This document shows positions 1 through 64,000 of a stretch of 64,000 nucleotides of DNA, piece by piece. The translations under genes were made by a program, and so were the position numbers. Numbering within the stretch: the stretch's first letter is position 1; every line of letters starts with the position of its first letter. Origin of the DNA: Saprospiraceae bacterium (GTDB lineage Bacteria > Bacteroidota > Bacteroidia > Chitinophagales > Saprospiraceae); contig JAHDES010000031.1 in NCBI GenBank assembly GCA_020628645.1, forward strand, positions 1 to 64,000, given 5' to 3'. Below the pieces are notes generated by a model. The model saw nothing but the letters and a program-made list of their open reading frames with translations, did no database searches and had not been told where the DNA came from.

Positions 1-40
1 TTCAATAGTACATAATATATTATTCATCATACGACTTGTG

Positions 41-457
41 TTAAAACCGTAGCCCATTAGGGTCATCTATAGGTGCACATTCAGCTTCAACAATTGCCGC
101 TTGTATTCCACCCGAAGTTGGATCTGGGAAACAATTCATTACTTCAAATTCAAATGTCACGATACTCGTTGTAGGTATAAAACCAATCCAAATATTATTA
201 TGTACACCCGTATTAAAGCCACAAAAATGCAGGGCTTGAGCTGCCATATCAGGTGTAAAAAAAGATGTATTAGATTCCAAGCCATCTATTTCGTTTAATG
301 TACCATGTTCTACATCTCTACAATTATCTGCGGCTATCAATCGACCACAATCGGAATAAATATTGTACTGTGAATAACTGATCGTGTATTGAAAAAAGCA
401 AATAAGGCAAAGGAGGAGTGCCTTAGGAGTTACTAGTGTATAAGTAAACCTCTTCAT
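41..457 (-). CDS. Short secreted protein, N-terminal domain of a gliding-type surface protein, possibly truncated
   Basis: The 138-residue product starts with a signal peptide (basic start, then a Leu/Cys/Phe-rich core ending near YSQ). The rest has six Cys residues and the pattern FCG...NNIWIGFI...FEFEV.NC....GGIQAAI. This resembles the N-terminal domain that precedes long repeat regions in large Bacteroidota type IX cargo proteins, an identification from memory of the family. Here the frame stops just after this domain and there is no sorting domain. If one G of the GGG run near 53-55 is skipped, the frame stays open to the window edge, so a frameshift or sequencing error is possible. Function unknown; it could also be a genuine small secreted protein. 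Confidence 0.6.
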   Translation of the reverse strand: MKRFTYTLVTPKALLLCLICFFQYTISYSQYNIYSDCGRLIAADNCRDVEHGTLNEIDGLESNTSFFTPDMAAQALHFCGFNTGVHNNIWIGFIPTTSIVTFEFEVMNCFPDPTSGGIQAAIVEAECAPIDDPNGLRF

Positions 458-635
458 AATTTTTGTTTAAAGTAATGGTGTAATATTCAATGTAAATATA
501 GTAAAATAATATAAAAAGGAAATAAATATAACTTCGAATTCATCTTATTCTACGACTCCTCAATCCCTTAAATGACAAAGACAAGGTATGAAATTTGGAT
601 TTCCTGTACATGTATTGCTATTCGATAATTGGGCT

Positions 636-2774
636 TTATTCCTTTGCTATTTTGGACTGATGCGCCATGGCTAAACGGATTTGATGATACTCTACTTGAC
701 CTTTCATTTTTTCATGGACTTCGGAAAGGGTAAATGGTGGCTTCATACTATTAATGGTACTTAGAATGGCTTGCAATTCAGCTTCAGATACATATTGATG
801 AATGTCAATATCGACTCCTTTTTCATATAAATAGGCTAAATGAGAAAAAACTGTAATGGCATTAATATTCCGTTTCTTGGCAATTTCAGTTGGAGATAAA
901 CCTTCTTTGAGCAACTGATGCGTTAATACATAAGTAGAACCCGTCACACGCATTCCTTCATCTGTTTTCTTCTTAATAAAGGTGATAATGGCATCCATAA
1001 ATTGATCGCCATATCGCGCTAACTTCCGTTCCCCTACTCCTGAAATTTGACTAAAATCAGCGTCGGTGGTCGGTCGAGTTTCAGCAATTTCCGTCAAAGT
1101 AGCATCATTGAAAATGAGATAAGGCGGTACTCCTTGTTGCTGGGCTAAAGTGCGACGCAATTCCCGTAATACTTCAAAGAGATCATCAATGAGTTGCTGT
1201 TTTTGAGATTTGGGTTTGAATTTGATTTTAGCAGCTTCTCTTTCCGCTTTTTTATCGCGTAATTGAACGAGTTGAACGGTCTTTTTTTCAAATAAAACGG
1301 CTCGGCTAGCCGCAGTTAATTTTAGGGCATTTTTTTGATCGTAGGCAATTTCTAAAAACCCAAGGTTAATCAATTGTTGGATGAAATATTGCCAATCTCC
1401 AAAGCTCTGCTCACGTCCTGCCCCGTAGGTTTTTATTTTATCAAAACCATTTTGAAAAATCTCTCGTCGCCCGGAACCTCGCAATACATCTATAAGCATT
1501 CTGATTCCCACACTTTCTCTCAAGCGAGCAACCGCAGAAAGCGCTTTTTGTGCTAAAATTGTTCCGTTGATATATTGAGGTGGATCTTTACAAACATCGC
1601 AATTACCACAATCCTCTTCTAAATTTTCATTGAAATAATTAAGCAAAATTTTTCGACGACAAATTAGAGCTTCCGCATATTGTTGCATACGCTCCAATTT
1701 GGATAATTTGACTTCCACATTATCTCCTCCTCCTTCTTCAAACATATCTCGATACACCATCACATCTCTATAACTATAAAACATCAAAGTATCTGCTTTT
1801 ACGCCATCGCGCCCCGCCCGACCAATTTCTTGATAATAACTCTCTAAATTTTTAGGCAAATTATAATGAATCACCCAACGAACATTTGACTTGTCAATAC
1901 CCATTCCAAATGCTACCGTTGCACAAACGACTGGAATACGATCATTGATAAAATCTTCTTGTACATCAGAACGTACCTTGGAAGGCATACCCGCATGATA
2001 ACACATGGCTTTGATCCCCTTTCCTTGCAATTTAGAGGCGACTTGTTCTGTATTTTTTCGACTTAGACAATAAACAATTCCAGATTCATTCTTACGGGCT
2101 TTAACAAATTCAATAATTTGTTCCATTCTTTTTTGCCCAGGACGAATTTCTAAACTTAAATTGGGTCGATCAAAAGAGGCAACAAAGGTTTTGGCATCAG
2201 GAATGCCCATTTGTGTGAGAATATCTTTTCGAGTGAGCTTATCGGCTGTTGCCGTTAGAGCAATGATGGGAATAGTAGGAAATTGCTGTTTGATGAATTT
2301 CATTTTGGTGTATTCTGGACGAAAATCGTGTCCCCAAGATGAAATACAGTGCGCCTCGTCTATCGCAAATAAGTTAACTTTAGCACGTTGCAAAAGTGGA
2401 AAAAAATCACCTGATACTAATTTTTCTGGCGAAACATATAACAAATCTATGTTATTATTAAATAAATCATTTTCAACGGCTTGTTGTTCCAAACTACTCA
2501 ATGAACTATTCAAATAAGCGGCATTAATTCCATTTGCAATTAAACCCTCTACTTGATCTTTCATCAAGGAAATTAAGGGCGATACTACTACACAACAGCC
2601 TTCCATTGTAATAGCAGGTATTTGAAAACAGATCGATTTTCCGCCACCCGTAGGCATCAAGACTAAAGCATCATTACCTGCATAAATCGTCTCAACAATT
2701 TCTTCTTGCATGGGACGAAAACTATCGTATCCAAAATATTTTTTTAAAGCTTGTTTAGCGAGTGTGAGGGTCAT
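636..2774 (-). CDS. recQ: ATP-dependent DNA helicase RecQ
   Basis: RecQ is a 3'-5' superfamily 2 helicase used in recombination and replication-fork repair. The 712-residue product carries Walker A PTGGGKS at about residues 41-47, the DEAH box at 139-142, the GRAGRDG motif VI at 318-324, four zinc-binding Cys at about 372, 389, 392 and 395, an RQC winged-helix region (about 406-506) and an HRDC domain (about 528-601). A C-terminal helix-turn-helix segment (about residues 640-690) follows, as in longer bacterial RecQ proteins. The frame is open upstream to 2981, but I chose the ATG at 2774. The homology begins right after it, and the upstream extension would run into the divergent mazG gene and has no RecQ-like content. 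Confidence 0.95.
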   Translation of the reverse strand: MTLTLAKQALKKYFGYDSFRPMQEEIVETIYAGNDALVLMPTGGGKSICFQIPAITMEGCCVVVSPLISLMKDQVEGLIANGINAAYLNSSLSSLEQQAVENDLFNNNIDLLYVSPEKLVSGDFFPLLQRAKVNLFAIDEAHCISSWGHDFRPEYTKMKFIKQQFPTIPIIALTATADKLTRKDILTQMGIPDAKTFVASFDRPNLSLEIRPGQKRMEQIIEFVKARKNESGIVYCLSRKNTEQVASKLQGKGIKAMCYHAGMPSKVRSDVQEDFINDRIPVVCATVAFGMGIDKSNVRWVIHYNLPKNLESYYQEIGRAGRDGVKADTLMFYSYRDVMVYRDMFEEGGGDNVEVKLSKLERMQQYAEALICRRKILLNYFNENLEEDCGNCDVCKDPPQYINGTILAQKALSAVARLRESVGIRMLIDVLRGSGRREIFQNGFDKIKTYGAGREQSFGDWQYFIQQLINLGFLEIAYDQKNALKLTAASRAVLFEKKTVQLVQLRDKKAEREAAKIKFKPKSQKQQLIDDLFEVLRELRRTLAQQQGVPPYLIFNDATLTEIAETRPTTDADFSQISGVGERKLARYGDQFMDAIITFIKKKTDEGMRVTGSTYVLTHQLLKEGLSPTEIAKKRNINAITVFSHLAYLYEKGVDIDIHQYVSEAELQAILSTINSMKPPFTLSEVHEKMKGQVEYHQIRLAMAHQSKIAKE

Positions 2775-2842
2775 GATTTGAATATAAGAAATTTTCTCAT
2801 TTTGTAAAGAACAATCGTATGCCCAAAGATGCTGAATTAAAT

Positions 2843-2850
2843 TATCTTTG
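2843..2850 (+). promoter_or_regulatory. Candidate -7 promoter box of mazG
   Basis: The sequence TATCTTTG fits the Bacteroidota -7 consensus TAnnTTTG and ends 18 bases before the mazG ATG at 2869. A possible TTG start codon at 2848 lies inside this box, which favours the downstream ATG. I see no clear -33 TTG at the usual spacing. Confidence 0.4.
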
Positions 2851-2868
2851 CAAAAAATTACGCTTCTT

Positions 2869-3627
2869 ATGCACCCAAAATTAGTTGCTTTTGATCGCTT
2901 ATTGACTATTATGGATGAACTTCGAGAACAATGCCCTTGGGATCGAAAACAAACTTTCCAATCGCTCAGAAATTTGACCATTGAAGAAACCTATGAATTG
3001 GCAGATGCCATTTTAGAAGAAAATCTAGATGATATTAAAGAAGAAGTAGGTGATCTTTTGTTACATATGGTTTTTTATGCCAAAATAGCGGAAGAAAAAG
3101 AAGCTTGGGATATCAGTACTGCTTTGAATGCTGTTTGTGAAAAATTAATTAAACGTCACCCACACATTTATGGTGATGTAAAAGTCAAGGATGAAGAAGA
3201 AGTCAAGAAAAATTGGGAGCAATTAAAATTAAAAGAAGGTAAAAAATCGGTCTTGTCGGGTGTACCCAAATCGCTTCCTGCGATGGTAAAAGCGTATCGA
3301 ATGCAAGAAAAAACAGCTCAAGTTGGGTTTGAATGGGAAAATGCTGCCCAAGTTTGGGAAAAAGTAGAAGAAGAAATGCAAGAATTTAAAGAAACCATCC
3401 AAGATGATTTGAGCCAAGCACGAAAAGAGGAAGAATTCGGAGATATTTTATTTTCGCTTATCAATTATGCTCGTTTTCAAAATATTGATCCTGAAACAGC
3501 TTTAGAACGCATTAATCAAAAATTTAAAAAACGATTTGAGTACATCGAAGCACAAGCTCCTAAATCCTTGAATGATATGACCCTGGAAGAAATGGACGCC
3601 TTGTGGAATGAAGCGAAAGGGAAGTAG
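2869..3627 (+). CDS. mazG: Nucleoside triphosphate pyrophosphohydrolase MazG
   Basis: MazG hydrolyses (d)NTPs to NMP and pyrophosphate, cleaning the nucleotide pool and modulating stringent responses. The 252-residue product has the N-terminal catalytic module with CPWDRKQTFQSL and the metal-binding helices EETYELADAI and EEVGDLLLHM. A second MazG-like module near the C-terminus contains EFGDILFSLINYARF. Length is close to the roughly 260 residues of well-known MazG proteins. A TTG seven codons upstream would also be in frame but falls in a likely promoter box, so the ATG is preferred. The gene diverges from recQ with a 94-base gap. Confidence 0.94.
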   Translation: MHPKLVAFDRLLTIMDELREQCPWDRKQTFQSLRNLTIEETYELADAILEENLDDIKEEVGDLLLHMVFYAKIAEEKEAWDISTALNAVCEKLIKRHPHIYGDVKVKDEEEVKKNWEQLKLKEGKKSVLSGVPKSLPAMVKAYRMQEKTAQVGFEWENAAQVWEKVEEEMQEFKETIQDDLSQARKEEEFGDILFSLINYARFQNIDPETALERINQKFKKRFEYIEAQAPKSLNDMTLEEMDALWNEAKGK

Positions 3628-3730
3628 ATTTTAGATGAATAGACAAATAGACTTGTAGACGTAGGACTTTTTCTCTATTCTTTATTAGTTAATATTTTCT
3701 ATAATGTCCCTAAATTGATGTGTTAGTTCT

Positions 3731-3758
3731 TTTAGATTTTAGATTTTAGATTTTAGAT
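3731..3758. repeat. Tandem heptamer repeat, 4 x TTTAGAT
   Basis: Four perfect copies of TTTAGAT lie between the convergent mazG and hydrolase genes. The last copy supplies the stop codon of the hydrolase (TTA at 3753-3755, read as TAA on the minus strand). Such short tandem repeats can change length by slippage, which here would alter only the last codons of the hydrolase. Confidence 0.85.
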
Positions 3759-4469
3759 TTTTAAAGTGTGTTTTTGAGGCGCGTCCATCAATAATACCTC
3801 TGAAATATTTCTTAGTACTTCCTTGTTATTCCCCATTCCGAAATGGCTGCTATCCACTTCAATATTCGTATGAATTTCATTTTCTACTGCCATACAAGTA
3901 TCCCAATGCACCACACCATCTTGTTTGGAATAAAAGCAAGTTAAGGGAACAGGGGGTGGTTCTTTGGCTTGTTCGATAAAATCAGGATCGACTTTTTCTT
4001 TGGTTAAATAACTGACAAATTTGAACAGATTGGTCGCATTTGTAGGACGATTTAAATCTGCAAAAGGAGAAGCTAAAGTGATGACGTGGCTCACTTTAGC
4101 TGGATGCAATTTGGCTAGTTCACGAGCATACACTCCTCCCAAACTCCAACCCAATAATATAGTTTTTTCTTGATGTTTTTGATAAATGGAAAGTAGCAAT
4201 TGTTCAAGATTATCAAGATATACTCTTTTCCCAAAATTACGACGCATTCCCGAAGCATACGAGGTATAGCCAATTCGATCAAAAAAACGTCGAAGGGGTT
4301 TGGTAGAACGATCCGAAGCCATAAAACCTGGAATGGCGATAAAGGCTTGACCATTTCCCAATTTTGACGGCGTATAATTGGCACGAAAAGTTCGTCCTTC
4401 TTGGTATTCTCGTATGGCTCGATAGGGTTCAGTAAAATGTAACCACGCAGATGGTGTTTTTCTTTCCAT
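3753..4469 (-). CDS. Alpha/beta-fold hydrolase
   Basis: The 238-residue product has a typical alpha/beta hydrolase layout. An oxyanion-side motif IPGFMASDRST is followed by RRFFDRIGYTSYASGMRRNFG, then the nucleophile elbow GWSLGG (Ser nucleophile), a candidate acid in SKQDGVVHWD, and a candidate catalytic His in SSHFGMG. It resembles small bacterial lipase/esterase-like proteins that start with PGFxxxDRSTxPLR. I see no signal peptide, so it is probably cytoplasmic. The substrate cannot be told from sequence. It is monocistronic: downstream it converges with mazG, and upstream lies the terminator of the next minus-strand gene. Confidence 0.82.
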   Translation of the reverse strand: MERKTPSAWLHFTEPYRAIREYQEGRTFRANYTPSKLGNGQAFIAIPGFMASDRSTKPLRRFFDRIGYTSYASGMRRNFGKRVYLDNLEQLLLSIYQKHQEKTILLGWSLGGVYARELAKLHPAKVSHVITLASPFADLNRPTNATNLFKFVSYLTKEKVDPDFIEQAKEPPPVPLTCFYSKQDGVVHWDTCMAVENEIHTNIEVDSSHFGMGNNKEVLRNISEVLLMDAPQKHTLKI

Positions 4470-4493
4470 AGTAATTGAATCAGTATTGAAATG

Positions 4494-4531
4494 GCAAAAA
4501 AAGGGAAAGCGATAGTTTCACTTTCCCTTTT
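4494..4531 (-). terminator. Intrinsic terminator of the phasin-like gene
   Basis: On the minus strand an 11-bp perfect stem (AAAAGGGAAAG at 4521-4531 pairing with 4499-4509) with an 11-base loop is followed by a T run, the standard form of an intrinsic terminator. It lies 53 bases past the stop codon of the 194-residue gene and before the hydrolase start at 4469. Confidence 0.85.
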
Positions 4532-4583
4532 ATAATCATTCTTATCTATAAAGTAAACTGTTAACTCAGTTTTACGTTTTTGA

Positions 4584-5168
4584 TTAGTTCTTGCTAAAGA
4601 TAGCTTTTATACGGTCGCGAGAATCCATTAATTGAGCTTTAACGGTTTCTAAAGTACCAAAAACAATCTCTTGTTGACGCTCTGCTAATTTCAAACCACC
4701 TTCGATGGTTTTAGCAGTAATGGTTTGAATTTTTTCGCCATTGTTCATTACACCCTCTACGAATTCGTCTGCTGTTTCAAGTGTGAAGGAGTTAATATCT
4801 TTAGCTGTAGATTTGATCGTATCCAAATTTACATTCACATCAATTGCATCAATACGTTTTCTAACAGCCTCTACGCGAGCATCGCTCCAAGCTTTTCCTT
4901 TGTTTACGATATCTGTATACACTTCTTTAGCCGTATCGGTGATTTGCTCATTTACAACTTTAGTTGTTGCTTTAATTTTAGATACGCTTTTTTTCATTTG
5001 AATTTTTTCGAAGCCAGAGGTAGCAACATGTTGCAATTCTTTTGCATTATTGGTCACGTCTTTAACGATGACTTCTGCTGTTTCCTGTACTTTTGAATTT
5101 ACAGTTTTTGCCGTATTAACGATTTTTTGAACGTTAGTTGATTTTTTAGCTGACTTTTTAGCTGCCAT
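4584..5168 (-). CDS. Lysine/alanine-rich helical protein, phasin-like
   Basis: The 194-residue product starts with a basic MAAKKSAKKS tail and continues as low-complexity amphipathic helix rich in Lys, Ala, Thr and Val, with no signal peptide or membrane segment. Residues about 129-178 (FTLETADEFVEGVMNNGEKIQ...ERQQEIVFGTLETV) align by eye with residues 29-78 of the neighbouring 359-residue protein, so the two are paralogous in this segment. Such helices are seen in phasins, which coat storage granules, and in unnamed Bacteroidota proteins. The phasin link is a guess. The gene has its own terminator and is the next gene after 5389-6468 on the same strand. Confidence 0.75.
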   Translation of the reverse strand: MAAKKSAKKSTNVQKIVNTAKTVNSKVQETAEVIVKDVTNNAKELQHVATSGFEKIQMKKSVSKIKATTKVVNEQITDTAKEVYTDIVNKGKAWSDARVEAVRKRIDAIDVNVNLDTIKSTAKDINSFTLETADEFVEGVMNNGEKIQTITAKTIEGGLKLAERQQEIVFGTLETVKAQLMDSRDRIKAIFSKN

Positions 5169-5332
5169 GATTTATGATTTAAAACACAATAAGTAGTTCT
5201 AGGGGATTATTCGGGCAGAAAATTTTTTAGAAAGAGATCAAAATTTTTGCTGGAATAATTAGTACCCCTTAATTACTGTGTTCGGTTTTACAAAAAAATA
5301 ATTGGTTTTCCTATGATAATGTTAGCAACAAA

Positions 5333-5350
5333 TGGAGGAGTAAACCTCCA
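5333..5350 (-). terminator. Possible weak terminator of the 359-residue gene
   Basis: A 6-bp GC-containing stem (TGGAGG / CCTCCA, loop of 6) lies 39 bases past the stop codon at 5389. On the minus strand it is followed by TTTG rather than a long T run, so it may be a weak terminator or just an mRNA 3' hairpin. Confidence 0.35.
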
Positions 5351-5388
5351 CTTGTGCTTTTCTAGTTTATAGACTTAGGCTATTTACC

Positions 5389-6468
5389 TTACCCTTTTTT
5401 CAAATTGCTCACTAAAGTTTTCAATTCATCCATTTTACCAGCAGCAGCTAATTCTGCTTGCTTAGTCCAAGTAGAAGGATCGAATAATTTGTAGCGTGAA
5501 CCTGCTGATGCTAAGATTTCTTTCAATTTAGCTTCAGAAGTATTGACTAATTGAGTATAGGTTGTGATACCAGCTTCATTCAAAATACCTTCTAATTTTG
5601 GGCCGATACCATTTATTAATTTGAGATTATCTTTTGTAGTAGTGGTCGTTTTAGGTGTAGCTACTTTTTTAGCAGTTGCTTTTACTGTTTTGGTAGCTTT
5701 AGTAGTTGTTTTAACTGCTTTTGCTGTTGTTTTTTGTGCTTTAGCAGCTACTTTTTTAACGGTCTTTTTTGTTTCTTTTGCTACAGCTTTCGTTTTTGCT
5801 TCTGTTTTAGCAGCAACTGATTTTACTGCCTTGTCTGCTTTTGCTGTTGCTTTTTTCGCTGTTTTTTTAGCATCTTTCGTTACTGTTTTAGCTGTTTTTT
5901 CAGCTTGTTTGGTATACGATTGAATTGCTTTTTCAGCCGTTTTTACTGCTTCTTTTGCTGTTTTCTCAGCTTTAGCGGCAAATTCCGTAGCTGTCTCTTC
6001 TAGTTCTTCAACTTCTTTCTGAATGAATTTGGTCGCTTCTTTTGCACGATCAATTAATGGCTTAGCCACTTTTTCTGCTCGGCTAAATCCATCTTTTACG
6101 ATATAGTCAAAAGCGGATTTTACTGTTTCACGAGTGTTATTGATTGCTGAGGTAGCATTATCAATTTGATCTTCGATGAAACCTTCTTCTAAACCTACTA
6201 ATTTTTGGAAGCGTGCAGATCCTTTTTTGTACTGTCCAAAGATAGATTCGATTGTTTCAATCGTCATATCTTGTTGCTTTGCAAAAAGAACAGTTCCTTT
6301 GTCTAGCACTTTAGTCGTAATGTCTTGTACTTTTTCTCCTGTAGCAATTGAACCTTCTAAAAGTTCTTCTGTCATAGTGAATACACCTTCATTTAATTCT
6401 GCTACTTTCTTTTTCAGTGTCGTTGCTGTCGTTTTCCAATTTGCTGTATTTGCTTTCTTAGATGCCAT
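5389..6468 (-). CDS. Phasin-like, histone H1-like and helix-hairpin-helix three-part protein
   Basis: The 359-residue product has three parts. Residues about 25-110 match the helical segment of the 194-residue neighbour. Residues about 150-275 are Lys/Ala/Thr-rich with repeated KKTAKKA and KAVK motifs, like histone H1-type tails. Residues about 278-359 hold a helix-hairpin-helix-type domain with LINGIGPKLEGILNEAGI and LASAGSRYKLFDPSTW, a module also seen as a C-terminal extension in some Bacteroidota ribosomal L21 proteins (family knowledge). The basic tail plus HhH suggests nucleic-acid binding, while the N-terminal part suggests granule or self-association. Both are inferences. The promoter region carries a striking 11-bp repeat array at 6533-6561. 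Confidence 0.75.
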   Translation of the reverse strand: MASKKANTANWKTTATTLKKKVAELNEGVFTMTEELLEGSIATGEKVQDITTKVLDKGTVLFAKQQDMTIETIESIFGQYKKGSARFQKLVGLEEGFIEDQIDNATSAINNTRETVKSAFDYIVKDGFSRAEKVAKPLIDRAKEATKFIQKEVEELEETATEFAAKAEKTAKEAVKTAEKAIQSYTKQAEKTAKTVTKDAKKTAKKATAKADKAVKSVAAKTEAKTKAVAKETKKTVKKVAAKAQKTTAKAVKTTTKATKTVKATAKKVATPKTTTTTKDNLKLINGIGPKLEGILNEAGITTYTQLVNTSEAKLKEILASAGSRYKLFDPSTWTKQAELAAAGKMDELKTLVSNLKKG

Positions 6469-6827
6469 TATGGTAATAAGTTTTAATTTAAGTTATTTTT
6501 AAAATTAATTACGATGCAAAAGTAGAAAGGCGAAGTTACAGCTGAGTTACAAATGAGTTACGAGTACTTTTGTCTTTTATCAACACAACTCAACACTTTA
6601 ATTAAATCGCTATTTTTCAAGCACTTACATAAGATTTTATTTTTCAAATTTTATTAAATTATTTTTCTGGAATTAGAAAATTTGATAAATCAAGCCATCT
6701 ATATTTAAAATTGACAAGACGTTTTCTCTACAGTTCGCTACACTTACTCGTTCTTTAGAAGCATTTATAAAAAAGAGAAGCTTCATTTTCAGAAGAAGTT
6801 GTAATTTGGAAGAAATATTGATCTTGT
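6469..6827. promoter_or_regulatory. Divergent intergenic region with two -7 boxes and three 11-bp-spaced repeats
   Basis: This 359-base gap separates the minus-strand HhH gene from plus-strand pbpC. Three copies of (A/G)AGTTAC stand at 6533-6539, 6544-6550 and 6555-6561, exactly 11 bp apart. On the minus strand TACTTTTG (6517-6524) and on the plus strand TACTTTTG (6565-6572) fit the TAnnTTTG -7 consensus and flank the array. Neither box has a clear -33 TTG. The 7-bp unit with 4-bp spacer is the arrangement bound by OmpR/PhoB-type regulators, so activator-dependent divergent transcription is a reasonable inference. I see nothing definite in the rest, 6573-6827. Confidence 0.55.
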
Positions 6828-9221
6828 ATGTTTCATTTTTTGTTTAAAACACATCTTAAAAAAACGATACTTGTTCTAGTACTACTAGGTATTTGGTATT
6901 TTTTTGCTTTACCAAAACCGCTATTTACCGACCCTACTTGTATGGTACTAGAAGATCAATCTGGAGATTTATTAGGTGCTCGTATCGCCACAGATGGACA
7001 ATGGCGTTTTCCTCATCAAAAAGAAGTTCCAGAAAAATTTCAAGAAGCAATCATCGAATTTGAAGATCGACGTTTTCAGTACCACATCGGAATTGATCCT
7101 GTAGGAATTGGACGAGCAATCGTACAAAATATTCGTAATCAACGAATCGTAAGTGGGGGAAGTACCTTGAGTATGCAAGTGATCCGAATGGCACGAAAAG
7201 ACAAGGCTAGGTCAATTTTTCAAAAAATAATCGAAGCCATTTTAGCCACTCGCTTAGAATTGCGTTATTCCAAAGCAGAAATCATGCGTTTGTATGCTTC
7301 GCATGCACCATTTGGTGGAAATGTAGTTGGACTAGATGCTGCTTCTTGGCGATATTATGCCAAACAAGCCCAATATTTGAGTTGGGGAGAAGCCGCTACT
7401 CTAGCTGTACTCCCAAATAGTCCAGCCCTCATTCACCCTGGAAGAAATAGACAAGCTTTATTAGAAAAGCGTAATCGCTTATTGGATCGTTTACAAGCAA
7501 AAGGAGCGATTGATGTGATGACTTGCTCCCTTGCAAAAGAAGAACCTCTCCCTCAAAAACCACTCCCCCTCCCCCGCCTTGCTCCTCACTTATTGGATCG
7601 AGCCTATTTGGAACAGATTAAAGGAAAAAAAGATAAGCTTTCTAAAGTCAAAACGACCCTAGATCGTTCCTTACAAGAACAAGTCATTCGTTTAGTCAAT
7701 AAACAACATGACCTTTTAAAAGGAAATGAAATACATAATGCTGCTGCAATTGTAGTGGAGGTTAAAACGGGGAAGGTTCGAGCTTATGTCGGCAATGCCC
7801 CTAAAACAGGAGCAGCACACGGGCAAGATGTCGATATAATTATGGCACCTAGAAGTACGGGAAGTATCTTGAAGCCCTTTTTGAGTGCTTTTGCGATGCA
7901 AGATGGATTAGTATTACCACAAACTGTACTTTCAGATGTACCGACCTATATGAATGGCTATCGTCCAGAAAATTATCATGAATCCTATGATGGGGTGATT
8001 TCAATGGACAGAGCATTGAGTCGTTCGCTCAATATTCCATTTATTCGGTTATTATCTAAATATGGACTGGAAAAATTTCATCACAATTTACAAGAACTAA
8101 AATTAAGACACATCAATAAAGCCGCCAATCATTATGGATTGCCATTAATTGTAGGCGGAGCAGAATCTTGTCTTTGGGATATTACACAAGCTTATACGGG
8201 TATGAGTCGAACGCTTGCTAATTTTTATCCTCAAAATGGGCAGTACAATGAGAAAGATTTTGATTCGATTCAATATTTATATTCTGAAGAGGAAGAAGAA
8301 ATTGTATTGAATGATGAAGGTCCTGTCCTTTCTGCAAGTACTATTTGGCATACGTTTGAAGCCATGCAAGCGCTGGAACGCCCAAGTGGTGAAGGAAATT
8401 GGGAGTATTTTCAATCGAGTGAACAAATTGCATGGAAAACAGGAACGAGTTATGGCTTTCGGGATGCTTGGGCAATTGGTGCAACGCCCGATTATGTAGT
8501 AGGTATCTGGGTGGGCAATGCGGATGGTGAAGGAAGACCAGGTTTAGTAGGTGTACAAGCAGCAGCACCTTTATTATTTGATATTTTTGATGTGTTGCCT
8601 TCTAGTGGGGAATGGTTTTCTCCGCCTTATGATGAAATGGTTTTTGTACCCGTTTGTAAACAAAGTGGACATCGCGCACTTCCCATTTGTGAGCAAGATA
8701 GCACATGGATTCCCTTGAGTGGCTTACGATCAAAAGCATGTTCTTACCATCAATTGGTTCATTTGGATGAACAAGAAGAGTATCAAGTACATGCGAGTTG
8801 TACAGATGTAAATACTATTCAACACAAAGGATGGTTTATTTTGCCGCCCGTAGAAGAGCATTATTATAAAATCAAACATCCCAATTATCAAGATTTACCT
8901 GATTTTCGTAAAGATTGCCAAGGAGAAGAACTTGTTGAAAATAAAAATATGCAACTCATCTATCCTAAAAACAAAGCGAAGATTTATATCCCCAAAGATT
9001 TAGATGGTTCAAAAAGTGAGACGGTGTTCAAGGTAGCACATCGAAAAAAAGAAGAAGCAATTTATTGGCATGTAGATAATACTTTTATCGGTAGTACAGT
9101 CAATTTTCATGAAATGGCATTACAGCCTAGTGTTGGAAAGCACACGCTTACTTTAGTAGATGAACAAGGAGAACGATTAGTACAAGAATTTGAAATATTG
9201 GGAGAAGAATCAGAAGATTAA
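6828..9221 (+). CDS. pbpC: Penicillin-binding protein 1C (peptidoglycan glycosyltransferase/transpeptidase)
   Basis: PBP1C is an inner-membrane class A penicillin-binding protein that polymerises and crosslinks peptidoglycan. The 797-residue product has one N-terminal membrane anchor (about residues 12-28). The glycosyltransferase domain shows EDRRFQYHIGIDP (catalytic Glu about 79) and GGSTLSMQ (110-117). The transpeptidase domain shows SILK (346-349), SLN (400-402) and KTGT (537-540). A C-terminal BiPBP_C-type beta domain covers about 705-797, as is typical for PBP1C. Length and order match the family. The stop codon lies only five bases from the oligo(A) of the small-RNA terminator on the other strand. 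Confidence 0.94.
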   Translation: MFHFLFKTHLKKTILVLVLLGIWYFFALPKPLFTDPTCMVLEDQSGDLLGARIATDGQWRFPHQKEVPEKFQEAIIEFEDRRFQYHIGIDPVGIGRAIVQNIRNQRIVSGGSTLSMQVIRMARKDKARSIFQKIIEAILATRLELRYSKAEIMRLYASHAPFGGNVVGLDAASWRYYAKQAQYLSWGEAATLAVLPNSPALIHPGRNRQALLEKRNRLLDRLQAKGAIDVMTCSLAKEEPLPQKPLPLPRLAPHLLDRAYLEQIKGKKDKLSKVKTTLDRSLQEQVIRLVNKQHDLLKGNEIHNAAAIVVEVKTGKVRAYVGNAPKTGAAHGQDVDIIMAPRSTGSILKPFLSAFAMQDGLVLPQTVLSDVPTYMNGYRPENYHESYDGVISMDRALSRSLNIPFIRLLSKYGLEKFHHNLQELKLRHINKAANHYGLPLIVGGAESCLWDITQAYTGMSRTLANFYPQNGQYNEKDFDSIQYLYSEEEEEIVLNDEGPVLSASTIWHTFEAMQALERPSGEGNWEYFQSSEQIAWKTGTSYGFRDAWAIGATPDYVVGIWVGNADGEGRPGLVGVQAAAPLLFDIFDVLPSSGEWFSPPYDEMVFVPVCKQSGHRALPICEQDSTWIPLSGLRSKACSYHQLVHLDEQEEYQVHASCTDVNTIQHKGWFILPPVEEHYYKIKHPNYQDLPDFRKDCQGEELVENKNMQLIYPKNKAKIYIPKDLDGSKSETVFKVAHRKKEEAIYWHVDNTFIGSTVNFHEMALQPSVGKHTLTLVDEQGERLVQEFEILGEESED

Positions 9222-9225
9222 GGAT

Positions 9226-9293
9226 AAAAAAATCTCCTACATCAGGGAGGCTGGAAGTTGATGTAGGAGAACTAAACATACTATGAGAAAACT
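9226..9293 (-). ncRNA. Predicted small RNA, unit A of a three-unit array
   Basis: A transcript of about 68-71 nt is predicted on the minus strand. It begins with the conserved tail AGUUUUCUCAUAGUAUGUUU and ends in a 12-bp perfect stem (9259-9270 with 9233-9244) whose loop, read as RNA, is ACUUCCAGCCUCCC. A run of seven U follows, so the hairpin is also an intrinsic terminator. The start is placed by the -7 box TATATTTG at 9302-9309 (error of about 5 bases). Tail and layout are shared with units B and C, while the stem sequence is different. Plus-strand coding was considered and rejected. Targets unknown. Confidence 0.68.
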
Positions 9294-9301
9294 ACACGAT
9301 G

Positions 9302-9395
9302 CAAATATAATAGGAATTTAATTAATATGTAATCTTCATTTATGAAAAGGAAACATATTTAAATTAAATGGTATATATGCCTTAGAAAGTGGTAA
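9302..9395 (-). promoter_or_regulatory. Promoter of small RNA A: LytTR-like site pair and -7 box
   Basis: The -7 box TATATTTG is at 9302-9309. Upstream on the minus strand are two direct half-sites, TTACCACTTTC (9385-9395) and ATACCATTTAA (9364-9374), 21 bp apart. LytTR-domain regulators bind 9-bp direct repeats separated by 12-13 bp, which gives this period. The first base of the -7 box lies 61 bp from the proximal GGT core (9370), as in units B and C. No -33 TTG is seen, which fits activator dependence. Confidence 0.6.
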
Positions 9396-9530
9396 TTTCA
9401 GATAAATAGTGACAGCTAAAAAAAATCAAATACAAATTTATCAGATTTAAAATAGATTAGTTATCAATGGAAAGAATCCCATATTTAAGAAAAACCGATA
9501 TGATGTCACACAAATCAATGAAGTAGGGGC

Positions 9531-9597
9531 AAAAAAAATTCCAACACCTCAGAAGGGAAAGAAGATGTTGGAAAATTAAACATACTATGAGAAAACT
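9531..9597 (-). ncRNA. Predicted small RNA, unit B of a three-unit array
   Basis: A transcript of about 67 nt is predicted with the same 5' tail as unit A, then an 11-bp stem with loop containing UUUCCCUUC, then eight U. One stem pair is a G-U wobble only if the minus strand is transcribed. On the plus strand the same position is an A-C mismatch. This supports the minus strand as the functional one. The start is set by TATCTTG at 9603-9609. Confidence 0.68.
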
Positions 9598-9602
9598 AAG
9601 TG

Positions 9603-9695
9603 CAAGATAATACTTGTAATAAATGTATAAAATACATATTTATGTTATGGAGTTATATTACACGTAAGTGGTCATCTTTTCTTAGAAAACGGTAA
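9603..9695 (-). promoter_or_regulatory. Promoter of small RNA B: LytTR-like site pair and -7 box
   Basis: The -7-like box TATCTTG (9603-9609) lacks one T of the TAnnTTTG consensus. Half-sites TTACCGTTTTC (9685-9695) and TGACCACTTAC (9664-9674) are direct repeats 21 bp apart. The distance from the first base of the box to the proximal GGT core is 61 bp, identical to units A and C although the sequence between has diverged. Confidence 0.6.
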
Positions 9696-9738
9696 TATAA
9701 CGATGTAAAGAACTTTTGGGTTGGTTTTTTGGCTTCTC

Positions 9739-9806
9739 AAAAAATTCCTGCACTTTAGGAGGGATAAAAGTGCAGGAAAATTAAACAAACATACTATGAG
9801 AAAACT
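9739..9806 (-). ncRNA. Predicted small RNA, unit C of a three-unit array
   Basis: A transcript of about 68 nt is predicted with the conserved 5' tail (four extra bases follow GUAUGUUU), a 12-bp perfect stem (9767-9778 with 9745-9756), a loop UAUCCCUCCU and six U. It is the most upstream unit in the direction of transcription and is placed by a TATATTG box at 9812-9818. Confidence 0.68.
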
Positions 9807-9811
9807 TGTCA

Positions 9812-9904
9812 CAATATATAAGGCTAATTTTGAATATAAAATATAGAATGTAGTACAGGAGAAGCTTTAAAGATTAGCGGTCGTTTTCATCTAGTAAACG
9901 GTCG
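9812..9904 (-). promoter_or_regulatory. Promoter of small RNA C: LytTR-like site pair and -7 box
   Basis: The -7-like box TATATTG is at 9812-9818. Half-sites CGACCGTTTAC (9894-9904) and CGACCGCTAAT (9873-9883) are the best-matched pair of the three and lie 21 bp apart. ACCGTTTA fits eight of the nine positions of the published LytTR half-site consensus. The box-to-site distance is again 61 bp. I see nothing definite in 9905-10029. Confidence 0.62.
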
Positions 9905-10029
9905 TTCAAAAAATTTAAAAACACCGTAATTTCTAAGATTTAAGGAGGAACATATTTAGAAAAAGGTAAATTGAATACAATAAATAGCGATTATAAGGCA
10001 AAATAAGGTACAAAATTTGAGAAAATAGC

Positions 10030-10566
10030 CTATTCTACAAAAGGAATCTTCAACTTTTTGGCAGTCCATTTCGTTTTTTGTTCCATTTTGGCAAGGAAGG
10101 CAGCTATTCCCATTAAATAGGTATTCACTTTTACCGTATTTATCGTATCATCAAAAACAATATAGCTTTGTACGGATTGAAACTTTGCTTTTTTTATTTG
10201 ATGCCAATACATAATCCGTTTTTCTCCACGCCAATTGGTCACTTCCATTTTATCCTCATCAAAACAGACTTGATGATTATTGTACCACATAATACAAATC
10301 CATCCTAAGGCTCCAAATCCTAAAAAGACTAGCAACACCCACCATTCACCTGTAAAATCGCCATCAACTAGAAATAAGGTAGTAGGAATTGCCCCAAAAG
10401 CAATACTAAAACAACCGATCCAATAATATACTTTGTGTAAACGTAAACGAATTTTACCACTAGCATCTGGTTGGACTACTTTATTAGACGTACCCAAAAC
10501 ATAAGCCATAACAAGATGATAAAGCACGATGGGAAGTCCGATAGAAAGAATTGATTCCCAATCCAT
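10030..10566 (-). CDS. Small membrane protein of unknown function
   Basis: The 178-residue product has three hydrophobic segments, about residues 7-25, 47-66 and 75-93. After these comes a soluble tail with VCFDEDKMEVTNWRGEKRIMYWHQIKKAKF, which has the look of a PH-like (bacterial PH) beta domain. I do not recognise a named family. It starts 3 bases after the stop of the TonB-dependent receptor gene and should be co-transcribed with it, so a role at the envelope linked to that receptor is possible but not shown. Confidence 0.75.
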   Translation of the reverse strand: MDWESILSIGLPIVLYHLVMAYVLGTSNKVVQPDASGKIRLRLHKVYYWIGCFSIAFGAIPTTLFLVDGDFTGEWWVLLVFLGFGALGWICIMWYNNHQVCFDEDKMEVTNWRGEKRIMYWHQIKKAKFQSVQSYIVFDDTINTVKVNTYLMGIAAFLAKMEQKTKWTAKKLKIPFVE

Positions 10567-10569
10567 AGG

Positions 10570-13113
10570 TTAAAAATCCATTTTAAGGCGTAGATTAATT
10601 CGTCTAGAGGTTAAGAAATTAGGAATGGCATACTGAGTATTGTAAATCGTTTTAATCCAAGTATTAGAAGCTGCATTTGCTACTTGCATGAGATTAAAGA
10701 CCTCTAAACTTAACCAGGTATTTTTTGTAAAACGAAGAAAATGTTTTGGTTTACTCGCGATGCGAACTTCATTCCAAAGTAAAATAGAAAAACCAATATC
10801 TACTCTATGATAAGCATCATAACGATAGGTATTTCGATAAATAGTATTATTTCCTAAGAGACCAAAAGGAAAGCCTGTCCCAAAGGTCAAATTGAGATGC
10901 ATTTTGATATTTTCATTCTTAGGGAAATAATCTTGAAAAAACATAGAAAGTGTAAACAACTGATCCGTAGGACGAGGGACATCAGCTACTTCAGTTGCTT
11001 CGGCTGCACCGATTTCTCGATAAAGATGTTGTACACCATTTAATCGTTCTCTAGCTCTCAACAAAGATAAGTTGATCCAAGATTCTGCCCCTGGTACAAA
11101 TTCTCCATTGATTCGCATATCTAAACCCATGACATAACCAGTAGCATCATTTTCTCCTGTGTACCGAATGCGAACATTATCAATATCATAAGAAATCAAA
11201 TCCCAAAGATGTTTATAATAAGCTTCTGCAATAAAACGAAAGGGTTTTTGACTAATTCGTTTCATATAAAAATCCCAAGTCATTCCTGCCACCACATGTG
11301 CCGATTTTTGAGCCAAAACGTCTGTATTAACGCTTCCATCCAAACGCCTGAGTTCTCGGTAAAAGGGAGGCTGATAATACATGCCCGCCGCCAGACGATA
11401 GGAAATATCTTTGTTTGAAGCCAATGGTTTGTATAAAAACTGAAGTCGTGGGGTGAGGGTTAATTCTTTATTTAAATCCCAATAAGAAGCGCGAAGTCCG
11501 AGTGTCACATTTACTTCTCGGACGCTATCTTTTTTGGAGAAATAAGTATCTTGAAAAAAGGCATTGATTCGATTCGATTGTAATTCATTTTCTGTTTTTA
11601 AGACTTGTTTGACGAGGACTTGCGTTTCATCAAAATTGAGGGAATAACCCGCTGAATCTAATCGTTCCCATTCATTGATTTCATCGGTAATGTATTCGTA
11701 TTGATAACGAAGCCCCCATTGTAAGAAATGCGATTTTTCTTGATCCATTTCTTTAGTATCCACTTGCAGTTCCAGTCCTCCTTTAAATTGAGCATTGGTT
11801 ACATTGGAATTTAAATAATTTCGAACAAATTGATGTTGGGTTCCTGTACCTAATGTATTGACCACTTCCCCTGCATTATCACTCCCGAGATTGGTTTCTA
11901 TTTCACCTAAACGATAAAAACCAAGGATATCAAATCGCTCATTTTCAGCACTCGCATAAGAAGAAACTAGAAATTTTAAATACAAAGGGTTGTAATCTCG
12001 ATCAGGAATATAAGTCAAAGACAAACCACCCGTACCTGTTGTAAAATCATCAACTTCTTGCCCCTCAAAGACTGTAAATAATTCAAGCGCGAAATTTATT
12101 AAACCCAGTGCAGTTGAGCGTTCTCTGGGTACAAAACGATATACACTGGTATTGTAATTAGCCAGTAAACCTAGTTGCCAATCTCTATTTAAATCTAAGG
12201 TAAAATAGCCTTGAACATCAGCAAAAGAAGGCGTGTATTCACCTGTAACATCCAATGAACCCAACAAATATTGGGTCGTTTTATAACGCGCTCCCAACAA
12301 ATAACGAAAGCGTTTATAATTGTCTTTTCCCACGCTTGTGCTTCCTTCAATATGTGCAGAACCTCCTAGAAAACTCATTCCTACAGAAGCACGAAGCGAA
12401 TCAGGACGTTTGTAACGAATATCCAAGACAGAAGATAATTTATCGCCATATTTAGCTTGAAATCCTCCAGAAGAAAAAGATAAATCTCGAATTAAATCAA
12501 TATTGGGAAAGGTTAATCCTTCTTGTTGTCCTGCTCGAATTAATTGAGGACGATAGATTTCAAAATCGTTGACATAAACAAGATTTTCATCATAATTTCC
12601 TCCCCGAACATTATATTGCGAACTCAATTCTCCTCCTGTTCCAGTATTTGCACCAAGGGCAATATGTGGCAATACACTTTCAAAGTTTCCAGAAGTAGTG
12701 GGTAAGAGTTTGAGTTCTGTTACTTCTTCTCGAATGATGCCAGATTCTTCTAATTTACTATCTGAAACAATGATTTCAACATCAGAATCTTCAGGTGCTA
12801 ATAAGACTTCTACTTGAATTAATTCTCCTTTACGAAGACGTGCAAATTCACGTTTTCCTTCTTTGTAGCCAATCCGTGTAAAAGCCAGCGTTAATTTTTT
12901 ACCACTTGGCACATCCAATTCAAAATTGCCATCAATATCTGTTTCTGTGGCGGTACTTGTCCCCTCCATGTAGACCGTCGCAAAATCAACAGGTACATTC
13001 GTAAGTGCATCTTTGATGTTACCTTTGATCGTAGATTGAGCAATAGAAATTGTAGTAAAACAAATCCCTATCAAAAAAAGTAAAAAATATCGAACTGTAA
13101 ATTGATTCTTCAT
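10570..13113 (-). CDS. TonB-dependent receptor with carboxypeptidase-like N-terminal domain
   Basis: The 847-residue product has a signal peptide (cleavage near SIAQ), then a CarboxypepD_reg-like beta domain (TIKGNIKDALTNVPVDFATVYMEG..., about residues 28-110). A plug domain follows (about 115-230, with YNVRGGNYDENLVYVND), then a 22-strand-type barrel ending in an aromatic residue (LKMDF), as outer-membrane barrels do. Such receptors import siderophores, vitamins or oligomers using TonB energy. The substrate cannot be predicted, and no SusD partner lies next to it, which speaks against a standard glycan-uptake pair. It is first in a two-gene operon with the small membrane protein. Confidence 0.88.
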   Translation of the reverse strand: MKNQFTVRYFLLFLIGICFTTISIAQSTIKGNIKDALTNVPVDFATVYMEGTSTATETDIDGNFELDVPSGKKLTLAFTRIGYKEGKREFARLRKGELIQVEVLLAPEDSDVEIIVSDSKLEESGIIREEVTELKLLPTTSGNFESVLPHIALGANTGTGGELSSQYNVRGGNYDENLVYVNDFEIYRPQLIRAGQQEGLTFPNIDLIRDLSFSSGGFQAKYGDKLSSVLDIRYKRPDSLRASVGMSFLGGSAHIEGSTSVGKDNYKRFRYLLGARYKTTQYLLGSLDVTGEYTPSFADVQGYFTLDLNRDWQLGLLANYNTSVYRFVPRERSTALGLINFALELFTVFEGQEVDDFTTGTGGLSLTYIPDRDYNPLYLKFLVSSYASAENERFDILGFYRLGEIETNLGSDNAGEVVNTLGTGTQHQFVRNYLNSNVTNAQFKGGLELQVDTKEMDQEKSHFLQWGLRYQYEYITDEINEWERLDSAGYSLNFDETQVLVKQVLKTENELQSNRINAFFQDTYFSKKDSVREVNVTLGLRASYWDLNKELTLTPRLQFLYKPLASNKDISYRLAAGMYYQPPFYRELRRLDGSVNTDVLAQKSAHVVAGMTWDFYMKRISQKPFRFIAEAYYKHLWDLISYDIDNVRIRYTGENDATGYVMGLDMRINGEFVPGAESWINLSLLRARERLNGVQHLYREIGAAEATEVADVPRPTDQLFTLSMFFQDYFPKNENIKMHLNLTFGTGFPFGLLGNNTIYRNTYRYDAYHRVDIGFSILLWNEVRIASKPKHFLRFTKNTWLSLEVFNLMQVANAASNTWIKTIYNTQYAIPNFLTSRRINLRLKMDF

Positions 13114-13123
13114 ATTAGTGTGG

Positions 13124-13176
13124 GCAAGTTTGGAAACTCGCTAGATATGTTTTGGCAAAGTTTGGAAACTTTGCCA
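13124..13176. repeat. Two palindromic hairpins with AAGTTTGGAAACTT-type core
   Basis: An imperfect palindrome at about 13124-13142 is followed by TAGATATGTTTT and a palindrome at 13153-13176 with 11-bp perfect arms around a central GG. The same two-hairpin order with an xAATATGTTT link recurs at 25476-25527. It sits upstream of the TonB-dependent receptor start and is likely an interspersed palindromic repeat. Confidence 0.7.
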
Positions 13177-13300
13177 GTTCATTGAGTAATTGTAGTTGAA
13201 TTAGGAAGCTTCATCTACTAAAATAATTCATTTCTATTGGACGAATTGAATGTCTTTAACTAAAACCTCAAAATCTATTTTTTATTGAATAGAAAAAACA

Positions 13301-13972
13301 TCAAACCATCAAAGTGTCACGTCCTATACGTTTCATACGTTGAATCGTCTCGCTTGGGTTCGCTGATTTAAAAACACTACTTCCTGCTACCAAAACATTT
13401 GCACCTGCTTGTAGCAATTTTTCGGCATTTTGTAAGCCCACGCCTCCATCTATTTCGATTAAGGTATTCAAATTTCGTTCGATAATCATTTTTTTCAGTT
13501 GTCGAACTTTAGGAAGGGTATTATAAATAAATTTCTGTCCCCCAAAACCTGGATTTACCGACATTAAACACACCAAATCTAATTCCTCTAATACATTTTC
13601 GAGCATCCAAACGGGCGTATGTGGATTGAGCGCAACGCCTGCTTTTGCTCCTGTTGCCTTAATCTGTTGTAAGGTACGATGCAAATGAGGGCAAGCTTCA
13701 TAATGTACGGTAATGACTTCTGCCCCTGCATCTCGAAATTGTTCGATGTATTTTTCAGGTTCTACAATCATCAAATGTACATCTAAAGGAAGTTGAGAAA
13801 GTTCTTTCATTACCTTAACAATCGACATCCCAAAAGAGATATTGGGAACAAATCGACCATCCATAATATCTACATGTACCCAATCAGCATCACTGGCATT
13901 GAGCATTTCAAAGTCAGCTTGTAAATTGGCATAATTTGCTGCTAAAATAGAGGGCGCTACGAGATGTTTCAT
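13301..13972 (-). CDS. rpe: Ribulose-phosphate 3-epimerase
   Basis: The enzyme interconverts D-ribulose 5-phosphate and D-xylulose 5-phosphate in the pentose phosphate pathway, in the cytoplasm. The 223-residue TIM-barrel product has the family signatures APSILAANYANL (catalytic-site Ser), WVHVDIMDGRFVPNIS (metal-binding His and Asp), PLDVHLMIVEPE (His), MSVNPGFGGQKFI (phosphate loop) and IEIDGGV near the second catalytic Asp. AGSSVFKS follows at the C-terminal phosphate site. Length matches the family, and the ATG start gives the usual N-terminus. Confidence 0.97.
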   Translation of the reverse strand: MKHLVAPSILAANYANLQADFEMLNASDADWVHVDIMDGRFVPNISFGMSIVKVMKELSQLPLDVHLMIVEPEKYIEQFRDAGAEVITVHYEACPHLHRTLQQIKATGAKAGVALNPHTPVWMLENVLEELDLVCLMSVNPGFGGQKFIYNTLPKVRQLKKMIIERNLNTLIEIDGGVGLQNAEKLLQAGANVLVAGSSVFKSANPSETIQRMKRIGRDTLMV

Positions 13973-13986
13973 TTATTTATGTATTG

Positions 13987-14015
13987 TCGTAAGCCGACTA
14001 CATGTCGTCTTACGA
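13987..14015. repeat. Palindromic hairpin upstream of rpe
   Basis: Arms TCGTAAGCCGAC (13987-13998) and GTCGTCTTACGA (14004-14015) pair over 12 positions with one mismatch around a 5-base loop. There is no T run on either side, so it is not a standard terminator. It may be another interspersed palindrome or a 5' leader structure of rpe. Confidence 0.5.
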
Positions 14016-14200
14016 TTAATTTAATTATGTCTTTGTGTATCTATTTTTAGTCTTATTTAAACTACTAATTGATCCGCGAAATTAGTATAAAAATTAGTTT
14101 TCTACTTCACGGAGATCAAAAATGTTAAAATTTTTAACAGAAAGAATAATATCTTTTTAAGAAGGGTTATTCAATTGATTACAATAAAACAACACACAGC

Positions 14201-14866
14201 ATGAAACTAAAAAAATTCCCTTTCATCTTTTTATTACTCTTTCTTTCCTTCCAATTGTTCAGCCAAGATGCAGGATGGTATGTAGGTGTAAATACAGGTA
14301 CCAATTTATTTGCTACAAGAGGACAAAGTGTATTTACTACTTCGTTTAGCTTAAACCCTGGTTATTCCACAGGTATTTCACTTGAACGGTATTCATCTGG
14401 CTTGTTCTCTTTTCATACAGGACTACAATTTGAAAATTTATCTGAAAAGATGAGAGATATTGTTTTTACAGATGAAAATGGAAATCCAATTGGAAGTAGC
14501 TTCTTTCAATCAAATTATCAATACCTCAAAGTACCTTTATATCTTCAATTAAATTTTGGCAAACAAGTTGGATTTTTTGTAAATACTGGGGCTTATTCAT
14601 CTTTTTTGCTCAAACAAACTTCCTATACAGGTATCTCTGCTGGACCGCTTAGTGAAATCATTAATGAAACCGATCAATTTTCAAAATTAGATTGGGGAAT
14701 TCAAGTAGGAGGTGGTATCAATATTCCTTTTAATCGCTTTTTATTAGGCTTCGAAATACGGCAACATATTGGCTTAGAGGAAATAGATAGAACTTTATCC
14801 AGTCAAGTAATTACTATCCAAACTAGTGCTTTTCATGCATTAGTGAAACTGGCTTATAAAATTTAA
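14201..14866 (+). CDS. Outer-membrane beta-barrel protein
   Basis: The 221-residue product has a signal peptide (cleavage near LFSQ) and then alternating hydrophobic/aromatic strands such as GWYVGVNTG, FSFHTGLQFE, LKVPLYLQLNFG, VGFFVNTGAY, WGIQVGGGINI and FLLGFEIRQHIG. This fits the small PorT/OMP_b-brl_2-type barrels common in Bacteroidota. No specific function can be given. The gene stands alone, and a MITE-like element and a strong hairpin terminator lie downstream. Confidence 0.8.
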   Translation: MKLKKFPFIFLLLFLSFQLFSQDAGWYVGVNTGTNLFATRGQSVFTTSFSLNPGYSTGISLERYSSGLFSFHTGLQFENLSEKMRDIVFTDENGNPIGSSFFQSNYQYLKVPLYLQLNFGKQVGFFVNTGAYSSFLLKQTSYTGISAGPLSEIINETDQFSKLDWGIQVGGGINIPFNRFLLGFEIRQHIGLEEIDRTLSSQVITIQTSAFHALVKLAYKI

Positions 14867-14870
14867 TTTA

Positions 14871-15033
14871 AGAAGCTGTTTGAATTTAACACTTTCTATC
14901 TATGATGTCCCTTTTTCCATCACTCTTTGTTATTAAAATAGTTGTTTAGCTGGGCTAAACGCCTATTTCAATGCCTCGACTGTTGAAAAAACAACCTATC
15001 ATATTTTAAAAAAGCTAAACTCAAACAGCTTCT
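14871..15033. mobile_element. MITE-like element with 17-bp terminal inverted repeats
   Basis: A 163-bp segment is bounded by inverted repeats starting AGAAGCTGTTTGA (14871-14887 and 15017-15033, one mismatch in 17). Inside is a hairpin with arms GTTTAGC/GCTAAAC (14944-14960) and no coding frame. This is the form of a non-autonomous miniature transposable element. I see no clear target-site duplication and no transposase in the window, so the parent element is unknown. It sits between the barrel gene and its downstream terminator. Confidence 0.5.
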
Positions 15034-15065
15034 AAGACTATAAAATAGACAAAGCTATAAAACCA

Positions 15066-15115
15066 TATTGCCTATCACTACTTTCCTATGCGTAGTTGAT
15101 AGGCAATAATTTTTT
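15066..15115 (+). terminator. Strong intrinsic terminator
   Basis: A 12-bp stem TATTGCCTATCA / TGATAGGCAATA is extended by CTAC/GTAG with one bulged T. Six T (15110-15115) follow on the plus strand. It probably ends the barrel-gene transcript, with the MITE-like element inserted in its 3' untranslated region. The rest of 15034-15189 shows nothing definite. Confidence 0.8.
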
Positions 15116-15189
15116 CTGCATTACTCAACAAATTAGAAATATTGTTCGTTGTAATAAGGTATTTATAATGATCAAAAATCTATTTCCAC

Positions 15190-15732
15190 ATGCGTACGCT
15201 TTTTGCTCTTCTCATTTGTTTTCTAAGTTTTTCCACTTTTGCCCAAAAAATAAATTCCGAAGAATCGGAAATCACCTTTTCGGTTTACAATATGACAGTT
15301 AATGAAGTAGAAGGCACGATGACAGGCTTATCGGGTGATGTCAATTTTGATCCAGATGATCCTTCAACGGCTACTTTTGATGTTGAATTGGATGCTTCGA
15401 CCGTCTTTACCAGCAATAAATTACGGGATCGTCACCTCCGCAATAAGAAGAATTTATTCTATGTGGAACTCTTCCCTACCTTAAAATTCAAGTCTACTGA
15501 AATCATTGAAAATTCTGATTATGGCTATACAGTAGTTGGTACACTGACTATTCGTGATATGTCCAAAGAAGTTCGTATTCCTTTCAAAATGGTAGAAAAA
15601 GACAACAAAATCCATCTCAAAGGGGATATTACCCTAAATCGTCTCGATTATGGATTGGGCGAAGGCATCAAACCTATGATGATTAGTGAAGATATTGAAG
15701 CTACAATTCTTTGTGTATTGGATCGAGAATAA
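15190..15732 (+). CDS. YceI-family protein
   Basis: The 180-residue product has a signal peptide (cleavage near TFAQ) and the YceI lipocalin-like barrel pattern. Visible motifs are SEITFSVYNM, VEGTMTGLSGDVNFDPDDPSTATFDVELDASTV, RDRHLRNKKNLFYVELFPTLKFKST, GTLTIRDMSKEVRIPF and a GDITLNRLDYGLGEG segment. YceI proteins bind isoprenoid-like lipids in the periplasm, but the exact role is unknown. It is monocistronic, and a bidirectional terminator follows. Confidence 0.92.
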   Translation: MRTLFALLICFLSFSTFAQKINSEESEITFSVYNMTVNEVEGTMTGLSGDVNFDPDDPSTATFDVELDASTVFTSNKLRDRHLRNKKNLFYVELFPTLKFKSTEIIENSDYGYTVVGTLTIRDMSKEVRIPFKMVEKDNKIHLKGDITLNRLDYGLGEGIKPMMISEDIEATILCVLDRE

Positions 15733-15753
15733 AAAAGATATTTCAATAAAATA

Positions 15754-15791
15754 AAAACCTCTCTTTATCGTATTTGGCAAAGAGAGGTTTT
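15754..15791. terminator. Bidirectional intrinsic terminator
   Basis: A 13-bp perfect stem (AAAACCTCTCTTT / AAAGAGAGGTTTT, loop of 12) has A residues on its left and T residues on its right. It can therefore terminate both the YceI gene (plus) and the DUF885-hydrolase gene (minus). Confidence 0.9.
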
Positions 15792-15814
15792 TTATTTTAA
15801 CGATAACCAAAGGG

Positions 15815-17944
15815 TCAATTCATCAGTTTTCCTTGATTTTTAACAAAATTAAGAATCAAATCTCTGTACGGACTCTCCTCCTTTTCGGATAAATTCCTCC
15901 ATAAATCACCATGCGTTAGATCCACATGATGCACTTCAAAGTCTTTGAATTTTCGTTCCTTAATAGCATCTTCAAATATTTTGGTGTAATTAAAGGTATT
16001 GGTATCAGAAAATAATAAAATAGGAACAGATAAATTATCTAAGTAAGTCGTCGGAGAAGCTATTTCAAAATGTTCTTCCGTTTTTCCAAAGACAGATTGT
16101 ACATGTAATTCTGCTAGATGCGGCCTACTTCCATTCACAAAAGCTTGATGATAATCCGAAATATCATAGGTTCCTCCAACAGGAATAATTCCTTTAATAT
16201 TGTTTTTGCTTAAGCCTTGTTCCTCCAAAAAACGTTCATCTAAAGCTAAGATGGCAGAGAGATGAGCACCTGAAGAAAAGCCGCCCACAAAAATTTGGTC
16301 TTTATCATATCCATATTTGTCTGCATGATCGATCAACCATTTTGTGGCAATAGCAATATCCCTTGCATGTTCTGGATGCTGAATATCTACTTCTACGGTT
16401 GAATCTCTCCAATCTCCACTCAAACGATGCCCTACCGAAGCCACGGCGATGCCTTCTTTGGCAAAATTTCGAACCACATTCATCTCCATATTTCGATCTA
16501 CATAAGCCCAAGCTCCACCTCCTATCCAAATCAATAAAGGTACTTTTTCTTTCGTTTGAGGAAGGACTAAATTGAGTCGTTGTAGCGGATCATCGACTGC
16601 TCGTTTAGCTTGTGTATAAGGGATATTATGAATTTCTTTTGTCCCTGTCATACCAAGGTGTCGTTCTAGGACATAGAAGGGAATATCGCCATATTCAAGT
16701 ATTTTTTCATGAAATTTTTTAATAGAAAAATCTGCTTTGGTTTCAAATTGTTTTCTCCAATTCAACAATTTATCTACTCCATATTTATAGGTAATGACTT
16801 GTGCGGGCCAGCGTTTCATTCGCTTAATTTCTCGTTCGGCAATATGATCTTGTTCCTGAATATGTTCTTGCCAAAATGCTAGTGCTTCTTCATCGGACCA
16901 GCCATGATAATTTAAGCCTACATCCATTGCTACGCGCACAGAACGAATTAAATCCCATTCCCATTTACCATATTCATCATAGCGATCTTTGTAGGCGCCC
17001 ACCTCATAGCCGATTTCTTCAATATACGCTGCCCATCCTTCTTTATAACAAGAAGATCCAACGAGTTTTTGCACCTCAGAAAGTGGACGAGTTGCTGCAT
17101 ATTTGATTTGATAATGATGCCCTGGAATACCTTCATGAATGTATAACCATCCAATTTGTCGTTTGCTATAAGGTCGATCAAAATATTTGAAGTATAAGGT
17201 GTTTTCTCCAGAACGATAAAACCCAGGTGTTTCTATAATGGTTTTTTCTTTGTATTCTTTAATACCAACATCAGGAATGGAAGTTAAAGCTGGAAATAAA
17301 TCCGTAATCTCTTGTGCTACTTCTTCTTTCTTCTTTTGGTAGGCTTCTAAAATTTCTTGGGGATCATTGTAGAAAAAATCAGGCGCTTCAAGATGTCTTC
17401 TAAAAGTAATACTATCCATTCCCGAATCCCATTGGATATTTTTCATTTTTTCTTTGACACGCTCAATCTCCGTTAAACCAAAATCATACATCATCTCAGG
17501 TGTCACTTTTACATCCACCCATTTTTTAAGAAAATAGGTGTACCACCTTCGACCATTTGGTACATCAGCAAGACTAGTCGTGGGAATACTATCTGGTTTT
17601 TCTGCATTCCAATTTTTTTCTAGGCTGATTCTAAATTTATTCAAAGCGATTTCATATTTCATCAAATTGAAATCCAATAGATCACTTTCGGAGAGTTCAC
17701 TGGTATTAATTTTAATTAATGCAGCTTCTAGTTCATTGTACTTTTTTTCTTGCGATAAAATTTCTTCTTGCGATCGAATATTGGAAAGATTCTCTACATA
17801 ATCCAATCGTAAATAAGGTATATCCATCGACTCATAGGCCGCTACAAATTGTTGAGTGACTAATTTAAAATCATCGGTTTGAGCAGTTGTTGAAGTACAA
17901 GAAAAGAAAGAAAGGGTGAGCAATAAAAGCCATGAAAAACGCAT
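15815..17944 (-). CDS. Lipoprotein fusing a DUF885 peptidase-like domain to an esterase domain
   Basis: The 709-residue product starts with a lipoprotein-type signal (LSFFSC, Cys 16). Residues about 25-430 are DUF885-like, with the metal-site motif HEGIPGHH at 270-277 and KEGWAAYIEE at 301-310. Residues about 440-705 are an alpha/beta hydrolase of the BD-FAE/carboxylesterase type, with oxyanion motif GGGAW (475-479), nucleophile elbow GFSSG (Ser 557) and a late His in HVDLTHGD. DUF885 proteins are usually separate and longer, so this looks like a fusion. Substrates are unknown. Joint action on an esterified peptide or similar compound is a guess. The AraC-type regulator just upstream may control it. 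Confidence 0.8.
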   Translation of the reverse strand: MRFSWLLLLTLSFFSCTSTTAQTDDFKLVTQQFVAAYESMDIPYLRLDYVENLSNIRSQEEILSQEKKYNELEAALIKINTSELSESDLLDFNLMKYEIALNKFRISLEKNWNAEKPDSIPTTSLADVPNGRRWYTYFLKKWVDVKVTPEMMYDFGLTEIERVKEKMKNIQWDSGMDSITFRRHLEAPDFFYNDPQEILEAYQKKKEEVAQEITDLFPALTSIPDVGIKEYKEKTIIETPGFYRSGENTLYFKYFDRPYSKRQIGWLYIHEGIPGHHYQIKYAATRPLSEVQKLVGSSCYKEGWAAYIEEIGYEVGAYKDRYDEYGKWEWDLIRSVRVAMDVGLNYHGWSDEEALAFWQEHIQEQDHIAEREIKRMKRWPAQVITYKYGVDKLLNWRKQFETKADFSIKKFHEKILEYGDIPFYVLERHLGMTGTKEIHNIPYTQAKRAVDDPLQRLNLVLPQTKEKVPLLIWIGGGAWAYVDRNMEMNVVRNFAKEGIAVASVGHRLSGDWRDSTVEVDIQHPEHARDIAIATKWLIDHADKYGYDKDQIFVGGFSSGAHLSAILALDERFLEEQGLSKNNIKGIIPVGGTYDISDYHQAFVNGSRPHLAELHVQSVFGKTEEHFEIASPTTYLDNLSVPILLFSDTNTFNYTKIFEDAIKERKFKDFEVHHVDLTHGDLWRNLSEKEESPYRDLILNFVKNQGKLMN

Positions 17945-18021
17945 ATTCTAATGAGATAGTTGAGTTACTTAATAATCGTTAAAGTTAAGTAAGCCTCATC
18001 AATAATATTTGTAGAATATTG

Positions 18022-18858
18022 CTAATTTATCATTTTTCGATATTGCGATGGACTCCATCCAAAATGTTTTTTAAACGTATTGGAAAAGATGGCCAAATCG
18101 GTATAACCTAAATCATAAGCAATGGAACATAGATTGGAAGTAGCATCCTTTACTAATTTTGATGCCTTGTTCATTCTAAGTTGATGTTGTAATTCTAGGG
18201 GAGATTGCTGAAAACACCGTTTGAATAATCGAATAAAATGATATTTAGAGATACCTGCAAATTTAGCTAAGTGATCCAATTTGATTTTTTGGGTAAAATG
18301 CTGATGGATATAATTTTTAGCGGAGAGTAATTTTATCAGGATGGCTTTTTGTGTATCAATTTTTGTGGTGCTAGAAGACAAGCGAAGATGTATCGTATAG
18401 ATATCATCTGCAAAAGTGTGCATTTCTTTGTTTAATGTTTCTAATATTTGATGTTTTGATAGATTGTTAGATAAAGCATTCGAACGAAGTTGATCTAGGT
18501 TTTCCCCCAAAGGAGAAAAATGCAAGCAATCAAAAGGCAAATTAAAAAAAATGGGATTGTTATACATCTTGTCCAGATCAATTTCCAAAGCAGTAGGATT
18601 CAAATCAATACACAATCCCTTTATGTTTTGCGCTTTCAATTTTGCCTGAGCTTCAAACTTTTGTCCTTCTCGTACAAGAATAAACTGTCCTTTCTGAACA
18701 TCAATCACTTCATTATCAATGAGGTAACACTCGCTACCCTCCTTCACATATTTTATCGCAATCCCTTTGGTATAGCCTTTAAAATGAAATTTTTCATAGG
18801 CATAGGAATGTTTAATTTCCCCAAATGGACTTTGATATTTGGACTCGTTACTAAACAT
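18022..18858 (-). CDS. AraC-family transcriptional regulator
   Basis: The 278-residue product has a C-terminal AraC/XylS double helix-turn-helix (about residues 185-277). It is recognised by HLAKFAGISKYHFIRLFKRCFQQSPLELQHQLRMNKA and the second helix pair IAYDLGYTDLAIFSNTFKKHFGWSPSQYRK. The N-terminal 150 residues look like a cupin-type ligand or dimerisation domain, with no conserved ligand residues that I can name. It reads toward the DUF885-hydrolase gene 77 bases away, a possible target. Confidence 0.92.
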   Translation of the reverse strand: MFSNESKYQSPFGEIKHSYAYEKFHFKGYTKGIAIKYVKEGSECYLIDNEVIDVQKGQFILVREGQKFEAQAKLKAQNIKGLCIDLNPTALEIDLDKMYNNPIFFNLPFDCLHFSPLGENLDQLRSNALSNNLSKHQILETLNKEMHTFADDIYTIHLRLSSSTTKIDTQKAILIKLLSAKNYIHQHFTQKIKLDHLAKFAGISKYHFIRLFKRCFQQSPLELQHQLRMNKASKLVKDATSNLCSIAYDLGYTDLAIFSNTFKKHFGWSPSQYRKMIN

Positions 18859-18940
18859 TGATTCGATTCATTATTATACCAAAAAGACAACACCGCTATA
18901 AGATAGTTGTAAAAAATGGAAAACCACTGATTTGTCTATT

Positions 18941-19810
18941 TTATAATTGCAAGATATTATAATTCACTTTCCCTGGCAAGACCCAATAAATAGGAAATTG
19001 AAGTTGGTATTCCTCCACCCATTTTTGAGTTTCTTCAATTATGATTTCATCGGAGTATCGCTTTGAAAAATGGCCCAAAACCAAAGCTTTCGGTTGTACT
19101 TCGGCTGCCATTTTTAATACATTTTTTAGGACGCTGTGCTTTCCAAATTTTGCCAAATCAAGTACACCTTCTTGATTGAGAAAGGTGGCTTCATGAATAA
19201 GGATATTCGCATTTTCCCATTTGGAATAATCGTCTACTGGCGTATCTGCTGAATAGAAAAGGAGGTTTTCTTTTAAACTATAGGTGATGTACTCTTGTCC
19301 ATGTTGATGGCGCAATTGTTCAATTTCTTTTCCCGATCGACCTTGAAATTCGGCTTTGAGTTTGCGTTTTCGACGAAATAATTCAAAACTAAGGCTTTTA
19401 ATAATGTGCTGTTCTACTGGAATATGTTCATTTCGAAATGCCCGAACAAATAAGTTTTGCTTGATTTCAATTTCTGTTTCATCATCCAAAGGAATCCAAG
19501 TAGAAGGAGGAACATGTGGATCAAATTTTTCACTAAAGTCCTTTAGATAAGGAAACGAACCGCTATCTTTTGGGTAATAAACCCTTAGATTTCCAGCATG
19601 CCCATTCAATTGAAGCAATTGTAACAATCCTGTGATATGATCTCGATCGGCATGAGAGATAAAAATGTGTCGTATTTTTCCAGCTTTTTGCAATAAATGT
19701 GCCGTTACTCCATCTCCTGCATCGAAGAGAATGCCGTATTCTTCTAGAAAATACCAAGAGGAGAAAAGGGCGGTAGAAAAGCCTGTAAGTTTGATCTGTT
19801 GCATAGCCAT
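18941..19810 (-). CDS. Metallo-beta-lactamase-fold hydrolase, RNase Z-like
   Basis: The 289-residue product has the fold's motifs: GILFDAGDGV (about 26-35), HIFISHADRDHITGL (about 48-62), ILIHEATFL and a late VLGHFSKRYSDEI that matches the C-terminal metal His of RNase Z-like enzymes. The metal motif reads H-A-D-R-D-H where classic RNase Z has HxHxDH, so one ligand His is replaced by Asp. It could be a tRNA 3'-processing enzyme variant or a related phosphodiesterase. Assignment below the family level is uncertain. Confidence 0.78.
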   Translation of the reverse strand: MAMQQIKLTGFSTALFSSWYFLEEYGILFDAGDGVTAHLLQKAGKIRHIFISHADRDHITGLLQLLQLNGHAGNLRVYYPKDSGSFPYLKDFSEKFDPHVPPSTWIPLDDETEIEIKQNLFVRAFRNEHIPVEQHIIKSLSFELFRRKRKLKAEFQGRSGKEIEQLRHQHGQEYITYSLKENLLFYSADTPVDDYSKWENANILIHEATFLNQEGVLDLAKFGKHSVLKNVLKMAAEVQPKALVLGHFSKRYSDEIIIEETQKWVEEYQLQFPIYWVLPGKVNYNILQL

Positions 19811-19920
19811 CTCAACACAGAAAGAAGGATTTATGTTCCCTGAGTTATCTAGAATTATTCGATGAACTCCTTTTCAAAGAATTTTCTGAAGAAAGATGTA
19901 CGTTGAAATTTTCACTCCTA

Positions 19921-20439
19921 TTATTTCTTGTCTGTCGATTTTTCGATGGAACTCGCATGGTCTTTTATGATGTACCAATTACCATTTTGTTTCTCTAAGG
20001 CATAACTTACGATCATTCTGTTGAAATAAGGTTCACCATTTCTTTCAGGTTCTCTATAAATGATTTCTGTTATACCAATTCCTATTTTATTTCCAATTTC
20101 CGTATTCAAAATTTTTGTCTCAAATGACCAAGTAGTATCCTTAAACCATTCTTTATGAAAATTCATAAAACTATCCACTGAATTAATAATTTCCGAAGCA
20201 GGCAAAATAAGTTGCATTTTACCATCTGGAGCCATCGTACTTTTTAGTGCTGCCACATCTTTATTTGAAACAGCTTGAAGATGTTTCTCCAGAACGCGAA
20301 TAAATTCTTGTTGATCTTGTTTTGTATTAGTATCAACTTTTATGGATTCGTTTGCAGATTCAGAACAGGACGTAAAAAAGCTGCTACACATGATTACTAA
20401 AAGCCAAATTGATGTTATGCTATTTCTCATTTTATTCAA
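19921..20439 (-). CDS. Lipoprotein with SnoaL/DUF4440-like domain
   Basis: The 172-residue product has a lipoprotein signal ending in FTSC. An NTF2-like fold segment follows: FIRVLEKHLQAVSNKDVAALKSTMAPDGKMQLILP, then strands ending MIVSYALEKQNGNWYIIKDHAS. This is the usual pattern of SnoaL-like/DUF4440 proteins, a fold with many roles. An alternative ATG lies three codons in. Function unknown. Confidence 0.75.
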   Translation of the reverse strand: MNKMRNSITSIWLLVIMCSSFFTSCSESANESIKVDTNTKQDQQEFIRVLEKHLQAVSNKDVAALKSTMAPDGKMQLILPASEIINSVDSFMNFHKEWFKDTTWSFETKILNTEIGNKIGIGITEIIYREPERNGEPYFNRMIVSYALEKQNGNWYIIKDHASSIEKSTDKK

Positions 20440-20522
20440 GCTACGATTATTGGGTAATTCAAATCAAGGGATTAGGCAAAAAGGATAATATTATTTTTGC
20501 CTAATCCGTAATTAAGGTTCTA

Positions 20523-23500
20523 TCACATTCTCGTCTTCACAAATTTCAAGCTACGATGTAAAGGATGCGCACTTGGTAACATGATAAAATACATCCCAGC
20601 AGGTAATTCAGCTACATCTACCAGTTGTGCATTGTAGCCTTCCAATATTTCTACAGGGATAGATTTTACAATACTTCCTCTCGCATCATAAACGTGTAAA
20701 ATATCATTTGCAGATTCAGGTGCATAATATTGAACTAACATTTCAGTGGTAACTGGATTTGGCATTAATTCAATCAACTGAGGTAATGGGAGATTTAAAT
20801 TCACTTGTTCTTCTCGATTTTGAACAATAGGAGAAGCAAAGTCATTGCCACAAGGCACTTCAATCATATAAGGACGTTGCGCCCATTGATGAGAAAAACT
20901 CCAACCGCCATTCCACGGATGCATCACCACATAATCATTTTCAGGACTATTATTAGAACAGAAATCGCAAATGTCAAAATTGGTGTAAGAAATCGGCTCC
21001 CCACTTTCCCAACTTAGATTAAAATCAGAAGTGGCATCATTTAATCCAATGTAAGTCATGCCTTCAATATTTGCTTGTACAAAATTATTTTCCGCCACCG
21101 AATTGATACTTACTAAATAGCCTCCAATTGCATCTGCATGTGCTTGTGCATCTGCTATATTTCGATCAGATTGAGATAAGAAATAATAATGGTCGTCCAT
21201 CTCGCCCACATAAATTAATCCTGCTTGGGTCGTTGAACAATCTGTTCCTGTTCCACCTCCGCCAGTGCCGCCTCCTGTACCACCGCCAGTATTTCCACCA
21301 TCGCCACAAGGTATTTCTAGGATAAATCTCCTTAATGCCCATTGGTGTGAGAAACTCCAGCCGCCATTCCACGGGTGCATGACCACATAATCATCTTGCG
21401 CACTATTAGCAGAACAGAAATCACAAATATCATAATTGGTATAAGATAAAGCTTCATTACTTTCCCATTGTAAATTACCTTCTGATTGCGCATCATTTAA
21501 TCCAATGTAGACCATTTCATTAATTAGCCCTTGTACAAAATTATTTTCAGCCGATGAAGTAATCGATGCCAAATAGCCTCCTTTTTCGATCGCTGCATCT
21601 TGTGCTGCTGCTGGTTGCATGGCATCTAAAGAAATGTAGTACGCATGATTGCCATATTCGCCTAGATAATGAAAACCGCTTATATTTTCATCACATTCGC
21701 CAGAAGGATCACCATCTACAACCGTAATATTGAAGGTACAATAATGATCAAATTGACAATAAGTATTTGAACCATTGGCAAAAGCAGTATATCCTACTTC
21801 CGTCGTACCAATAGGGAATAATGAACCACTTACAGTAGATGAATTCGTTGCTTGTGGATTGGCTACAGAACATGTTCCTTGAATAATATCAGGCAAATTA
21901 TAATTCACTATTGCGCCTTGAGGAGAAGTCGCATTTACCGTAATATCAGGTGGACAGAAAATACCTCCATAAGTCCCCGGAACTTCTATTGTTAAATAAC
22001 AAGTCTGAGAATTTCCGCACTCATCCGAAATCAGATAAACAATTTCATAAAGTTGCCAAGAGTTAAAAAAGCTTCCTGAAGGTGGACCATTGACTTGTTC
22101 AATTGTTAAACCACTTGGACAATTTGTACTCGCAGAAGGTGAAGTCCAGAAGAGCGTTCGTCCGTCAGGATGCGCATCTATAGCATCAGGATCAAGTCCA
22201 AAATTACAAGTAACAGAGAAATTCGTTCCTGTGTTACATTCACCAGCCGTATAATTAAAAACACCTTCACATTCAGCTTCACAAGCATTGGAATAGGTAT
22301 TGCCATCATCACCGCAAACAGGATCATATTCGGTGGTACAAACGCATGGTTCAATTCCTCCACAAGGGAGTTCAATTATGTATTTTCGTTGATTCCATTG
22401 GTTGGTAAAACTCCATTTTCCATTCCAATGATGAAAGACAACATAATCATTGGATGCATCATTACCTTGACAAAAGGAGCAATTATCATAATTGGTATAA
22501 TTCACTAGATCACCATTCACCCAAGCTACTGAGCCTTCACTTGAAGCATCATTTAATCCAATATGTACCATATCCGATACTGCGTTTTGAAGAAAGGTAT
22601 TTTCAGCAGCCGAATTGATTACCGCTAAATGTGCATTTACAGCTTCCGCATTTTGTTGTGCTTGGGGTGGACTTGTTTCTGTGGTAGAAATAAAATAATG
22701 ATGTCCATCATGTTCCCCTAGAAAATCATATCCTGATAAAGAAGTTGGACAATCTGTGGGCGGATCAGGTTCACAATCTTCATTATTTCTAAAGAGAACA
22801 GATTGAAGGGTGGTATAGGTGAAAAAATTAGAACAACTTAAAAAGGCGAGTTCTGTTTCAATTTGACAAAAAACTATACCCTCACAATTATAAAAACGAA
22901 TAAAGGAATTATCACAACTCGCTTTATCAGCAATGAGAATAAAATCTCTACCAAATCCTTTATAATGTTCAATAGAACCGATACAACCTTCACACAATTC
23001 TGGATCATTTAAAATATTGTTCAACCAATCTTGTTGAAAAACATCACAACTCAAATCACATTCTCCGTTTTCATAAATAAATACTTCTGCACATTGTGCT
23101 TCACATTCATTGGCATAAGTTACGCCATTAATACCACAAACAGGATCATAAACCGCTGGGCAATTACAGCCTTCATCTTCTCCACATGGTAATTCCATAA
23201 TAAAGAAATGTTCCTCATTACTTCCTGTAAAAAACCATTGTCCATTAAATTCATTAAACAAGACATAATCTGCCCCCGCACTATTTCCACAACCATTACA
23301 ATTATCAAAATTGGTATAAGGAACACTAGCCGTATTCGTCCACGTTAATTGCCCTTCATTTTGAGCATCATTGATACCAATAAAACCCACTTCATACACT
23401 TGTTGACGTAAAAATTCATTTTCAGCGGCATCATCTATGGTCGCTAAATAACCCCCATGAGATTGACATATCGCTTGTGCTTCTTGCCAAGTGGCTTTGG

Positions 23501-25448
23501 ATTGCGAAAGGAAATATTTGTTTCCATTGTATTGTCCTACAAAACCCAAATCCCATCTAAAAATATGACAATCGCCGATTCCACCTCCCGTACTGGCTAC
23601 TTTTACGGTTAAGGCACAATATTCCACATCACCACAATTATTGGTTGCTACATATTTAATAATATGCACTCCAAAAGGAAAAAATCCACCATTAGGAATG
23701 CCTTCTGTTTGTACAAGCGTAACGCCACCAGGACAATCTGTGGTCGCAAATGGGTTTGCCCAATTTACAGTTGCTCCTCCTTGATCTTGTGTGGCAGTAG
23801 CCTCAATTTCTACACCAGATGAACAGGTCAAATTGATAGAAGTAAAACTTTCTGTAAAAGCATTTCTAAGGAAAATTGGTGTCCCCGTTAATGCTATATT
23901 TTGACTACTAACTACAGAATTTGAATTGGTAATCCCATAATCCCATTCTTTTTTATTGAGGGAACTCAAACCCATATTATTCGGAAAAGAATAAGTCGCA
24001 TTTGCATTTTCGGAAAGATCAGTAGCTGTTTTCGCCCAAATCATGTACGTATGCGAACCATCTTGATGGCGATACGCGCCTCCTCCAATATTGGACGGCA
24101 ATTGCATGGCTTGGGTTTCTTGCACATCATAAGTTGTCGCTTCGAGCATTTCCGCTACTGTTTTATAGGCGATTCCTTCTTGATTGTATTCTTGCTGATA
24201 AGGTTCGATCGAACGTAAATCTTTGTATAAACCCACTAGATCAAATTCACTTGTGGCATTGGCTTCCGTTTGTAAATCACCTAGATTATATACATGAGTT
24301 TGAATAATTTCTTGTTTAATAGCAGTAGCGACCAATTTCATGATATAATTGACCTGTAATTCATCGGAACCAAAACCATCACTAAAGGATTTTCGGGGAA
24401 TATTCACCTCTGTCATCGTCCATTGTTTTCTAGGGTAGGTAACTCCATTATAACCGTATTGACTAAGGATGTTTTGACGAGAGATTTGTTTTTTCAATAA
24501 ACCTTCAATTGCACCATCAGAATGACGAACTTTGACTAATTGTTGTAAATCATTGTCCCAATATTGTACACTACCATCAATATTTGGATAGGTATGAAAC
24601 CCTAAAATATCGAAATAAGCTCCTCCACGAAGGGGAAATTCATTGGTAACCGTTCCTCCATTTGGATTATCTGTATTTCTAAGGATTACATCCAAAAAAC
24701 TTTCATAACCAACACCCGATACCACCACATAATCATCTGGAGCAAGCGTTTTAATAACTTCATAAGAAATACGTAAAGTTCGGATATAATGAAAGACGGG
24801 CGCTCTTAATTTATAATCACAAGGATCGGGATTATTGGTCCACCAATTGCCAGGTTGAGAAGGTGGCAGCCATCCTTTCGCACCTGTATAATCAAACCCC
24901 GGTTCATTCCAAATTTCCCAAAATTTCACTTGATCGTTCATCCGTGTGACGACTTCATATAAATAAGCAGCGTAATAATTATTCTCATTAACAGGCGTAC
25001 CATTTTCGCCATTGTCCCAAATGGGTTCGTATAAATTCGCAAACATTTCTGTGGGCCAATCTACTGAAGGACAATAATCCACAGGATCACGATGATCGGC
25101 ATGGGCAAAACCAACAAACATGGTATTGTCTTCTAAACCTAAGGCATCATAATATTGGTACTTATGTTCCCAAATATCAAAACCAAAAATATGACCAATG
25201 AAATCAGGTAATGAACCGCGTAAGGATTGCACACCAGCTCCTTGTGTACCAGCTGCATTATTTCCAGCAGCGATATCTGCAAGGGTTAAATCATCCCATT
25301 CATTTCCATAATAGCCAGGGTTAACGCCTGTTTTGTAAGTGCCTTGATAAACGGGATTGACATCATTAGCGGTGTAATTGACTTGGGCTTGTGTAAACGG
25401 TAAACAAGCAAAGAGTAAAAGGGCTAAGGGTAGAACTTTTTTGAACAT
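20523..25448 (-). CDS. Secreted clan-A-like glycoside hydrolase with C-type lectin and Kazal-like domains
   Basis: The 1641-residue product has a signal peptide (1-21) and a TIM-barrel-like catalytic region (about 25-440). WEIWNEPG holds a likely acid/base Glu 182 and WTMTEVN a likely nucleophile Glu 347, as in clan GH-A. Then come HYR-like (537-617), C-type lectin-like (633-755), Kazal-like (761-797), a Cys-rich stretch (800-895), lectin (905-1030), Kazal-like (1035-1071), two HYR-like (1077-1245), lectin (1257-1381), a Gly/Thr linker (1384-1402), lectin (1408-1533) and a type A type IX sorting domain (1560-1641, LMPNPVTTEM...). It probably cuts and binds a glycan at or outside the cell surface. 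The substrate and the exact GH family are not determined here. Confidence 0.82.
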   Translation of the reverse strand: MFKKVLPLALLLFACLPFTQAQVNYTANDVNPVYQGTYKTGVNPGYYGNEWDDLTLADIAAGNNAAGTQGAGVQSLRGSLPDFIGHIFGFDIWEHKYQYYDALGLEDNTMFVGFAHADHRDPVDYCPSVDWPTEMFANLYEPIWDNGENGTPVNENNYYAAYLYEVVTRMNDQVKFWEIWNEPGFDYTGAKGWLPPSQPGNWWTNNPDPCDYKLRAPVFHYIRTLRISYEVIKTLAPDDYVVVSGVGYESFLDVILRNTDNPNGGTVTNEFPLRGGAYFDILGFHTYPNIDGSVQYWDNDLQQLVKVRHSDGAIEGLLKKQISRQNILSQYGYNGVTYPRKQWTMTEVNIPRKSFSDGFGSDELQVNYIMKLVATAIKQEIIQTHVYNLGDLQTEANATSEFDLVGLYKDLRSIEPYQQEYNQEGIAYKTVAEMLEATTYDVQETQAMQLPSNIGGGAYRHQDGSHTYMIWAKTATDLSENANATYSFPNNMGLSSLNKKEWDYGITNSNSVVSSQNIALTGTPIFLRNAFTESFTSINLTCSSGVEIEATATQDQGGATVNWANPFATTDCPGGVTLVQTEGIPNGGFFPFGVHIIKYVATNNCGDVEYCALTVKVASTGGGIGDCHIFRWDLGFVGQYNGNKYFLSQSKATWQEAQAICQSHGGYLATIDDAAENEFLRQQVYEVGFIGINDAQNEGQLTWTNTASVPYTNFDNCNGCGNSAGADYVLFNEFNGQWFFTGSNEEHFFIMELPCGEDEGCNCPAVYDPVCGINGVTYANECEAQCAEVFIYENGECDLSCDVFQQDWLNNILNDPELCEGCIGSIEHYKGFGRDFILIADKASCDNSFIRFYNCEGIVFCQIETELAFLSCSNFFTYTTLQSVLFRNNEDCEPDPPTDCPTSLSGYDFLGEHDGHHYFISTTETSPPQAQQNAEAVNAHLAVINSAAENTFLQNAVSDMVHIGLNDASSEGSVAWVNGDLVNYTNYDNCSFCQGNDASNDYVVFHHWNGKWSFTNQWNQRKYIIELPCGGIEPCVCTTEYDPVCGDDGNTYSNACEAECEGVFNYTAGECNTGTNFSVTCNFGLDPDAIDAHPDGRTLFWTSPSASTNCPSGLTIEQVNGPPSGSFFNSWQLYEIVYLISDECGNSQTCYLTIEVPGTYGGIFCPPDITVNATSPQGAIVNYNLPDIIQGTCSVANPQATNSSTVSGSLFPIGTTEVGYTAFANGSNTYCQFDHYCTFNITVVDGDPSGECDENISGFHYLGEYGNHAYYISLDAMQPAAAQDAAIEKGGYLASITSSAENNFVQGLINEMVYIGLNDAQSEGNLQWESNEALSYTNYDICDFCSANSAQDDYVVMHPWNGGWSFSHQWALRRFILEIPCGDGGNTGGGTGGGTGGGGTGTDCSTTQAGLIYVGEMDDHYYFLSQSDRNIADAQAHADAIGGYLVSINSVAENNFVQANIEGMTYIGLNDATSDFNLSWESGEPISYTNFDICDFCSNNSPENDYVVMHPWNGGWSFSHQWAQRPYMIEVPCGNDFASPIVQNREEQVNLNLPLPQLIELMPNPVTTEMLVQYYAPESANDILHVYDARGSIVKSIPVEILEGYNAQLVDVAELPAGMYFIMLPSAHPLHRSLKFVKTRM

Positions 25449-25475
25449 AGTTTTTGTTTATAAATATAATCTATT

Positions 25476-25569
25476 GCGAGTTGAAAACTCGCAGAATATG
25501 TTTAGTCGAAGTTCGGAAACTTCGACTATCTCGGTAATGATCGGTGAAGTTTGGAAACTTCACCGATCA
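25476..25569. repeat. Three palindromic hairpins, same family as 13124-13176
   Basis: Palindromes lie at 25476-25492 (7-bp arms), 25504-25527 (11-bp arms, one mismatch) and 25538-25569 (15-bp perfect arms around GG). All but the first share a GGAAACTT core. The first two match the two-hairpin unit near 13.1 kb, including the linking AATATGTTT. They lie between two minus-strand giant genes. No strong T run follows, so a role as a plain terminator is doubtful. Confidence 0.75.
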
Positions 25570-25624
25570 TTAGCCGCCCGTCTAGTGTTTCAGACTCGAT
25601 TTATTTAAAATAAAATGATAGTCA

Positions 25625-28600
25625 TTATTGGACGATCAACTTTTCGGTGATTTGTCCATTTTTAGTTTGAAGGTGAATGAGATAAATGCCTTTGTCCATA
25701 GATTGTAGATTCAAGGCGTAATCGGTTTGTCCTTCGTTTATAATAATTTGATCGGTTTGTATTGTTTGACCTAGAGTATTGAATATTCTGATTTGAATGT
25801 CTTCTTTTTGGATAGCATCAAATTGTATGGTACAATATGTAGAAGCTGGATTGGGGAAAATGGTATACTCAAATGCAAGTGTTGGTATTTCCTTTATTCC
25901 TGTAGTTAAGACGCTAATTTGATAGAAATGGGTACTATCACAACCATTTTGTGCCACTAAATTGACCCCAATTACGGTATCCATTGTAATTAAAACATCT
26001 TGAAAATAAGTCCCCACTGGAAGCGTATCTTGGCTCATGGTAATATAAGAATCGAGTAATTCCACTTGAGTTGTTACCACACTATCACAACCAAATTGAT
26101 TGGTATACACTTCTTCAAAAGTTCCAGCTTCATTTTCATTACAAGTCGTCGCATCAATAAAAGTCTCATTAGAAGGTAATAAGTCTACTGCTAAGGTGAC
26201 GATACTATCACAGCCAAATTGATTCGCATAAGTAGTAATAAAAGTACCTACTTCATTGGGATCACAAGTGGTGGCATCTATGAAGGTCTCATTTGATGGT
26301 ACTAATTCAACTTCTACAATAACGAGACTATCACAACCATACTGATTCGTATAAATCATCTCTGTTAAGCTTACTTCATCTTCATCACAAGTTGTTTCAT
26401 AAAGATAAGTTTCGTCAGTAGGCAACAGAGACACTTCTATTGTTACAATACTATCACATCCGAACTGATTGGTATAAGTCGTTTCTGTGAAATTGACTTC
26501 ATCTGGATTACAAGTTGTTGCATTGATAAAGGTCTCATCTGATGGAGTTAAAACCACTTCTATTGTGACGATACTATCGCAACCAAATTGATTCAAATAG
26601 GTATTTACAACTGTACCCGTTTCCGTTTCATCACAAGTAGTTTGAATGAGATTAGTTTCATCAGATGATAAAAGGCTTACTTCTATTGTCACGATGCTAT
26701 CACAGCCATTTTGGCTGGTGTAGGTAGTTTGAAAAGTTCCTGTTTCATTTTCATCACAGGTACTTTCAAAGAAATAAGTTTCGATAGATTCACTGACAAT
26801 AAGATTTAATTGAAGCGTACTATCACAACCTTCTTGGGTGAATAATTTCTTTTCATAAACGCCCGTTTCGGTGTATTCTTCTCCTTCGAAAGAATAAGAT
26901 TCTCCTGTACAAATTGAAGCATTTATCGTTTCAAAATAAGAAGGCAAAACTTGGATATCTGTAGTTCTAATCAAATCAAATTGGGCAGATGAAATCGTAT
27001 CCACAAAACTGGTGTTTTGCGTATAAATTTCTCCATTATAAGTTTCTCCCTCACAGATTTGGACTTGAAGGTTTTCTTCTTGGACAATCGTTGCTACATT
27101 TACAACAAAAGTACAATTGGTTATGACTTCGGCATTATTACAAGAAGATTGTGCAGTATATTCAATGACACAATTGCCCGTTTCAAAATGTGAGCCATTC
27201 AGCAGACCTCCTGTTTGAGAAATCATTACATTTTCAAGTGTATTATTACAATTGTGTGAAACGGAGATCGAATTCTCCTCCCAATTTACAGGAATAGACG
27301 TTTGATTCAAGGGTAAATGAATCATCATATCATCTGGGCAATCCACTTGTTGTTCAAAAGGAGAAGTGATTAAGAGTTTAAAATCAGAAGCTTCATAATT
27401 ATTCGTTTCTCTAAATTCATCTTGTACATTATCTCGATCGGCATAAATGACCAAATAATATTCTCCAGGCGCAATATCATCTGGAACGGTAATCGCTCCA
27501 CCTACATCTGAGATTGTCCCAATAGGCGTATTTCCAGTTGGAACAATACCTACTTCTATGGCATTATCTGGAATACCATTATAAAAATAATTATTGGCCG
27601 AAAGATACATCCCAACTACATAATTTCCAGCAGCGAATGCATCTCCTTCATTGTTTAAATCAAAATTATAATACACGACCTCGCCTTGCTGCGCTTCTGT
27701 TTGAAGATTGGTTATATTAGAAATGGTTAAATCGGGTCTAGGTTTAGCTAGTACTTCTATCGCAGTGGTATACAGTACATTATTTCCTTCTACTATTTCA
27801 TCTACATAATCATTATGATCGATGCTTACCGCAATATAATAGATACCTTCATTCAAATCATTGGGTATTTTGAATAGCGTATCAACTGCTTGGGTTTCTC
27901 CTGCCGCAATCTCTCCCCATCTAAAAAATTGGCTAACATAGCCCCCTAAATTGGGTTCATCGTTTAAACTAATACGAATATTGAAATAATCGTAATAGTT
28001 TTCTTCTTCCATATTAGTATCAACTAATCCGATATTTTTCATTAAAAAACTAATCGGAATTTCATCCCCTTGTTCAACAATCGATGGAACACTTGAAAGA
28101 TTAGAAAGTGATAAATCCACTCCATAATCCCCTACTAAAAAAATACCATTCGTCTGTGTCTCCCAATAGCCATGATTATTGGTTTCGTCAATCTCTTCAA
28201 TTTCATCATTAACATCTATAAAGGCATAAAAACGATAAGCTCCAAAGGGAATATCTGCAGGAATGGCGAGCGCTGCCGTGATATCTTCAATCGTACCCAC
28301 TGGTGTATTACCTGTAGGAACGGTGCCTAATAGAATCTTTTCTTCTAATTCAGCCGCAGATTCTACTACATATTGATCTGTTTTAGTGGTCATATAAAAC
28401 TCAATGATATAATCGCCTGCCGCAACTGCGGTTCCTCTATTTTCGATACCAAAAGTAAAATTGACAATTTCGCCTTGGTTGACTTCATAAATATTATTGA
28501 TATTGGTAAATCGTAAATCTGGAGCAGGAGAAATGACTTTAATTAAACGATACGGATTAGAAGAAAGAATATTATTCGTTTCATTTAACTCATCTATTGT

Positions 28601-30673
28601 TTTTGAGGCATCAATTTGAAGCATTAAATAATAGTCACCATCTGCTGCTTCATTTGGGACATTGATGGAAAGACTTGTTTCGCTATCTGCTCCAACAGCT
28701 ATTTCTGATAAGGTTAAATTACCAACTTCTATATCTTGTGCATCAATTGCTCGATCAGTTGATAAATAAGCGGTAAGTGCTACATTTTGAGCTGCAATAG
28801 CTCCTTCATTATAATATTTGACATCTATTAAAAATGGTACATTTCGTTCCACATATTCAGGCAATTCTGTACTCATACTATCAATACGCAAATCGGATTT
28901 TGGTGTAAATGGAGCATCACAATCTAGTTCCACTATAAAATGATTCACCGAATCATTCGTATAGGTCCAAAAATCTTGGTAAAACACGTACATCACATCA
29001 TCATATTCATCTGTATTGTCAACACAACTTTGAAAATTAGCGGGACAAGTTCCCCAATTGGTATAACTTACCGCCTCTCCATTATCCCAAGCTTCTGTAC
29101 CTTCATTTTGTCGATCCGATAAGCCCAACCATACTTCTCCACCTACTATTTTTCCTGAAATGTATTCATCTTCTGCCTCTGAATTAATGGTCAACAAATA
29201 CCCTCCATTTTCTTCTGCGATACTTTGAGCTTCTTCTCGTGTAACGGCTTCATCAGAGATAAAATAATTATGTCCATCAAATGTTCCATAATAAAATAAA
29301 CCGTCTAAATAAGTCGTACAGCTATTTTCTAGGTTTTCAAGAACTAAAAATGGGCTGATTTTAGCTTGCAACGTCCCATAAACATAACTATAATAGGTAT
29401 AGTCCCCCCAAAGTCCTGTCAATACAAATTCATCTGCTGAATTGGATATGATAGCTGCAGGACGAATTCCATATGATACACTATTTTCATAAAAATTAGT
29501 TGACTGAAAGTAATTTGCATTACTATACGTTTTTATGTCTGTATATTGTACATTAGCAGATCCATCAAAATTGATAGCTTCAGCAGGCTCAGCTGCAATA
29601 TGATATACCCCTATTCCTTTTGTAGAGAAAGGCGCTGGGCCAGCTCCTGCCCAGTCATTTCGATCATCTAAAACCCACCACGCACTTCCATCTTCTACTG
29701 CTGCTACCCCAAGTCCTTGTGTGCTTGTACCTGTATAACCATAACGATTGGTTGCCCAAATGACTGCTCCATCTTTATCAAATTTTCGGACATGTGCCGT
29801 GCTAAAAGATTGTGTACCTAATTTAGTATTATAAGTGACCACTACCGAACCATCGTCATAACCATCTACATCTACCGTATAATAAGGACCGAAATTTACA
29901 GAAGGAACAGGCGCACCAATATTCTTACTGGCAGTAATATAATTTTTATTCCAAAGCGTTTTTCCTTGATGATCAAAACGAATAATGTTATCATTATAAC
30001 TTAACACCCCTCCGCCATGATAGCCATTAGAATTGTTGATAATAAATCCGCCATCTCGTAATTCTTCAAATAGTTTGATAGGAGGGCTTCTATAGGTATA
30101 GGTTTTTCCTGTGCCATTTGGGATAGCGATATAATCTAAAGCAGCATCATGAAAGGTGGCTTCCTTTGAGGTGATATTTTGCCAAAGTAAATTTCCGTTG
30201 GCATCAAATTTTGTAATGAGAATGCGATGTAAGGAATCACCCGCCACTTGTGTTCCACCCGCCACTGCAATACCCCCATCTTGAGTAGTGATTACTTTAG
30301 TACCGTAATTATCTAAAGGTAAGTTTACTACTTTTTCAAAGATGATATTTCCATTTTCATTCAATTTACGAATCATGAGGTCTTGATTGAGGGTATCCCC
30401 TACTCCAGCTGTTTCGTAGAAAAAATTATTGGAATAGTAAAAGTTCATACTTCCATCAAAGAAAGTTTTGGAAAAGAGAAACTGACCTTCAGCATCAGTT
30501 TGAATAAGAACCAAGGCATCATTTTCATTTTGAGTATGAATCAAATACCCTTGCTCATTTTGTTCAATTTTATGTCCTTGAAAATCAAAATCAGGATAGG
30601 TATAAAAGTTAGATTGAGCCAATAAAGAAGTAGAGAGTATCCAAGAGATACAAAGGGCGACTAGTTTGTTCAT
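25625..30673 (-). CDS. Large secreted adhesin: lectin, CARDB and Cys-repeat protein
   Basis: The 1682-residue product has a signal peptide (1-19) and a region of strand-rich GGIAVAGG / FDANGNLLW repeats like T9SS-linked beta-propeller sequences (about 20-440). It continues with a C-type lectin-like domain (about 455-590), four CARDB-like domains (about 590-1100), an HYR-like domain (about 1111-1195) and six Cys repeats of 41 residues (123 bp) around TTCDE.E.GTF...YTNQFGCDSIVTIEV. A type A type IX sorting domain ends it (IFPNPASTYCTIQF ... GIYLIHLQTKNGQITEKLIVQ). It should be a surface or released adhesin. A paralogue lies at the right edge of the window with four repeats instead of six. Confidence 0.82.
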   Translation of the reverse strand: MNKLVALCISWILSTSLLAQSNFYTYPDFDFQGHKIEQNEQGYLIHTQNENDALVLIQTDAEGQFLFSKTFFDGSMNFYYSNNFFYETAGVGDTLNQDLMIRKLNENGNIIFEKVVNLPLDNYGTKVITTQDGGIAVAGGTQVAGDSLHRILITKFDANGNLLWQNITSKEATFHDAALDYIAIPNGTGKTYTYRSPPIKLFEELRDGGFIINNSNGYHGGGVLSYNDNIIRFDHQGKTLWNKNYITASKNIGAPVPSVNFGPYYTVDVDGYDDGSVVVTYNTKLGTQSFSTAHVRKFDKDGAVIWATNRYGYTGTSTQGLGVAAVEDGSAWWVLDDRNDWAGAGPAPFSTKGIGVYHIAAEPAEAINFDGSANVQYTDIKTYSNANYFQSTNFYENSVSYGIRPAAIISNSADEFVLTGLWGDYTYYSYVYGTLQAKISPFLVLENLENSCTTYLDGLFYYGTFDGHNYFISDEAVTREEAQSIAEENGGYLLTINSEAEDEYISGKIVGGEVWLGLSDRQNEGTEAWDNGEAVSYTNWGTCPANFQSCVDNTDEYDDVMYVFYQDFWTYTNDSVNHFIVELDCDAPFTPKSDLRIDSMSTELPEYVERNVPFLIDVKYYNEGAIAAQNVALTAYLSTDRAIDAQDIEVGNLTLSEIAVGADSETSLSINVPNEAADGDYYLMLQIDASKTIDELNETNNILSSNPYRLIKVISPAPDLRFTNINNIYEVNQGEIVNFTFGIENRGTAVAAGDYIIEFYMTTKTDQYVVESAAELEEKILLGTVPTGNTPVGTIEDITAALAIPADIPFGAYRFYAFIDVNDEIEEIDETNNHGYWETQTNGIFLVGDYGVDLSLSNLSSVPSIVEQGDEIPISFLMKNIGLVDTNMEEENYYDYFNIRISLNDEPNLGGYVSQFFRWGEIAAGETQAVDTLFKIPNDLNEGIYYIAVSIDHNDYVDEIVEGNNVLYTTAIEVLAKPRPDLTISNITNLQTEAQQGEVVYYNFDLNNEGDAFAAGNYVVGMYLSANNYFYNGIPDNAIEVGIVPTGNTPIGTISDVGGAITVPDDIAPGEYYLVIYADRDNVQDEFRETNNYEASDFKLLITSPFEQQVDCPDDMMIHLPLNQTSIPVNWEENSISVSHNCNNTLENVMISQTGGLLNGSHFETGNCVIEYTAQSSCNNAEVITNCTFVVNVATIVQEENLQVQICEGETYNGEIYTQNTSFVDTISSAQFDLIRTTDIQVLPSYFETINASICTGESYSFEGEEYTETGVYEKKLFTQEGCDSTLQLNLIVSESIETYFFESTCDENETGTFQTTYTSQNGCDSIVTIEVSLLSSDETNLIQTTCDETETGTVVNTYLNQFGCDSIVTIEVVLTPSDETFINATTCNPDEVNFTETTYTNQFGCDSIVTIEVSLLPTDETYLYETTCDEDEVSLTEMIYTNQYGCDSLVIVEVELVPSNETFIDATTCDPNEVGTFITTYANQFGCDSIVTLAVDLLPSNETFIDATTCNENEAGTFEEVYTNQFGCDSVVTTQVELLDSYITMSQDTLPVGTYFQDVLITMDTVIGVNLVAQNGCDSTHFYQISVLTTGIKEIPTLAFEYTIFPNPASTYCTIQFDAIQKEDIQIRIFNTLGQTIQTDQIIINEGQTDYALNLQSMDKGIYLIHLQTKNGQITEKLIVQ

Positions 30674-31414
30674 AGAGGTCGTAAATGAAATTTGAAATTT
30701 TTGCTTTCCCTAGATTGAAAATGCGGATAGGTGTTTGGTAAGGTAAAATTACAGGTTTTTATTCAAAATAGCTATAAGTAAGAAAGAGAAAATATCATTT
30801 TGATCATCTCTTTTCATTTCCATTCTATTAACAAATTTTAACTTTTTGGCACTTTCATTGTGGTAGTAAACATTGGCAATAAAATTTGTTGATTTTTAAT
30901 GGAAAATTGGCAAAAAGTACCTAATACAGGGTATTTTACACATAAAAAAAACACATTATACGACTAAAATAAACCATTTTAGCAAATCATATTCCATTTT
31001 GATGGAAATTATATTCATAGGGAGTTAATTTTTTTTGATAAAAAAAGCACTAGAACGAGACACAGAATCTATACAATAACTTTTATTGGAAGTAATAGGT
31101 CTATTTAAAATCTACAAACTGATTTGATAAATCATTTAAAAAATAAACTGAACCTATTAACATATCCTTCTCTTCGTTCTTCAATCTGCTTTTTTATACA
31201 CTTTCTTTATTGAATTGAAATCATCCCCTCTAATTTTCAATGGCATAAGTTTATCATTATTCAGTTTTTTATTGGAGAAACTGACCTTCCCCTCTATCAA
31301 TAATAGTTAATAGAATTCCCCTCTTCTATTTCTAAAAAACAATGTTAACCAAAACTTAAACAGTCCGTGTATAAGGAAAGTCCTTGTATGCTAATAACAA
31401 ACATAGCCTACATT
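30674..31414. other. Divergent intergenic region before the giant gene
   Basis: This 741-base AT-rich gap must hold the promoters of the adhesin (minus) and the giant gene (plus). I could not find a convincing -33/-7 pair for either. It contains small AT-rich hairpins (arms CTAAAAT/ATTTTAG at 30964-30982 and TTCCAT/ATGGAA at 30992-31007) and a direct repeat ATTGGCAA at 30872 and 30906. No coding frame is supported. Confidence 0.4.
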
Positions 31415-34400
31415 ATGAAAAAAATAGGTTTACAACAGCTTAATTCAAATATACCTACACTGATTATAGTGTTATGTTTTACTATTTACACCTCCAATCT
31501 AGTGGAAGCAAAAGAGATAACTACTGATATGTGTAGCTATCATCTAAGTAATTCTAAAGATAATAATTTCTCTTTATCCAACATTTCAACAGCAGCCCGT
31601 TCGAATGGCACCGATACCGATAATGATGGGATAGATGATTGCGATGATTTAGATGATGATAATGATGGAATCACCGATGCAGATGAGGGCTGTCCTGATT
31701 GTAATTTAGGACCATTTATCAATGGGAATTTTGAACAACCTGCTTCTTTTCCTGCATCTGGATCTTTTTCTACAATGAATGCTAATACTGTCCCAGGATG
31801 GCAAGTGACCGATTCTCAAAATAGAATCGAATTGTGGTCCAATAATTATAATGGTGTCCCTGCCTATTCTGGAAATTATTTTGCCGAAATCAATGCAAAT
31901 GAAAATGGAGCATTATATCAAAGAGTTTGCACCTTACCAGGAAGTGTATTTAACTGGTCGGTCGCCCATAGAGGAAGAGCAGGAACAGATAGAGCTGTTG
32001 TAAAAATAGGAGCTACAGTTGCTTCTGCACCCGTGGTTCAAAACATGACTACAGGATTAAACTGGGTAGTCTATTCTGGAACTTATACCGTTCCAGCTAA
32101 TCAAGCATCTACTTTTTTTATATTTGAGGCAGTCTCCACTGCTTCTGGAAATGCTTCAATCGGTAATTTTGTAGATGATATACAAATCACGCTCGTGCAA
32201 CAAGGAAGTTGCCCTGATTTTGATAATGACGGTATCCCAAATACCTTAGATTTAGATTCCGATAATGATGGTTGTTTAGATGCCGAAGAAGGTGGAGGGA
32301 ATTTTTCTATTCTTGGTGGTACAATCAGAAATGGAACTTTAGTAGGAACTGTTAGTGGAAATGGTATTCCCCAAATTGCAAACGGCGGACAATCCGTTGG
32401 TAATTCTCAAAATGCAAATCGAGCTTCTTGCCCTTGCCCTTTTGCTGAAGGAATAGATACAGACGGAGATGGATTAGATAACTATTGTGATACAGACGAT
32501 GATAACGATGGTATTTTAGACCTTGATGAATGTGGTAGTCCCATTATTCAAGAAACTCCTTTTTTTGTAAGAGATGGAAACACTGTCAATTTTTCACTCC
32601 CTGCTACCGGAGATGGGTTTGTATTAGATGTGACCTCTCTTGATAATAGCTTTAATATAGTAGTCAATGGAACTACTCTCACCACAAATGAGATAGAATT
32701 CCAAACGGATCAAATGGCAAATATTCGCTTTCAAGATGGTAGTCAATATGGTATAAATGGTATTCCAGAGATTTATCAATTTGGTACTGCTAACCCTCAA
32801 ACTCCTTTATTACGATTTGTGATTGATCGAAATCGTAATGTATCCATGTTTGGTAGTAAAGTACTGAATGGTCCTTTATTTCCCTTAGCCTTAGTAGGTA
32901 ATTCAGTAAATAACTTTACTTGGAATACAAATAGCGTAAATAACTTTGTGGTTGGTCAAACTGTTGTTGGCGTAACCTATATTCGAGGAAGAGTCTATGG
33001 TACTGGATTTTCTTGTGCTGATTTAGACGGAGATGGATTAATCAATAGCCTAGATAATGATTCTGATAACGACGGCTGCCCTGATGCCATAGAAGGAACA
33101 CAAAATTTCACACAAGCTAATATAAATGGTCTAAGTCAACTTTCAGGAGCAGTAAATGGTAATGGGGTTCCGAATGTTGCCAATGGAGGGCAAGGTGTTG
33201 GTCTAAGTCAAAACCCAACACAACCTAATCTTCTTTGTAATGCAAGCTGTCGTCCTTCCGATATGAGTCGCGAATGTACAGGCGTCAATGAAAATCGAGC
33301 TGCAGCTGACTCATGGAATGCCACTAATATCAATTTTTTACAAAGCTGTATTAGCAATTCTTGTGCAAGAGTGACCGTATCTTCCAACTATAGTTTTACT
33401 AATTTATCTAATTTATGTGGAAATACTGGAGCAATTGTAGTTACTTATACGATAACAGATGATTGTGGAAATACCGCTCAACTTAATGCTACATTTAGAA
33501 TAGTGGATAGCACAAGACCAACTATCACCCAAGCACAAGATCGAACTGTAGAATGTAACGGAAATGGAAACACTACCCAACTCAATAATTGGCTAAATTC
33601 AAATGCTGGAGCAACTGATTCTGATGTTTGTGGTAATGTAAGGTGGTCCAACAACTTCTCTTCCCTTTCTGATCGTTGTGGAGAAACGGGACATAGAACC
33701 GTCACCTTCACCGCCACAGATGATTGTGGAAACACCTCCCAAACTTCGGCTACTTTTACTATCGAAGATACTACTTCACCTGACATCACACAAGCACAAA
33801 ACCAAACCGTAGAATGCGACGGAAGTGGAAATACTACGCAACTAAACAATTGGCTCAATTCAAGTGCAGGCGCAACAACTTCTGATGTTTGTGGAACTGT
33901 CTCTTGGTCACATAATTTTATAACTTTAACTGATGATTGTGGCACAACAGGAAATGCACTAGTCACATTCACTGCCACCGACGATTGTGGAAATACTTCC
34001 CAAACTTCGGCTACTTTTACCATTGAAGACACCACCTCTCCTAGCATCACACAAGCACAAAACCAAACCGTAGAATGCGACGGAAGTGGAAATACTACGC
34101 AACTAAACAATTGGCTCAATTCAAATGCAGGCGCAACAGCAAGCGATATTTGCGGAACTGTCTCTTGGACAAATAATTTTACAACACTTTCTGACGATTG
34201 TGGTACAACTGGAAATGCACTAGTCACCTTCACTGCCACCGACGATTGTGGAAATACATCGCAAACTTCTGCAACCTTTACCATTGAAGATACCACCTCT
34301 CCTAGCATCACACAAGCACAAAACCAAACCGTAGAATGTGATGGAAATGGTAATCAAACACAACTCAATAACTGGCTCAACTCCAATGCAGGGGCAACCG

Positions 34401-37400
34401 CTTCAGATGTTTGCGGAACTGTCTCTTGGACACATAACTTTACTACTCTTTCTGATGATTGTGGAGCAACAGGTTCAACAACTGTCACCTTCACTGCTAC
34501 CGATAATTGTGGGAATACGTCGCAAACCTCAGCCACCTTTACCATTGAAGATACCACTTCACCTGACATCACACAAGCGCAAAACCAAACCGTAGAATGC
34601 GACGGAAGTGGAAATACTACGCAACTAAACAATTGGCTCAATTCAAATGCAGGCGCAACAGCAAGCGATATTTGCGGAACTGTCTCTTGGACAAATAATT
34701 TTACAACACTTTCTGACGATTGTGGTACAACTGGAAATGCACTAGTCACCTTCACTGCCACCGACGATTGTGGAAATACATCGCAAACTTCTGCAACCTT
34801 TACCATTGAAGATACCACTTCGCCTGACATCACACAAGCGCAAAACCAAACCGTAGAATGTGATGGAAATGGTAATACAACTCAATTAAATAACTGGCTG
34901 GATTCCAATGCGGGGGCAACAGCAAGCGATATTTGTAGTAATGTAATTTGGACACATAATTATGTTACACTCTCTGATAATTGTGGTACAACAGGAAGTG
35001 CTACTGTTACTTTTACAGCTACCGACGATTGTGGAAACACGTCGCAAACCTCAGCTACCTTCACTATCGAAGATACTACATCTCCCGATATCACACAAGC
35101 GCAAAACTTAACCGTAGAATGTGATGGTCAAGGAAATCAAAACGAACTTAATGATTGGCTCGAATCCAATGCAGGAGCAACTGATTCTGATATTTGTGGT
35201 GACGTGACTTGGACAAACAACTTCACTTCCCTTTCTGACGATTGTGGAGCTACTGGAAGTGCTATGGTTACTTTTACCGCTACCGATGAATGTGGGAACA
35301 CTTCACAAACTATAGCTACTTTCACCATTGAAGATAACACGCCTCCTGATATAGGTAACTGCTCTTACACCAATCTTGATTGTGATTATAATTGTTCTAG
35401 TGAAGCTTATTTATTTCAAGGAAATCCATCAAGTCTTTTTGCAATTGATCTCTCTACTGGAAATAGTTATCCTTTAGGAGATATGAGTATTGCCGTAAAT
35501 GCAGTAGGATACAACCCAACAGATGGCTTTTTATGGGGATTAACTGGAGGTGATAATCCCCTAGTTCGCATAAACCGAGATTTATCCTTTACTGCTTTTT
35601 CAATACCAAATTTAATTCCTACCTACATTGGTGACATTAATACAGAGGGAAAATATGCATCGATACGAGGTTCAGATATTACAATTGTAGATTTAGATCC
35701 CAATTCCCCAACTTATCTTTCTATAATTAACTCTTGTAAAATAGCCGTAACTTCTGAAGCAGATGTCGCCTTCTGTCCTATTGATAATAACCTATACATT
35801 ATAGAGCGTTCAACCAATAATCTAATACGATTAAATATAGATAATTGCAGAAGCCTTGACTTAGGTCCTATTACAGGTATGCCACCTAATACTACTGGAT
35901 TTGGAGCATTTTTCATGGACAATGAAGGTAATCTTTATATCTCTAAAAATTCAGATGGACATATTTATAAAATTGATCAACCGCATACAGGTAATACTTC
36001 TGCCTCTTTATTTTCCGTTGGCCCTATGTCAGGAGTAAATGACGGAGCAAAATGTCCCTTCTCAGATGTTTATCTTGGTAATGATCTTACTGTAGAATGT
36101 GATGGAAATGGTAATACAACTGAACTCAATGATTGGCTCAACGCTAATGCAGGGGCAACGGCAAGTGATATTTGCGGAGGTGTCACTTGGTCAAATGATT
36201 TTACTTCTCTTTCTGATGATTGTGGCGCAACAGGAAGTGCAACAGTCACTTTTACGGCAACGGATGATTGTGGAAATACTGCACAAACAACCGCAACCTT
36301 CACCATAATAGATACTACTTCTCCTGACATTACGCAAGCGCAAGACCTAACCGTAGAATGTGATGGAAATGGTAATACTACAGAACTCAATCAATGGCTT
36401 AATTCCAATGCAGGCGCAACTGCTTCCGATATTTGCGGCGGTGTGACTTGGACACATAATTTCTCTGTCCTCTCCAATAATTGTGGTGCAACAGGTGAAG
36501 CATTAGTAACTTTTACGGCTACCGACGATTGTGGAAATACGTCGCAAACTTCTGCTACCTTCACCATAATAGATACTACTTCACCCGACATCACACAAGC
36601 ACAAGATTTAACCGTGGAATGTGATGGAAATGGAAATACTACAGAACTAAATAATTGGCTCGATTCCAATGCTAGCGCAACCGCTTCCGATATTTGTGGA
36701 GCTGTGGTATGGACACATAATTTTATAACTTTATCTGATGATTGTGGCACAACAGGAAATGCACTAGTCACATTCACTGCCACCGACGATTGTGGAAATA
36801 CGTCGCAAACTTCTGCTACCTTCATCATAGAAGATACCACTTCACCTGACATCACACAAGCGCAAAATTTAACCGTAGAATGTGATGGAAATGGAAACAA
36901 TACAGAACTAAATAATTGGCTCGATTCCAATGCTAGCGCAACCGCTTCCGATATTTGTGGAGCTGTGGTATGGACACATAATTTTACAACATTATCCGAT
37001 GATTGTGGAGCTACTGGAGAAGCAACTGTCACCTTCACCGCTACCGATGAATGTGGGAATACTTCTCAAACTACCGCTACCTTCAACATTGAAGACATGA
37101 CATCACCTGATATTACACAAGCACAAGACCTAACCGTAGAGTGTAATGGAAATGGAAATACTACAGAACTCAACCAATGGCTTAATTCCAATGCAGCCGC
37201 AACAGCCTCTGATATTTGTGGAGCTGTGGTATGGACACATAATTTTACAACATTATCCGATGATTGTGGAGCTACTGGAGAAGCAACTGTCACCTTCACC
37301 GCTACCGATGAATGTGGGAATACTTCTCAAACTACCGCTACCTTCAACATTGAAGATACCACTTCTCCTGACATCACACAAGCACAAGACTTAACCGTAG

Positions 37401-40400
37401 AATGTGATGGGAATGGTAATATAAGCGAGTTAAACCAATGGCTTAATTCTAATGCTGGGGCAACAGCCTCTGATATTTGTGGTAACGTCGCTTGGTCTAA
37501 TAATTTCACTTCTCTTTCGAACGATTGTGGCGCAACAGGGGAAACTTTAGTTACTTTTACCGCTACCGATGAGTGTGGAAATACGGCTCAAACTTCTGCT
37601 ACTTTCACAATTATAGACACTACTCCGCCTGATGTAACTCAAGCACAAGACCTTACTGTAGAATGTGATGGGAATGGAAATATAACAGAACTTAACAATT
37701 GGCTCAATTCGAATGCAGGTGCAACTGCAAGCGATATTTGTGGGGATGTCTCTTGGTCCAACGATTTTACTAATTTATCTGACGATTGTGGTGCTACTGG
37801 TGAAGCAACGGTCAACTTTACCGCTACTGATGAGTGCGGAAATACTGCGCAAACTTCAGCAACCTTCACTATCGAGGATACAACACCACCTGATGTAACA
37901 GATGCCCAAGATTTAACCGTAGAATGTGACGGAAATGGTAATATAACAGAATTAAACAACTGGCTCGATACAAACGCAGGGGCTATAGATTCTGACATTT
38001 GTGGTGACGTAACTTGGACTAATAATTTCTCTACACTATCAGACGATTGTGGAGCAACTGGAAGTGCAACCGTGACTTTTACCGCTACCGATGAGTGTGG
38101 TAACACTTCTCAAACTATAGCTACATTCACCATAGAAGACACCACTTCTCCTGACATCACTCAAGCACAAGACCTTACCGTTGAGTGTGATGGAAATGGA
38201 AATACTACAGAATTAAATCAATGGCTCAATTCGAATGCTGGAGCGACGGCAAGCGATATTTGTGGAAATGTCACTTGGTCTAATAATTTCACGAATTTAT
38301 CTGATGAATGTGGTGCTACGGGAGAAGCTTTAGTCACCTTTACAGCAACTGATGATTGTGGAAATACTGCGCAAACAATAGCTACTTTTACCATTGAAGA
38401 TACGACTTCCCCTGACATCACACAAGCACAAGACCTTACCGTAGAATGTGATGGGAATGGAAATCAAACCGAACTCAATCAATGGCTCGATTCCAATGCT
38501 AGCGCAACCGCGTCTGATATTTGTGGAAATGTCACTTGGTCTAATAATTTTACGAATTTATCTGACGATTGTGACGCAACTGGTGAAGCTTTAGTCACTT
38601 TTACTGCAACAGATGAGTGTGGTAACACTTCTCAAACCTCCGCTACTTTCACAATTGAAGATACTACCCCGCCTAATATAGTAGAAGAAGCACAAGACAT
38701 CACTGTAGAATGTGACGGGAATGGGAATATAGCTGATCTCAATCAATGGCTCAACGCTAATGCAAATGCTACCGCAAACGATATTTGTGGAAATGTCACT
38801 TGGTCAAATGATTTTACTAATTTGTCTGATGAATGTGGTGCTACTGGAGCAGCAACAGTCATTTTCACTGCTACCGATGATTGTGGAAATACCAATCAAA
38901 CTTCTGCAACCTTTACTATTGAAGATACAACACCGCCTGATGTAACCGATGCACAAGATTTAACCGTAGAATGTGACGGAAATGGTAATACCACCGAATT
39001 AAACAACTGGCTCGACACAAACGCAGGAGCTATAGATTCTGACATTTGTGGTGACGTAACATGGGCAAATGATTTTACAAGTCTTTCTGACGATTGTGGA
39101 GCAACAGGTGAAGTAACAGTCACTTTCACCGCAACAGATGAATGTGATAATACTGCACAAACTTCAGCTACCTTTACTATTGAAGATACAACACCGCCTG
39201 AAATTACCGATGCTCAAGACCTTACTGTAGAATGTGATGGGAATGGCAATCTAACGGAACTTAATGAATGGATTAATTCTAATGCAGGAGCAACCGCTTC
39301 TGATATTTGTGGAAGCGTCTCTTGGTCTAGTGAATTTTCTGAACATAGTGATGAATGTGGTCAAACGGGCATCGTCACAGCGACCTTCACAGCAACTGAC
39401 GATTGTGGAAATACAGCGCAAACAATGGCTACCTTTACCATCGAAGATACAACACCGCCTGAGATTACAAATGCGCAAGATTTAACCGTAGAATGTGATG
39501 GAAATGGTAACCAAACAGAATTAAATGACTGGTTAGATTCAAATGCTGGAGCAACGGCCTCTGATATTTGTGGAAATGTATCTTGGTCAAATGACTTTTC
39601 TTCATTATCAGATGATTGTGGAGCAACAGGTGAAGCTTTAGTAACGTTCACAGCTACAGATGAATGTGGGAATACTTCACAAACTTCGGCGACTTTTACC
39701 ATCGAAGATACGACAGCACCCGATATAACAGACGCACAAGACATCACCGTAGAATGTGATGGAAATGGAAATATTGCCGATCTAAATCAATGGCTTAATT
39801 CAAACGCTGGCGCTACTGCAAACGATATTTGTGGTGACGTCTCTTGGTCGAATAATTTTTCTAGCCTTTCAGATGAGTGTGGAGCGACAGGGGAAGCTTT
39901 AGTTACCTTTACAGCAACCGATGAATGTGGAAATACTTCACAAACTTCGGCGACTTTTACCATCGAAGATACAACACCGCCAGAGATTACAGATGCGCAA
40001 AATATCACCGTTGAATGTGATGGAAATGGAAATATTGCCGATCTAAATCAATGGCTTAATTCAAACGCTGGCGCTACTGCAAACGATATTTGTGGTGACG
40101 TCTCTTGGTCGAATAATTTTTCTAGCCTTTCAGATGAGTGTGGAGCGACAGGGGAAGCTTTAGTTACCTTTACAGCAACCGATGAATGTGGAAATACTTC
40201 ACAAACTTCGGCGACTTTTACCATCGAAGATACAACACCGCCAGAGATTACAGATGCGCAAAATATCACCGTTGAATGCGATGGAAATGGTAATCAAGAA
40301 GAACTTGAAAATTGGATCAATTCTAATGCAGGAGCTACCGCTAGCGATATTTGTGGAGGCGTGACTTGGTCTAGTGAATTTTCTGAATTAAGTGATGAAT

Positions 40401-43400
40401 GTGGTGCAACAGGAATCGTTACAGCGACATTTACTGCTACTGACGATTGTGGAAATACAGCCCAAACTACTGCTACTTTCACCATTGAAGATACCACATC
40501 ACCAGACATCACCGATGCACAAGATATTATTGTAGAATGTGATGGAAGTGGCATTCAAACTGAATTGAATGATTGGTTAAATTCAAATGCAGGAGCTACG
40601 GCCTCCGATATTTGTGGAGACATCTCTTGGTCAAATGACTTTTCTTCGCTCTCCGACGACTGTGGGGCAACTGGAGAAGCAACTGTAATCTTCACAGCAA
40701 CTGATGAATGTGGAAACACTTCACAGACTTCTGCCACTTTCACAATCGAAGACACCACCGCTCCTGATATAACGGAAGCACAAGATTTAACGGTAGAATG
40801 TGATGGAAGTGGTAATCAAATCGAACTCAATGATTGGTTAGACTCCAATGCTGGGGCGACAGCTTCAGATATTTGTGGAGACGTCACTTGGTCAAATGAT
40901 TTCAACTCACTTTCTGATGAATGTGGTGCAACTGGTGAAGCAACTGTAACATTCACAGCAACCGATGATTGTGGAAATACGGCTCAAACTTCGGCTACTT
41001 TTACTATTGAAGATACCACTGCCCCTGATATTACAGATGCGCAAGATATCACCGTTGAATGCGATGGAAATGGAAATATAGCAGAATTCAATGAATGGAT
41101 TAATTCCAATGCAGGGGCAACCGATTCTGATATTTGTGGAGATGTGACTTGGTCAACTGACATTCCAGATTTTAGTGATGATTGTGGTGAGACAGGTTCA
41201 ACAACGGTGACTTTTACAGCTACTGATGAATGTGGAAATACTGCGCAAACGATGGCTACCTTTACCATCGAAGATACTACCCCACCAGATATTACAGATG
41301 CCCAAGATTTAACGGTAGAATGTGACGGAAATGGAAATCAAGCTGAACTTAATGAATGGATTGAAAACAATGCTGGAGCTACCGCAACTGATATTTGTGG
41401 AGGTGTAACTTGGTCTAGTGATTTTACTGAATTAAGTGATGAATGTGGCGAAACAGGTATCGTCACAGCAACCTTCACCGCTACCGATGATTGTGGAAAC
41501 ACTGCACAAACTTCGGCAATCTTCACGATTGAAGATACCACACCTCCTGATATAACCGAGGCAGAAGACATCACTGTTGAGTGTGATGGAAATGGAAATT
41601 TAGATGAGCTTAATGATTGGATAAGCAATAACGCTGGGGCGACAGCAAGCGATATTTGTGGAGGTGTAACTTGGTCGAGTGAATTTTCTGAACTAAGTGA
41701 TGAATGTGGTCAAACGGGCATCGTCACCGCAACTTTCACTGCTACAGATGATTGTGGAAACACCGCACAAACCTCTGCTACCTTTACCATCGAAGATACC
41801 ACCGCTCCTGATATTACAGATGCACAAGATTTAACGGTAGAATGTGATGGAAGTGGAAATCAAACCGAACTCAATGATTGGTTAGACTCCAATGCTGGGG
41901 CGACAGCTTCAGATATTTGTGGAGACGTCACTTGGTCAAATGATTTCAACTCACTTTCTGATGAATGTGGTGCAACTGGTGAAGCAACTGTAACATTCAC
42001 AGCGACTGATGAATGTGGAAATACCGCTCAAACTTCGGCTACTTTTACTATTGAAGATACAACTGCCCCTGAAATTACGATGGAAGCACAAGACATCACC
42101 GTTGAATGTGATGGAAGTGGCAACATCCCTGAATTTAATGAATGGATTAATAACAATGGAGGAGCAATTGCTAATGATATTTGTGGGGATATAAATTGGG
42201 ATACCGATTTTCCAAATCTAAGTGATGAATGCGGCGCAACGGGTTCTGTTACCGCTACCTTTACCGCTACAGATGAATGTGGAAATACCGATCAAACTAT
42301 GGCAACTTTTACCATCGAAGATACCACCGCTCCTGATATTACAGATGCGCAAGACTTAACAGTAGAGTGTGATGGAAACGGCAACCAAACCGAATTTAAT
42401 GAATGGATAAACAATAATGCAGGGGCAACCGCAAACGATATTTGTGGGGACGTCACGTGGTCTAGTGATTTTGGTGAATTTAGTGATGATTGTGGGGAAA
42501 CGGGTTCTGTTACCGCAACCTTTACTGCTACTGATGAGTGTGGAAATACAGCGCAAACAATGGCGACTTTTACCATCGAAGATACAATAGCTCCAGACAT
42601 TACAGAAGCGCAAGATTTAACTGTAGAGTGTGATGGAAACGGGAATATAGATGAGTTAAACGAATGGATTGAAAACAATGCAGGAGCTACGGCAAGCGAT
42701 ATTTGTGGGGAAGTTACTTGGTCCAGCGATGTTCCTGATCTTAGTGATGATTGTGGAGCAACAGGTTCTACAACAGTAACCTTCACCGCTACCGATGACT
42801 GTGGAAATACAGCGCAAACTACAGCTACCTTTACTATTGAAGATACGACTGCTCCCGATATTACAGATGCTCAAGATTTAACCGTAGAGTGTGATGGAAG
42901 TGGCAACCAAACGGAACTGAATGAGTGGTTAGATTCCAATGCTGGTGCAACCGCAAATGATATTTGTGGAGATGTAATTTGGTCAAATGATTTCACTTCG
43001 CTTTCTGATGAATGTGGGGCTACAGGTGAAGCAACGGTAACTTTTATAGCCACAGATGAATGCGGAAACACCGCGCAAACAATGGCTACCTTTATCATCG
43101 AAGATACCACACCACCTGAAATTACAGAAGAAGCACAAGACTTAACCGTTGAATGTGATGGCAGTGGCAACATCCCTGAATTTAATGACTGGCTCGATGC
43201 CAATGGTGGTGCAATTGCTGGTGATATTTGTGGTGACATCATTTGGACAAATGAATATCCAGAATTAAGTGATGATTGTGGGGAAACTGGGTCTACGACG
43301 GTTACCTTTATCGCCAATGATGAGTGTGGGAATACGGCACAAACAATGGCGACTTTTACTATTGAAGATACTACCCCACCGGAAATAACAGACGCACAAG

Positions 43401-46400
43401 ACCTTACTGTAGAATGTGATGGGAATGGTAACCAATCCGAATTCAACGAATGGATCGAAAACAATGCTGGTGCAACTGCCAATGACATTTGTGGTGACGT
43501 TACATGGTCTAGTGAGTTTGGTGAATTAAGTGATGATTGTGGGGAAACAGGAATGCTAACTGCCACTTTTACCGCTACTGATGAATGTGGTAATACGGCA
43601 CAAACAATGGCAACTTTTACCATCGAAGATACTACCCCACCCGAAATAACCGAAGCGCAAGACTTAACTGTAGAATGTGATGGAAATGGAAATCAAGCTG
43701 AACTCGAAGAGTGGATCAACTCCAATGCTGGAGCAACTGCATCTGACATTTGCGGAGAAGTCACGTGGTCTAGTGAAGTACCTGATTTAAGTGATGAATG
43801 TGGAGCAACGGGTTCACTCACCGCTACTTTTATCGCAACCGATGAGTGTGGAAACACGGCGCAAACAATGGCGACTTTTACTATCGAAGATACTACCCCA
43901 CCCGAAATAACCGAAGCGCAAGATTTAACCGTAGAATGTGATGGTAATGGAAATCAAACCGAACTTAATGAGTGGTTGGATTCCAATGCAGGCGCAACAG
44001 CCGATGATCTTTGTGGGGAAATTGCTTGGTCAAATGATTTCACTTCCCTTTCTGATGAATGTGGGGCGACGGGAGAAGCTTCTGTTACCTTCACCGCAAC
44101 CGATGAGTGTGGAAATACAGCGCAAACAACAGCTACTTTCATTATCGAAGATACAACACCTCCTGAAATCACAGAAGAGGCACAAGACATCACCGTAGAA
44201 TGTGATGGAGATGGCAACCAAACAGAATTCAATGAGTGGCTCGATACCAATGGTGGAGCTATAGCTGCTGATATTTGTAGTGAACTAACATGGACAAATG
44301 AATATCCAGAACTAAGCGATGATTGTGGGGCTACTGGCGCAACAAGCGTTACCTTTATCGCCACAGATGAATGTAGTAATACGGCGCAAACAATGGCTAC
44401 TTTTACCATTGAAGATACCACGCCGCCTGAAATAACAGGTGAAGAAGACATTACCGTAGAATGTGACGGAAATGGCAATCAAACCGAACTCAATGATTGG
44501 ATTGCTGAAAATGCAGGAGCTACAGCTAATGATCTTTGTGGTGATATAACTTGGACAAGTGAACAAGAAGAATTGAGTGATGAATGTGGGGCAACAGGCG
44601 CAAAAAGCGTTACATTCACTGCAACCGACGAGTGTGGAAATACCGCTCAAGCTTCTGCCAGTTTTACCATTGAAGATACCACACCACCAGAAATAACAGG
44701 CGGAAATGATTTAGTACTCAGTTGTGATGCCGATTTGGATAATGAAATCCAACAATGGCTCGATAATAATGCTGGTGCAACAACAAGTGATGCCTGTGGT
44801 GAAGTAAGTTGGTCTAATGATTTTACAGCTTATGATGATATTTGTGATGCTACTATAACAGTTACATTTATAATAACAGATGATTGTGGAAATAGTGCCA
44901 CACACACCAAAAATATCAATATTTATGATGACGAAGCTCCTTCTATCGAAGTACCCGCAGATATTACCATTTCTTGTGATGAAGTTTTAGAAGAAGAAGA
45001 CCCGATTATTACCGATAATTGTGATACAGATATTGAAATTGAGTTGACGACTGAAGACTTGACAGAAGGTTGTGGTGGTTTTATCAAAACATGGACGGCA
45101 ACCGATGATTGTGGTAATGAAAGTCAAATGAGTCAAACGATTACTATTACTGATAGCACTCCTCCTACTTTTTCTAGTACTCCAGAAGATGTAACCGTTG
45201 ATCTTTCAAATGGAGATGAAATTCCTGATATTCCTAGCATTGAAGCAATGGATAACTGTGCAGAAAACATTGATCTTCAATTCACAGAGGAAGAATCTAG
45301 TGATGGATGTTTAAATATTATTACCCGTACTTGGACAGCCACCGACGAGTGTGAAAATACGGCTACTTTAACACAAACCGTCTCTGTTTTAAGTAGTTTA
45401 ATATTGACAATAGAAGCAAATGATGTGGCACTTTGTGATGATAATCAAACTCAAATTTCATTAAGCGTAGAAAATGGTGAACCACCTTATACCTACGATT
45501 GGACAATAAGTAATGGTACTATTGAAGACCCAACTGTTCAAAATCCTATGGTATCGCTTGAAAACATTGGAAATTTCCAAGCAGAGGTCACTGTTGAAGA
45601 TAGCAAAGGCTGTCAAGCAATGGGTTCGGTGAACATCAGCGTAACAGGTAGTTTTAATGCTCAATTACTAGGAGATACCACCTATTGTGAAGCAGCAACT
45701 ATAGAATTATCCGTTCAAGGAGGCAATAATTGGCAGTGGGAAGGGCCTGAAGGCTTCTCTTCTACACAGCAAGCCATCTCTATTTCTGATGCCACACTAC
45801 AAATGGAAGGTGATTATTTTGTTACCGTATCCGATGGTGCAGGAGCTTGTCAAGTAGTTCTATCTAGAGAAGTAAGCGTGGAGCGTTCTCTTATCATAAA
45901 TTTAAATAGCAATAGTCCTGTCTGTAATTATGGAGATATTTATTTATACGCTAGCGGTTCAAGTGATTTAGAGTTTGAATGGACTGGACCTGAAGGAATG
46001 ACCTCTAATGAGCAGAACCCTGTTTTCCAAAATATTGACCTACCGATAGGCTCTTATATTTTTGAAGTAAATGTATTTTCTCCTGAAACAGAATGCTCTG
46101 CTTATGCTTCCCTAGAAGTTGAGATTACAGAAGGTTCTGTTTACGAATATCCAGAAAATATTAGCATTTGTGAAGGTGAAACCCTTGAATTAAATGCTTC
46201 GGGTGGTATCGACTATTTCTGGCAGGGCCCAGATGGATATGTATCTATTAGTCCTGAAAATACCATTGATAATATTACTGCCGCACAAGCTGGTGATTAT
46301 GTTTTAAATGTAATTACCGAAAATTTATGTTTCTATGAAGATACCATTGTGGTCGGTGTAATCAGTGATAATCTCGAAATAACAGGCAATCAAGAAGTTT

Positions 46401-49400
46401 GTCTGGGTGGGCAATTACGTTTAGAAGTTGAAAATTATCCAAATACCAAGATTCAATGGACTGGACCAAATGGATTCACTTCAAACGAAGATATTATTGA
46501 AATTGATAATATAACCGAAGAACAGGCTGGATTGTATGAGGTGGAGATCGCAACTGCAAATTGTTCGATTCAAGGTAGTATCGAAATAACGCTTATTGGA
46601 AATAGTACCAATGCTTCTTATCAAGTGACCGATGTGTCTTGTGCAACTCTAGGTGAAATAGCTGTCAATATAGAAGAGGACACCACTAATCTCCTGTTTA
46701 CTTGGGGTGATCTAAATGCAGTAAATCAACCGCAAAATCGCTTTAATTTACAAGAAGGTACTTATGCGTTAACCATCACCAATGAAGATGGATGTGAAAC
46801 CATATTTGATGAAATTATCGTCCCTAATAATTGTGGTTGTATTATGGGTCCTGTTGTTTTAGATACCATCATTGAAAATACTAGTTGCACCATGCCAGAT
46901 GGTCAAATCGAAATACAAGTAGAAGGGGATTTAAATAATTATGTATTTGAATGGACACCTAATGTGGGTACTACTCAAGGGCAGTTTGACAACCATAGAG
47001 GAAATTTACCTGAAGGCACTTATACGATTAAAGTAGCCGATATGAATGATGCGTCTTGTGCTACCCTACTCGAAGATATAAGTATCGAAACACTAAATGG
47101 GCCACAAGTAGAGCTTCTTTCTAAGACCAATACGGATTGCTCTGGTAATATCGGTAGCGCTGAATTTTCACCCAGTGAGTATGACTATGAATGGAGCGAT
47201 GGCGGAACGGGCAATAGTAGAAATGATCTTGGAGAAGGCTCTTATATCATTACTTTTACAGATAACACCACCGATTGTAGTGATACGATTTCAGTTGTAA
47301 TTGAACTCGATTTCACCCTAGAAGGAGAAGCGATTATCAATCAAGAACCTGCTTGTGGAGAAGCAAATGGTAGCGTACAAATCGAGATGACAGGCGGAAG
47401 TGGCGATTATGATTTTAGTTGGGGCGATTCAGCGATTAATGAAGCCTTAGAAGCAGGGCTACATGAAGTGACTATCACCGATTTAGTATCTAATTGCGAA
47501 ACTGAATTGAGTTTTACCCTAAATAATAATGTAGCTTCTGGTACAATTACAGCCGAAGATTCTATCCTTCTCAAATGTAATGATGCCTCTCTTGGCAATA
47601 TTGATTACGAACTTGATCTTGAAGCCGAATTTAATGGCCCTGCGAATGTTAGTATTGAGAATTCAGAAGGTACAACTTTTGAAAATGGTGAACTTCCTGA
47701 AGGAGAATTCTGCATTGTTGTTTTGGATGCGGATGATTGTATCGCCATACAACACTGTTTTGAAGTGGTCGCTCCTGAGACGATTTCAGCTACGATAAAT
47801 AGCAGTGATCTTTCTTGTACTGATGATTTAATGATTATTTCCGAAAGCGGAAGTATTGAAATTATCATTGAAAATGGAACAGCTCCTTTTGTTTTTGATT
47901 GGGAAGATTTAGAAGGTACTGATAATGAGCAAAATAGATCAAATTTAGAACAAGGCACTTATAATTTAACGATTACAGATGCAAATTTCTGTACCTTAAT
48001 TTTAGATGAAATCGAAATTGGAGCAGAATGTGTTGAGCCAGATGGGCAATGTGTCGAACCAGAAATTATTGATATTATCACCACCGAACCCGCTTGTGGT
48101 GAAGAAAATGGTACAATCGAATTAGTCTTAGATGATAATTCCAATTACACCTTCAACTGGGCAAATGGCGAAACAACAGCTAGCATCCAAGATTTAGCCG
48201 CTGGAGCGTATGAGGTAACGATTAGTCGTGTAGATGAAGAAGATTGTAGCACAGTTGAGACTATTGCACTTTCTAATTTAGAGAGTACCGAAATCGAAAT
48301 CACCGAAAATAATCCGTCTTCTTGTGCTAATGATGATGGAATGGTGACGCTTTCTCCAAATTCTCTTTCTTTTACTTGGAATGATGGAAATTCAGACGCA
48401 TCTCGCAACGATCTTGCAACGGGAACCTATGAAGTAAGTTCAACCGATGAAAATGGGTGTCTATCAGTAGTAGTAGTCGAAGTACTACAAGATTGTGAAG
48501 ATGATCCAAGCGAACCGTGTATAGAACCAGAAATTGTGGATATTATTACCAACGAACCTGCTTGTGGTGAAGAAAATGGAACGATCGAATTAGTCTTAGA
48601 TGATAATTCCAATTATACCTTCACTTGGGCCAATGGCGAAACATCAGCTAATATCCAAGATTTAGCCGCTGGAGCGTATGAAGTAACGATTAGTCGCGCT
48701 GATGAAGAAGATTGTATAACCATTGAAACCATCGCACTTTCTAATTTTGAAAGCACAGAAATTGAAATCACAGAAAACACCCCTTCTTCTTGTGCTGATG
48801 ATGATGGATCTGTTACACTTTCTCCAAATTCCCTTTCCTTTACTTGGAATGATGGAAATACAGACGCTACGCGAAATGATCTAGCAGCTGGAACCTATGA
48901 AGTAAGTTCAACCGATGAAAATGAGTGTCTTTCTGTAATCGTAGTGGAAGTACTACAAGATTGCGAAGATGATCCAGATGAACCTTGTGATGATCCAGAA
49001 ATTGTGGACATTATCACTTCTGAACCAGCTTGTGGTGAAGAAAATGGTACAATCGAATTAGTCTTAGATGATAATTCCAATTATACCTTCACTTGGACCA
49101 ATGGAGAAACGACAGCTAATATCCAAAATTTAGCCGCTGGCACTTATGATGTAACGATTAGTCGTATAAATAAAGAAGATTGTTTTACAGTTGAAACCAT
49201 CGCACTTTCTAATTTTGAAAGTACAGAAATTGAAATCACTGAAAATAAGCCGTCTTCTTGTTCCGATGATGATGGGGCAGTTTCCCTTTCTCCAAATACC
49301 CTTTCTTTTACTTGGAATGATGGAAATAATGATACATCTCGCAACGATCTTGCTGCTGGAATCTATGAAATTAGTGCAACTGACGAAAATGATTGTCTTT

Positions 49401-52400
49401 CGGTGATCGTCGTTGAAATACTACAAGATTGTGAGGATGATGATCCAGATGATCCTTGTGATGAACCTACTGTTAATACTATCAACTTAAGTGAACCAGA
49501 ATGTGGCGAAGCCAATGGAGTAATTGAATTAGTCTTAGATAATAATGATAACTATAATTTCAACTGGTCGAATGGCGAAACTACTCCAACTCTTCAAAAT
49601 CTAGAAGCAGGAGCGTATGAAGTAAGCATCAGTCGTGTAGATGATGAAACTTGCACTACCATTGAAAACATTGCCCTTTCTAATTTTGAAAGTACAGAAA
49701 TCGAAATTATAGAAAACAATGCTTCTTCTTGTTTAGATAATGATGGTACGATCACACTTGGCCCCAATTCACTCTTATACACATGGGAAGATGGGACAAT
49801 TGCTATTACTAGAAATAATTTATCTACTGGCACTTATGAAATTACAGGTACTGACGGAAGTAATTGTCAATCTATCATCGTAGTCGAAGTCCTTCAAGAT
49901 TGCGATGATGATCCAAGCGATTCTTGTGATGAACCAAGTATTATTGATATTGTCCAAACCGAACCCGATTGTGGCGCAACAAATGGTACAATTCAATTAG
50001 TACTAGATGATAATGCTAATTATAACTTCTTATGGGCAAATGGCGAAACTAGCTCTAGTATTCAAAATCTAGAAGCTGGCGCGTATGAAGTAACGATTAG
50101 TCGTTCTGATGAAGAAGATTGTTTTACAATTGAAACTATCGCACTCTCTAATTTTGAAAGTACCGAAATTGAAATCACTGAAAATAGCCCTTCTTCTTGT
50201 GAAGATAATGACGGTGTAGTTACGCTTTCGCCAAATACGCTTTCTTTTACTTGGGAAGATGGAAATACAGAAGCAACACGAAATGATTTAGCTGCTGGAA
50301 CTTATGAAGTTTCTGCAACTGACGAAAATGGATGTCTTTCTGTAATCGTAGTGGAAGTACTACAAGATTGCGAGGATGATCCAAGCGATTCTTGTGATGA
50401 ACCAAGTATTATTGACATTGTCCAAACTGAACCCGATTGTGGAGCAACAAATGGTACAATTGAATTAGTACTAGATGATAATGCTAATTATAACTTCACA
50501 TGGGCCAATGGCGAAACTAGCTCTAGTATTCAAAACCTCGAAGTAGGAGCTTATGAAGTTACCATTAGTCGCATAGATGAGGAAGATTGTTTTATCATTG
50601 AAACCATCGCGCTTTCTAATTTTGAAAGTCCAGAAATAGAAATCACTGAAAATAATCCGTCTTCTTGTTCTGATGATGATGGAATGGTCACATTGTCCCC
50701 CGCTTCACTTGCCTTTGTTTGGAATGATGGAGCTACAGCCATTTCCCGAAATGATTTAACTGCTGGAATGTATGAAGTAAGCGCAACTGACGAAAATGGA
50801 TGTCTTTCTGTGGTCCTTGTAGAAGTAGTACAAGATTGTGAAGACGATGATCCAAATGATTCTTGTGATGAGCCTTCTGTTAATGATGTTGTCTTAACTG
50901 AACCTAATTGTGGAGCAACAAATGGAATAATTGAATTAGTTTTAGATGATAATGCTAATTATAACTTCTTATGGGCAAATGGCGAAACCTCTTCTACTAT
51001 TCAAAACCTTGAAGCTGGGGCGTATGAAGTTACGATTAGTCGTGTAGATGATGAAAATTGCTTGATCATTGATAATATAGCTCTTTCTAATTTTGAAAGT
51101 ATAGAAATTGAAATAGTAGAAAACAGTCCATCTTCTTGTGCAGATGATGATGGAATGGTAACGCTATCGCCAAATACACTTTCTTTCATTTGGAATGATG
51201 GCAATACTGGAGTTTCACGAAATGATTTAACTGCTGGAATCTACGAAGTTTCCGCAACCAATGAAAATGGATGTCTATCTGTAATCGTAGTGGAAGTACT
51301 CCAAGATTGTGAAGATGATCCAAACGATTCTTGTGATGAGCCGATTATTAATAATATTGCCCTTACCGAACCTGATTGTGGAGAAGCGAATGGCGCAATT
51401 GAATTAATAGCATTTGATGTTGCTAATTATACCTTCAACTGGTCAAATGGTGCGACTACTTCAAGCATTCAAAATCTGGAAGCTGGGGCTTATGAAGTAA
51501 CCGTTAGTCTCGTAGAAGATCAAAACTGTTTTATCGTTGAAACTATTGCGCTTTCTAATTTTGAAAGTACAGCAATAGAAATTTTAGAAAATAGTCCGTC
51601 TTCTTGTTTAGATAATGATGGGATCGTTACACTTGGTCCAATTACACTTTTATACACTTGGAGTGATGGATTTACAGCAATTTCTCGTAGTAATTTATCT
51701 GCTGGAACGTATGAAGTAACAGGTACAGATGGAAGTAATTGTCAATCTATTATTGTAGTCGAAGTACTTCAAGATTGCGAAGATGATCCTACTGATCCAT
51801 GTGATGAACCTACGATTACTAATATTGCACTTACGGAACCCGATTGTGGAGCAACAAATGGAGCAATCGAATTAATATTAGACGATACTTCCAATTATAA
51901 CTTCATCTGGTCAAATGGTGAAACCACTCCTTCTATTCAAAATTTAGAAGCAGGAGTCTACGAAGTAAGCATCAGTCGTTCAGATGAAGAAGATTGTACC
52001 ACTATCGAAACCATCGCACTTTCTAATTTTGAAAGTACTCCAATCGAAATTTTAGAAAATAATCCGTCCTCTTGTACAGATGATGATGGATTCGTTTCGC
52101 TTTCTCCAAACACACTTTCTTTTATTTGGAATGATGGAGCAACTGAAACTAATCGCAATAATCTAGCTGCTGGAATCTATTCCGTAACAGCAACAGATGA
52201 AAATGATTGTCTTTCTGTGATCGTAGTCGAAGTAGTGCAAGAATGCGAAGATGATCCTACTGATCCATGTGATGAACCTACGATTACTAATATTGCACTT
52301 ACGGAACCCGATTGTGGAGCAACAAATGGAGCAATCGAATTAATATTAGACGATACTTCCAATTATAACTTCATCTGGTCAAATGGTGAAACCACTCCTT

Positions 52401-54895
52401 CTATTCAAAATTTAGAAGCAGGAGTCTACGAAGTAAGCATCAGTCGTTCAGATGAAGAAGATTGTACCACTATCGAAACCATCGCACTTTCTAATTTTGA
52501 AAGTACTCCAATCGAAATTTTAGAAAATAATCCCTCCTCTTGTACAGATAATGATGGATTCGTTTCGCTTTCTCCAAACACACTTTCCTTCATGTGGAAT
52601 GATGGAGCAACTGAATCCACTAGAAATGATCTAGCTGCTGGAATTTATACTGTAAGTGCAACAGATCAAAATGAGTGTCTTTCTGTGATCGTAGTCGAAG
52701 TACTTCAAGATTGCGAAGATGATCCTACTGATCCGTGTGATGAACCTTCTATTACTAATATTGCACAGACTGAACCCGATTGTGGAACAGCTAATGGTAC
52801 AATTGAAGTAGATTTAGACGATACTTCCAATTATAACTTCTTATGGTCAAATGGTGCAAGCACTCCTTCTATTCAAAATTTAGAAGCTGGTGCCTACGAA
52901 GTAAGCATCAGTCGTACCGATGAGGAAGATTGTACCACAATTGAAACCATCGCGCTTTCTAATCTTGAAAGTACTCCAATCGAAATTTTAGAAAATAATC
53001 CGTCTTCTTGTGATGATAATGATGGATTCGTTTCGCTTTCTCCAACTACACTTTCCTTTATTTGGAATGATGGAAATACAGAAACTACTCGTAACGATCT
53101 TGCTGCTGGAATCTATTCCGTAACAGCAACAGATCAAAATGAATGCCTTTCTGTAATCGTCGTCGAAGTAGTACAAGAATGTGAAGATGTCGATACAGAT
53201 GGAGATGGCATTCCAGATCATGAAGATCCTGATATTGACGGAGATGGTATTTCTAATGAAGATGATCCTGATCCAAATGATCCTGATATTGATGACGATG
53301 GCATCCTTGATGGTGATGATCCTGATATTGATGATGATGGTATCCCGAATGATGAAGATGATCATCCTGGTAATCCTGATGCAGATGATGATGGATTAAT
53401 TGATGGAATTGATCCCGATCCAAATGATCCAGATTTTGATGACGATGGTATCCTTGATGGAGACGACCCAGACATTGATGGTGATGGTATACCAAATGAA
53501 GATGATCCTGATCCAAATGATCCTAATACTCCTATTCCAGTGGGTACTTGTGAAATATTTACTCAGGATACTATTCATTTATTATACACTTGTGGAGAGG
53601 AATTGGCTTCACAATGTATATCACTTAGTTTGAATGAGATAAGTCTTTACGAAATCATAGATAATGGTCTCGAATATGATAAAGACATAGGAACTTGTGA
53701 AGAAGGAAAAGTAATCAGTTCTTATTCATTTATTACGATTCCAAACTTTGATGCAAATGGTCCTTATGCAATAGATAAATGGGAAATTAATGGTAGAAAC
53801 AATACTGGCATTGTCCAAGATTTTGATGCCTTAGTGGATAGTATGGATGTATGGGATGAGTTGAATATTTGGATAACGGATGAAACGAATAACTTTATAT
53901 TCTCTCAAGGTTCTATCGAGAATAATTATAGTGAATTAGTAATTCGACGATTATCAGATGATCTAGTCTATGAAATCATCCCTAAATCTAATTTGTATTA
54001 TGATGAAGTAACATTATATTTCGATGCTGGCATTCATGAAGTTATCATCCAAGATAGCACACAGACTTGTGCTGACACCGCTGTGTTTATCGTTCAATGT
54101 ATTTCAGATAGTACTTATCTAGACATCAATATTAACCATGACACCTCTATTTGTTTCGATCATTTGGAATTAGAAATCATAGATTTTTGTGCAGATGAAA
54201 TGGAACAAAATATCGAAACAGAGATAAATGCTGATTTATCTTGTATCGAAATAGAAGGAATTGACATAGGTATAGATACGACCTGTATACTTGTTTGCAA
54301 TATGGAGGGCATCTGCGATACGCATCATATCATAACCTCTGTCCTCCCCTATCCACCTATCGCTATGCCTGATGACACTTTAGGAGAAACCAACATTCCT
54401 ATGGTCATCAACATATTGGATAATGACACCTTAAATTTTGGTACAGTTATAGATATTTTTATAGATACAACTCCCCTCAATGGTACTGTTTCTGTAGATA
54501 CTACGGACAATACTGTATTGTATACCCCCGATCCAGATTTTTGCGGAAGCATGGATAGCTTCTCTTATGTACTTGTAACAGAAATGGGACAAGACACCGC
54601 TATGGTTTATGTAGATATTCCTTGCAGTGATTTGGAATTATTCAACGGAATATCTCCAAATGGAGATGGTGTAAATGATGTGTTTTTTATTCGGGGTATA
54701 GAATCGTATCCTGAAAATGAACTGATGATTTTTAATAGATGGGGAAATCAAATTTACTATAAAGAAAAATATAGTAATACTGATCCTTTTGATGGTACAT
54801 GGAATGGTAAAGACCTACCTGATGGTACCTATTTCTATATCCTTAAATTAAATGACGATGATGTTCTATCTGGATATCTCAGTATAAATAGATAA
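31415..54895 (+). CDS. Giant gliding-type surface protein with about 40 HYR-like and 11 SprB-like repeats
   Basis: The product is about 7,826 residues. I chose the ATG at 31415 because it starts a signal-like MKKIGLQQ... segment; a GTG at 31367 is also in frame. Order by residue: signal (1-33); Asp-rich thrombospondin-3-like stretches and a galactose-binding-like domain (65-560); one degenerate and seven HYR-like repeats (612-1310); a beta-propeller-like insert (about 1311-1553); 33 more repeats of 87 residues (1554-4425), each with four Cys; further HYR and Ig-like domains (to about 5060); SprB-like sequence; 11 repeats of 156 residues (about 5540-7258); an Asp-rich calcium-type stretch (7258-7372); a cadherin-like domain; and a gliding-type B sorting domain (7740-7826, NGISPNGDGVNDVFF). 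It probably forms long disulphide-bonded surface filaments for adhesion or gliding. Confidence 0.85.
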   Translation: MKKIGLQQLNSNIPTLIIVLCFTIYTSNLVEAKEITTDMCSYHLSNSKDNNFSLSNISTAARSNGTDTDNDGIDDCDDLDDDNDGITDADEGCPDCNLGPFINGNFEQPASFPASGSFSTMNANTVPGWQVTDSQNRIELWSNNYNGVPAYSGNYFAEINANENGALYQRVCTLPGSVFNWSVAHRGRAGTDRAVVKIGATVASAPVVQNMTTGLNWVVYSGTYTVPANQASTFFIFEAVSTASGNASIGNFVDDIQITLVQQGSCPDFDNDGIPNTLDLDSDNDGCLDAEEGGGNFSILGGTIRNGTLVGTVSGNGIPQIANGGQSVGNSQNANRASCPCPFAEGIDTDGDGLDNYCDTDDDNDGILDLDECGSPIIQETPFFVRDGNTVNFSLPATGDGFVLDVTSLDNSFNIVVNGTTLTTNEIEFQTDQMANIRFQDGSQYGINGIPEIYQFGTANPQTPLLRFVIDRNRNVSMFGSKVLNGPLFPLALVGNSVNNFTWNTNSVNNFVVGQTVVGVTYIRGRVYGTGFSCADLDGDGLINSLDNDSDNDGCPDAIEGTQNFTQANINGLSQLSGAVNGNGVPNVANGGQGVGLSQNPTQPNLLCNASCRPSDMSRECTGVNENRAAADSWNATNINFLQSCISNSCARVTVSSNYSFTNLSNLCGNTGAIVVTYTITDDCGNTAQLNATFRIVDSTRPTITQAQDRTVECNGNGNTTQLNNWLNSNAGATDSDVCGNVRWSNNFSSLSDRCGETGHRTVTFTATDDCGNTSQTSATFTIEDTTSPDITQAQNQTVECDGSGNTTQLNNWLNSSAGATTSDVCGTVSWSHNFITLTDDCGTTGNALVTFTATDDCGNTSQTSATFTIEDTTSPSITQAQNQTVECDGSGNTTQLNNWLNSNAGATASDICGTVSWTNNFTTLSDDCGTTGNALVTFTATDDCGNTSQTSATFTIEDTTSPSITQAQNQTVECDGNGNQTQLNNWLNSNAGATASDVCGTVSWTHNFTTLSDDCGATGSTTVTFTATDNCGNTSQTSATFTIEDTTSPDITQAQNQTVECDGSGNTTQLNNWLNSNAGATASDICGTVSWTNNFTTLSDDCGTTGNALVTFTATDDCGNTSQTSATFTIEDTTSPDITQAQNQTVECDGNGNTTQLNNWLDSNAGATASDICSNVIWTHNYVTLSDNCGTTGSATVTFTATDDCGNTSQTSATFTIEDTTSPDITQAQNLTVECDGQGNQNELNDWLESNAGATDSDICGDVTWTNNFTSLSDDCGATGSAMVTFTATDECGNTSQTIATFTIEDNTPPDIGNCSYTNLDCDYNCSSEAYLFQGNPSSLFAIDLSTGNSYPLGDMSIAVNAVGYNPTDGFLWGLTGGDNPLVRINRDLSFTAFSIPNLIPTYIGDINTEGKYASIRGSDITIVDLDPNSPTYLSIINSCKIAVTSEADVAFCPIDNNLYIIERSTNNLIRLNIDNCRSLDLGPITGMPPNTTGFGAFFMDNEGNLYISKNSDGHIYKIDQPHTGNTSASLFSVGPMSGVNDGAKCPFSDVYLGNDLTVECDGNGNTTELNDWLNANAGATASDICGGVTWSNDFTSLSDDCGATGSATVTFTATDDCGNTAQTTATFTIIDTTSPDITQAQDLTVECDGNGNTTELNQWLNSNAGATASDICGGVTWTHNFSVLSNNCGATGEALVTFTATDDCGNTSQTSATFTIIDTTSPDITQAQDLTVECDGNGNTTELNNWLDSNASATASDICGAVVWTHNFITLSDDCGTTGNALVTFTATDDCGNTSQTSATFIIEDTTSPDITQAQNLTVECDGNGNNTELNNWLDSNASATASDICGAVVWTHNFTTLSDDCGATGEATVTFTATDECGNTSQTTATFNIEDMTSPDITQAQDLTVECNGNGNTTELNQWLNSNAAATASDICGAVVWTHNFTTLSDDCGATGEATVTFTATDECGNTSQTTATFNIEDTTSPDITQAQDLTVECDGNGNISELNQWLNSNAGATASDICGNVAWSNNFTSLSNDCGATGETLVTFTATDECGNTAQTSATFTIIDTTPPDVTQAQDLTVECDGNGNITELNNWLNSNAGATASDICGDVSWSNDFTNLSDDCGATGEATVNFTATDECGNTAQTSATFTIEDTTPPDVTDAQDLTVECDGNGNITELNNWLDTNAGAIDSDICGDVTWTNNFSTLSDDCGATGSATVTFTATDECGNTSQTIATFTIEDTTSPDITQAQDLTVECDGNGNTTELNQWLNSNAGATASDICGNVTWSNNFTNLSDECGATGEALVTFTATDDCGNTAQTIATFTIEDTTSPDITQAQDLTVECDGNGNQTELNQWLDSNASATASDICGNVTWSNNFTNLSDDCDATGEALVTFTATDECGNTSQTSATFTIEDTTPPNIVEEAQDITVECDGNGNIADLNQWLNANANATANDICGNVTWSNDFTNLSDECGATGAATVIFTATDDCGNTNQTSATFTIEDTTPPDVTDAQDLTVECDGNGNTTELNNWLDTNAGAIDSDICGDVTWANDFTSLSDDCGATGEVTVTFTATDECDNTAQTSATFTIEDTTPPEITDAQDLTVECDGNGNLTELNEWINSNAGATASDICGSVSWSSEFSEHSDECGQTGIVTATFTATDDCGNTAQTMATFTIEDTTPPEITNAQDLTVECDGNGNQTELNDWLDSNAGATASDICGNVSWSNDFSSLSDDCGATGEALVTFTATDECGNTSQTSATFTIEDTTAPDITDAQDITVECDGNGNIADLNQWLNSNAGATANDICGDVSWSNNFSSLSDECGATGEALVTFTATDECGNTSQTSATFTIEDTTPPEITDAQNITVECDGNGNIADLNQWLNSNAGATANDICGDVSWSNNFSSLSDECGATGEALVTFTATDECGNTSQTSATFTIEDTTPPEITDAQNITVECDGNGNQEELENWINSNAGATASDICGGVTWSSEFSELSDECGATGIVTATFTATDDCGNTAQTTATFTIEDTTSPDITDAQDIIVECDGSGIQTELNDWLNSNAGATASDICGDISWSNDFSSLSDDCGATGEATVIFTATDECGNTSQTSATFTIEDTTAPDITEAQDLTVECDGSGNQIELNDWLDSNAGATASDICGDVTWSNDFNSLSDECGATGEATVTFTATDDCGNTAQTSATFTIEDTTAPDITDAQDITVECDGNGNIAEFNEWINSNAGATDSDICGDVTWSTDIPDFSDDCGETGSTTVTFTATDECGNTAQTMATFTIEDTTPPDITDAQDLTVECDGNGNQAELNEWIENNAGATATDICGGVTWSSDFTELSDECGETGIVTATFTATDDCGNTAQTSAIFTIEDTTPPDITEAEDITVECDGNGNLDELNDWISNNAGATASDICGGVTWSSEFSELSDECGQTGIVTATFTATDDCGNTAQTSATFTIEDTTAPDITDAQDLTVECDGSGNQTELNDWLDSNAGATASDICGDVTWSNDFNSLSDECGATGEATVTFTATDECGNTAQTSATFTIEDTTAPEITMEAQDITVECDGSGNIPEFNEWINNNGGAIANDICGDINWDTDFPNLSDECGATGSVTATFTATDECGNTDQTMATFTIEDTTAPDITDAQDLTVECDGNGNQTEFNEWINNNAGATANDICGDVTWSSDFGEFSDDCGETGSVTATFTATDECGNTAQTMATFTIEDTIAPDITEAQDLTVECDGNGNIDELNEWIENNAGATASDICGEVTWSSDVPDLSDDCGATGSTTVTFTATDDCGNTAQTTATFTIEDTTAPDITDAQDLTVECDGSGNQTELNEWLDSNAGATANDICGDVIWSNDFTSLSDECGATGEATVTFIATDECGNTAQTMATFIIEDTTPPEITEEAQDLTVECDGSGNIPEFNDWLDANGGAIAGDICGDIIWTNEYPELSDDCGETGSTTVTFIANDECGNTAQTMATFTIEDTTPPEITDAQDLTVECDGNGNQSEFNEWIENNAGATANDICGDVTWSSEFGELSDDCGETGMLTATFTATDECGNTAQTMATFTIEDTTPPEITEAQDLTVECDGNGNQAELEEWINSNAGATASDICGEVTWSSEVPDLSDECGATGSLTATFIATDECGNTAQTMATFTIEDTTPPEITEAQDLTVECDGNGNQTELNEWLDSNAGATADDLCGEIAWSNDFTSLSDECGATGEASVTFTATDECGNTAQTTATFIIEDTTPPEITEEAQDITVECDGDGNQTEFNEWLDTNGGAIAADICSELTWTNEYPELSDDCGATGATSVTFIATDECSNTAQTMATFTIEDTTPPEITGEEDITVECDGNGNQTELNDWIAENAGATANDLCGDITWTSEQEELSDECGATGAKSVTFTATDECGNTAQASASFTIEDTTPPEITGGNDLVLSCDADLDNEIQQWLDNNAGATTSDACGEVSWSNDFTAYDDICDATITVTFIITDDCGNSATHTKNINIYDDEAPSIEVPADITISCDEVLEEEDPIITDNCDTDIEIELTTEDLTEGCGGFIKTWTATDDCGNESQMSQTITITDSTPPTFSSTPEDVTVDLSNGDEIPDIPSIEAMDNCAENIDLQFTEEESSDGCLNIITRTWTATDECENTATLTQTVSVLSSLILTIEANDVALCDDNQTQISLSVENGEPPYTYDWTISNGTIEDPTVQNPMVSLENIGNFQAEVTVEDSKGCQAMGSVNISVTGSFNAQLLGDTTYCEAATIELSVQGGNNWQWEGPEGFSSTQQAISISDATLQMEGDYFVTVSDGAGACQVVLSREVSVERSLIINLNSNSPVCNYGDIYLYASGSSDLEFEWTGPEGMTSNEQNPVFQNIDLPIGSYIFEVNVFSPETECSAYASLEVEITEGSVYEYPENISICEGETLELNASGGIDYFWQGPDGYVSISPENTIDNITAAQAGDYVLNVITENLCFYEDTIVVGVISDNLEITGNQEVCLGGQLRLEVENYPNTKIQWTGPNGFTSNEDIIEIDNITEEQAGLYEVEIATANCSIQGSIEITLIGNSTNASYQVTDVSCATLGEIAVNIEEDTTNLLFTWGDLNAVNQPQNRFNLQEGTYALTITNEDGCETIFDEIIVPNNCGCIMGPVVLDTIIENTSCTMPDGQIEIQVEGDLNNYVFEWTPNVGTTQGQFDNHRGNLPEGTYTIKVADMNDASCATLLEDISIETLNGPQVELLSKTNTDCSGNIGSAEFSPSEYDYEWSDGGTGNSRNDLGEGSYIITFTDNTTDCSDTISVVIELDFTLEGEAIINQEPACGEANGSVQIEMTGGSGDYDFSWGDSAINEALEAGLHEVTITDLVSNCETELSFTLNNNVASGTITAEDSILLKCNDASLGNIDYELDLEAEFNGPANVSIENSEGTTFENGELPEGEFCIVVLDADDCIAIQHCFEVVAPETISATINSSDLSCTDDLMIISESGSIEIIIENGTAPFVFDWEDLEGTDNEQNRSNLEQGTYNLTITDANFCTLILDEIEIGAECVEPDGQCVEPEIIDIITTEPACGEENGTIELVLDDNSNYTFNWANGETTASIQDLAAGAYEVTISRVDEEDCSTVETIALSNLESTEIEITENNPSSCANDDGMVTLSPNSLSFTWNDGNSDASRNDLATGTYEVSSTDENGCLSVVVVEVLQDCEDDPSEPCIEPEIVDIITNEPACGEENGTIELVLDDNSNYTFTWANGETSANIQDLAAGAYEVTISRADEEDCITIETIALSNFESTEIEITENTPSSCADDDGSVTLSPNSLSFTWNDGNTDATRNDLAAGTYEVSSTDENECLSVIVVEVLQDCEDDPDEPCDDPEIVDIITSEPACGEENGTIELVLDDNSNYTFTWTNGETTANIQNLAAGTYDVTISRINKEDCFTVETIALSNFESTEIEITENKPSSCSDDDGAVSLSPNTLSFTWNDGNNDTSRNDLAAGIYEISATDENDCLSVIVVEILQDCEDDDPDDPCDEPTVNTINLSEPECGEANGVIELVLDNNDNYNFNWSNGETTPTLQNLEAGAYEVSISRVDDETCTTIENIALSNFESTEIEIIENNASSCLDNDGTITLGPNSLLYTWEDGTIAITRNNLSTGTYEITGTDGSNCQSIIVVEVLQDCDDDPSDSCDEPSIIDIVQTEPDCGATNGTIQLVLDDNANYNFLWANGETSSSIQNLEAGAYEVTISRSDEEDCFTIETIALSNFESTEIEITENSPSSCEDNDGVVTLSPNTLSFTWEDGNTEATRNDLAAGTYEVSATDENGCLSVIVVEVLQDCEDDPSDSCDEPSIIDIVQTEPDCGATNGTIELVLDDNANYNFTWANGETSSSIQNLEVGAYEVTISRIDEEDCFIIETIALSNFESPEIEITENNPSSCSDDDGMVTLSPASLAFVWNDGATAISRNDLTAGMYEVSATDENGCLSVVLVEVVQDCEDDDPNDSCDEPSVNDVVLTEPNCGATNGIIELVLDDNANYNFLWANGETSSTIQNLEAGAYEVTISRVDDENCLIIDNIALSNFESIEIEIVENSPSSCADDDGMVTLSPNTLSFIWNDGNTGVSRNDLTAGIYEVSATNENGCLSVIVVEVLQDCEDDPNDSCDEPIINNIALTEPDCGEANGAIELIAFDVANYTFNWSNGATTSSIQNLEAGAYEVTVSLVEDQNCFIVETIALSNFESTAIEILENSPSSCLDNDGIVTLGPITLLYTWSDGFTAISRSNLSAGTYEVTGTDGSNCQSIIVVEVLQDCEDDPTDPCDEPTITNIALTEPDCGATNGAIELILDDTSNYNFIWSNGETTPSIQNLEAGVYEVSISRSDEEDCTTIETIALSNFESTPIEILENNPSSCTDDDGFVSLSPNTLSFIWNDGATETNRNNLAAGIYSVTATDENDCLSVIVVEVVQECEDDPTDPCDEPTITNIALTEPDCGATNGAIELILDDTSNYNFIWSNGETTPSIQNLEAGVYEVSISRSDEEDCTTIETIALSNFESTPIEILENNPSSCTDNDGFVSLSPNTLSFMWNDGATESTRNDLAAGIYTVSATDQNECLSVIVVEVLQDCEDDPTDPCDEPSITNIAQTEPDCGTANGTIEVDLDDTSNYNFLWSNGASTPSIQNLEAGAYEVSISRTDEEDCTTIETIALSNLESTPIEILENNPSSCDDNDGFVSLSPTTLSFIWNDGNTETTRNDLAAGIYSVTATDQNECLSVIVVEVVQECEDVDTDGDGIPDHEDPDIDGDGISNEDDPDPNDPDIDDDGILDGDDPDIDDDGIPNDEDDHPGNPDADDDGLIDGIDPDPNDPDFDDDGILDGDDPDIDGDGIPNEDDPDPNDPNTPIPVGTCEIFTQDTIHLLYTCGEELASQCISLSLNEISLYEIIDNGLEYDKDIGTCEEGKVISSYSFITIPNFDANGPYAIDKWEINGRNNTGIVQDFDALVDSMDVWDELNIWITDETNNFIFSQGSIENNYSELVIRRLSDDLVYEIIPKSNLYYDEVTLYFDAGIHEVIIQDSTQTCADTAVFIVQCISDSTYLDININHDTSICFDHLELEIIDFCADEMEQNIETEINADLSCIEIEGIDIGIDTTCILVCNMEGICDTHHIITSVLPYPPIAMPDDTLGETNIPMVINILDNDTLNFGTVIDIFIDTTPLNGTVSVDTTDNTVLYTPDPDFCGSMDSFSYVLVTEMGQDTAMVYVDIPCSDLELFNGISPNGDGVNDVFFIRGIESYPENELMIFNRWGNQIYYKEKYSNTDPFDGTWNGKDLPDGTYFYILKLNDDDVLSGYLSINR
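33516..44690 (+). repeat. Array of 40 HYR-like coding repeats, 261-bp period
   Basis: Counting the VEC(D/N)G motif by eye gives 40 copies, broken once by about 730 bp at 35346-36075. Each unit reads TVECDGNGN..ELN.WL.SNAGATASDICG.V.W...LSDDCGATG..TVTFTATDECGNT.Q..ATFTIEDTT.P. Variants change along the array, from ITQAQNQ early to ITQAQDL in the middle and ITDAQDL/EWI late. That pattern fits growth by local duplication. Confidence 0.9.
48031..53187 (+). repeat. Array of 11 SprB-like coding repeats, 468-bp period
   Basis: Each 156-residue unit starts near CDEPTI..IALTEPDCGATNG and contains two SprB-type modules (NFIWSNGETTPSIQNLEAG and LSFIWNDG...RNDLAAGIY). It ends in SVIVVEVLQDCEDDP. Units 9 and 10, starting near 51,795 and 52,263, are nearly identical by eye over about 400 bp. 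Confidence 0.88.
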
Positions 54896-54951
54896 AAACA
54901 TAAACTACCAATAGATTTTTTGAGCAAACTACTATTTTAAAACTTACACCC

Positions 54952-57900
54952 ATGAATAATCTTAATACAATACTTTGTACATTATTCTTTGTAATAATCC
55001 CCTTGTTTGGACATTCTCAGATGAGTGTACAAGACGCACAAAATGCACCATTTACACCTCAAAATCTCATTACAGATGTATTTTTGGGAGAAGGAGTCGA
55101 TATTGTAAACATTACCTACGATGGTAATCCTATTTCTGTTGGCTTTTTTAGCGAAGGTGGAAATACGATAGGATTAGATGAAGGAATTGTCCTTACGAGT
55201 GGTGCAGTTGAATCGGGAGGTGCTAATAATGGAATTTTAGAAAATGGAAGCCTAGAAGCTTCTGTCGATAATGAAAGTTCAGTTATAGACGTAGATGCAA
55301 CTTCCATAGCTACCGCTGATGTACGAAATGTATCAAAATATACGATTGAATTTATTCCTTCCACCGACAAGATTTCTTTTACCTATGTGTTTGCATCGGA
55401 AGAATATCCTGAATTTGTCTGTTCCGAATTCAATGATATTTTTGGCTTATTCATTAGCGGCCCTGGTATTTCAGGCACCTTTTCCAATGGAGCCATTAAC
55501 ATTGCACAAATTCCAGGAACAAACTTACCCGTAACCATTAATAATGTAAATGGAGGTGTAGTTGGCGACCAAGGAAGCATGTCCTTTTGTACACCACCGA
55601 ATGGATCCTTGAGTAATTCACAATATTTTATTGATAATGATGGAACTTCCTCTGCTCCTGTATACGATGGTTATTTAACGCCTTTTACAGCAGAAGCTAC
55701 TGTGATACCTTGTGAAACTTATACCCTGAAAATAGTTATTGCCGATCAAAGAGATCATCAAAGAGATTCAGGTGTATTTCTTGCGGCTAATAGTCTATCT
55801 TCTAATTCGATTCAAGCAGATGTTAGCTTATCTAGTATAGATGGTTTTCTAACGGAAGGATGTGATGACGGAACCCTTACGTTTTCGATAGATGAAGTCA
55901 CGACTATGGATACTGAAATTTCCATTAGCTTTTTTGATTCTGCTATGGAAGGAATAGATTTCAATTCGATCGCATCTCCTGTAGTAATCCCTGCGGGTCA
56001 AACTTCTGTAGATGTTACCTTTTCTGCTATTGAAGATAACATGGTGGAAGGCATTGAAATGATTGGAATTGATTTTCAAGCCAATAGTTGTAATCGAGAT
56101 ACTTTTTTCATTGGTATTCGGGATAATGAACTAACTACAGTAAGTTTAGAAGATACCATCATTTGTGCTAATGAGTCTGTTGATTTTGATGCTACCATTT
56201 CGTTTTCTACCATGACAACCGTATTTAATAGCACCAATAATAATCTGGCAATTGTTAGCCCTCCACCAATTGGTTCTCCTACAATACCCACCACATCTAC
56301 AATAAGTGTAAGTGGTTTGGATGCCGTTTCTGTTAATACTGCACTTATAAAAGATGTTTGTTTGAACATTCAACATACCAAAGTAGACGATTTAGACATT
56401 TATCTCTATGCTCCAAATGGTGCATTTATCCCACTTTCTTTAAGGAATGGAGGTGCAAATGCTAATTATACCAATACCTGTTTTAGTCCTGCTGCTTCTA
56501 ATTCAATTTCATCTGCAAGTGCTCCTTTTACAGGAAGTTTTTCTCCAGAAGGAGATTGGACAGATTTTGACGATAGTCCTGTTAATGGAACTTGGGAAAT
56601 CGTAGTTATTGATAATAATTTTGGATTTAGTGGTATTTTAGAAGATTGGTCGATTGAATTTAATGCAACCTATGATATTGATTATAATTGGACACCAGCA
56701 ACAGGACTTTCTTGTAGTGATTGCCCTAATCCAATAGCTAGTCCTACTGCTACAACAACTTATACGGTAGAAATTACAGACATCTATGGTTGTAATTTTT
56801 CTACAGATGCCACCGTCGAAGTCTTAGACCAAGTGGCTGCACCAAGCGTTAGTTGTGAAGATGTTACTGAAAATAGTATCACCTTTATTTGGGATATGAT
56901 TGGTAGCATTTCAGCATATGAAATCAATGTAGATGGATCGGGTTGGGAAAGTCCAAATACAAGTGATACTTCTCATGTAGTGATGAGTTTAAGTGAAGGA
57001 CAAACGGTAGCTGTGGAAGTAAGAGCCATTGTAGCTTGTGGTACGGCAGACATTGCAACTTTAGATTGTACAACTTCTACTGCTGCATGTGATTTACAAA
57101 TCTCGACAGAAGTTATAGATATAGATTGCGATGGTAATTTGGGTTCAATCTCCGTACTTGTCACAGGTGGTACTTATCCATTCCAATTTGAATGGGATAA
57201 TATGACTACCGATAGTATATTGACGGATCTAGGAGCTGGCATGTATTCTCTGACGGTGACTGATGCAAATTCATGTACTCAAGAAACTTCCGCTGAAATT
57301 TCAGCAATAACGCCGATCTCTTTATCAGTTGAATCTACACCTTCTGAATGTGGCGGCAATCCTACAGGAACTGCCACGGTAACAGCAACTGATGGTAGTG
57401 GCACCTTTACCTATCTCTGGAATGATCCGAATGCACAAACTACTAGTACCGCAATTGATCTTGCACCAGGGCAATATCAAGTTGTGGTAGAAGATACTAA
57501 TGGATGTATAGATTCTATTACAACAAATGTTACGACACCCACTTTAATGGAAATTTCAAATAGTACCATCACGCCCTTGAGTTGTGGAAGTACCGATGAC
57601 GCTAGTATTGAAGTTGAAGTATCGGGTGGTTCTGGAACCTATTTTTATCTATGGGATGACCCTAATAATCAAACATCTCAAATTGCTTCTAATTTAATGG
57701 CCGGTACTTATATGGTCGAAATATCTGACGATATGGGGTGTGTAGTAACCGCCTCTTTTACCATAGAAGCTTCTTCATCTATCATGATAGAAACGCTTGT
57801 AGAAGATATGGATTGTGAGGGTAATCTGGGTTCTATATCTTTGGTAGTGACCAATGGAACAGCTCCTTATCAATATGTATGGGACAATATGGAAACAGAC

Positions 57901-60375
57901 AGTATTATTACAGGTCTTTCAAGTGGAATGTATTTGGTAACTGTTACAGATGCTACTAATTGTACACAAACTGCTTCCGCTGAAATTACAGAAATGACTG
58001 GAATTAGTTTGGATATAAGTTCTACGCCTTCTGAATGTGGAGGAACACCCACTGGTACAGCAACAGTAGTGGCAAGTGGAGGAAGTGAAATGTATACCTA
58101 TCTTTGGAATGATCCAAATGCTCAAACAACAGATATAGCTACAGGACTTGCACCAGGGCAATATGAGGTTATTGTCGAAGATTCCAATGGATGTATCGCT
58201 ACCGAAACCGTAAATGTAACTACCCCTACTTTAATGGAAATTTCAAATAGTACCATCACGCCTTTGAGTTGTGGAAGTACCGATGATGCTAGTATTGAAA
58301 TTGAGATATCTGGTGGTTCTGGAACATACACCTATTCATGGGATGATCCCAATAATCAATCAACAGCTATTGCTTCTGGTTTAATGGCTGGAACTTATAT
58401 GGTCGAAGTATCAGACGATGCAGGTTGTGTAATAACTGCTTCGTTTACCGTAGAAGCTTCTTCTTCTTTTATGATTGACTCGATTGTAGAAAATATAGAT
58501 TGTAATGGTAATTTAGGTTCTATTACCGTAGTTATTCCAGATGGTACAGGGCCTTTCCAATTTGAATGGAATACGATGGCTACTGATAGCATCTTAACTG
58601 ATCTAAATACAGGAAATTATAACCTTACTGTAACAGATGCGAATTCTTGTACTCAGACTGCTTCTATTGAAATTGTCGAGCAGTCAACCATTAGTTTAGA
58701 CATCACTTCTACCCCATCTGAATGTGGCGGAAATCCGACAGGAACCGCTACCGTAACGCCTACTGGTGGCAGTGGCACGTATACCTATCTTTGGAATGAT
58801 CCAAATGCACAAACGACTAGCACAGCAACAAATCTAGCACCTGGGATGTATGAAGTCACCGTAGAAGATTCAGATGGCTGTATGGCAACCACTACAACCA
58901 ATGTCTCTACACCTACGATGATGGAAATTTCAACGAGTACCGTCAATCCAATTAGTTGTAATGGAGCAAACGATGCCAGCATTGAATTAACAATTTCTGG
59001 TGGTTCTGGAAATTACTTCTTTCAATGGGATGATCCAAATAATCAGATGATCGCTACTGCTTCTGATTTAGCAAGTGGTACGTATAATGTAGAAGTAGCA
59101 GATGATATGGGTTGCGTGGTTATTGCTAATTTTACCATAGAAGAACCCGATACCATTTCAATAGATGCAAATATCACAGATATTACTTGTCCAAGTGATC
59201 CTTCTGGTCAAATTACACTTACAACTTCTGGAGGAACAGGTGTTCTTCAATATCTTTGGAGTAACAATGAAACAACTGCTACGATCAATAATCTTGTAGC
59301 TGGAAATTATGCGGTTACCGTAAGTGATGAAAATGGCTGCATACAACAAGATTCATTTACAGTACTTAGTGGAAATGATCTAAGCTTAGTATTAAACTAT
59401 GAAAATGATCCTTGTGAAAACACAGCTACCTCCATCGAAGCATCTGTTTCTGGAGGTGCACCAACTTATACCTATTCTTGGTCAAATGGGGAAACAAGTT
59501 CGACTATTTCCAATTTAACAGAAGGTATGTATACACTCACCCTTACAGATGCAAATAATTGTGCCATTCAAGATAGTGTGTATGTAATCGTTGCTACTCC
59601 AATATCTTCTGAAATTGAAATGACACCTGCTACTTGCCCAGGGGATGCAGATGCTAGTTTGACCGTTCTTCCTTCAGGAGGTATTAGTCCTTATACCTAT
59701 TCATTAGATGGTGGCTTAGAAACTGATAGTAGTACATTTGCCAATTTAACCGCAGGAAATTATATCCTTAAAGTAATTGACAGCATGGGCTGTGTAGAAA
59801 CAATTGAAAATATTATTATCGAAGATCCAAATGCCATGATTATTGATATTGATCCTCAAATAACCATTGAATTAGGTGATGAATTAGTATTAGATGCTTT
59901 TGTTTTAGGGGGTACACCTGATTATACTTACTTATGGGAAGGAGAATATACGAATCAAATGTCGTGTATAGATTGTCCAACTACTTCTGGAACAATTTAT
60001 AATGATACGGAATTTCTATTAACAGTGACTGATTCCAATGCTTGTGTTGTACAACAACAAATCATCGTACAAGTAGAAAAAGATTTAAAAATTTACGCAC
60101 CAAATATATTTTCTCCAGATGGTGATGGAATCAATGATATTTTCACTATTTATGGAGAAGAAGGAACAATTATTAATCGTCTACAAATTTTCTCCAGATG
60201 GGGAGACGAACTATTCATCATCAATTCTGATTTTAATGTAAATGAATACACTGGCTGGGATGGCATGTATAGAGGAAAAGAAGCCGATATTGGGGTATAT
60301 GTTTGGACGGCAGAAGTTACATTTATAGATGGGACGACTCAGATATTCATGGGCGATATCGTGCTAAGTCGATAG
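54952..60375 (+). CDS. Gliding-type surface protein with P-domain and SprB repeats
   Basis: The 1807-residue product has a signal peptide (cleavage near GHSQ) and a choice-of-anchor L-like domain (about 30-285, with VFASEEYPEFVCSEFNDIFG). It continues with a Calx-beta-like domain (about 289-393), a proprotein-convertase P-domain (about 440-575, LDIYLYAPNG ... GTWEIVVIDN), a fibronectin-III-like domain (about 628-710), SprB-like repeats (about 713-1700) arranged in superrepeats of about 229 residues, and a gliding-type B sorting domain (about 1713-1807, NIFSPDGDGINDIF). It starts 56 bases after the giant gene and is likely co-transcribed. A shared role in a surface layer or gliding adhesion is inferred. 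Confidence 0.85.
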   Translation: MNNLNTILCTLFFVIIPLFGHSQMSVQDAQNAPFTPQNLITDVFLGEGVDIVNITYDGNPISVGFFSEGGNTIGLDEGIVLTSGAVESGGANNGILENGSLEASVDNESSVIDVDATSIATADVRNVSKYTIEFIPSTDKISFTYVFASEEYPEFVCSEFNDIFGLFISGPGISGTFSNGAINIAQIPGTNLPVTINNVNGGVVGDQGSMSFCTPPNGSLSNSQYFIDNDGTSSAPVYDGYLTPFTAEATVIPCETYTLKIVIADQRDHQRDSGVFLAANSLSSNSIQADVSLSSIDGFLTEGCDDGTLTFSIDEVTTMDTEISISFFDSAMEGIDFNSIASPVVIPAGQTSVDVTFSAIEDNMVEGIEMIGIDFQANSCNRDTFFIGIRDNELTTVSLEDTIICANESVDFDATISFSTMTTVFNSTNNNLAIVSPPPIGSPTIPTTSTISVSGLDAVSVNTALIKDVCLNIQHTKVDDLDIYLYAPNGAFIPLSLRNGGANANYTNTCFSPAASNSISSASAPFTGSFSPEGDWTDFDDSPVNGTWEIVVIDNNFGFSGILEDWSIEFNATYDIDYNWTPATGLSCSDCPNPIASPTATTTYTVEITDIYGCNFSTDATVEVLDQVAAPSVSCEDVTENSITFIWDMIGSISAYEINVDGSGWESPNTSDTSHVVMSLSEGQTVAVEVRAIVACGTADIATLDCTTSTAACDLQISTEVIDIDCDGNLGSISVLVTGGTYPFQFEWDNMTTDSILTDLGAGMYSLTVTDANSCTQETSAEISAITPISLSVESTPSECGGNPTGTATVTATDGSGTFTYLWNDPNAQTTSTAIDLAPGQYQVVVEDTNGCIDSITTNVTTPTLMEISNSTITPLSCGSTDDASIEVEVSGGSGTYFYLWDDPNNQTSQIASNLMAGTYMVEISDDMGCVVTASFTIEASSSIMIETLVEDMDCEGNLGSISLVVTNGTAPYQYVWDNMETDSIITGLSSGMYLVTVTDATNCTQTASAEITEMTGISLDISSTPSECGGTPTGTATVVASGGSEMYTYLWNDPNAQTTDIATGLAPGQYEVIVEDSNGCIATETVNVTTPTLMEISNSTITPLSCGSTDDASIEIEISGGSGTYTYSWDDPNNQSTAIASGLMAGTYMVEVSDDAGCVITASFTVEASSSFMIDSIVENIDCNGNLGSITVVIPDGTGPFQFEWNTMATDSILTDLNTGNYNLTVTDANSCTQTASIEIVEQSTISLDITSTPSECGGNPTGTATVTPTGGSGTYTYLWNDPNAQTTSTATNLAPGMYEVTVEDSDGCMATTTTNVSTPTMMEISTSTVNPISCNGANDASIELTISGGSGNYFFQWDDPNNQMIATASDLASGTYNVEVADDMGCVVIANFTIEEPDTISIDANITDITCPSDPSGQITLTTSGGTGVLQYLWSNNETTATINNLVAGNYAVTVSDENGCIQQDSFTVLSGNDLSLVLNYENDPCENTATSIEASVSGGAPTYTYSWSNGETSSTISNLTEGMYTLTLTDANNCAIQDSVYVIVATPISSEIEMTPATCPGDADASLTVLPSGGISPYTYSLDGGLETDSSTFANLTAGNYILKVIDSMGCVETIENIIIEDPNAMIIDIDPQITIELGDELVLDAFVLGGTPDYTYLWEGEYTNQMSCIDCPTTSGTIYNDTEFLLTVTDSNACVVQQQIIVQVEKDLKIYAPNIFSPDGDGINDIFTIYGEEGTIINRLQIFSRWGDELFIINSDFNVNEYTGWDGMYRGKEADIGVYVWTAEVTFIDGTTQIFMGDIVLSR

Positions 60376-60400
60376 ATTTTGCTTATTCTAATTTTCAAAA

Positions 60401-60439
60401 AATATGCGCTATACTGTTTCTTTCAGTATAGCGCATATT
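60401..60439 (-). terminator. Terminator hairpin overlapping the end of the ATPase-like gene
   Basis: A 16-bp perfect stem (60401-60416 with 60424-60439, loop of 7) is followed by six T on the minus strand. Its 5' arm encodes the last codons (Glu-Tyr-Ala-Leu-Tyr) and overlaps the stop of the minus-strand gene. On the plus strand no T run follows, but the hairpin may still mark the 3' end of the giant operon. Confidence 0.85.
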
Positions 60440-60959
60440 CATTTAATTCAATAATTTCAAAACATCCTTCAATGACTTGTTGTTTAGTCCTGCCTTCCTC
60501 TTCAGCTAAGCAAAATTCTTCTTCAAGTTTTTGTAATAAATTATGCTCACTTTCTTGACTAACTATTAAATGAATAACTTTTTGTCCTTTCTGGCGAGTA
60601 ACAACTTCATTTAAATAAGATTTTAACAGATCAATTTTCCAGTTTTCCTCCCATTGATCAATTTCTTCCAAAATGACTAAAGAATGATTATCTGAAATCC
60701 AATCTCTATGAAAATCAAGTAGTTGATTCGTTCCAAATTTCCCTTTTTTAGTATACCAAGGTGTATATAAATTCCTAGCTCTTACAAAATCGACGTAGTC
60801 ATATATTGTTTTCATTCCTTTTGGAAATCGGAAGGTTTCATAGTAGGTTTGCTCAAGTATTAGATTAACAAATTTACTTCGTTCACCCTCATCTGCTCCG
60901 ATGATGAGTAAGTGTTTTTTATCTAGTTTTTTAATTGCTTTTTCGAGGAGTTGATCCAT
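60423..60959 (-). CDS. Small P-loop ATPase-like protein
   Basis: The 178-residue product begins with a strand-loop KHLLIIGADEGERSKFVNLIL in the position of a Walker A motif, but the usual GKS/T is replaced (GERS). Later HSLVILEEIDQW resembles a Walker B, and VIHLIVSQES a sensor-like strand. It looks like a compact AAA/P-loop fold that may no longer bind nucleotide in the standard way. I do not recognise a named family. The gene lies 51 bases from the oxidoreductase gene on the same strand and could share its transcript. Confidence 0.65.
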   Translation of the reverse strand: MDQLLEKAIKKLDKKHLLIIGADEGERSKFVNLILEQTYYETFRFPKGMKTIYDYVDFVRARNLYTPWYTKKGKFGTNQLLDFHRDWISDNHSLVILEEIDQWEENWKIDLLKSYLNEVVTRQKGQKVIHLIVSQESEHNLLQKLEEEFCLAEEEGRTKQQVIEGCFEIIELNEYALY

Positions 60960-61010
60960 AACTTAATTTAACGTGCTGTTTTAGTCTACTACTAAAGAAT
61001 TGTATGTTCA

Positions 61011-62246
61011 CTATATTGACCGTTTAAATGATCTACCAAGCATTAGTTTCTTGAACATCAATGATAGATTATAGCTCAGGGTAGAATAGGCACTCAGGTT
61101 GGGTTTCGGAGATTTACCAGCACCTAATCTATGAATTTGAATTTCATGCCATTTTATATCTACAAAACCACTAGAATCTAGAGCTTTAATCCCCGTCTTG
61201 GGTCTTGCACTATCAAGATGAGTGAGTTTTCCTTCAAAAATACGATTGGGTATATCTGGATAGACTGCAAAAGGACGAGCGATTCCAACTATATCTAATG
61301 CTCCTTCTACAAGCGCGTTTTCCATTGTAGCTACTGTCCTGAAACCGCCTGTAAGCATTAAAGGTGTATTTAAGAATTTTCGGGCCTTTTTTACATAATC
61401 CAAAAAATAGGCTTCTCTTTCCTTTGTACTTTTTTTAATGTCTGCACCTAACATAATAGGTCGTTCATAAGTACCTCCACTCACTTCTATTAAATCCATT
61501 CCCTCTGCTCCTAGTAATTTTACAACTTCTATAGATTCATCTTCTGTAAAACCTCCTCGCTGAAAATCTGCGGAATTAATTTTTATACCAACAGGAAAGT
61601 TCTTACCCACTTTTTCACGTATCGCCCGATAAACTTCTAAAACAAATCTCGCTCGGTTCTCAAAACTTCCTCCCCATTGATCTTTGCGATGATTGACTAG
61701 TGGCGATAAAAATTGGCTGATCAAATAACCGTGTGCACCATGTATTTGAACACCAGTAAAACCTGCTTCTTTTAAAATAGTAGCTGTATTTGCAAATCGA
61801 TGAATAATATTCCAAATTTCATCTTCCGTTAAGGCTCTGGGTTGCTTAAAAAAAGCAGACATTCCTTTTACCTTGGTCATGATAGAAGACGGAGCTACCA
61901 CTTCCTGATTAATCACTCCAATCGCTTGACGACCAGGGTGATTTATTTGTGGCCAAAGATGCAAGCCCGTATCTTTTACTACATTCGCCCATTTTTTCAA
62001 CAGTTCAAAGTCAGATTTATCTTCTACAAGGACATTTCCTGGTTCAGCAATCGCCCTTCCATCTATCATTATATTACCTGTCAGTATCAAACCAGCACCT
62101 CCATTTGCCCATCGCTCATAAGCATGAATGAGCGAAGTGGTAGGGCCATGATGTTTTGGAGACATATTTTCACTCATTGCCGACTTGGCAATTCGATTGG
62201 ACAATTTAGCTCCACAAGGTAAGGTAAGTTCTTTCTGTAAATTCAT
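61011..62246 (-). CDS. NADH:flavin oxidoreductase, Old Yellow Enzyme family
   Basis: The 411-residue product is an FMN-dependent TIM-barrel enzyme of the Old Yellow Enzyme family, which reduces activated C=C bonds with NAD(P)H. Visible motifs are LSNRIAKSAMSE (FMN site near the N-terminus), INHPGRQ, GFTGVQIHGAHGYLISQFLSP, NHRKDQWGGSFENRARF and LTGGFRTVATMENAL with VGIARPF at the phosphate site. Length fits the single-domain type without the iron-sulphur part of 2,4-dienoyl-CoA reductase. The physiological substrate is unknown. Confidence 0.92.
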   Translation of the reverse strand: MNLQKELTLPCGAKLSNRIAKSAMSENMSPKHHGPTTSLIHAYERWANGGAGLILTGNIMIDGRAIAEPGNVLVEDKSDFELLKKWANVVKDTGLHLWPQINHPGRQAIGVINQEVVAPSSIMTKVKGMSAFFKQPRALTEDEIWNIIHRFANTATILKEAGFTGVQIHGAHGYLISQFLSPLVNHRKDQWGGSFENRARFVLEVYRAIREKVGKNFPVGIKINSADFQRGGFTEDESIEVVKLLGAEGMDLIEVSGGTYERPIMLGADIKKSTKEREAYFLDYVKKARKFLNTPLMLTGGFRTVATMENALVEGALDIVGIARPFAVYPDIPNRIFEGKLTHLDSARPKTGIKALDSSGFVDIKWHEIQIHRLGAGKSPKPNLSAYSTLSYNLSLMFKKLMLGRSFKRSI

Positions 62247-62298
62247 TCAAACTTTTTATCATTACAACTGCTAAAACAAAATGGTCTTTGATGTTCTG

Positions 62299-64000
62299 TT
62301 ATTGGATCATCAACTTTTCTGAGAGATGCCCTGATTCTGATTGTAACTGTACTAAATAAATGCCTTTACTCAAATGATTTAAATCTAAGGGATAATTAGT
62401 TTGCCCAACCGATAACACAATCGAATGGGTTTGTACGACTTGCCCTAGTGTATTGTACAAAATGAGCTGCAATTCTTCTTTTTTAGACGATTGAAATTGT
62501 AGCGTACAAGTTGATTGTGTAGGGTTGGGAAAAAGGGTATATTCAAAATCTAAAGATTCAATTTGATTCGTATTAGTAGATAAAACTGTGATTTGATAAA
62601 AATGCGTACTATCACAGCCATTTTCTGCCAGCAAATTCACCCCAAAAACGGTATCTGTTGTAATCAAAACATCGTCAATATAAGTCCCCACATCAACCGT
62701 ATCTTGACTCATCGTAATATAAGAATCTAATAAGGCAACTGCTGTAGTTACCACACTATCACAGCCAAATTCATTGATATAGGTATGGACAAATGTACCT
62801 GCTTCTTCCTCTTCACAAGTCGTAATATCAAGATAAATTTCATTAGATGGAAGTAAGTTCACCTCTAGCGTTACCACACTATCACAACCATATTGATTAG
62901 CATAAGAAGTGATAAATGTACCTACTTCATTTTCATCACAAGTGTTTTGTGTAAGATACGTCTCATCTGTAGGAAGAAGACTTATTTCTATCGAAACTAT
63001 ACTATCGCAGCCGTTTTGATTGGTATAAACGGTTTCAAAAATGCCCGCTTCATTTTCATCGCAAGTCGTTGCTGTAAGATACGTCTCATCTGAAGCCAAT
63101 AAACTGACTTCTACTACAACGACACTATCACAACCATTTTGACTGGTATAAGTGGTTTCAAAAGTCCCTACCTCACTTTGGTCGCAAGTCGTTTCTTGTA
63201 TTAAAACTCCTTGAGCATCCAAAACCACTAAATTTAATTGCACTACACTATCACAGCCTTGGAGGGTCGAATAAATGTGTTCATAAATGCCTGATTCTGT
63301 GTACTCATTTCCAGCAAAAGAATAGCTTTCCCCTTCACAAAGAGAAACATTCATTTGTTCAACAAAAGAAGGAAATACTTGAATAGTTGTCGTACGAATT
63401 AGATCAAATTCAGCCGAAGAAATGGTATCTACCAATGATGTATTTTCGGTATAAAACGTCCCATTATATTCTTCTCCTTCGCAAAGTTGAATGGCTACCG
63501 TTTCTTCTTGGAATACGGTTGCAACGCTAACTACAAAGGTACAATTTGAGATGATGGTTGCATTATTGCATGTGGCTGTTGCTCCATATTCGATCACACA
63601 ATTGCCCGCTTCAAAATGAGAGCCATTGAGTAAACCAGCATTTTGGTAAATGAAATCATCCACTACATCTACGCCACAATTGTCTGTAATAGAAAAGCCT
63701 GTTTCTTCCCAATTTATAGGAATACTTGTTTCAGTATAAGGAAGATGAATAAATAGGTCTTCAGGACAATTTAAACTTTGTTCAAAAGGAGAAGTAATCG
63801 TTATTGGCGTACTAAAACCAGCATTATTGTTATACTCTAGACGTTCGGAAAGTTCATCTTTGTGATCGGCATAAATGATCAGATAATAATTTCCAGGTAC
63901 TATATCTGCTGGAACGGTGATGGCTCCTCCTACATTCGGAATCGTTCCTATAGGTGTATTTCCAGTAGGCACAATTCCCACCTCAATGGCATCTGAAAGA
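62299..64000 (-). CDS. Large secreted adhesin, 3' part only, paralogue of 25625-30673
   Basis: The frame is open to the right edge, so the 5' part is outside the window. A GTG at 63981 is an internal Val, since the paralogue reads AIEVGIVPTGNTPIG here too. Visible parts are the end of a CARDB-like domain, an HYR-like domain (LNCPEDLFIHLPYTETSIPINWEE), four 41-residue Cys repeats around NGCDSVVVVEV, and a type A type IX sorting domain (LFPNPTQSTCTLQF ... KGIYLVQLQSESGHLSEKLMIQ). By eye it is clearly homologous to the 1682-residue adhesin throughout, but with two fewer repeats. Confidence 0.85.
   Translation of the reverse strand, partial: LSDAIEVGIVPTGNTPIGTIPNVGGAITVPADIVPGNYYLIIYADHKDELSERLEYNNNAGFSTPITITSPFEQSLNCPEDLFIHLPYTETSIPINWEETGFSITDNCGVDVVDDFIYQNAGLLNGSHFEAGNCVIEYGATATCNNATIISNCTFVVSVATVFQEETVAIQLCEGEEYNGTFYTENTSLVDTISSAEFDLIRTTTIQVFPSFVEQMNVSLCEGESYSFAGNEYTESGIYEHIYSTLQGCDSVVQLNLVVLDAQGVLIQETTCDQSEVGTFETTYTSQNGCDSVVVVEVSLLASDETYLTATTCDENEAGIFETVYTNQNGCDSIVSIEISLLPTDETYLTQNTCDENEVGTFITSYANQYGCDSVVTLEVNLLPSNEIYLDITTCEEEEAGTFVHTYINEFGCDSVVTTAVALLDSYITMSQDTVDVGTYIDDVLITTDTVFGVNLLAENGCDSTHFYQITVLSTNTNQIESLDFEYTLFPNPTQSTCTLQFQSSKKEELQLILYNTLGQVVQTHSIVLSVGQTNYPLDLNHLSKGIYLVQLQSESGHLSEKLMIQ

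Follow-up and report, generated by a model that had tools for sequence, protein, structure and literature searches.

The window analysed here, a stretch of 64,000 nt from the genome of a Saprospiraceae bacterium, carries three predicted small RNA units on its minus strand, recognized by sequence reading and folding, between a pbpC-like gene and an ORF of 178 aa. The reading that we favour, with a probability of roughly 60%, is that a two-component system responding to a peptide pheromone has this array as its RNA output, and that the sibling small RNAs (sRNAs) would block translation of their own pheromone.

The first-pass annotation described three minus-strand units built in one repeated order, and these were found in place: each unit consists of a LytTR-like direct-repeat pair with a period of 21, a ‒7 promoter box, the 20-nt box AGTTTTCTCATAGTATGTTT, a hairpin with a C-rich loop, and a U run. 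The box is exact in all three units (9806–9787, 9597–9578 and 9293–9274, minus strand). This conserved stretch had been called a tail, but it forms the head of the unit; since it begins a few bases after the ‒7 box, it marks the predicted 5′ end of the RNA. In unit 1 (sRNA at 9738–9806, minus strand, as for all the following elements), the direct-repeat pair at 9875–9902 shows one mismatch against the family pattern, the ‒7 box TATATTG lies at 9812–9818, and the box (9787–9806) is followed by stem arms at 9767–9778 and 9745–9756, the C-rich loop and the U run. In unit 2 (9530–9597), the pair at 9666–9693 matches the family pattern exactly, the ‒7 box TATCTTG occupies 9603–9609, and the box (9578–9597) precedes a 12-bp hairpin and U run; the ‒7 boxes of all three units were assigned by sequence reading together with their position in the family. 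Unit 3 (9226–9293) has an exact pair at 9366–9393, a ‒7 box, TATATTTG, at 9302–9309, which is located four bases further upstream than in units 1 and 2, the box at 9274–9293, stem arms at 9259–9270 and 9233–9244, and a U run. The hairpins of units 1, 2 and 3 folded with energies of ‒17.1, ‒13.9 and ‒17.4 kcal/mol (z-scores of ‒5.7, ‒3.1 and ‒3.5, respectively).

The pbpC-like gene (6828–9221, plus strand) is convergent with the array. The 178-aa protein gene (10030–10566, minus strand) lies upstream on the same strand as the array, at the place where many relatives have a histidine kinase gene, and its product gave no Pfam match at E 0.001. No Rfam family reached the gathering score across the 64-kb window, and a loose search by E-value returned only three sub-threshold matches in the array region (E 0.1 to 4.8). 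Elsewhere in the window, the segment 31367–54895 holds plus-strand ORFs of 7842 aa and then 1807 aa, preceded by minus-strand ORFs of 1641 and 1682 aa.

When the array region served as a DNA query, matches came from 25 of 60 relatives. By inspection, units of box plus hairpin were present in 21 of 37 Saprospiraceae genomes and in none of 23 genomes from other families of the order, and these 23 genomes also contained no exact complement of the box. A class-wide sample yielded the exact box in 2 of 217 genomes, both of which belong to Saprospiraceae. In a scan of named genomes for the exact box, at least 119 stretches were detected, and the titles among the matches listed were Saprospiraceae or other Bacteroidota, save one other bacterium and one contig labelled Thalassovita. 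The cultured species Phaeodactylibacter luteus and P. xiamenensis both proved to carry units. Units were accepted by a filter requiring a box with at most two mismatches, a tail fold below ‒7 kcal/mol, a T run and the presence of 160 nt of upstream sequence; 201 non-redundant copies from the relatives and the window passed. Both this count and that of 179 units may include a few false members, since a contig labelled Thalassovita sp. (L145, 3630–5138) passes the filter although its box is the complement of a protein gene start, where it coincides with the beginning of a gene for a secreted protein or falls slightly past it. This contig is probably a Bacteroidota contig that was wrongly binned.

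Across the 201 copies, the box was exact in 181. The motif CCRYT-N16-CCRYT occurred within 160 nt upstream of 110 of the 201 units, compared with a mean of 0.5 and a maximum of 4 in shuffled sequences; the LytTR-like pairs thus occur beyond chance. Relative to the box, the paired CCRYT words with a 21-bp period had maxima at ‒96, ‒75 and ‒54, and the preferred starting position of the ‒7 box, TANNTT, was ‒12 (97 of 201 units). The CCRYT word is similar, but not fully equal, to the LytTR consensus, and the pairs are candidate binding sites. The stem-loop that had been proposed is borne out by covariation in an alignment of 60 units (54 distinct) out of 167 passing a length filter: 95.4% of cells pair, compared with 80.1% after shuffling and 34–47% in slid controls, and none of 500 shuffles reached this value; both sides change in 9 of 11 pairs. 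Loops with CCC or CCTC were found in 157 of 200 units. The proposal that the units are separately promoted sibling sRNAs with LytTR-like sites fits these findings and is supported. The open-access literature searched contained no description of this sRNA family. We also considered phage-borne copies. Among 20 box-like stretches in viral contigs, only one (L336) combined an exact box of the A type, a strong hairpin and a T run, and most of the 20 look like ordinary gene starts or chance matches.

ORFs were clustered in a neighbourhood set of 108 of 147 loci (L166–L204 left out), 101 of them with a unit by the filter and 7 without. The recurring neighbours in the 101 loci included a TPR histidine kinase (42 loci), a LytTR response regulator (30) and pbpC (26). 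The array lies just 3′ of a soluble TPR histidine kinase gene in 40 of the 101 loci, mostly with the LytTR response regulator gene ahead of the kinase gene, and a common gene order is response regulator, histidine kinase, units and convergent pbpC. Some contigs are represented twice among these loci, having been deposited in two collections, and the distinct kinase sequences number 41; the kinase cluster, formed by single linkage, includes a few other kinases (e.g. L068 and L150). The co-occurrence of the units with a LytTR response regulator, raised in the first-pass annotation, was observed in part. A same-strand unit follows 40 of 44 kinase ORFs within 500 nt (71–450 nt, median 140 nt), with one to four units per kinase locus, and all 30 loci with the LytTR regulator also have the kinase; however, 50 of the 101 loci contain no member of the five recurring neighbours. 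The slices are no longer than approximately 9 kb, and in some of them the edge falls close to the unit; solo units nevertheless clearly exist. Taken at the level of sequence, the LytTR response regulator, a GG-leader peptide (described below), the TPR histidine kinase and one to four predicted sRNAs constitute a recurring Saprospiraceae locus.

In the window's genome, this locus is split, with the regulator, peptide and kinase on another contig (C22) and the predicted sRNAs in the window. The genome contains 28 LytTR matches, of which the orthologue at G000:C22:42028 is 65% identical to the regulator of a genome of the same genus (G002), while the next listed paralogues are 34–38% identical; the regulator is therefore located outside the window, as had been proposed. 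The kinase orthologue then follows the regulator on C22, so that the trio stands apart from the array. Pfam domains on C22 are Response_reg and LytTR for the regulator, and TPR repeats and His_kinase (PF06580) for the kinase. Hydropathy analysis detected no membrane-like segment in 35 of 36 kinases. An AlphaFold model of the kinase (mean pLDDT 85.9, pTM 0.61) shows a helical TPR solenoid at approximately residues 8–365, followed by the kinase part. In comparisons using Foldseek and VIA-align, LGN and other TPR proteins ranked at the top (LGN: Z 27.4, rmsd 5.2, 316 residues aligned), with the Rap/NprR peptide receptors close behind (chains at Z 20.9–24.8; RapI: Z 24.8, rmsd 6.6, 352 aligned). 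The modelled TPR fold is compatible with peptide binding, in a generic rather than a diagnostic sense. Directly 3′ of the C22 kinase gene is a gene for a membrane dipeptidase (Peptidase_M19; L319:5859–7106), possibly a lipoprotein. This gene lies at the position that the sRNAs take in many relatives, and its product might process the peptide.

All 21 gaps between regulator and kinase genes that were read contained a short ORF encoding a double-glycine-leader peptide. Typically, the peptide begins with MGK and runs through a leader and GG into a basic stretch that ends in GCGGIVPQ or similar; the peptide of the window's genome, on C22, is MGKSTKSTLDKLKDDVRVLEKLEMNHIIGGKTKSSSNWNTGCKGIVPQ. In an alignment of 22 peptides, the leader, GG and C-terminus align, and M1, G2, G29, G30 and P47 are invariant. 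One genome (G012, loci L064/L121) is an exception, the regulator and kinase genes being only about 20 nt apart. The regulator–kinase gap, holding the GG-leader peptide, encodes no AgrB-like membrane protease. A profile of the 22 peptides matched 18 of 60 relatives, including 17 of 21 with units but only 1 of 39 without (Fisher p 2.5e-10); after removal of the nine genomes supplying profile rows, the peptide was found in 8 of 12 unit-bearing and 1 of 39 unit-lacking genomes. The profile search at E 0.001 detected no peptide in four unit-bearing genomes (G012, G028, G029 and G030), and two loci (L373 and L374) gave weak matches lacking the C-terminus of the family. The window's genome has two matches to the C39 peptidase (PF03412), in open frames of 744 and 730 aa that are unlinked to the locus.

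Paired LytTR-like sites were absent from all 26 peptide upstream regions and from all seven readable regulator upstream regions, and we thus found no basis for autoregulation of the peptide or regulator via such sites. Because the paired sites are present at the units and at none of these upstream regions, the sRNAs look like the specific output of the system.

The box and the start region of the peptide mRNA, RCUAUGRGAAA, have complementary sequences. For a set of 26 peptides, the mean pairing energy between box and start was ‒15.65 kcal/mol, compared with ‒6.25 kcal/mol for shuffled boxes, and none of 300 shuffles reached the mean of the set. This set was drawn from 30 distinct regular-expression matches, of which three (L061 at 4753, L077 and L187) were dropped as non-family, and one (L130) was moved to a further set on account of its start. 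Pairing of ‒14 kcal/mol or lower was found at 22 of 26 peptide starts but at only 9 of 423 ORF starts, and pairing of ‒12 kcal/mol or lower at 25 of 26 and 19 of 423, respectively; the control starts were chosen mechanically from the same loci as the peptides, and since the peptide starts are homologous, these counts are not independent events. Nine further peptides, missed by the regular expression or the choice of start, included six that reached ‒12 kcal/mol and three that did not (L088, ‒11.4; L164, ‒8.1; L165, ‒5.5). Seven more from unit-bearing genomes (G013, G016, G017, G025, G033 and two in G035) all reached this value, so that 38 of 42 peptides from unit-bearing loci or genomes pair at ‒12 kcal/mol or lower. 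Pairing was poor despite the presence of units in L088, L164 and L165 and in L071 (‒7.9 kcal/mol).

The sequence CTATG is present at 25 of 26 peptide starts, and its frequency at the starts of ordinary ORFs is 10%. For Gly2, 25 of 26 peptides use GGA or GGG, two codons that account for 38% of Gly codons in long ORFs. In three peptides, one in G013 (the start of which is uncertain) and two in G035, the second residue is Arg (ATGAGA rather than ATGGGA), and pairing is retained with either codon, GGR or AGA. The only genome with the trio but without an array (G008, where neither a unit in the 9 kb examined nor a complement of the box at up to one mismatch was found) has a peptide start without the motif, pairing at ‒8.6 kcal/mol. 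The start was taken as the Met of the M-G-K-like motif; since several loci (L089, L093, L106, L111, L119, L128, L130, L148 and L367 among them) have an upstream in-frame Met, the pairing site may lie early inside the coding region there. Pairing of the C-rich loops with the peptide coding sequence was also considered and rejected, the mean over 41 unit–peptide pairs being ‒8.65 kcal/mol against ‒8.44 kcal/mol for shuffled codons.

These relationships suggest the following circuit. The peptide would undergo cleavage after GG and leave the cell through a C39-peptidase transporter; taken back up or acting inside, it would become a ligand of the kinase's cytosolic TPR domain. The kinase would phosphorylate the LytTR regulator, which would bind the pairs of 21-bp period to start the sRNAs, and the 5′ ends of the sRNAs would pair at RCUAUGRGAAA of the peptide mRNA, blocking its translation. 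Given this complementarity between box and peptide message, the sRNAs probably switch off signal production. Pairing across a start codon normally represses translation, and negative feedback is thus the simplest reading. Further mRNAs sharing this start context may also be targets. The several sRNA copies could act additively, as reported for the csRNAs on comC (PMC4507080).

An alternative is that the sRNAs, although real and LytTR-driven, mainly repress many mRNAs of exported proteins that start with AAACAUACUAUGAGAAAA, the peptide mRNA being one target among many or a bystander. Signal peptides often start with M-R-K, and near-perfect complements of the box were indeed found at the starts of genes for a 5′-nucleotidase-domain lipoprotein (C73), OmpA-family proteins (C9, and C63 by eye), curlin-repeat and PorP/SprF proteins, and others. 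By a hand tally of the matches, part of which were retrieved, with AGTCTG-type and hairpin-followed matches left out, non-unit matches exceeded reversed-pattern matches in the 21 unit-bearing relatives (20 vs 8) but not in the 39 unit-lacking relatives (20 vs 23). However, the start pattern shows no excess in the window's own genome (12 matches, three of which are the units, vs 20 reversed), and such starts occur on viral contigs too. The C73 site, the most evident additional target candidate in the window's genome, is missing from the readable orthologue starts in three unit-bearing genomes (G012, G016 and G018), among 22 orthologues taken, nine of which gave no start (G001, G011 and G013 among them), with G002 starting at the contig edge. 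Given the lack of excess in the window's genome and of conservation of the C73 site in these three genomes, we rejected exported-protein targets as the main role, and consider this alternative unlikely.

Even less probable, in our estimation, is that the box, rather than being an antisense seed, is bound by an RNA chaperone or a component of the ribosome, or serves as a DNA element just past the start site, so that the match to the peptide start would reflect a common initiation context. The box is conserved more strictly (181 of 201 copies exact) than pairing with the peptide requires; because most peptides pair with only part of its length, other factors must help to conserve it, and CTATG is found at one in ten ordinary starts. 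Against a common context stand the near-universal CTATG at peptide starts, pairing energies far beyond those of ORF starts, with a mean that none of 300 shuffled boxes reached, the survival of pairing through the Gly/Arg exchange, and its absence from the array-less genome. The peptide might instead be a bacteriocin or RiPP precursor rather than a signal, with the two-component pair and the sRNAs only regulating its production. GG leaders are a mark of bacteriocins and RiPPs as well, and the peptide of the window's genome shows a weak match to TIGR04149 (rSAM-modified RiPP), below the cut-off (21.2 bits vs 25; E 2e-4). No modification enzyme or transporter was found, however, among the genes in 8 kb around the trio of this genome, and the conserved C-terminus of the peptide beside a TPR kinase suggests recognition; we regard a precursor without signalling function as rather doubtful.

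The pheromone reading can be compared with known systems. In the agr system of staphylococci, a LytTR regulator activates a regulatory RNA, RNAIII, beside its own peptide two-component locus, and in many relatives here the regulator and kinase genes likewise adjoin the units. Output RNAs of this type have promoters with paired LytTR sites about 21 bp apart, and similar candidate pairs precede 110 of the 201 units. RNAIII is a single, divergent RNA of approximately 0.5 kb; AgrB cyclises the agr peptide, and the sensor is a membrane kinase. The present locus instead has several short RNAs with predicted lengths of 67–71 nt, together with a peptide bearing a GG leader and a TPR kinase that is soluble. 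The Qrr RNAs of vibrios are likewise redundant sibling sRNAs acting as a quorum-sensing output, but they are under sigma-54/LuxO control, act on targets in trans in an Hfq-dependent manner and do not answer to a peptide. Rap, NprR and other RRNPP receptors bind peptides through cytosolic TPR domains; in the present locus, the TPR domain forms a single protein with a histidine kinase, and the fold match is generic. The ComCDE and BlpCHR systems of streptococci combine an exported pheromone precursor with a LytTR-type regulator and a kinase, and resemble the present locus in the short precursor with a leader ending in GG beside the regulator and kinase, but they have a membrane kinase and no sRNA array in the operon. 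The ComC, ComAB and ComDE components are outlined in PMC4507080, passages of which also describe the closest analogue, the csRNAs of Streptococcus pneumoniae: several similar small RNAs, dependent on one response regulator, CiaR, pair around the translation start of the pheromone precursor comC and lower pheromone output additively. According to the same passages, the csRNAs are driven by CiaR and not by ComE, the pheromone's own regulator (PMC4507080), whereas the sRNAs described here recur in the pheromone locus itself; the csRNAs belong to a different phylum, and no sequence relation to the present units was seen.

Thus pheromone-silencing sibling sRNAs, LytTR-driven RNA, GG pheromones and TPR receptors are each known singly; a single locus that brings them together with a soluble TPR kinase, in Bacteroidota, was not found in the open-access literature searched. 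Peptide quorum sensing is known mainly from Firmicutes, and Saprospiraceae are abundant in activated sludge and on marine particles. If true, the conservation in Saprospiraceae of a pheromone together with its receptor, its regulator and an RNA output would represent a testable signalling system for the phylum, and the circuit would predict exact RNA–RNA contacts. In its fullest form, the proposal is a peptide quorum-sensing circuit of Bacteroidota: a GG-leader pheromone would be read by a cytosolic TPR kinase, a LytTR-driven array of sibling sRNAs would shut off pheromone translation at the start codon, RNA pairing rather than the amino acid would fix codon 2 of the pheromone, and the variant AGTCTG-type boxes within the genus, including two that lie in prophage-like regions, might belong to RNAs of mobile elements that target this start as well. 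We regard this extended version as an even call.

A second box type, TTTTCTCATAGTCTGTTT (TTTTCTTATGGTCTGTTT in C87), followed by a hairpin, is present in the window's genome, at L021:6098–6115 (C71), L022:6467–6484 (C80) and on the minus strand of L023 (C87), and in two genus-mates, at L245 (G001) and L246 (G002). It retains the part able to pair with the peptide start, except in C87. Both C87 and C71 look prophage-like, with a RecT-like match in C87, a DNA methyltransferase in C71 and similar ORFs in both, while the second boxes of C80 and L245 come after a lysozyme-like gene (an endolysin match for C80). Just after the box in the prophage-like region of C71, ARAGORN detected a tRNA with the anticodon TTA, which reads the stop codon TAA (L021:6140–6212). 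Finally, two head-to-tail complements of the box, with 0 and 3 mismatches and 28 nt apart, were found on the minus strand of L235 (1962–2007; G017:C82); the pair is located outside any long ORF read from the complements, and resembles a sponge for the sRNAs.
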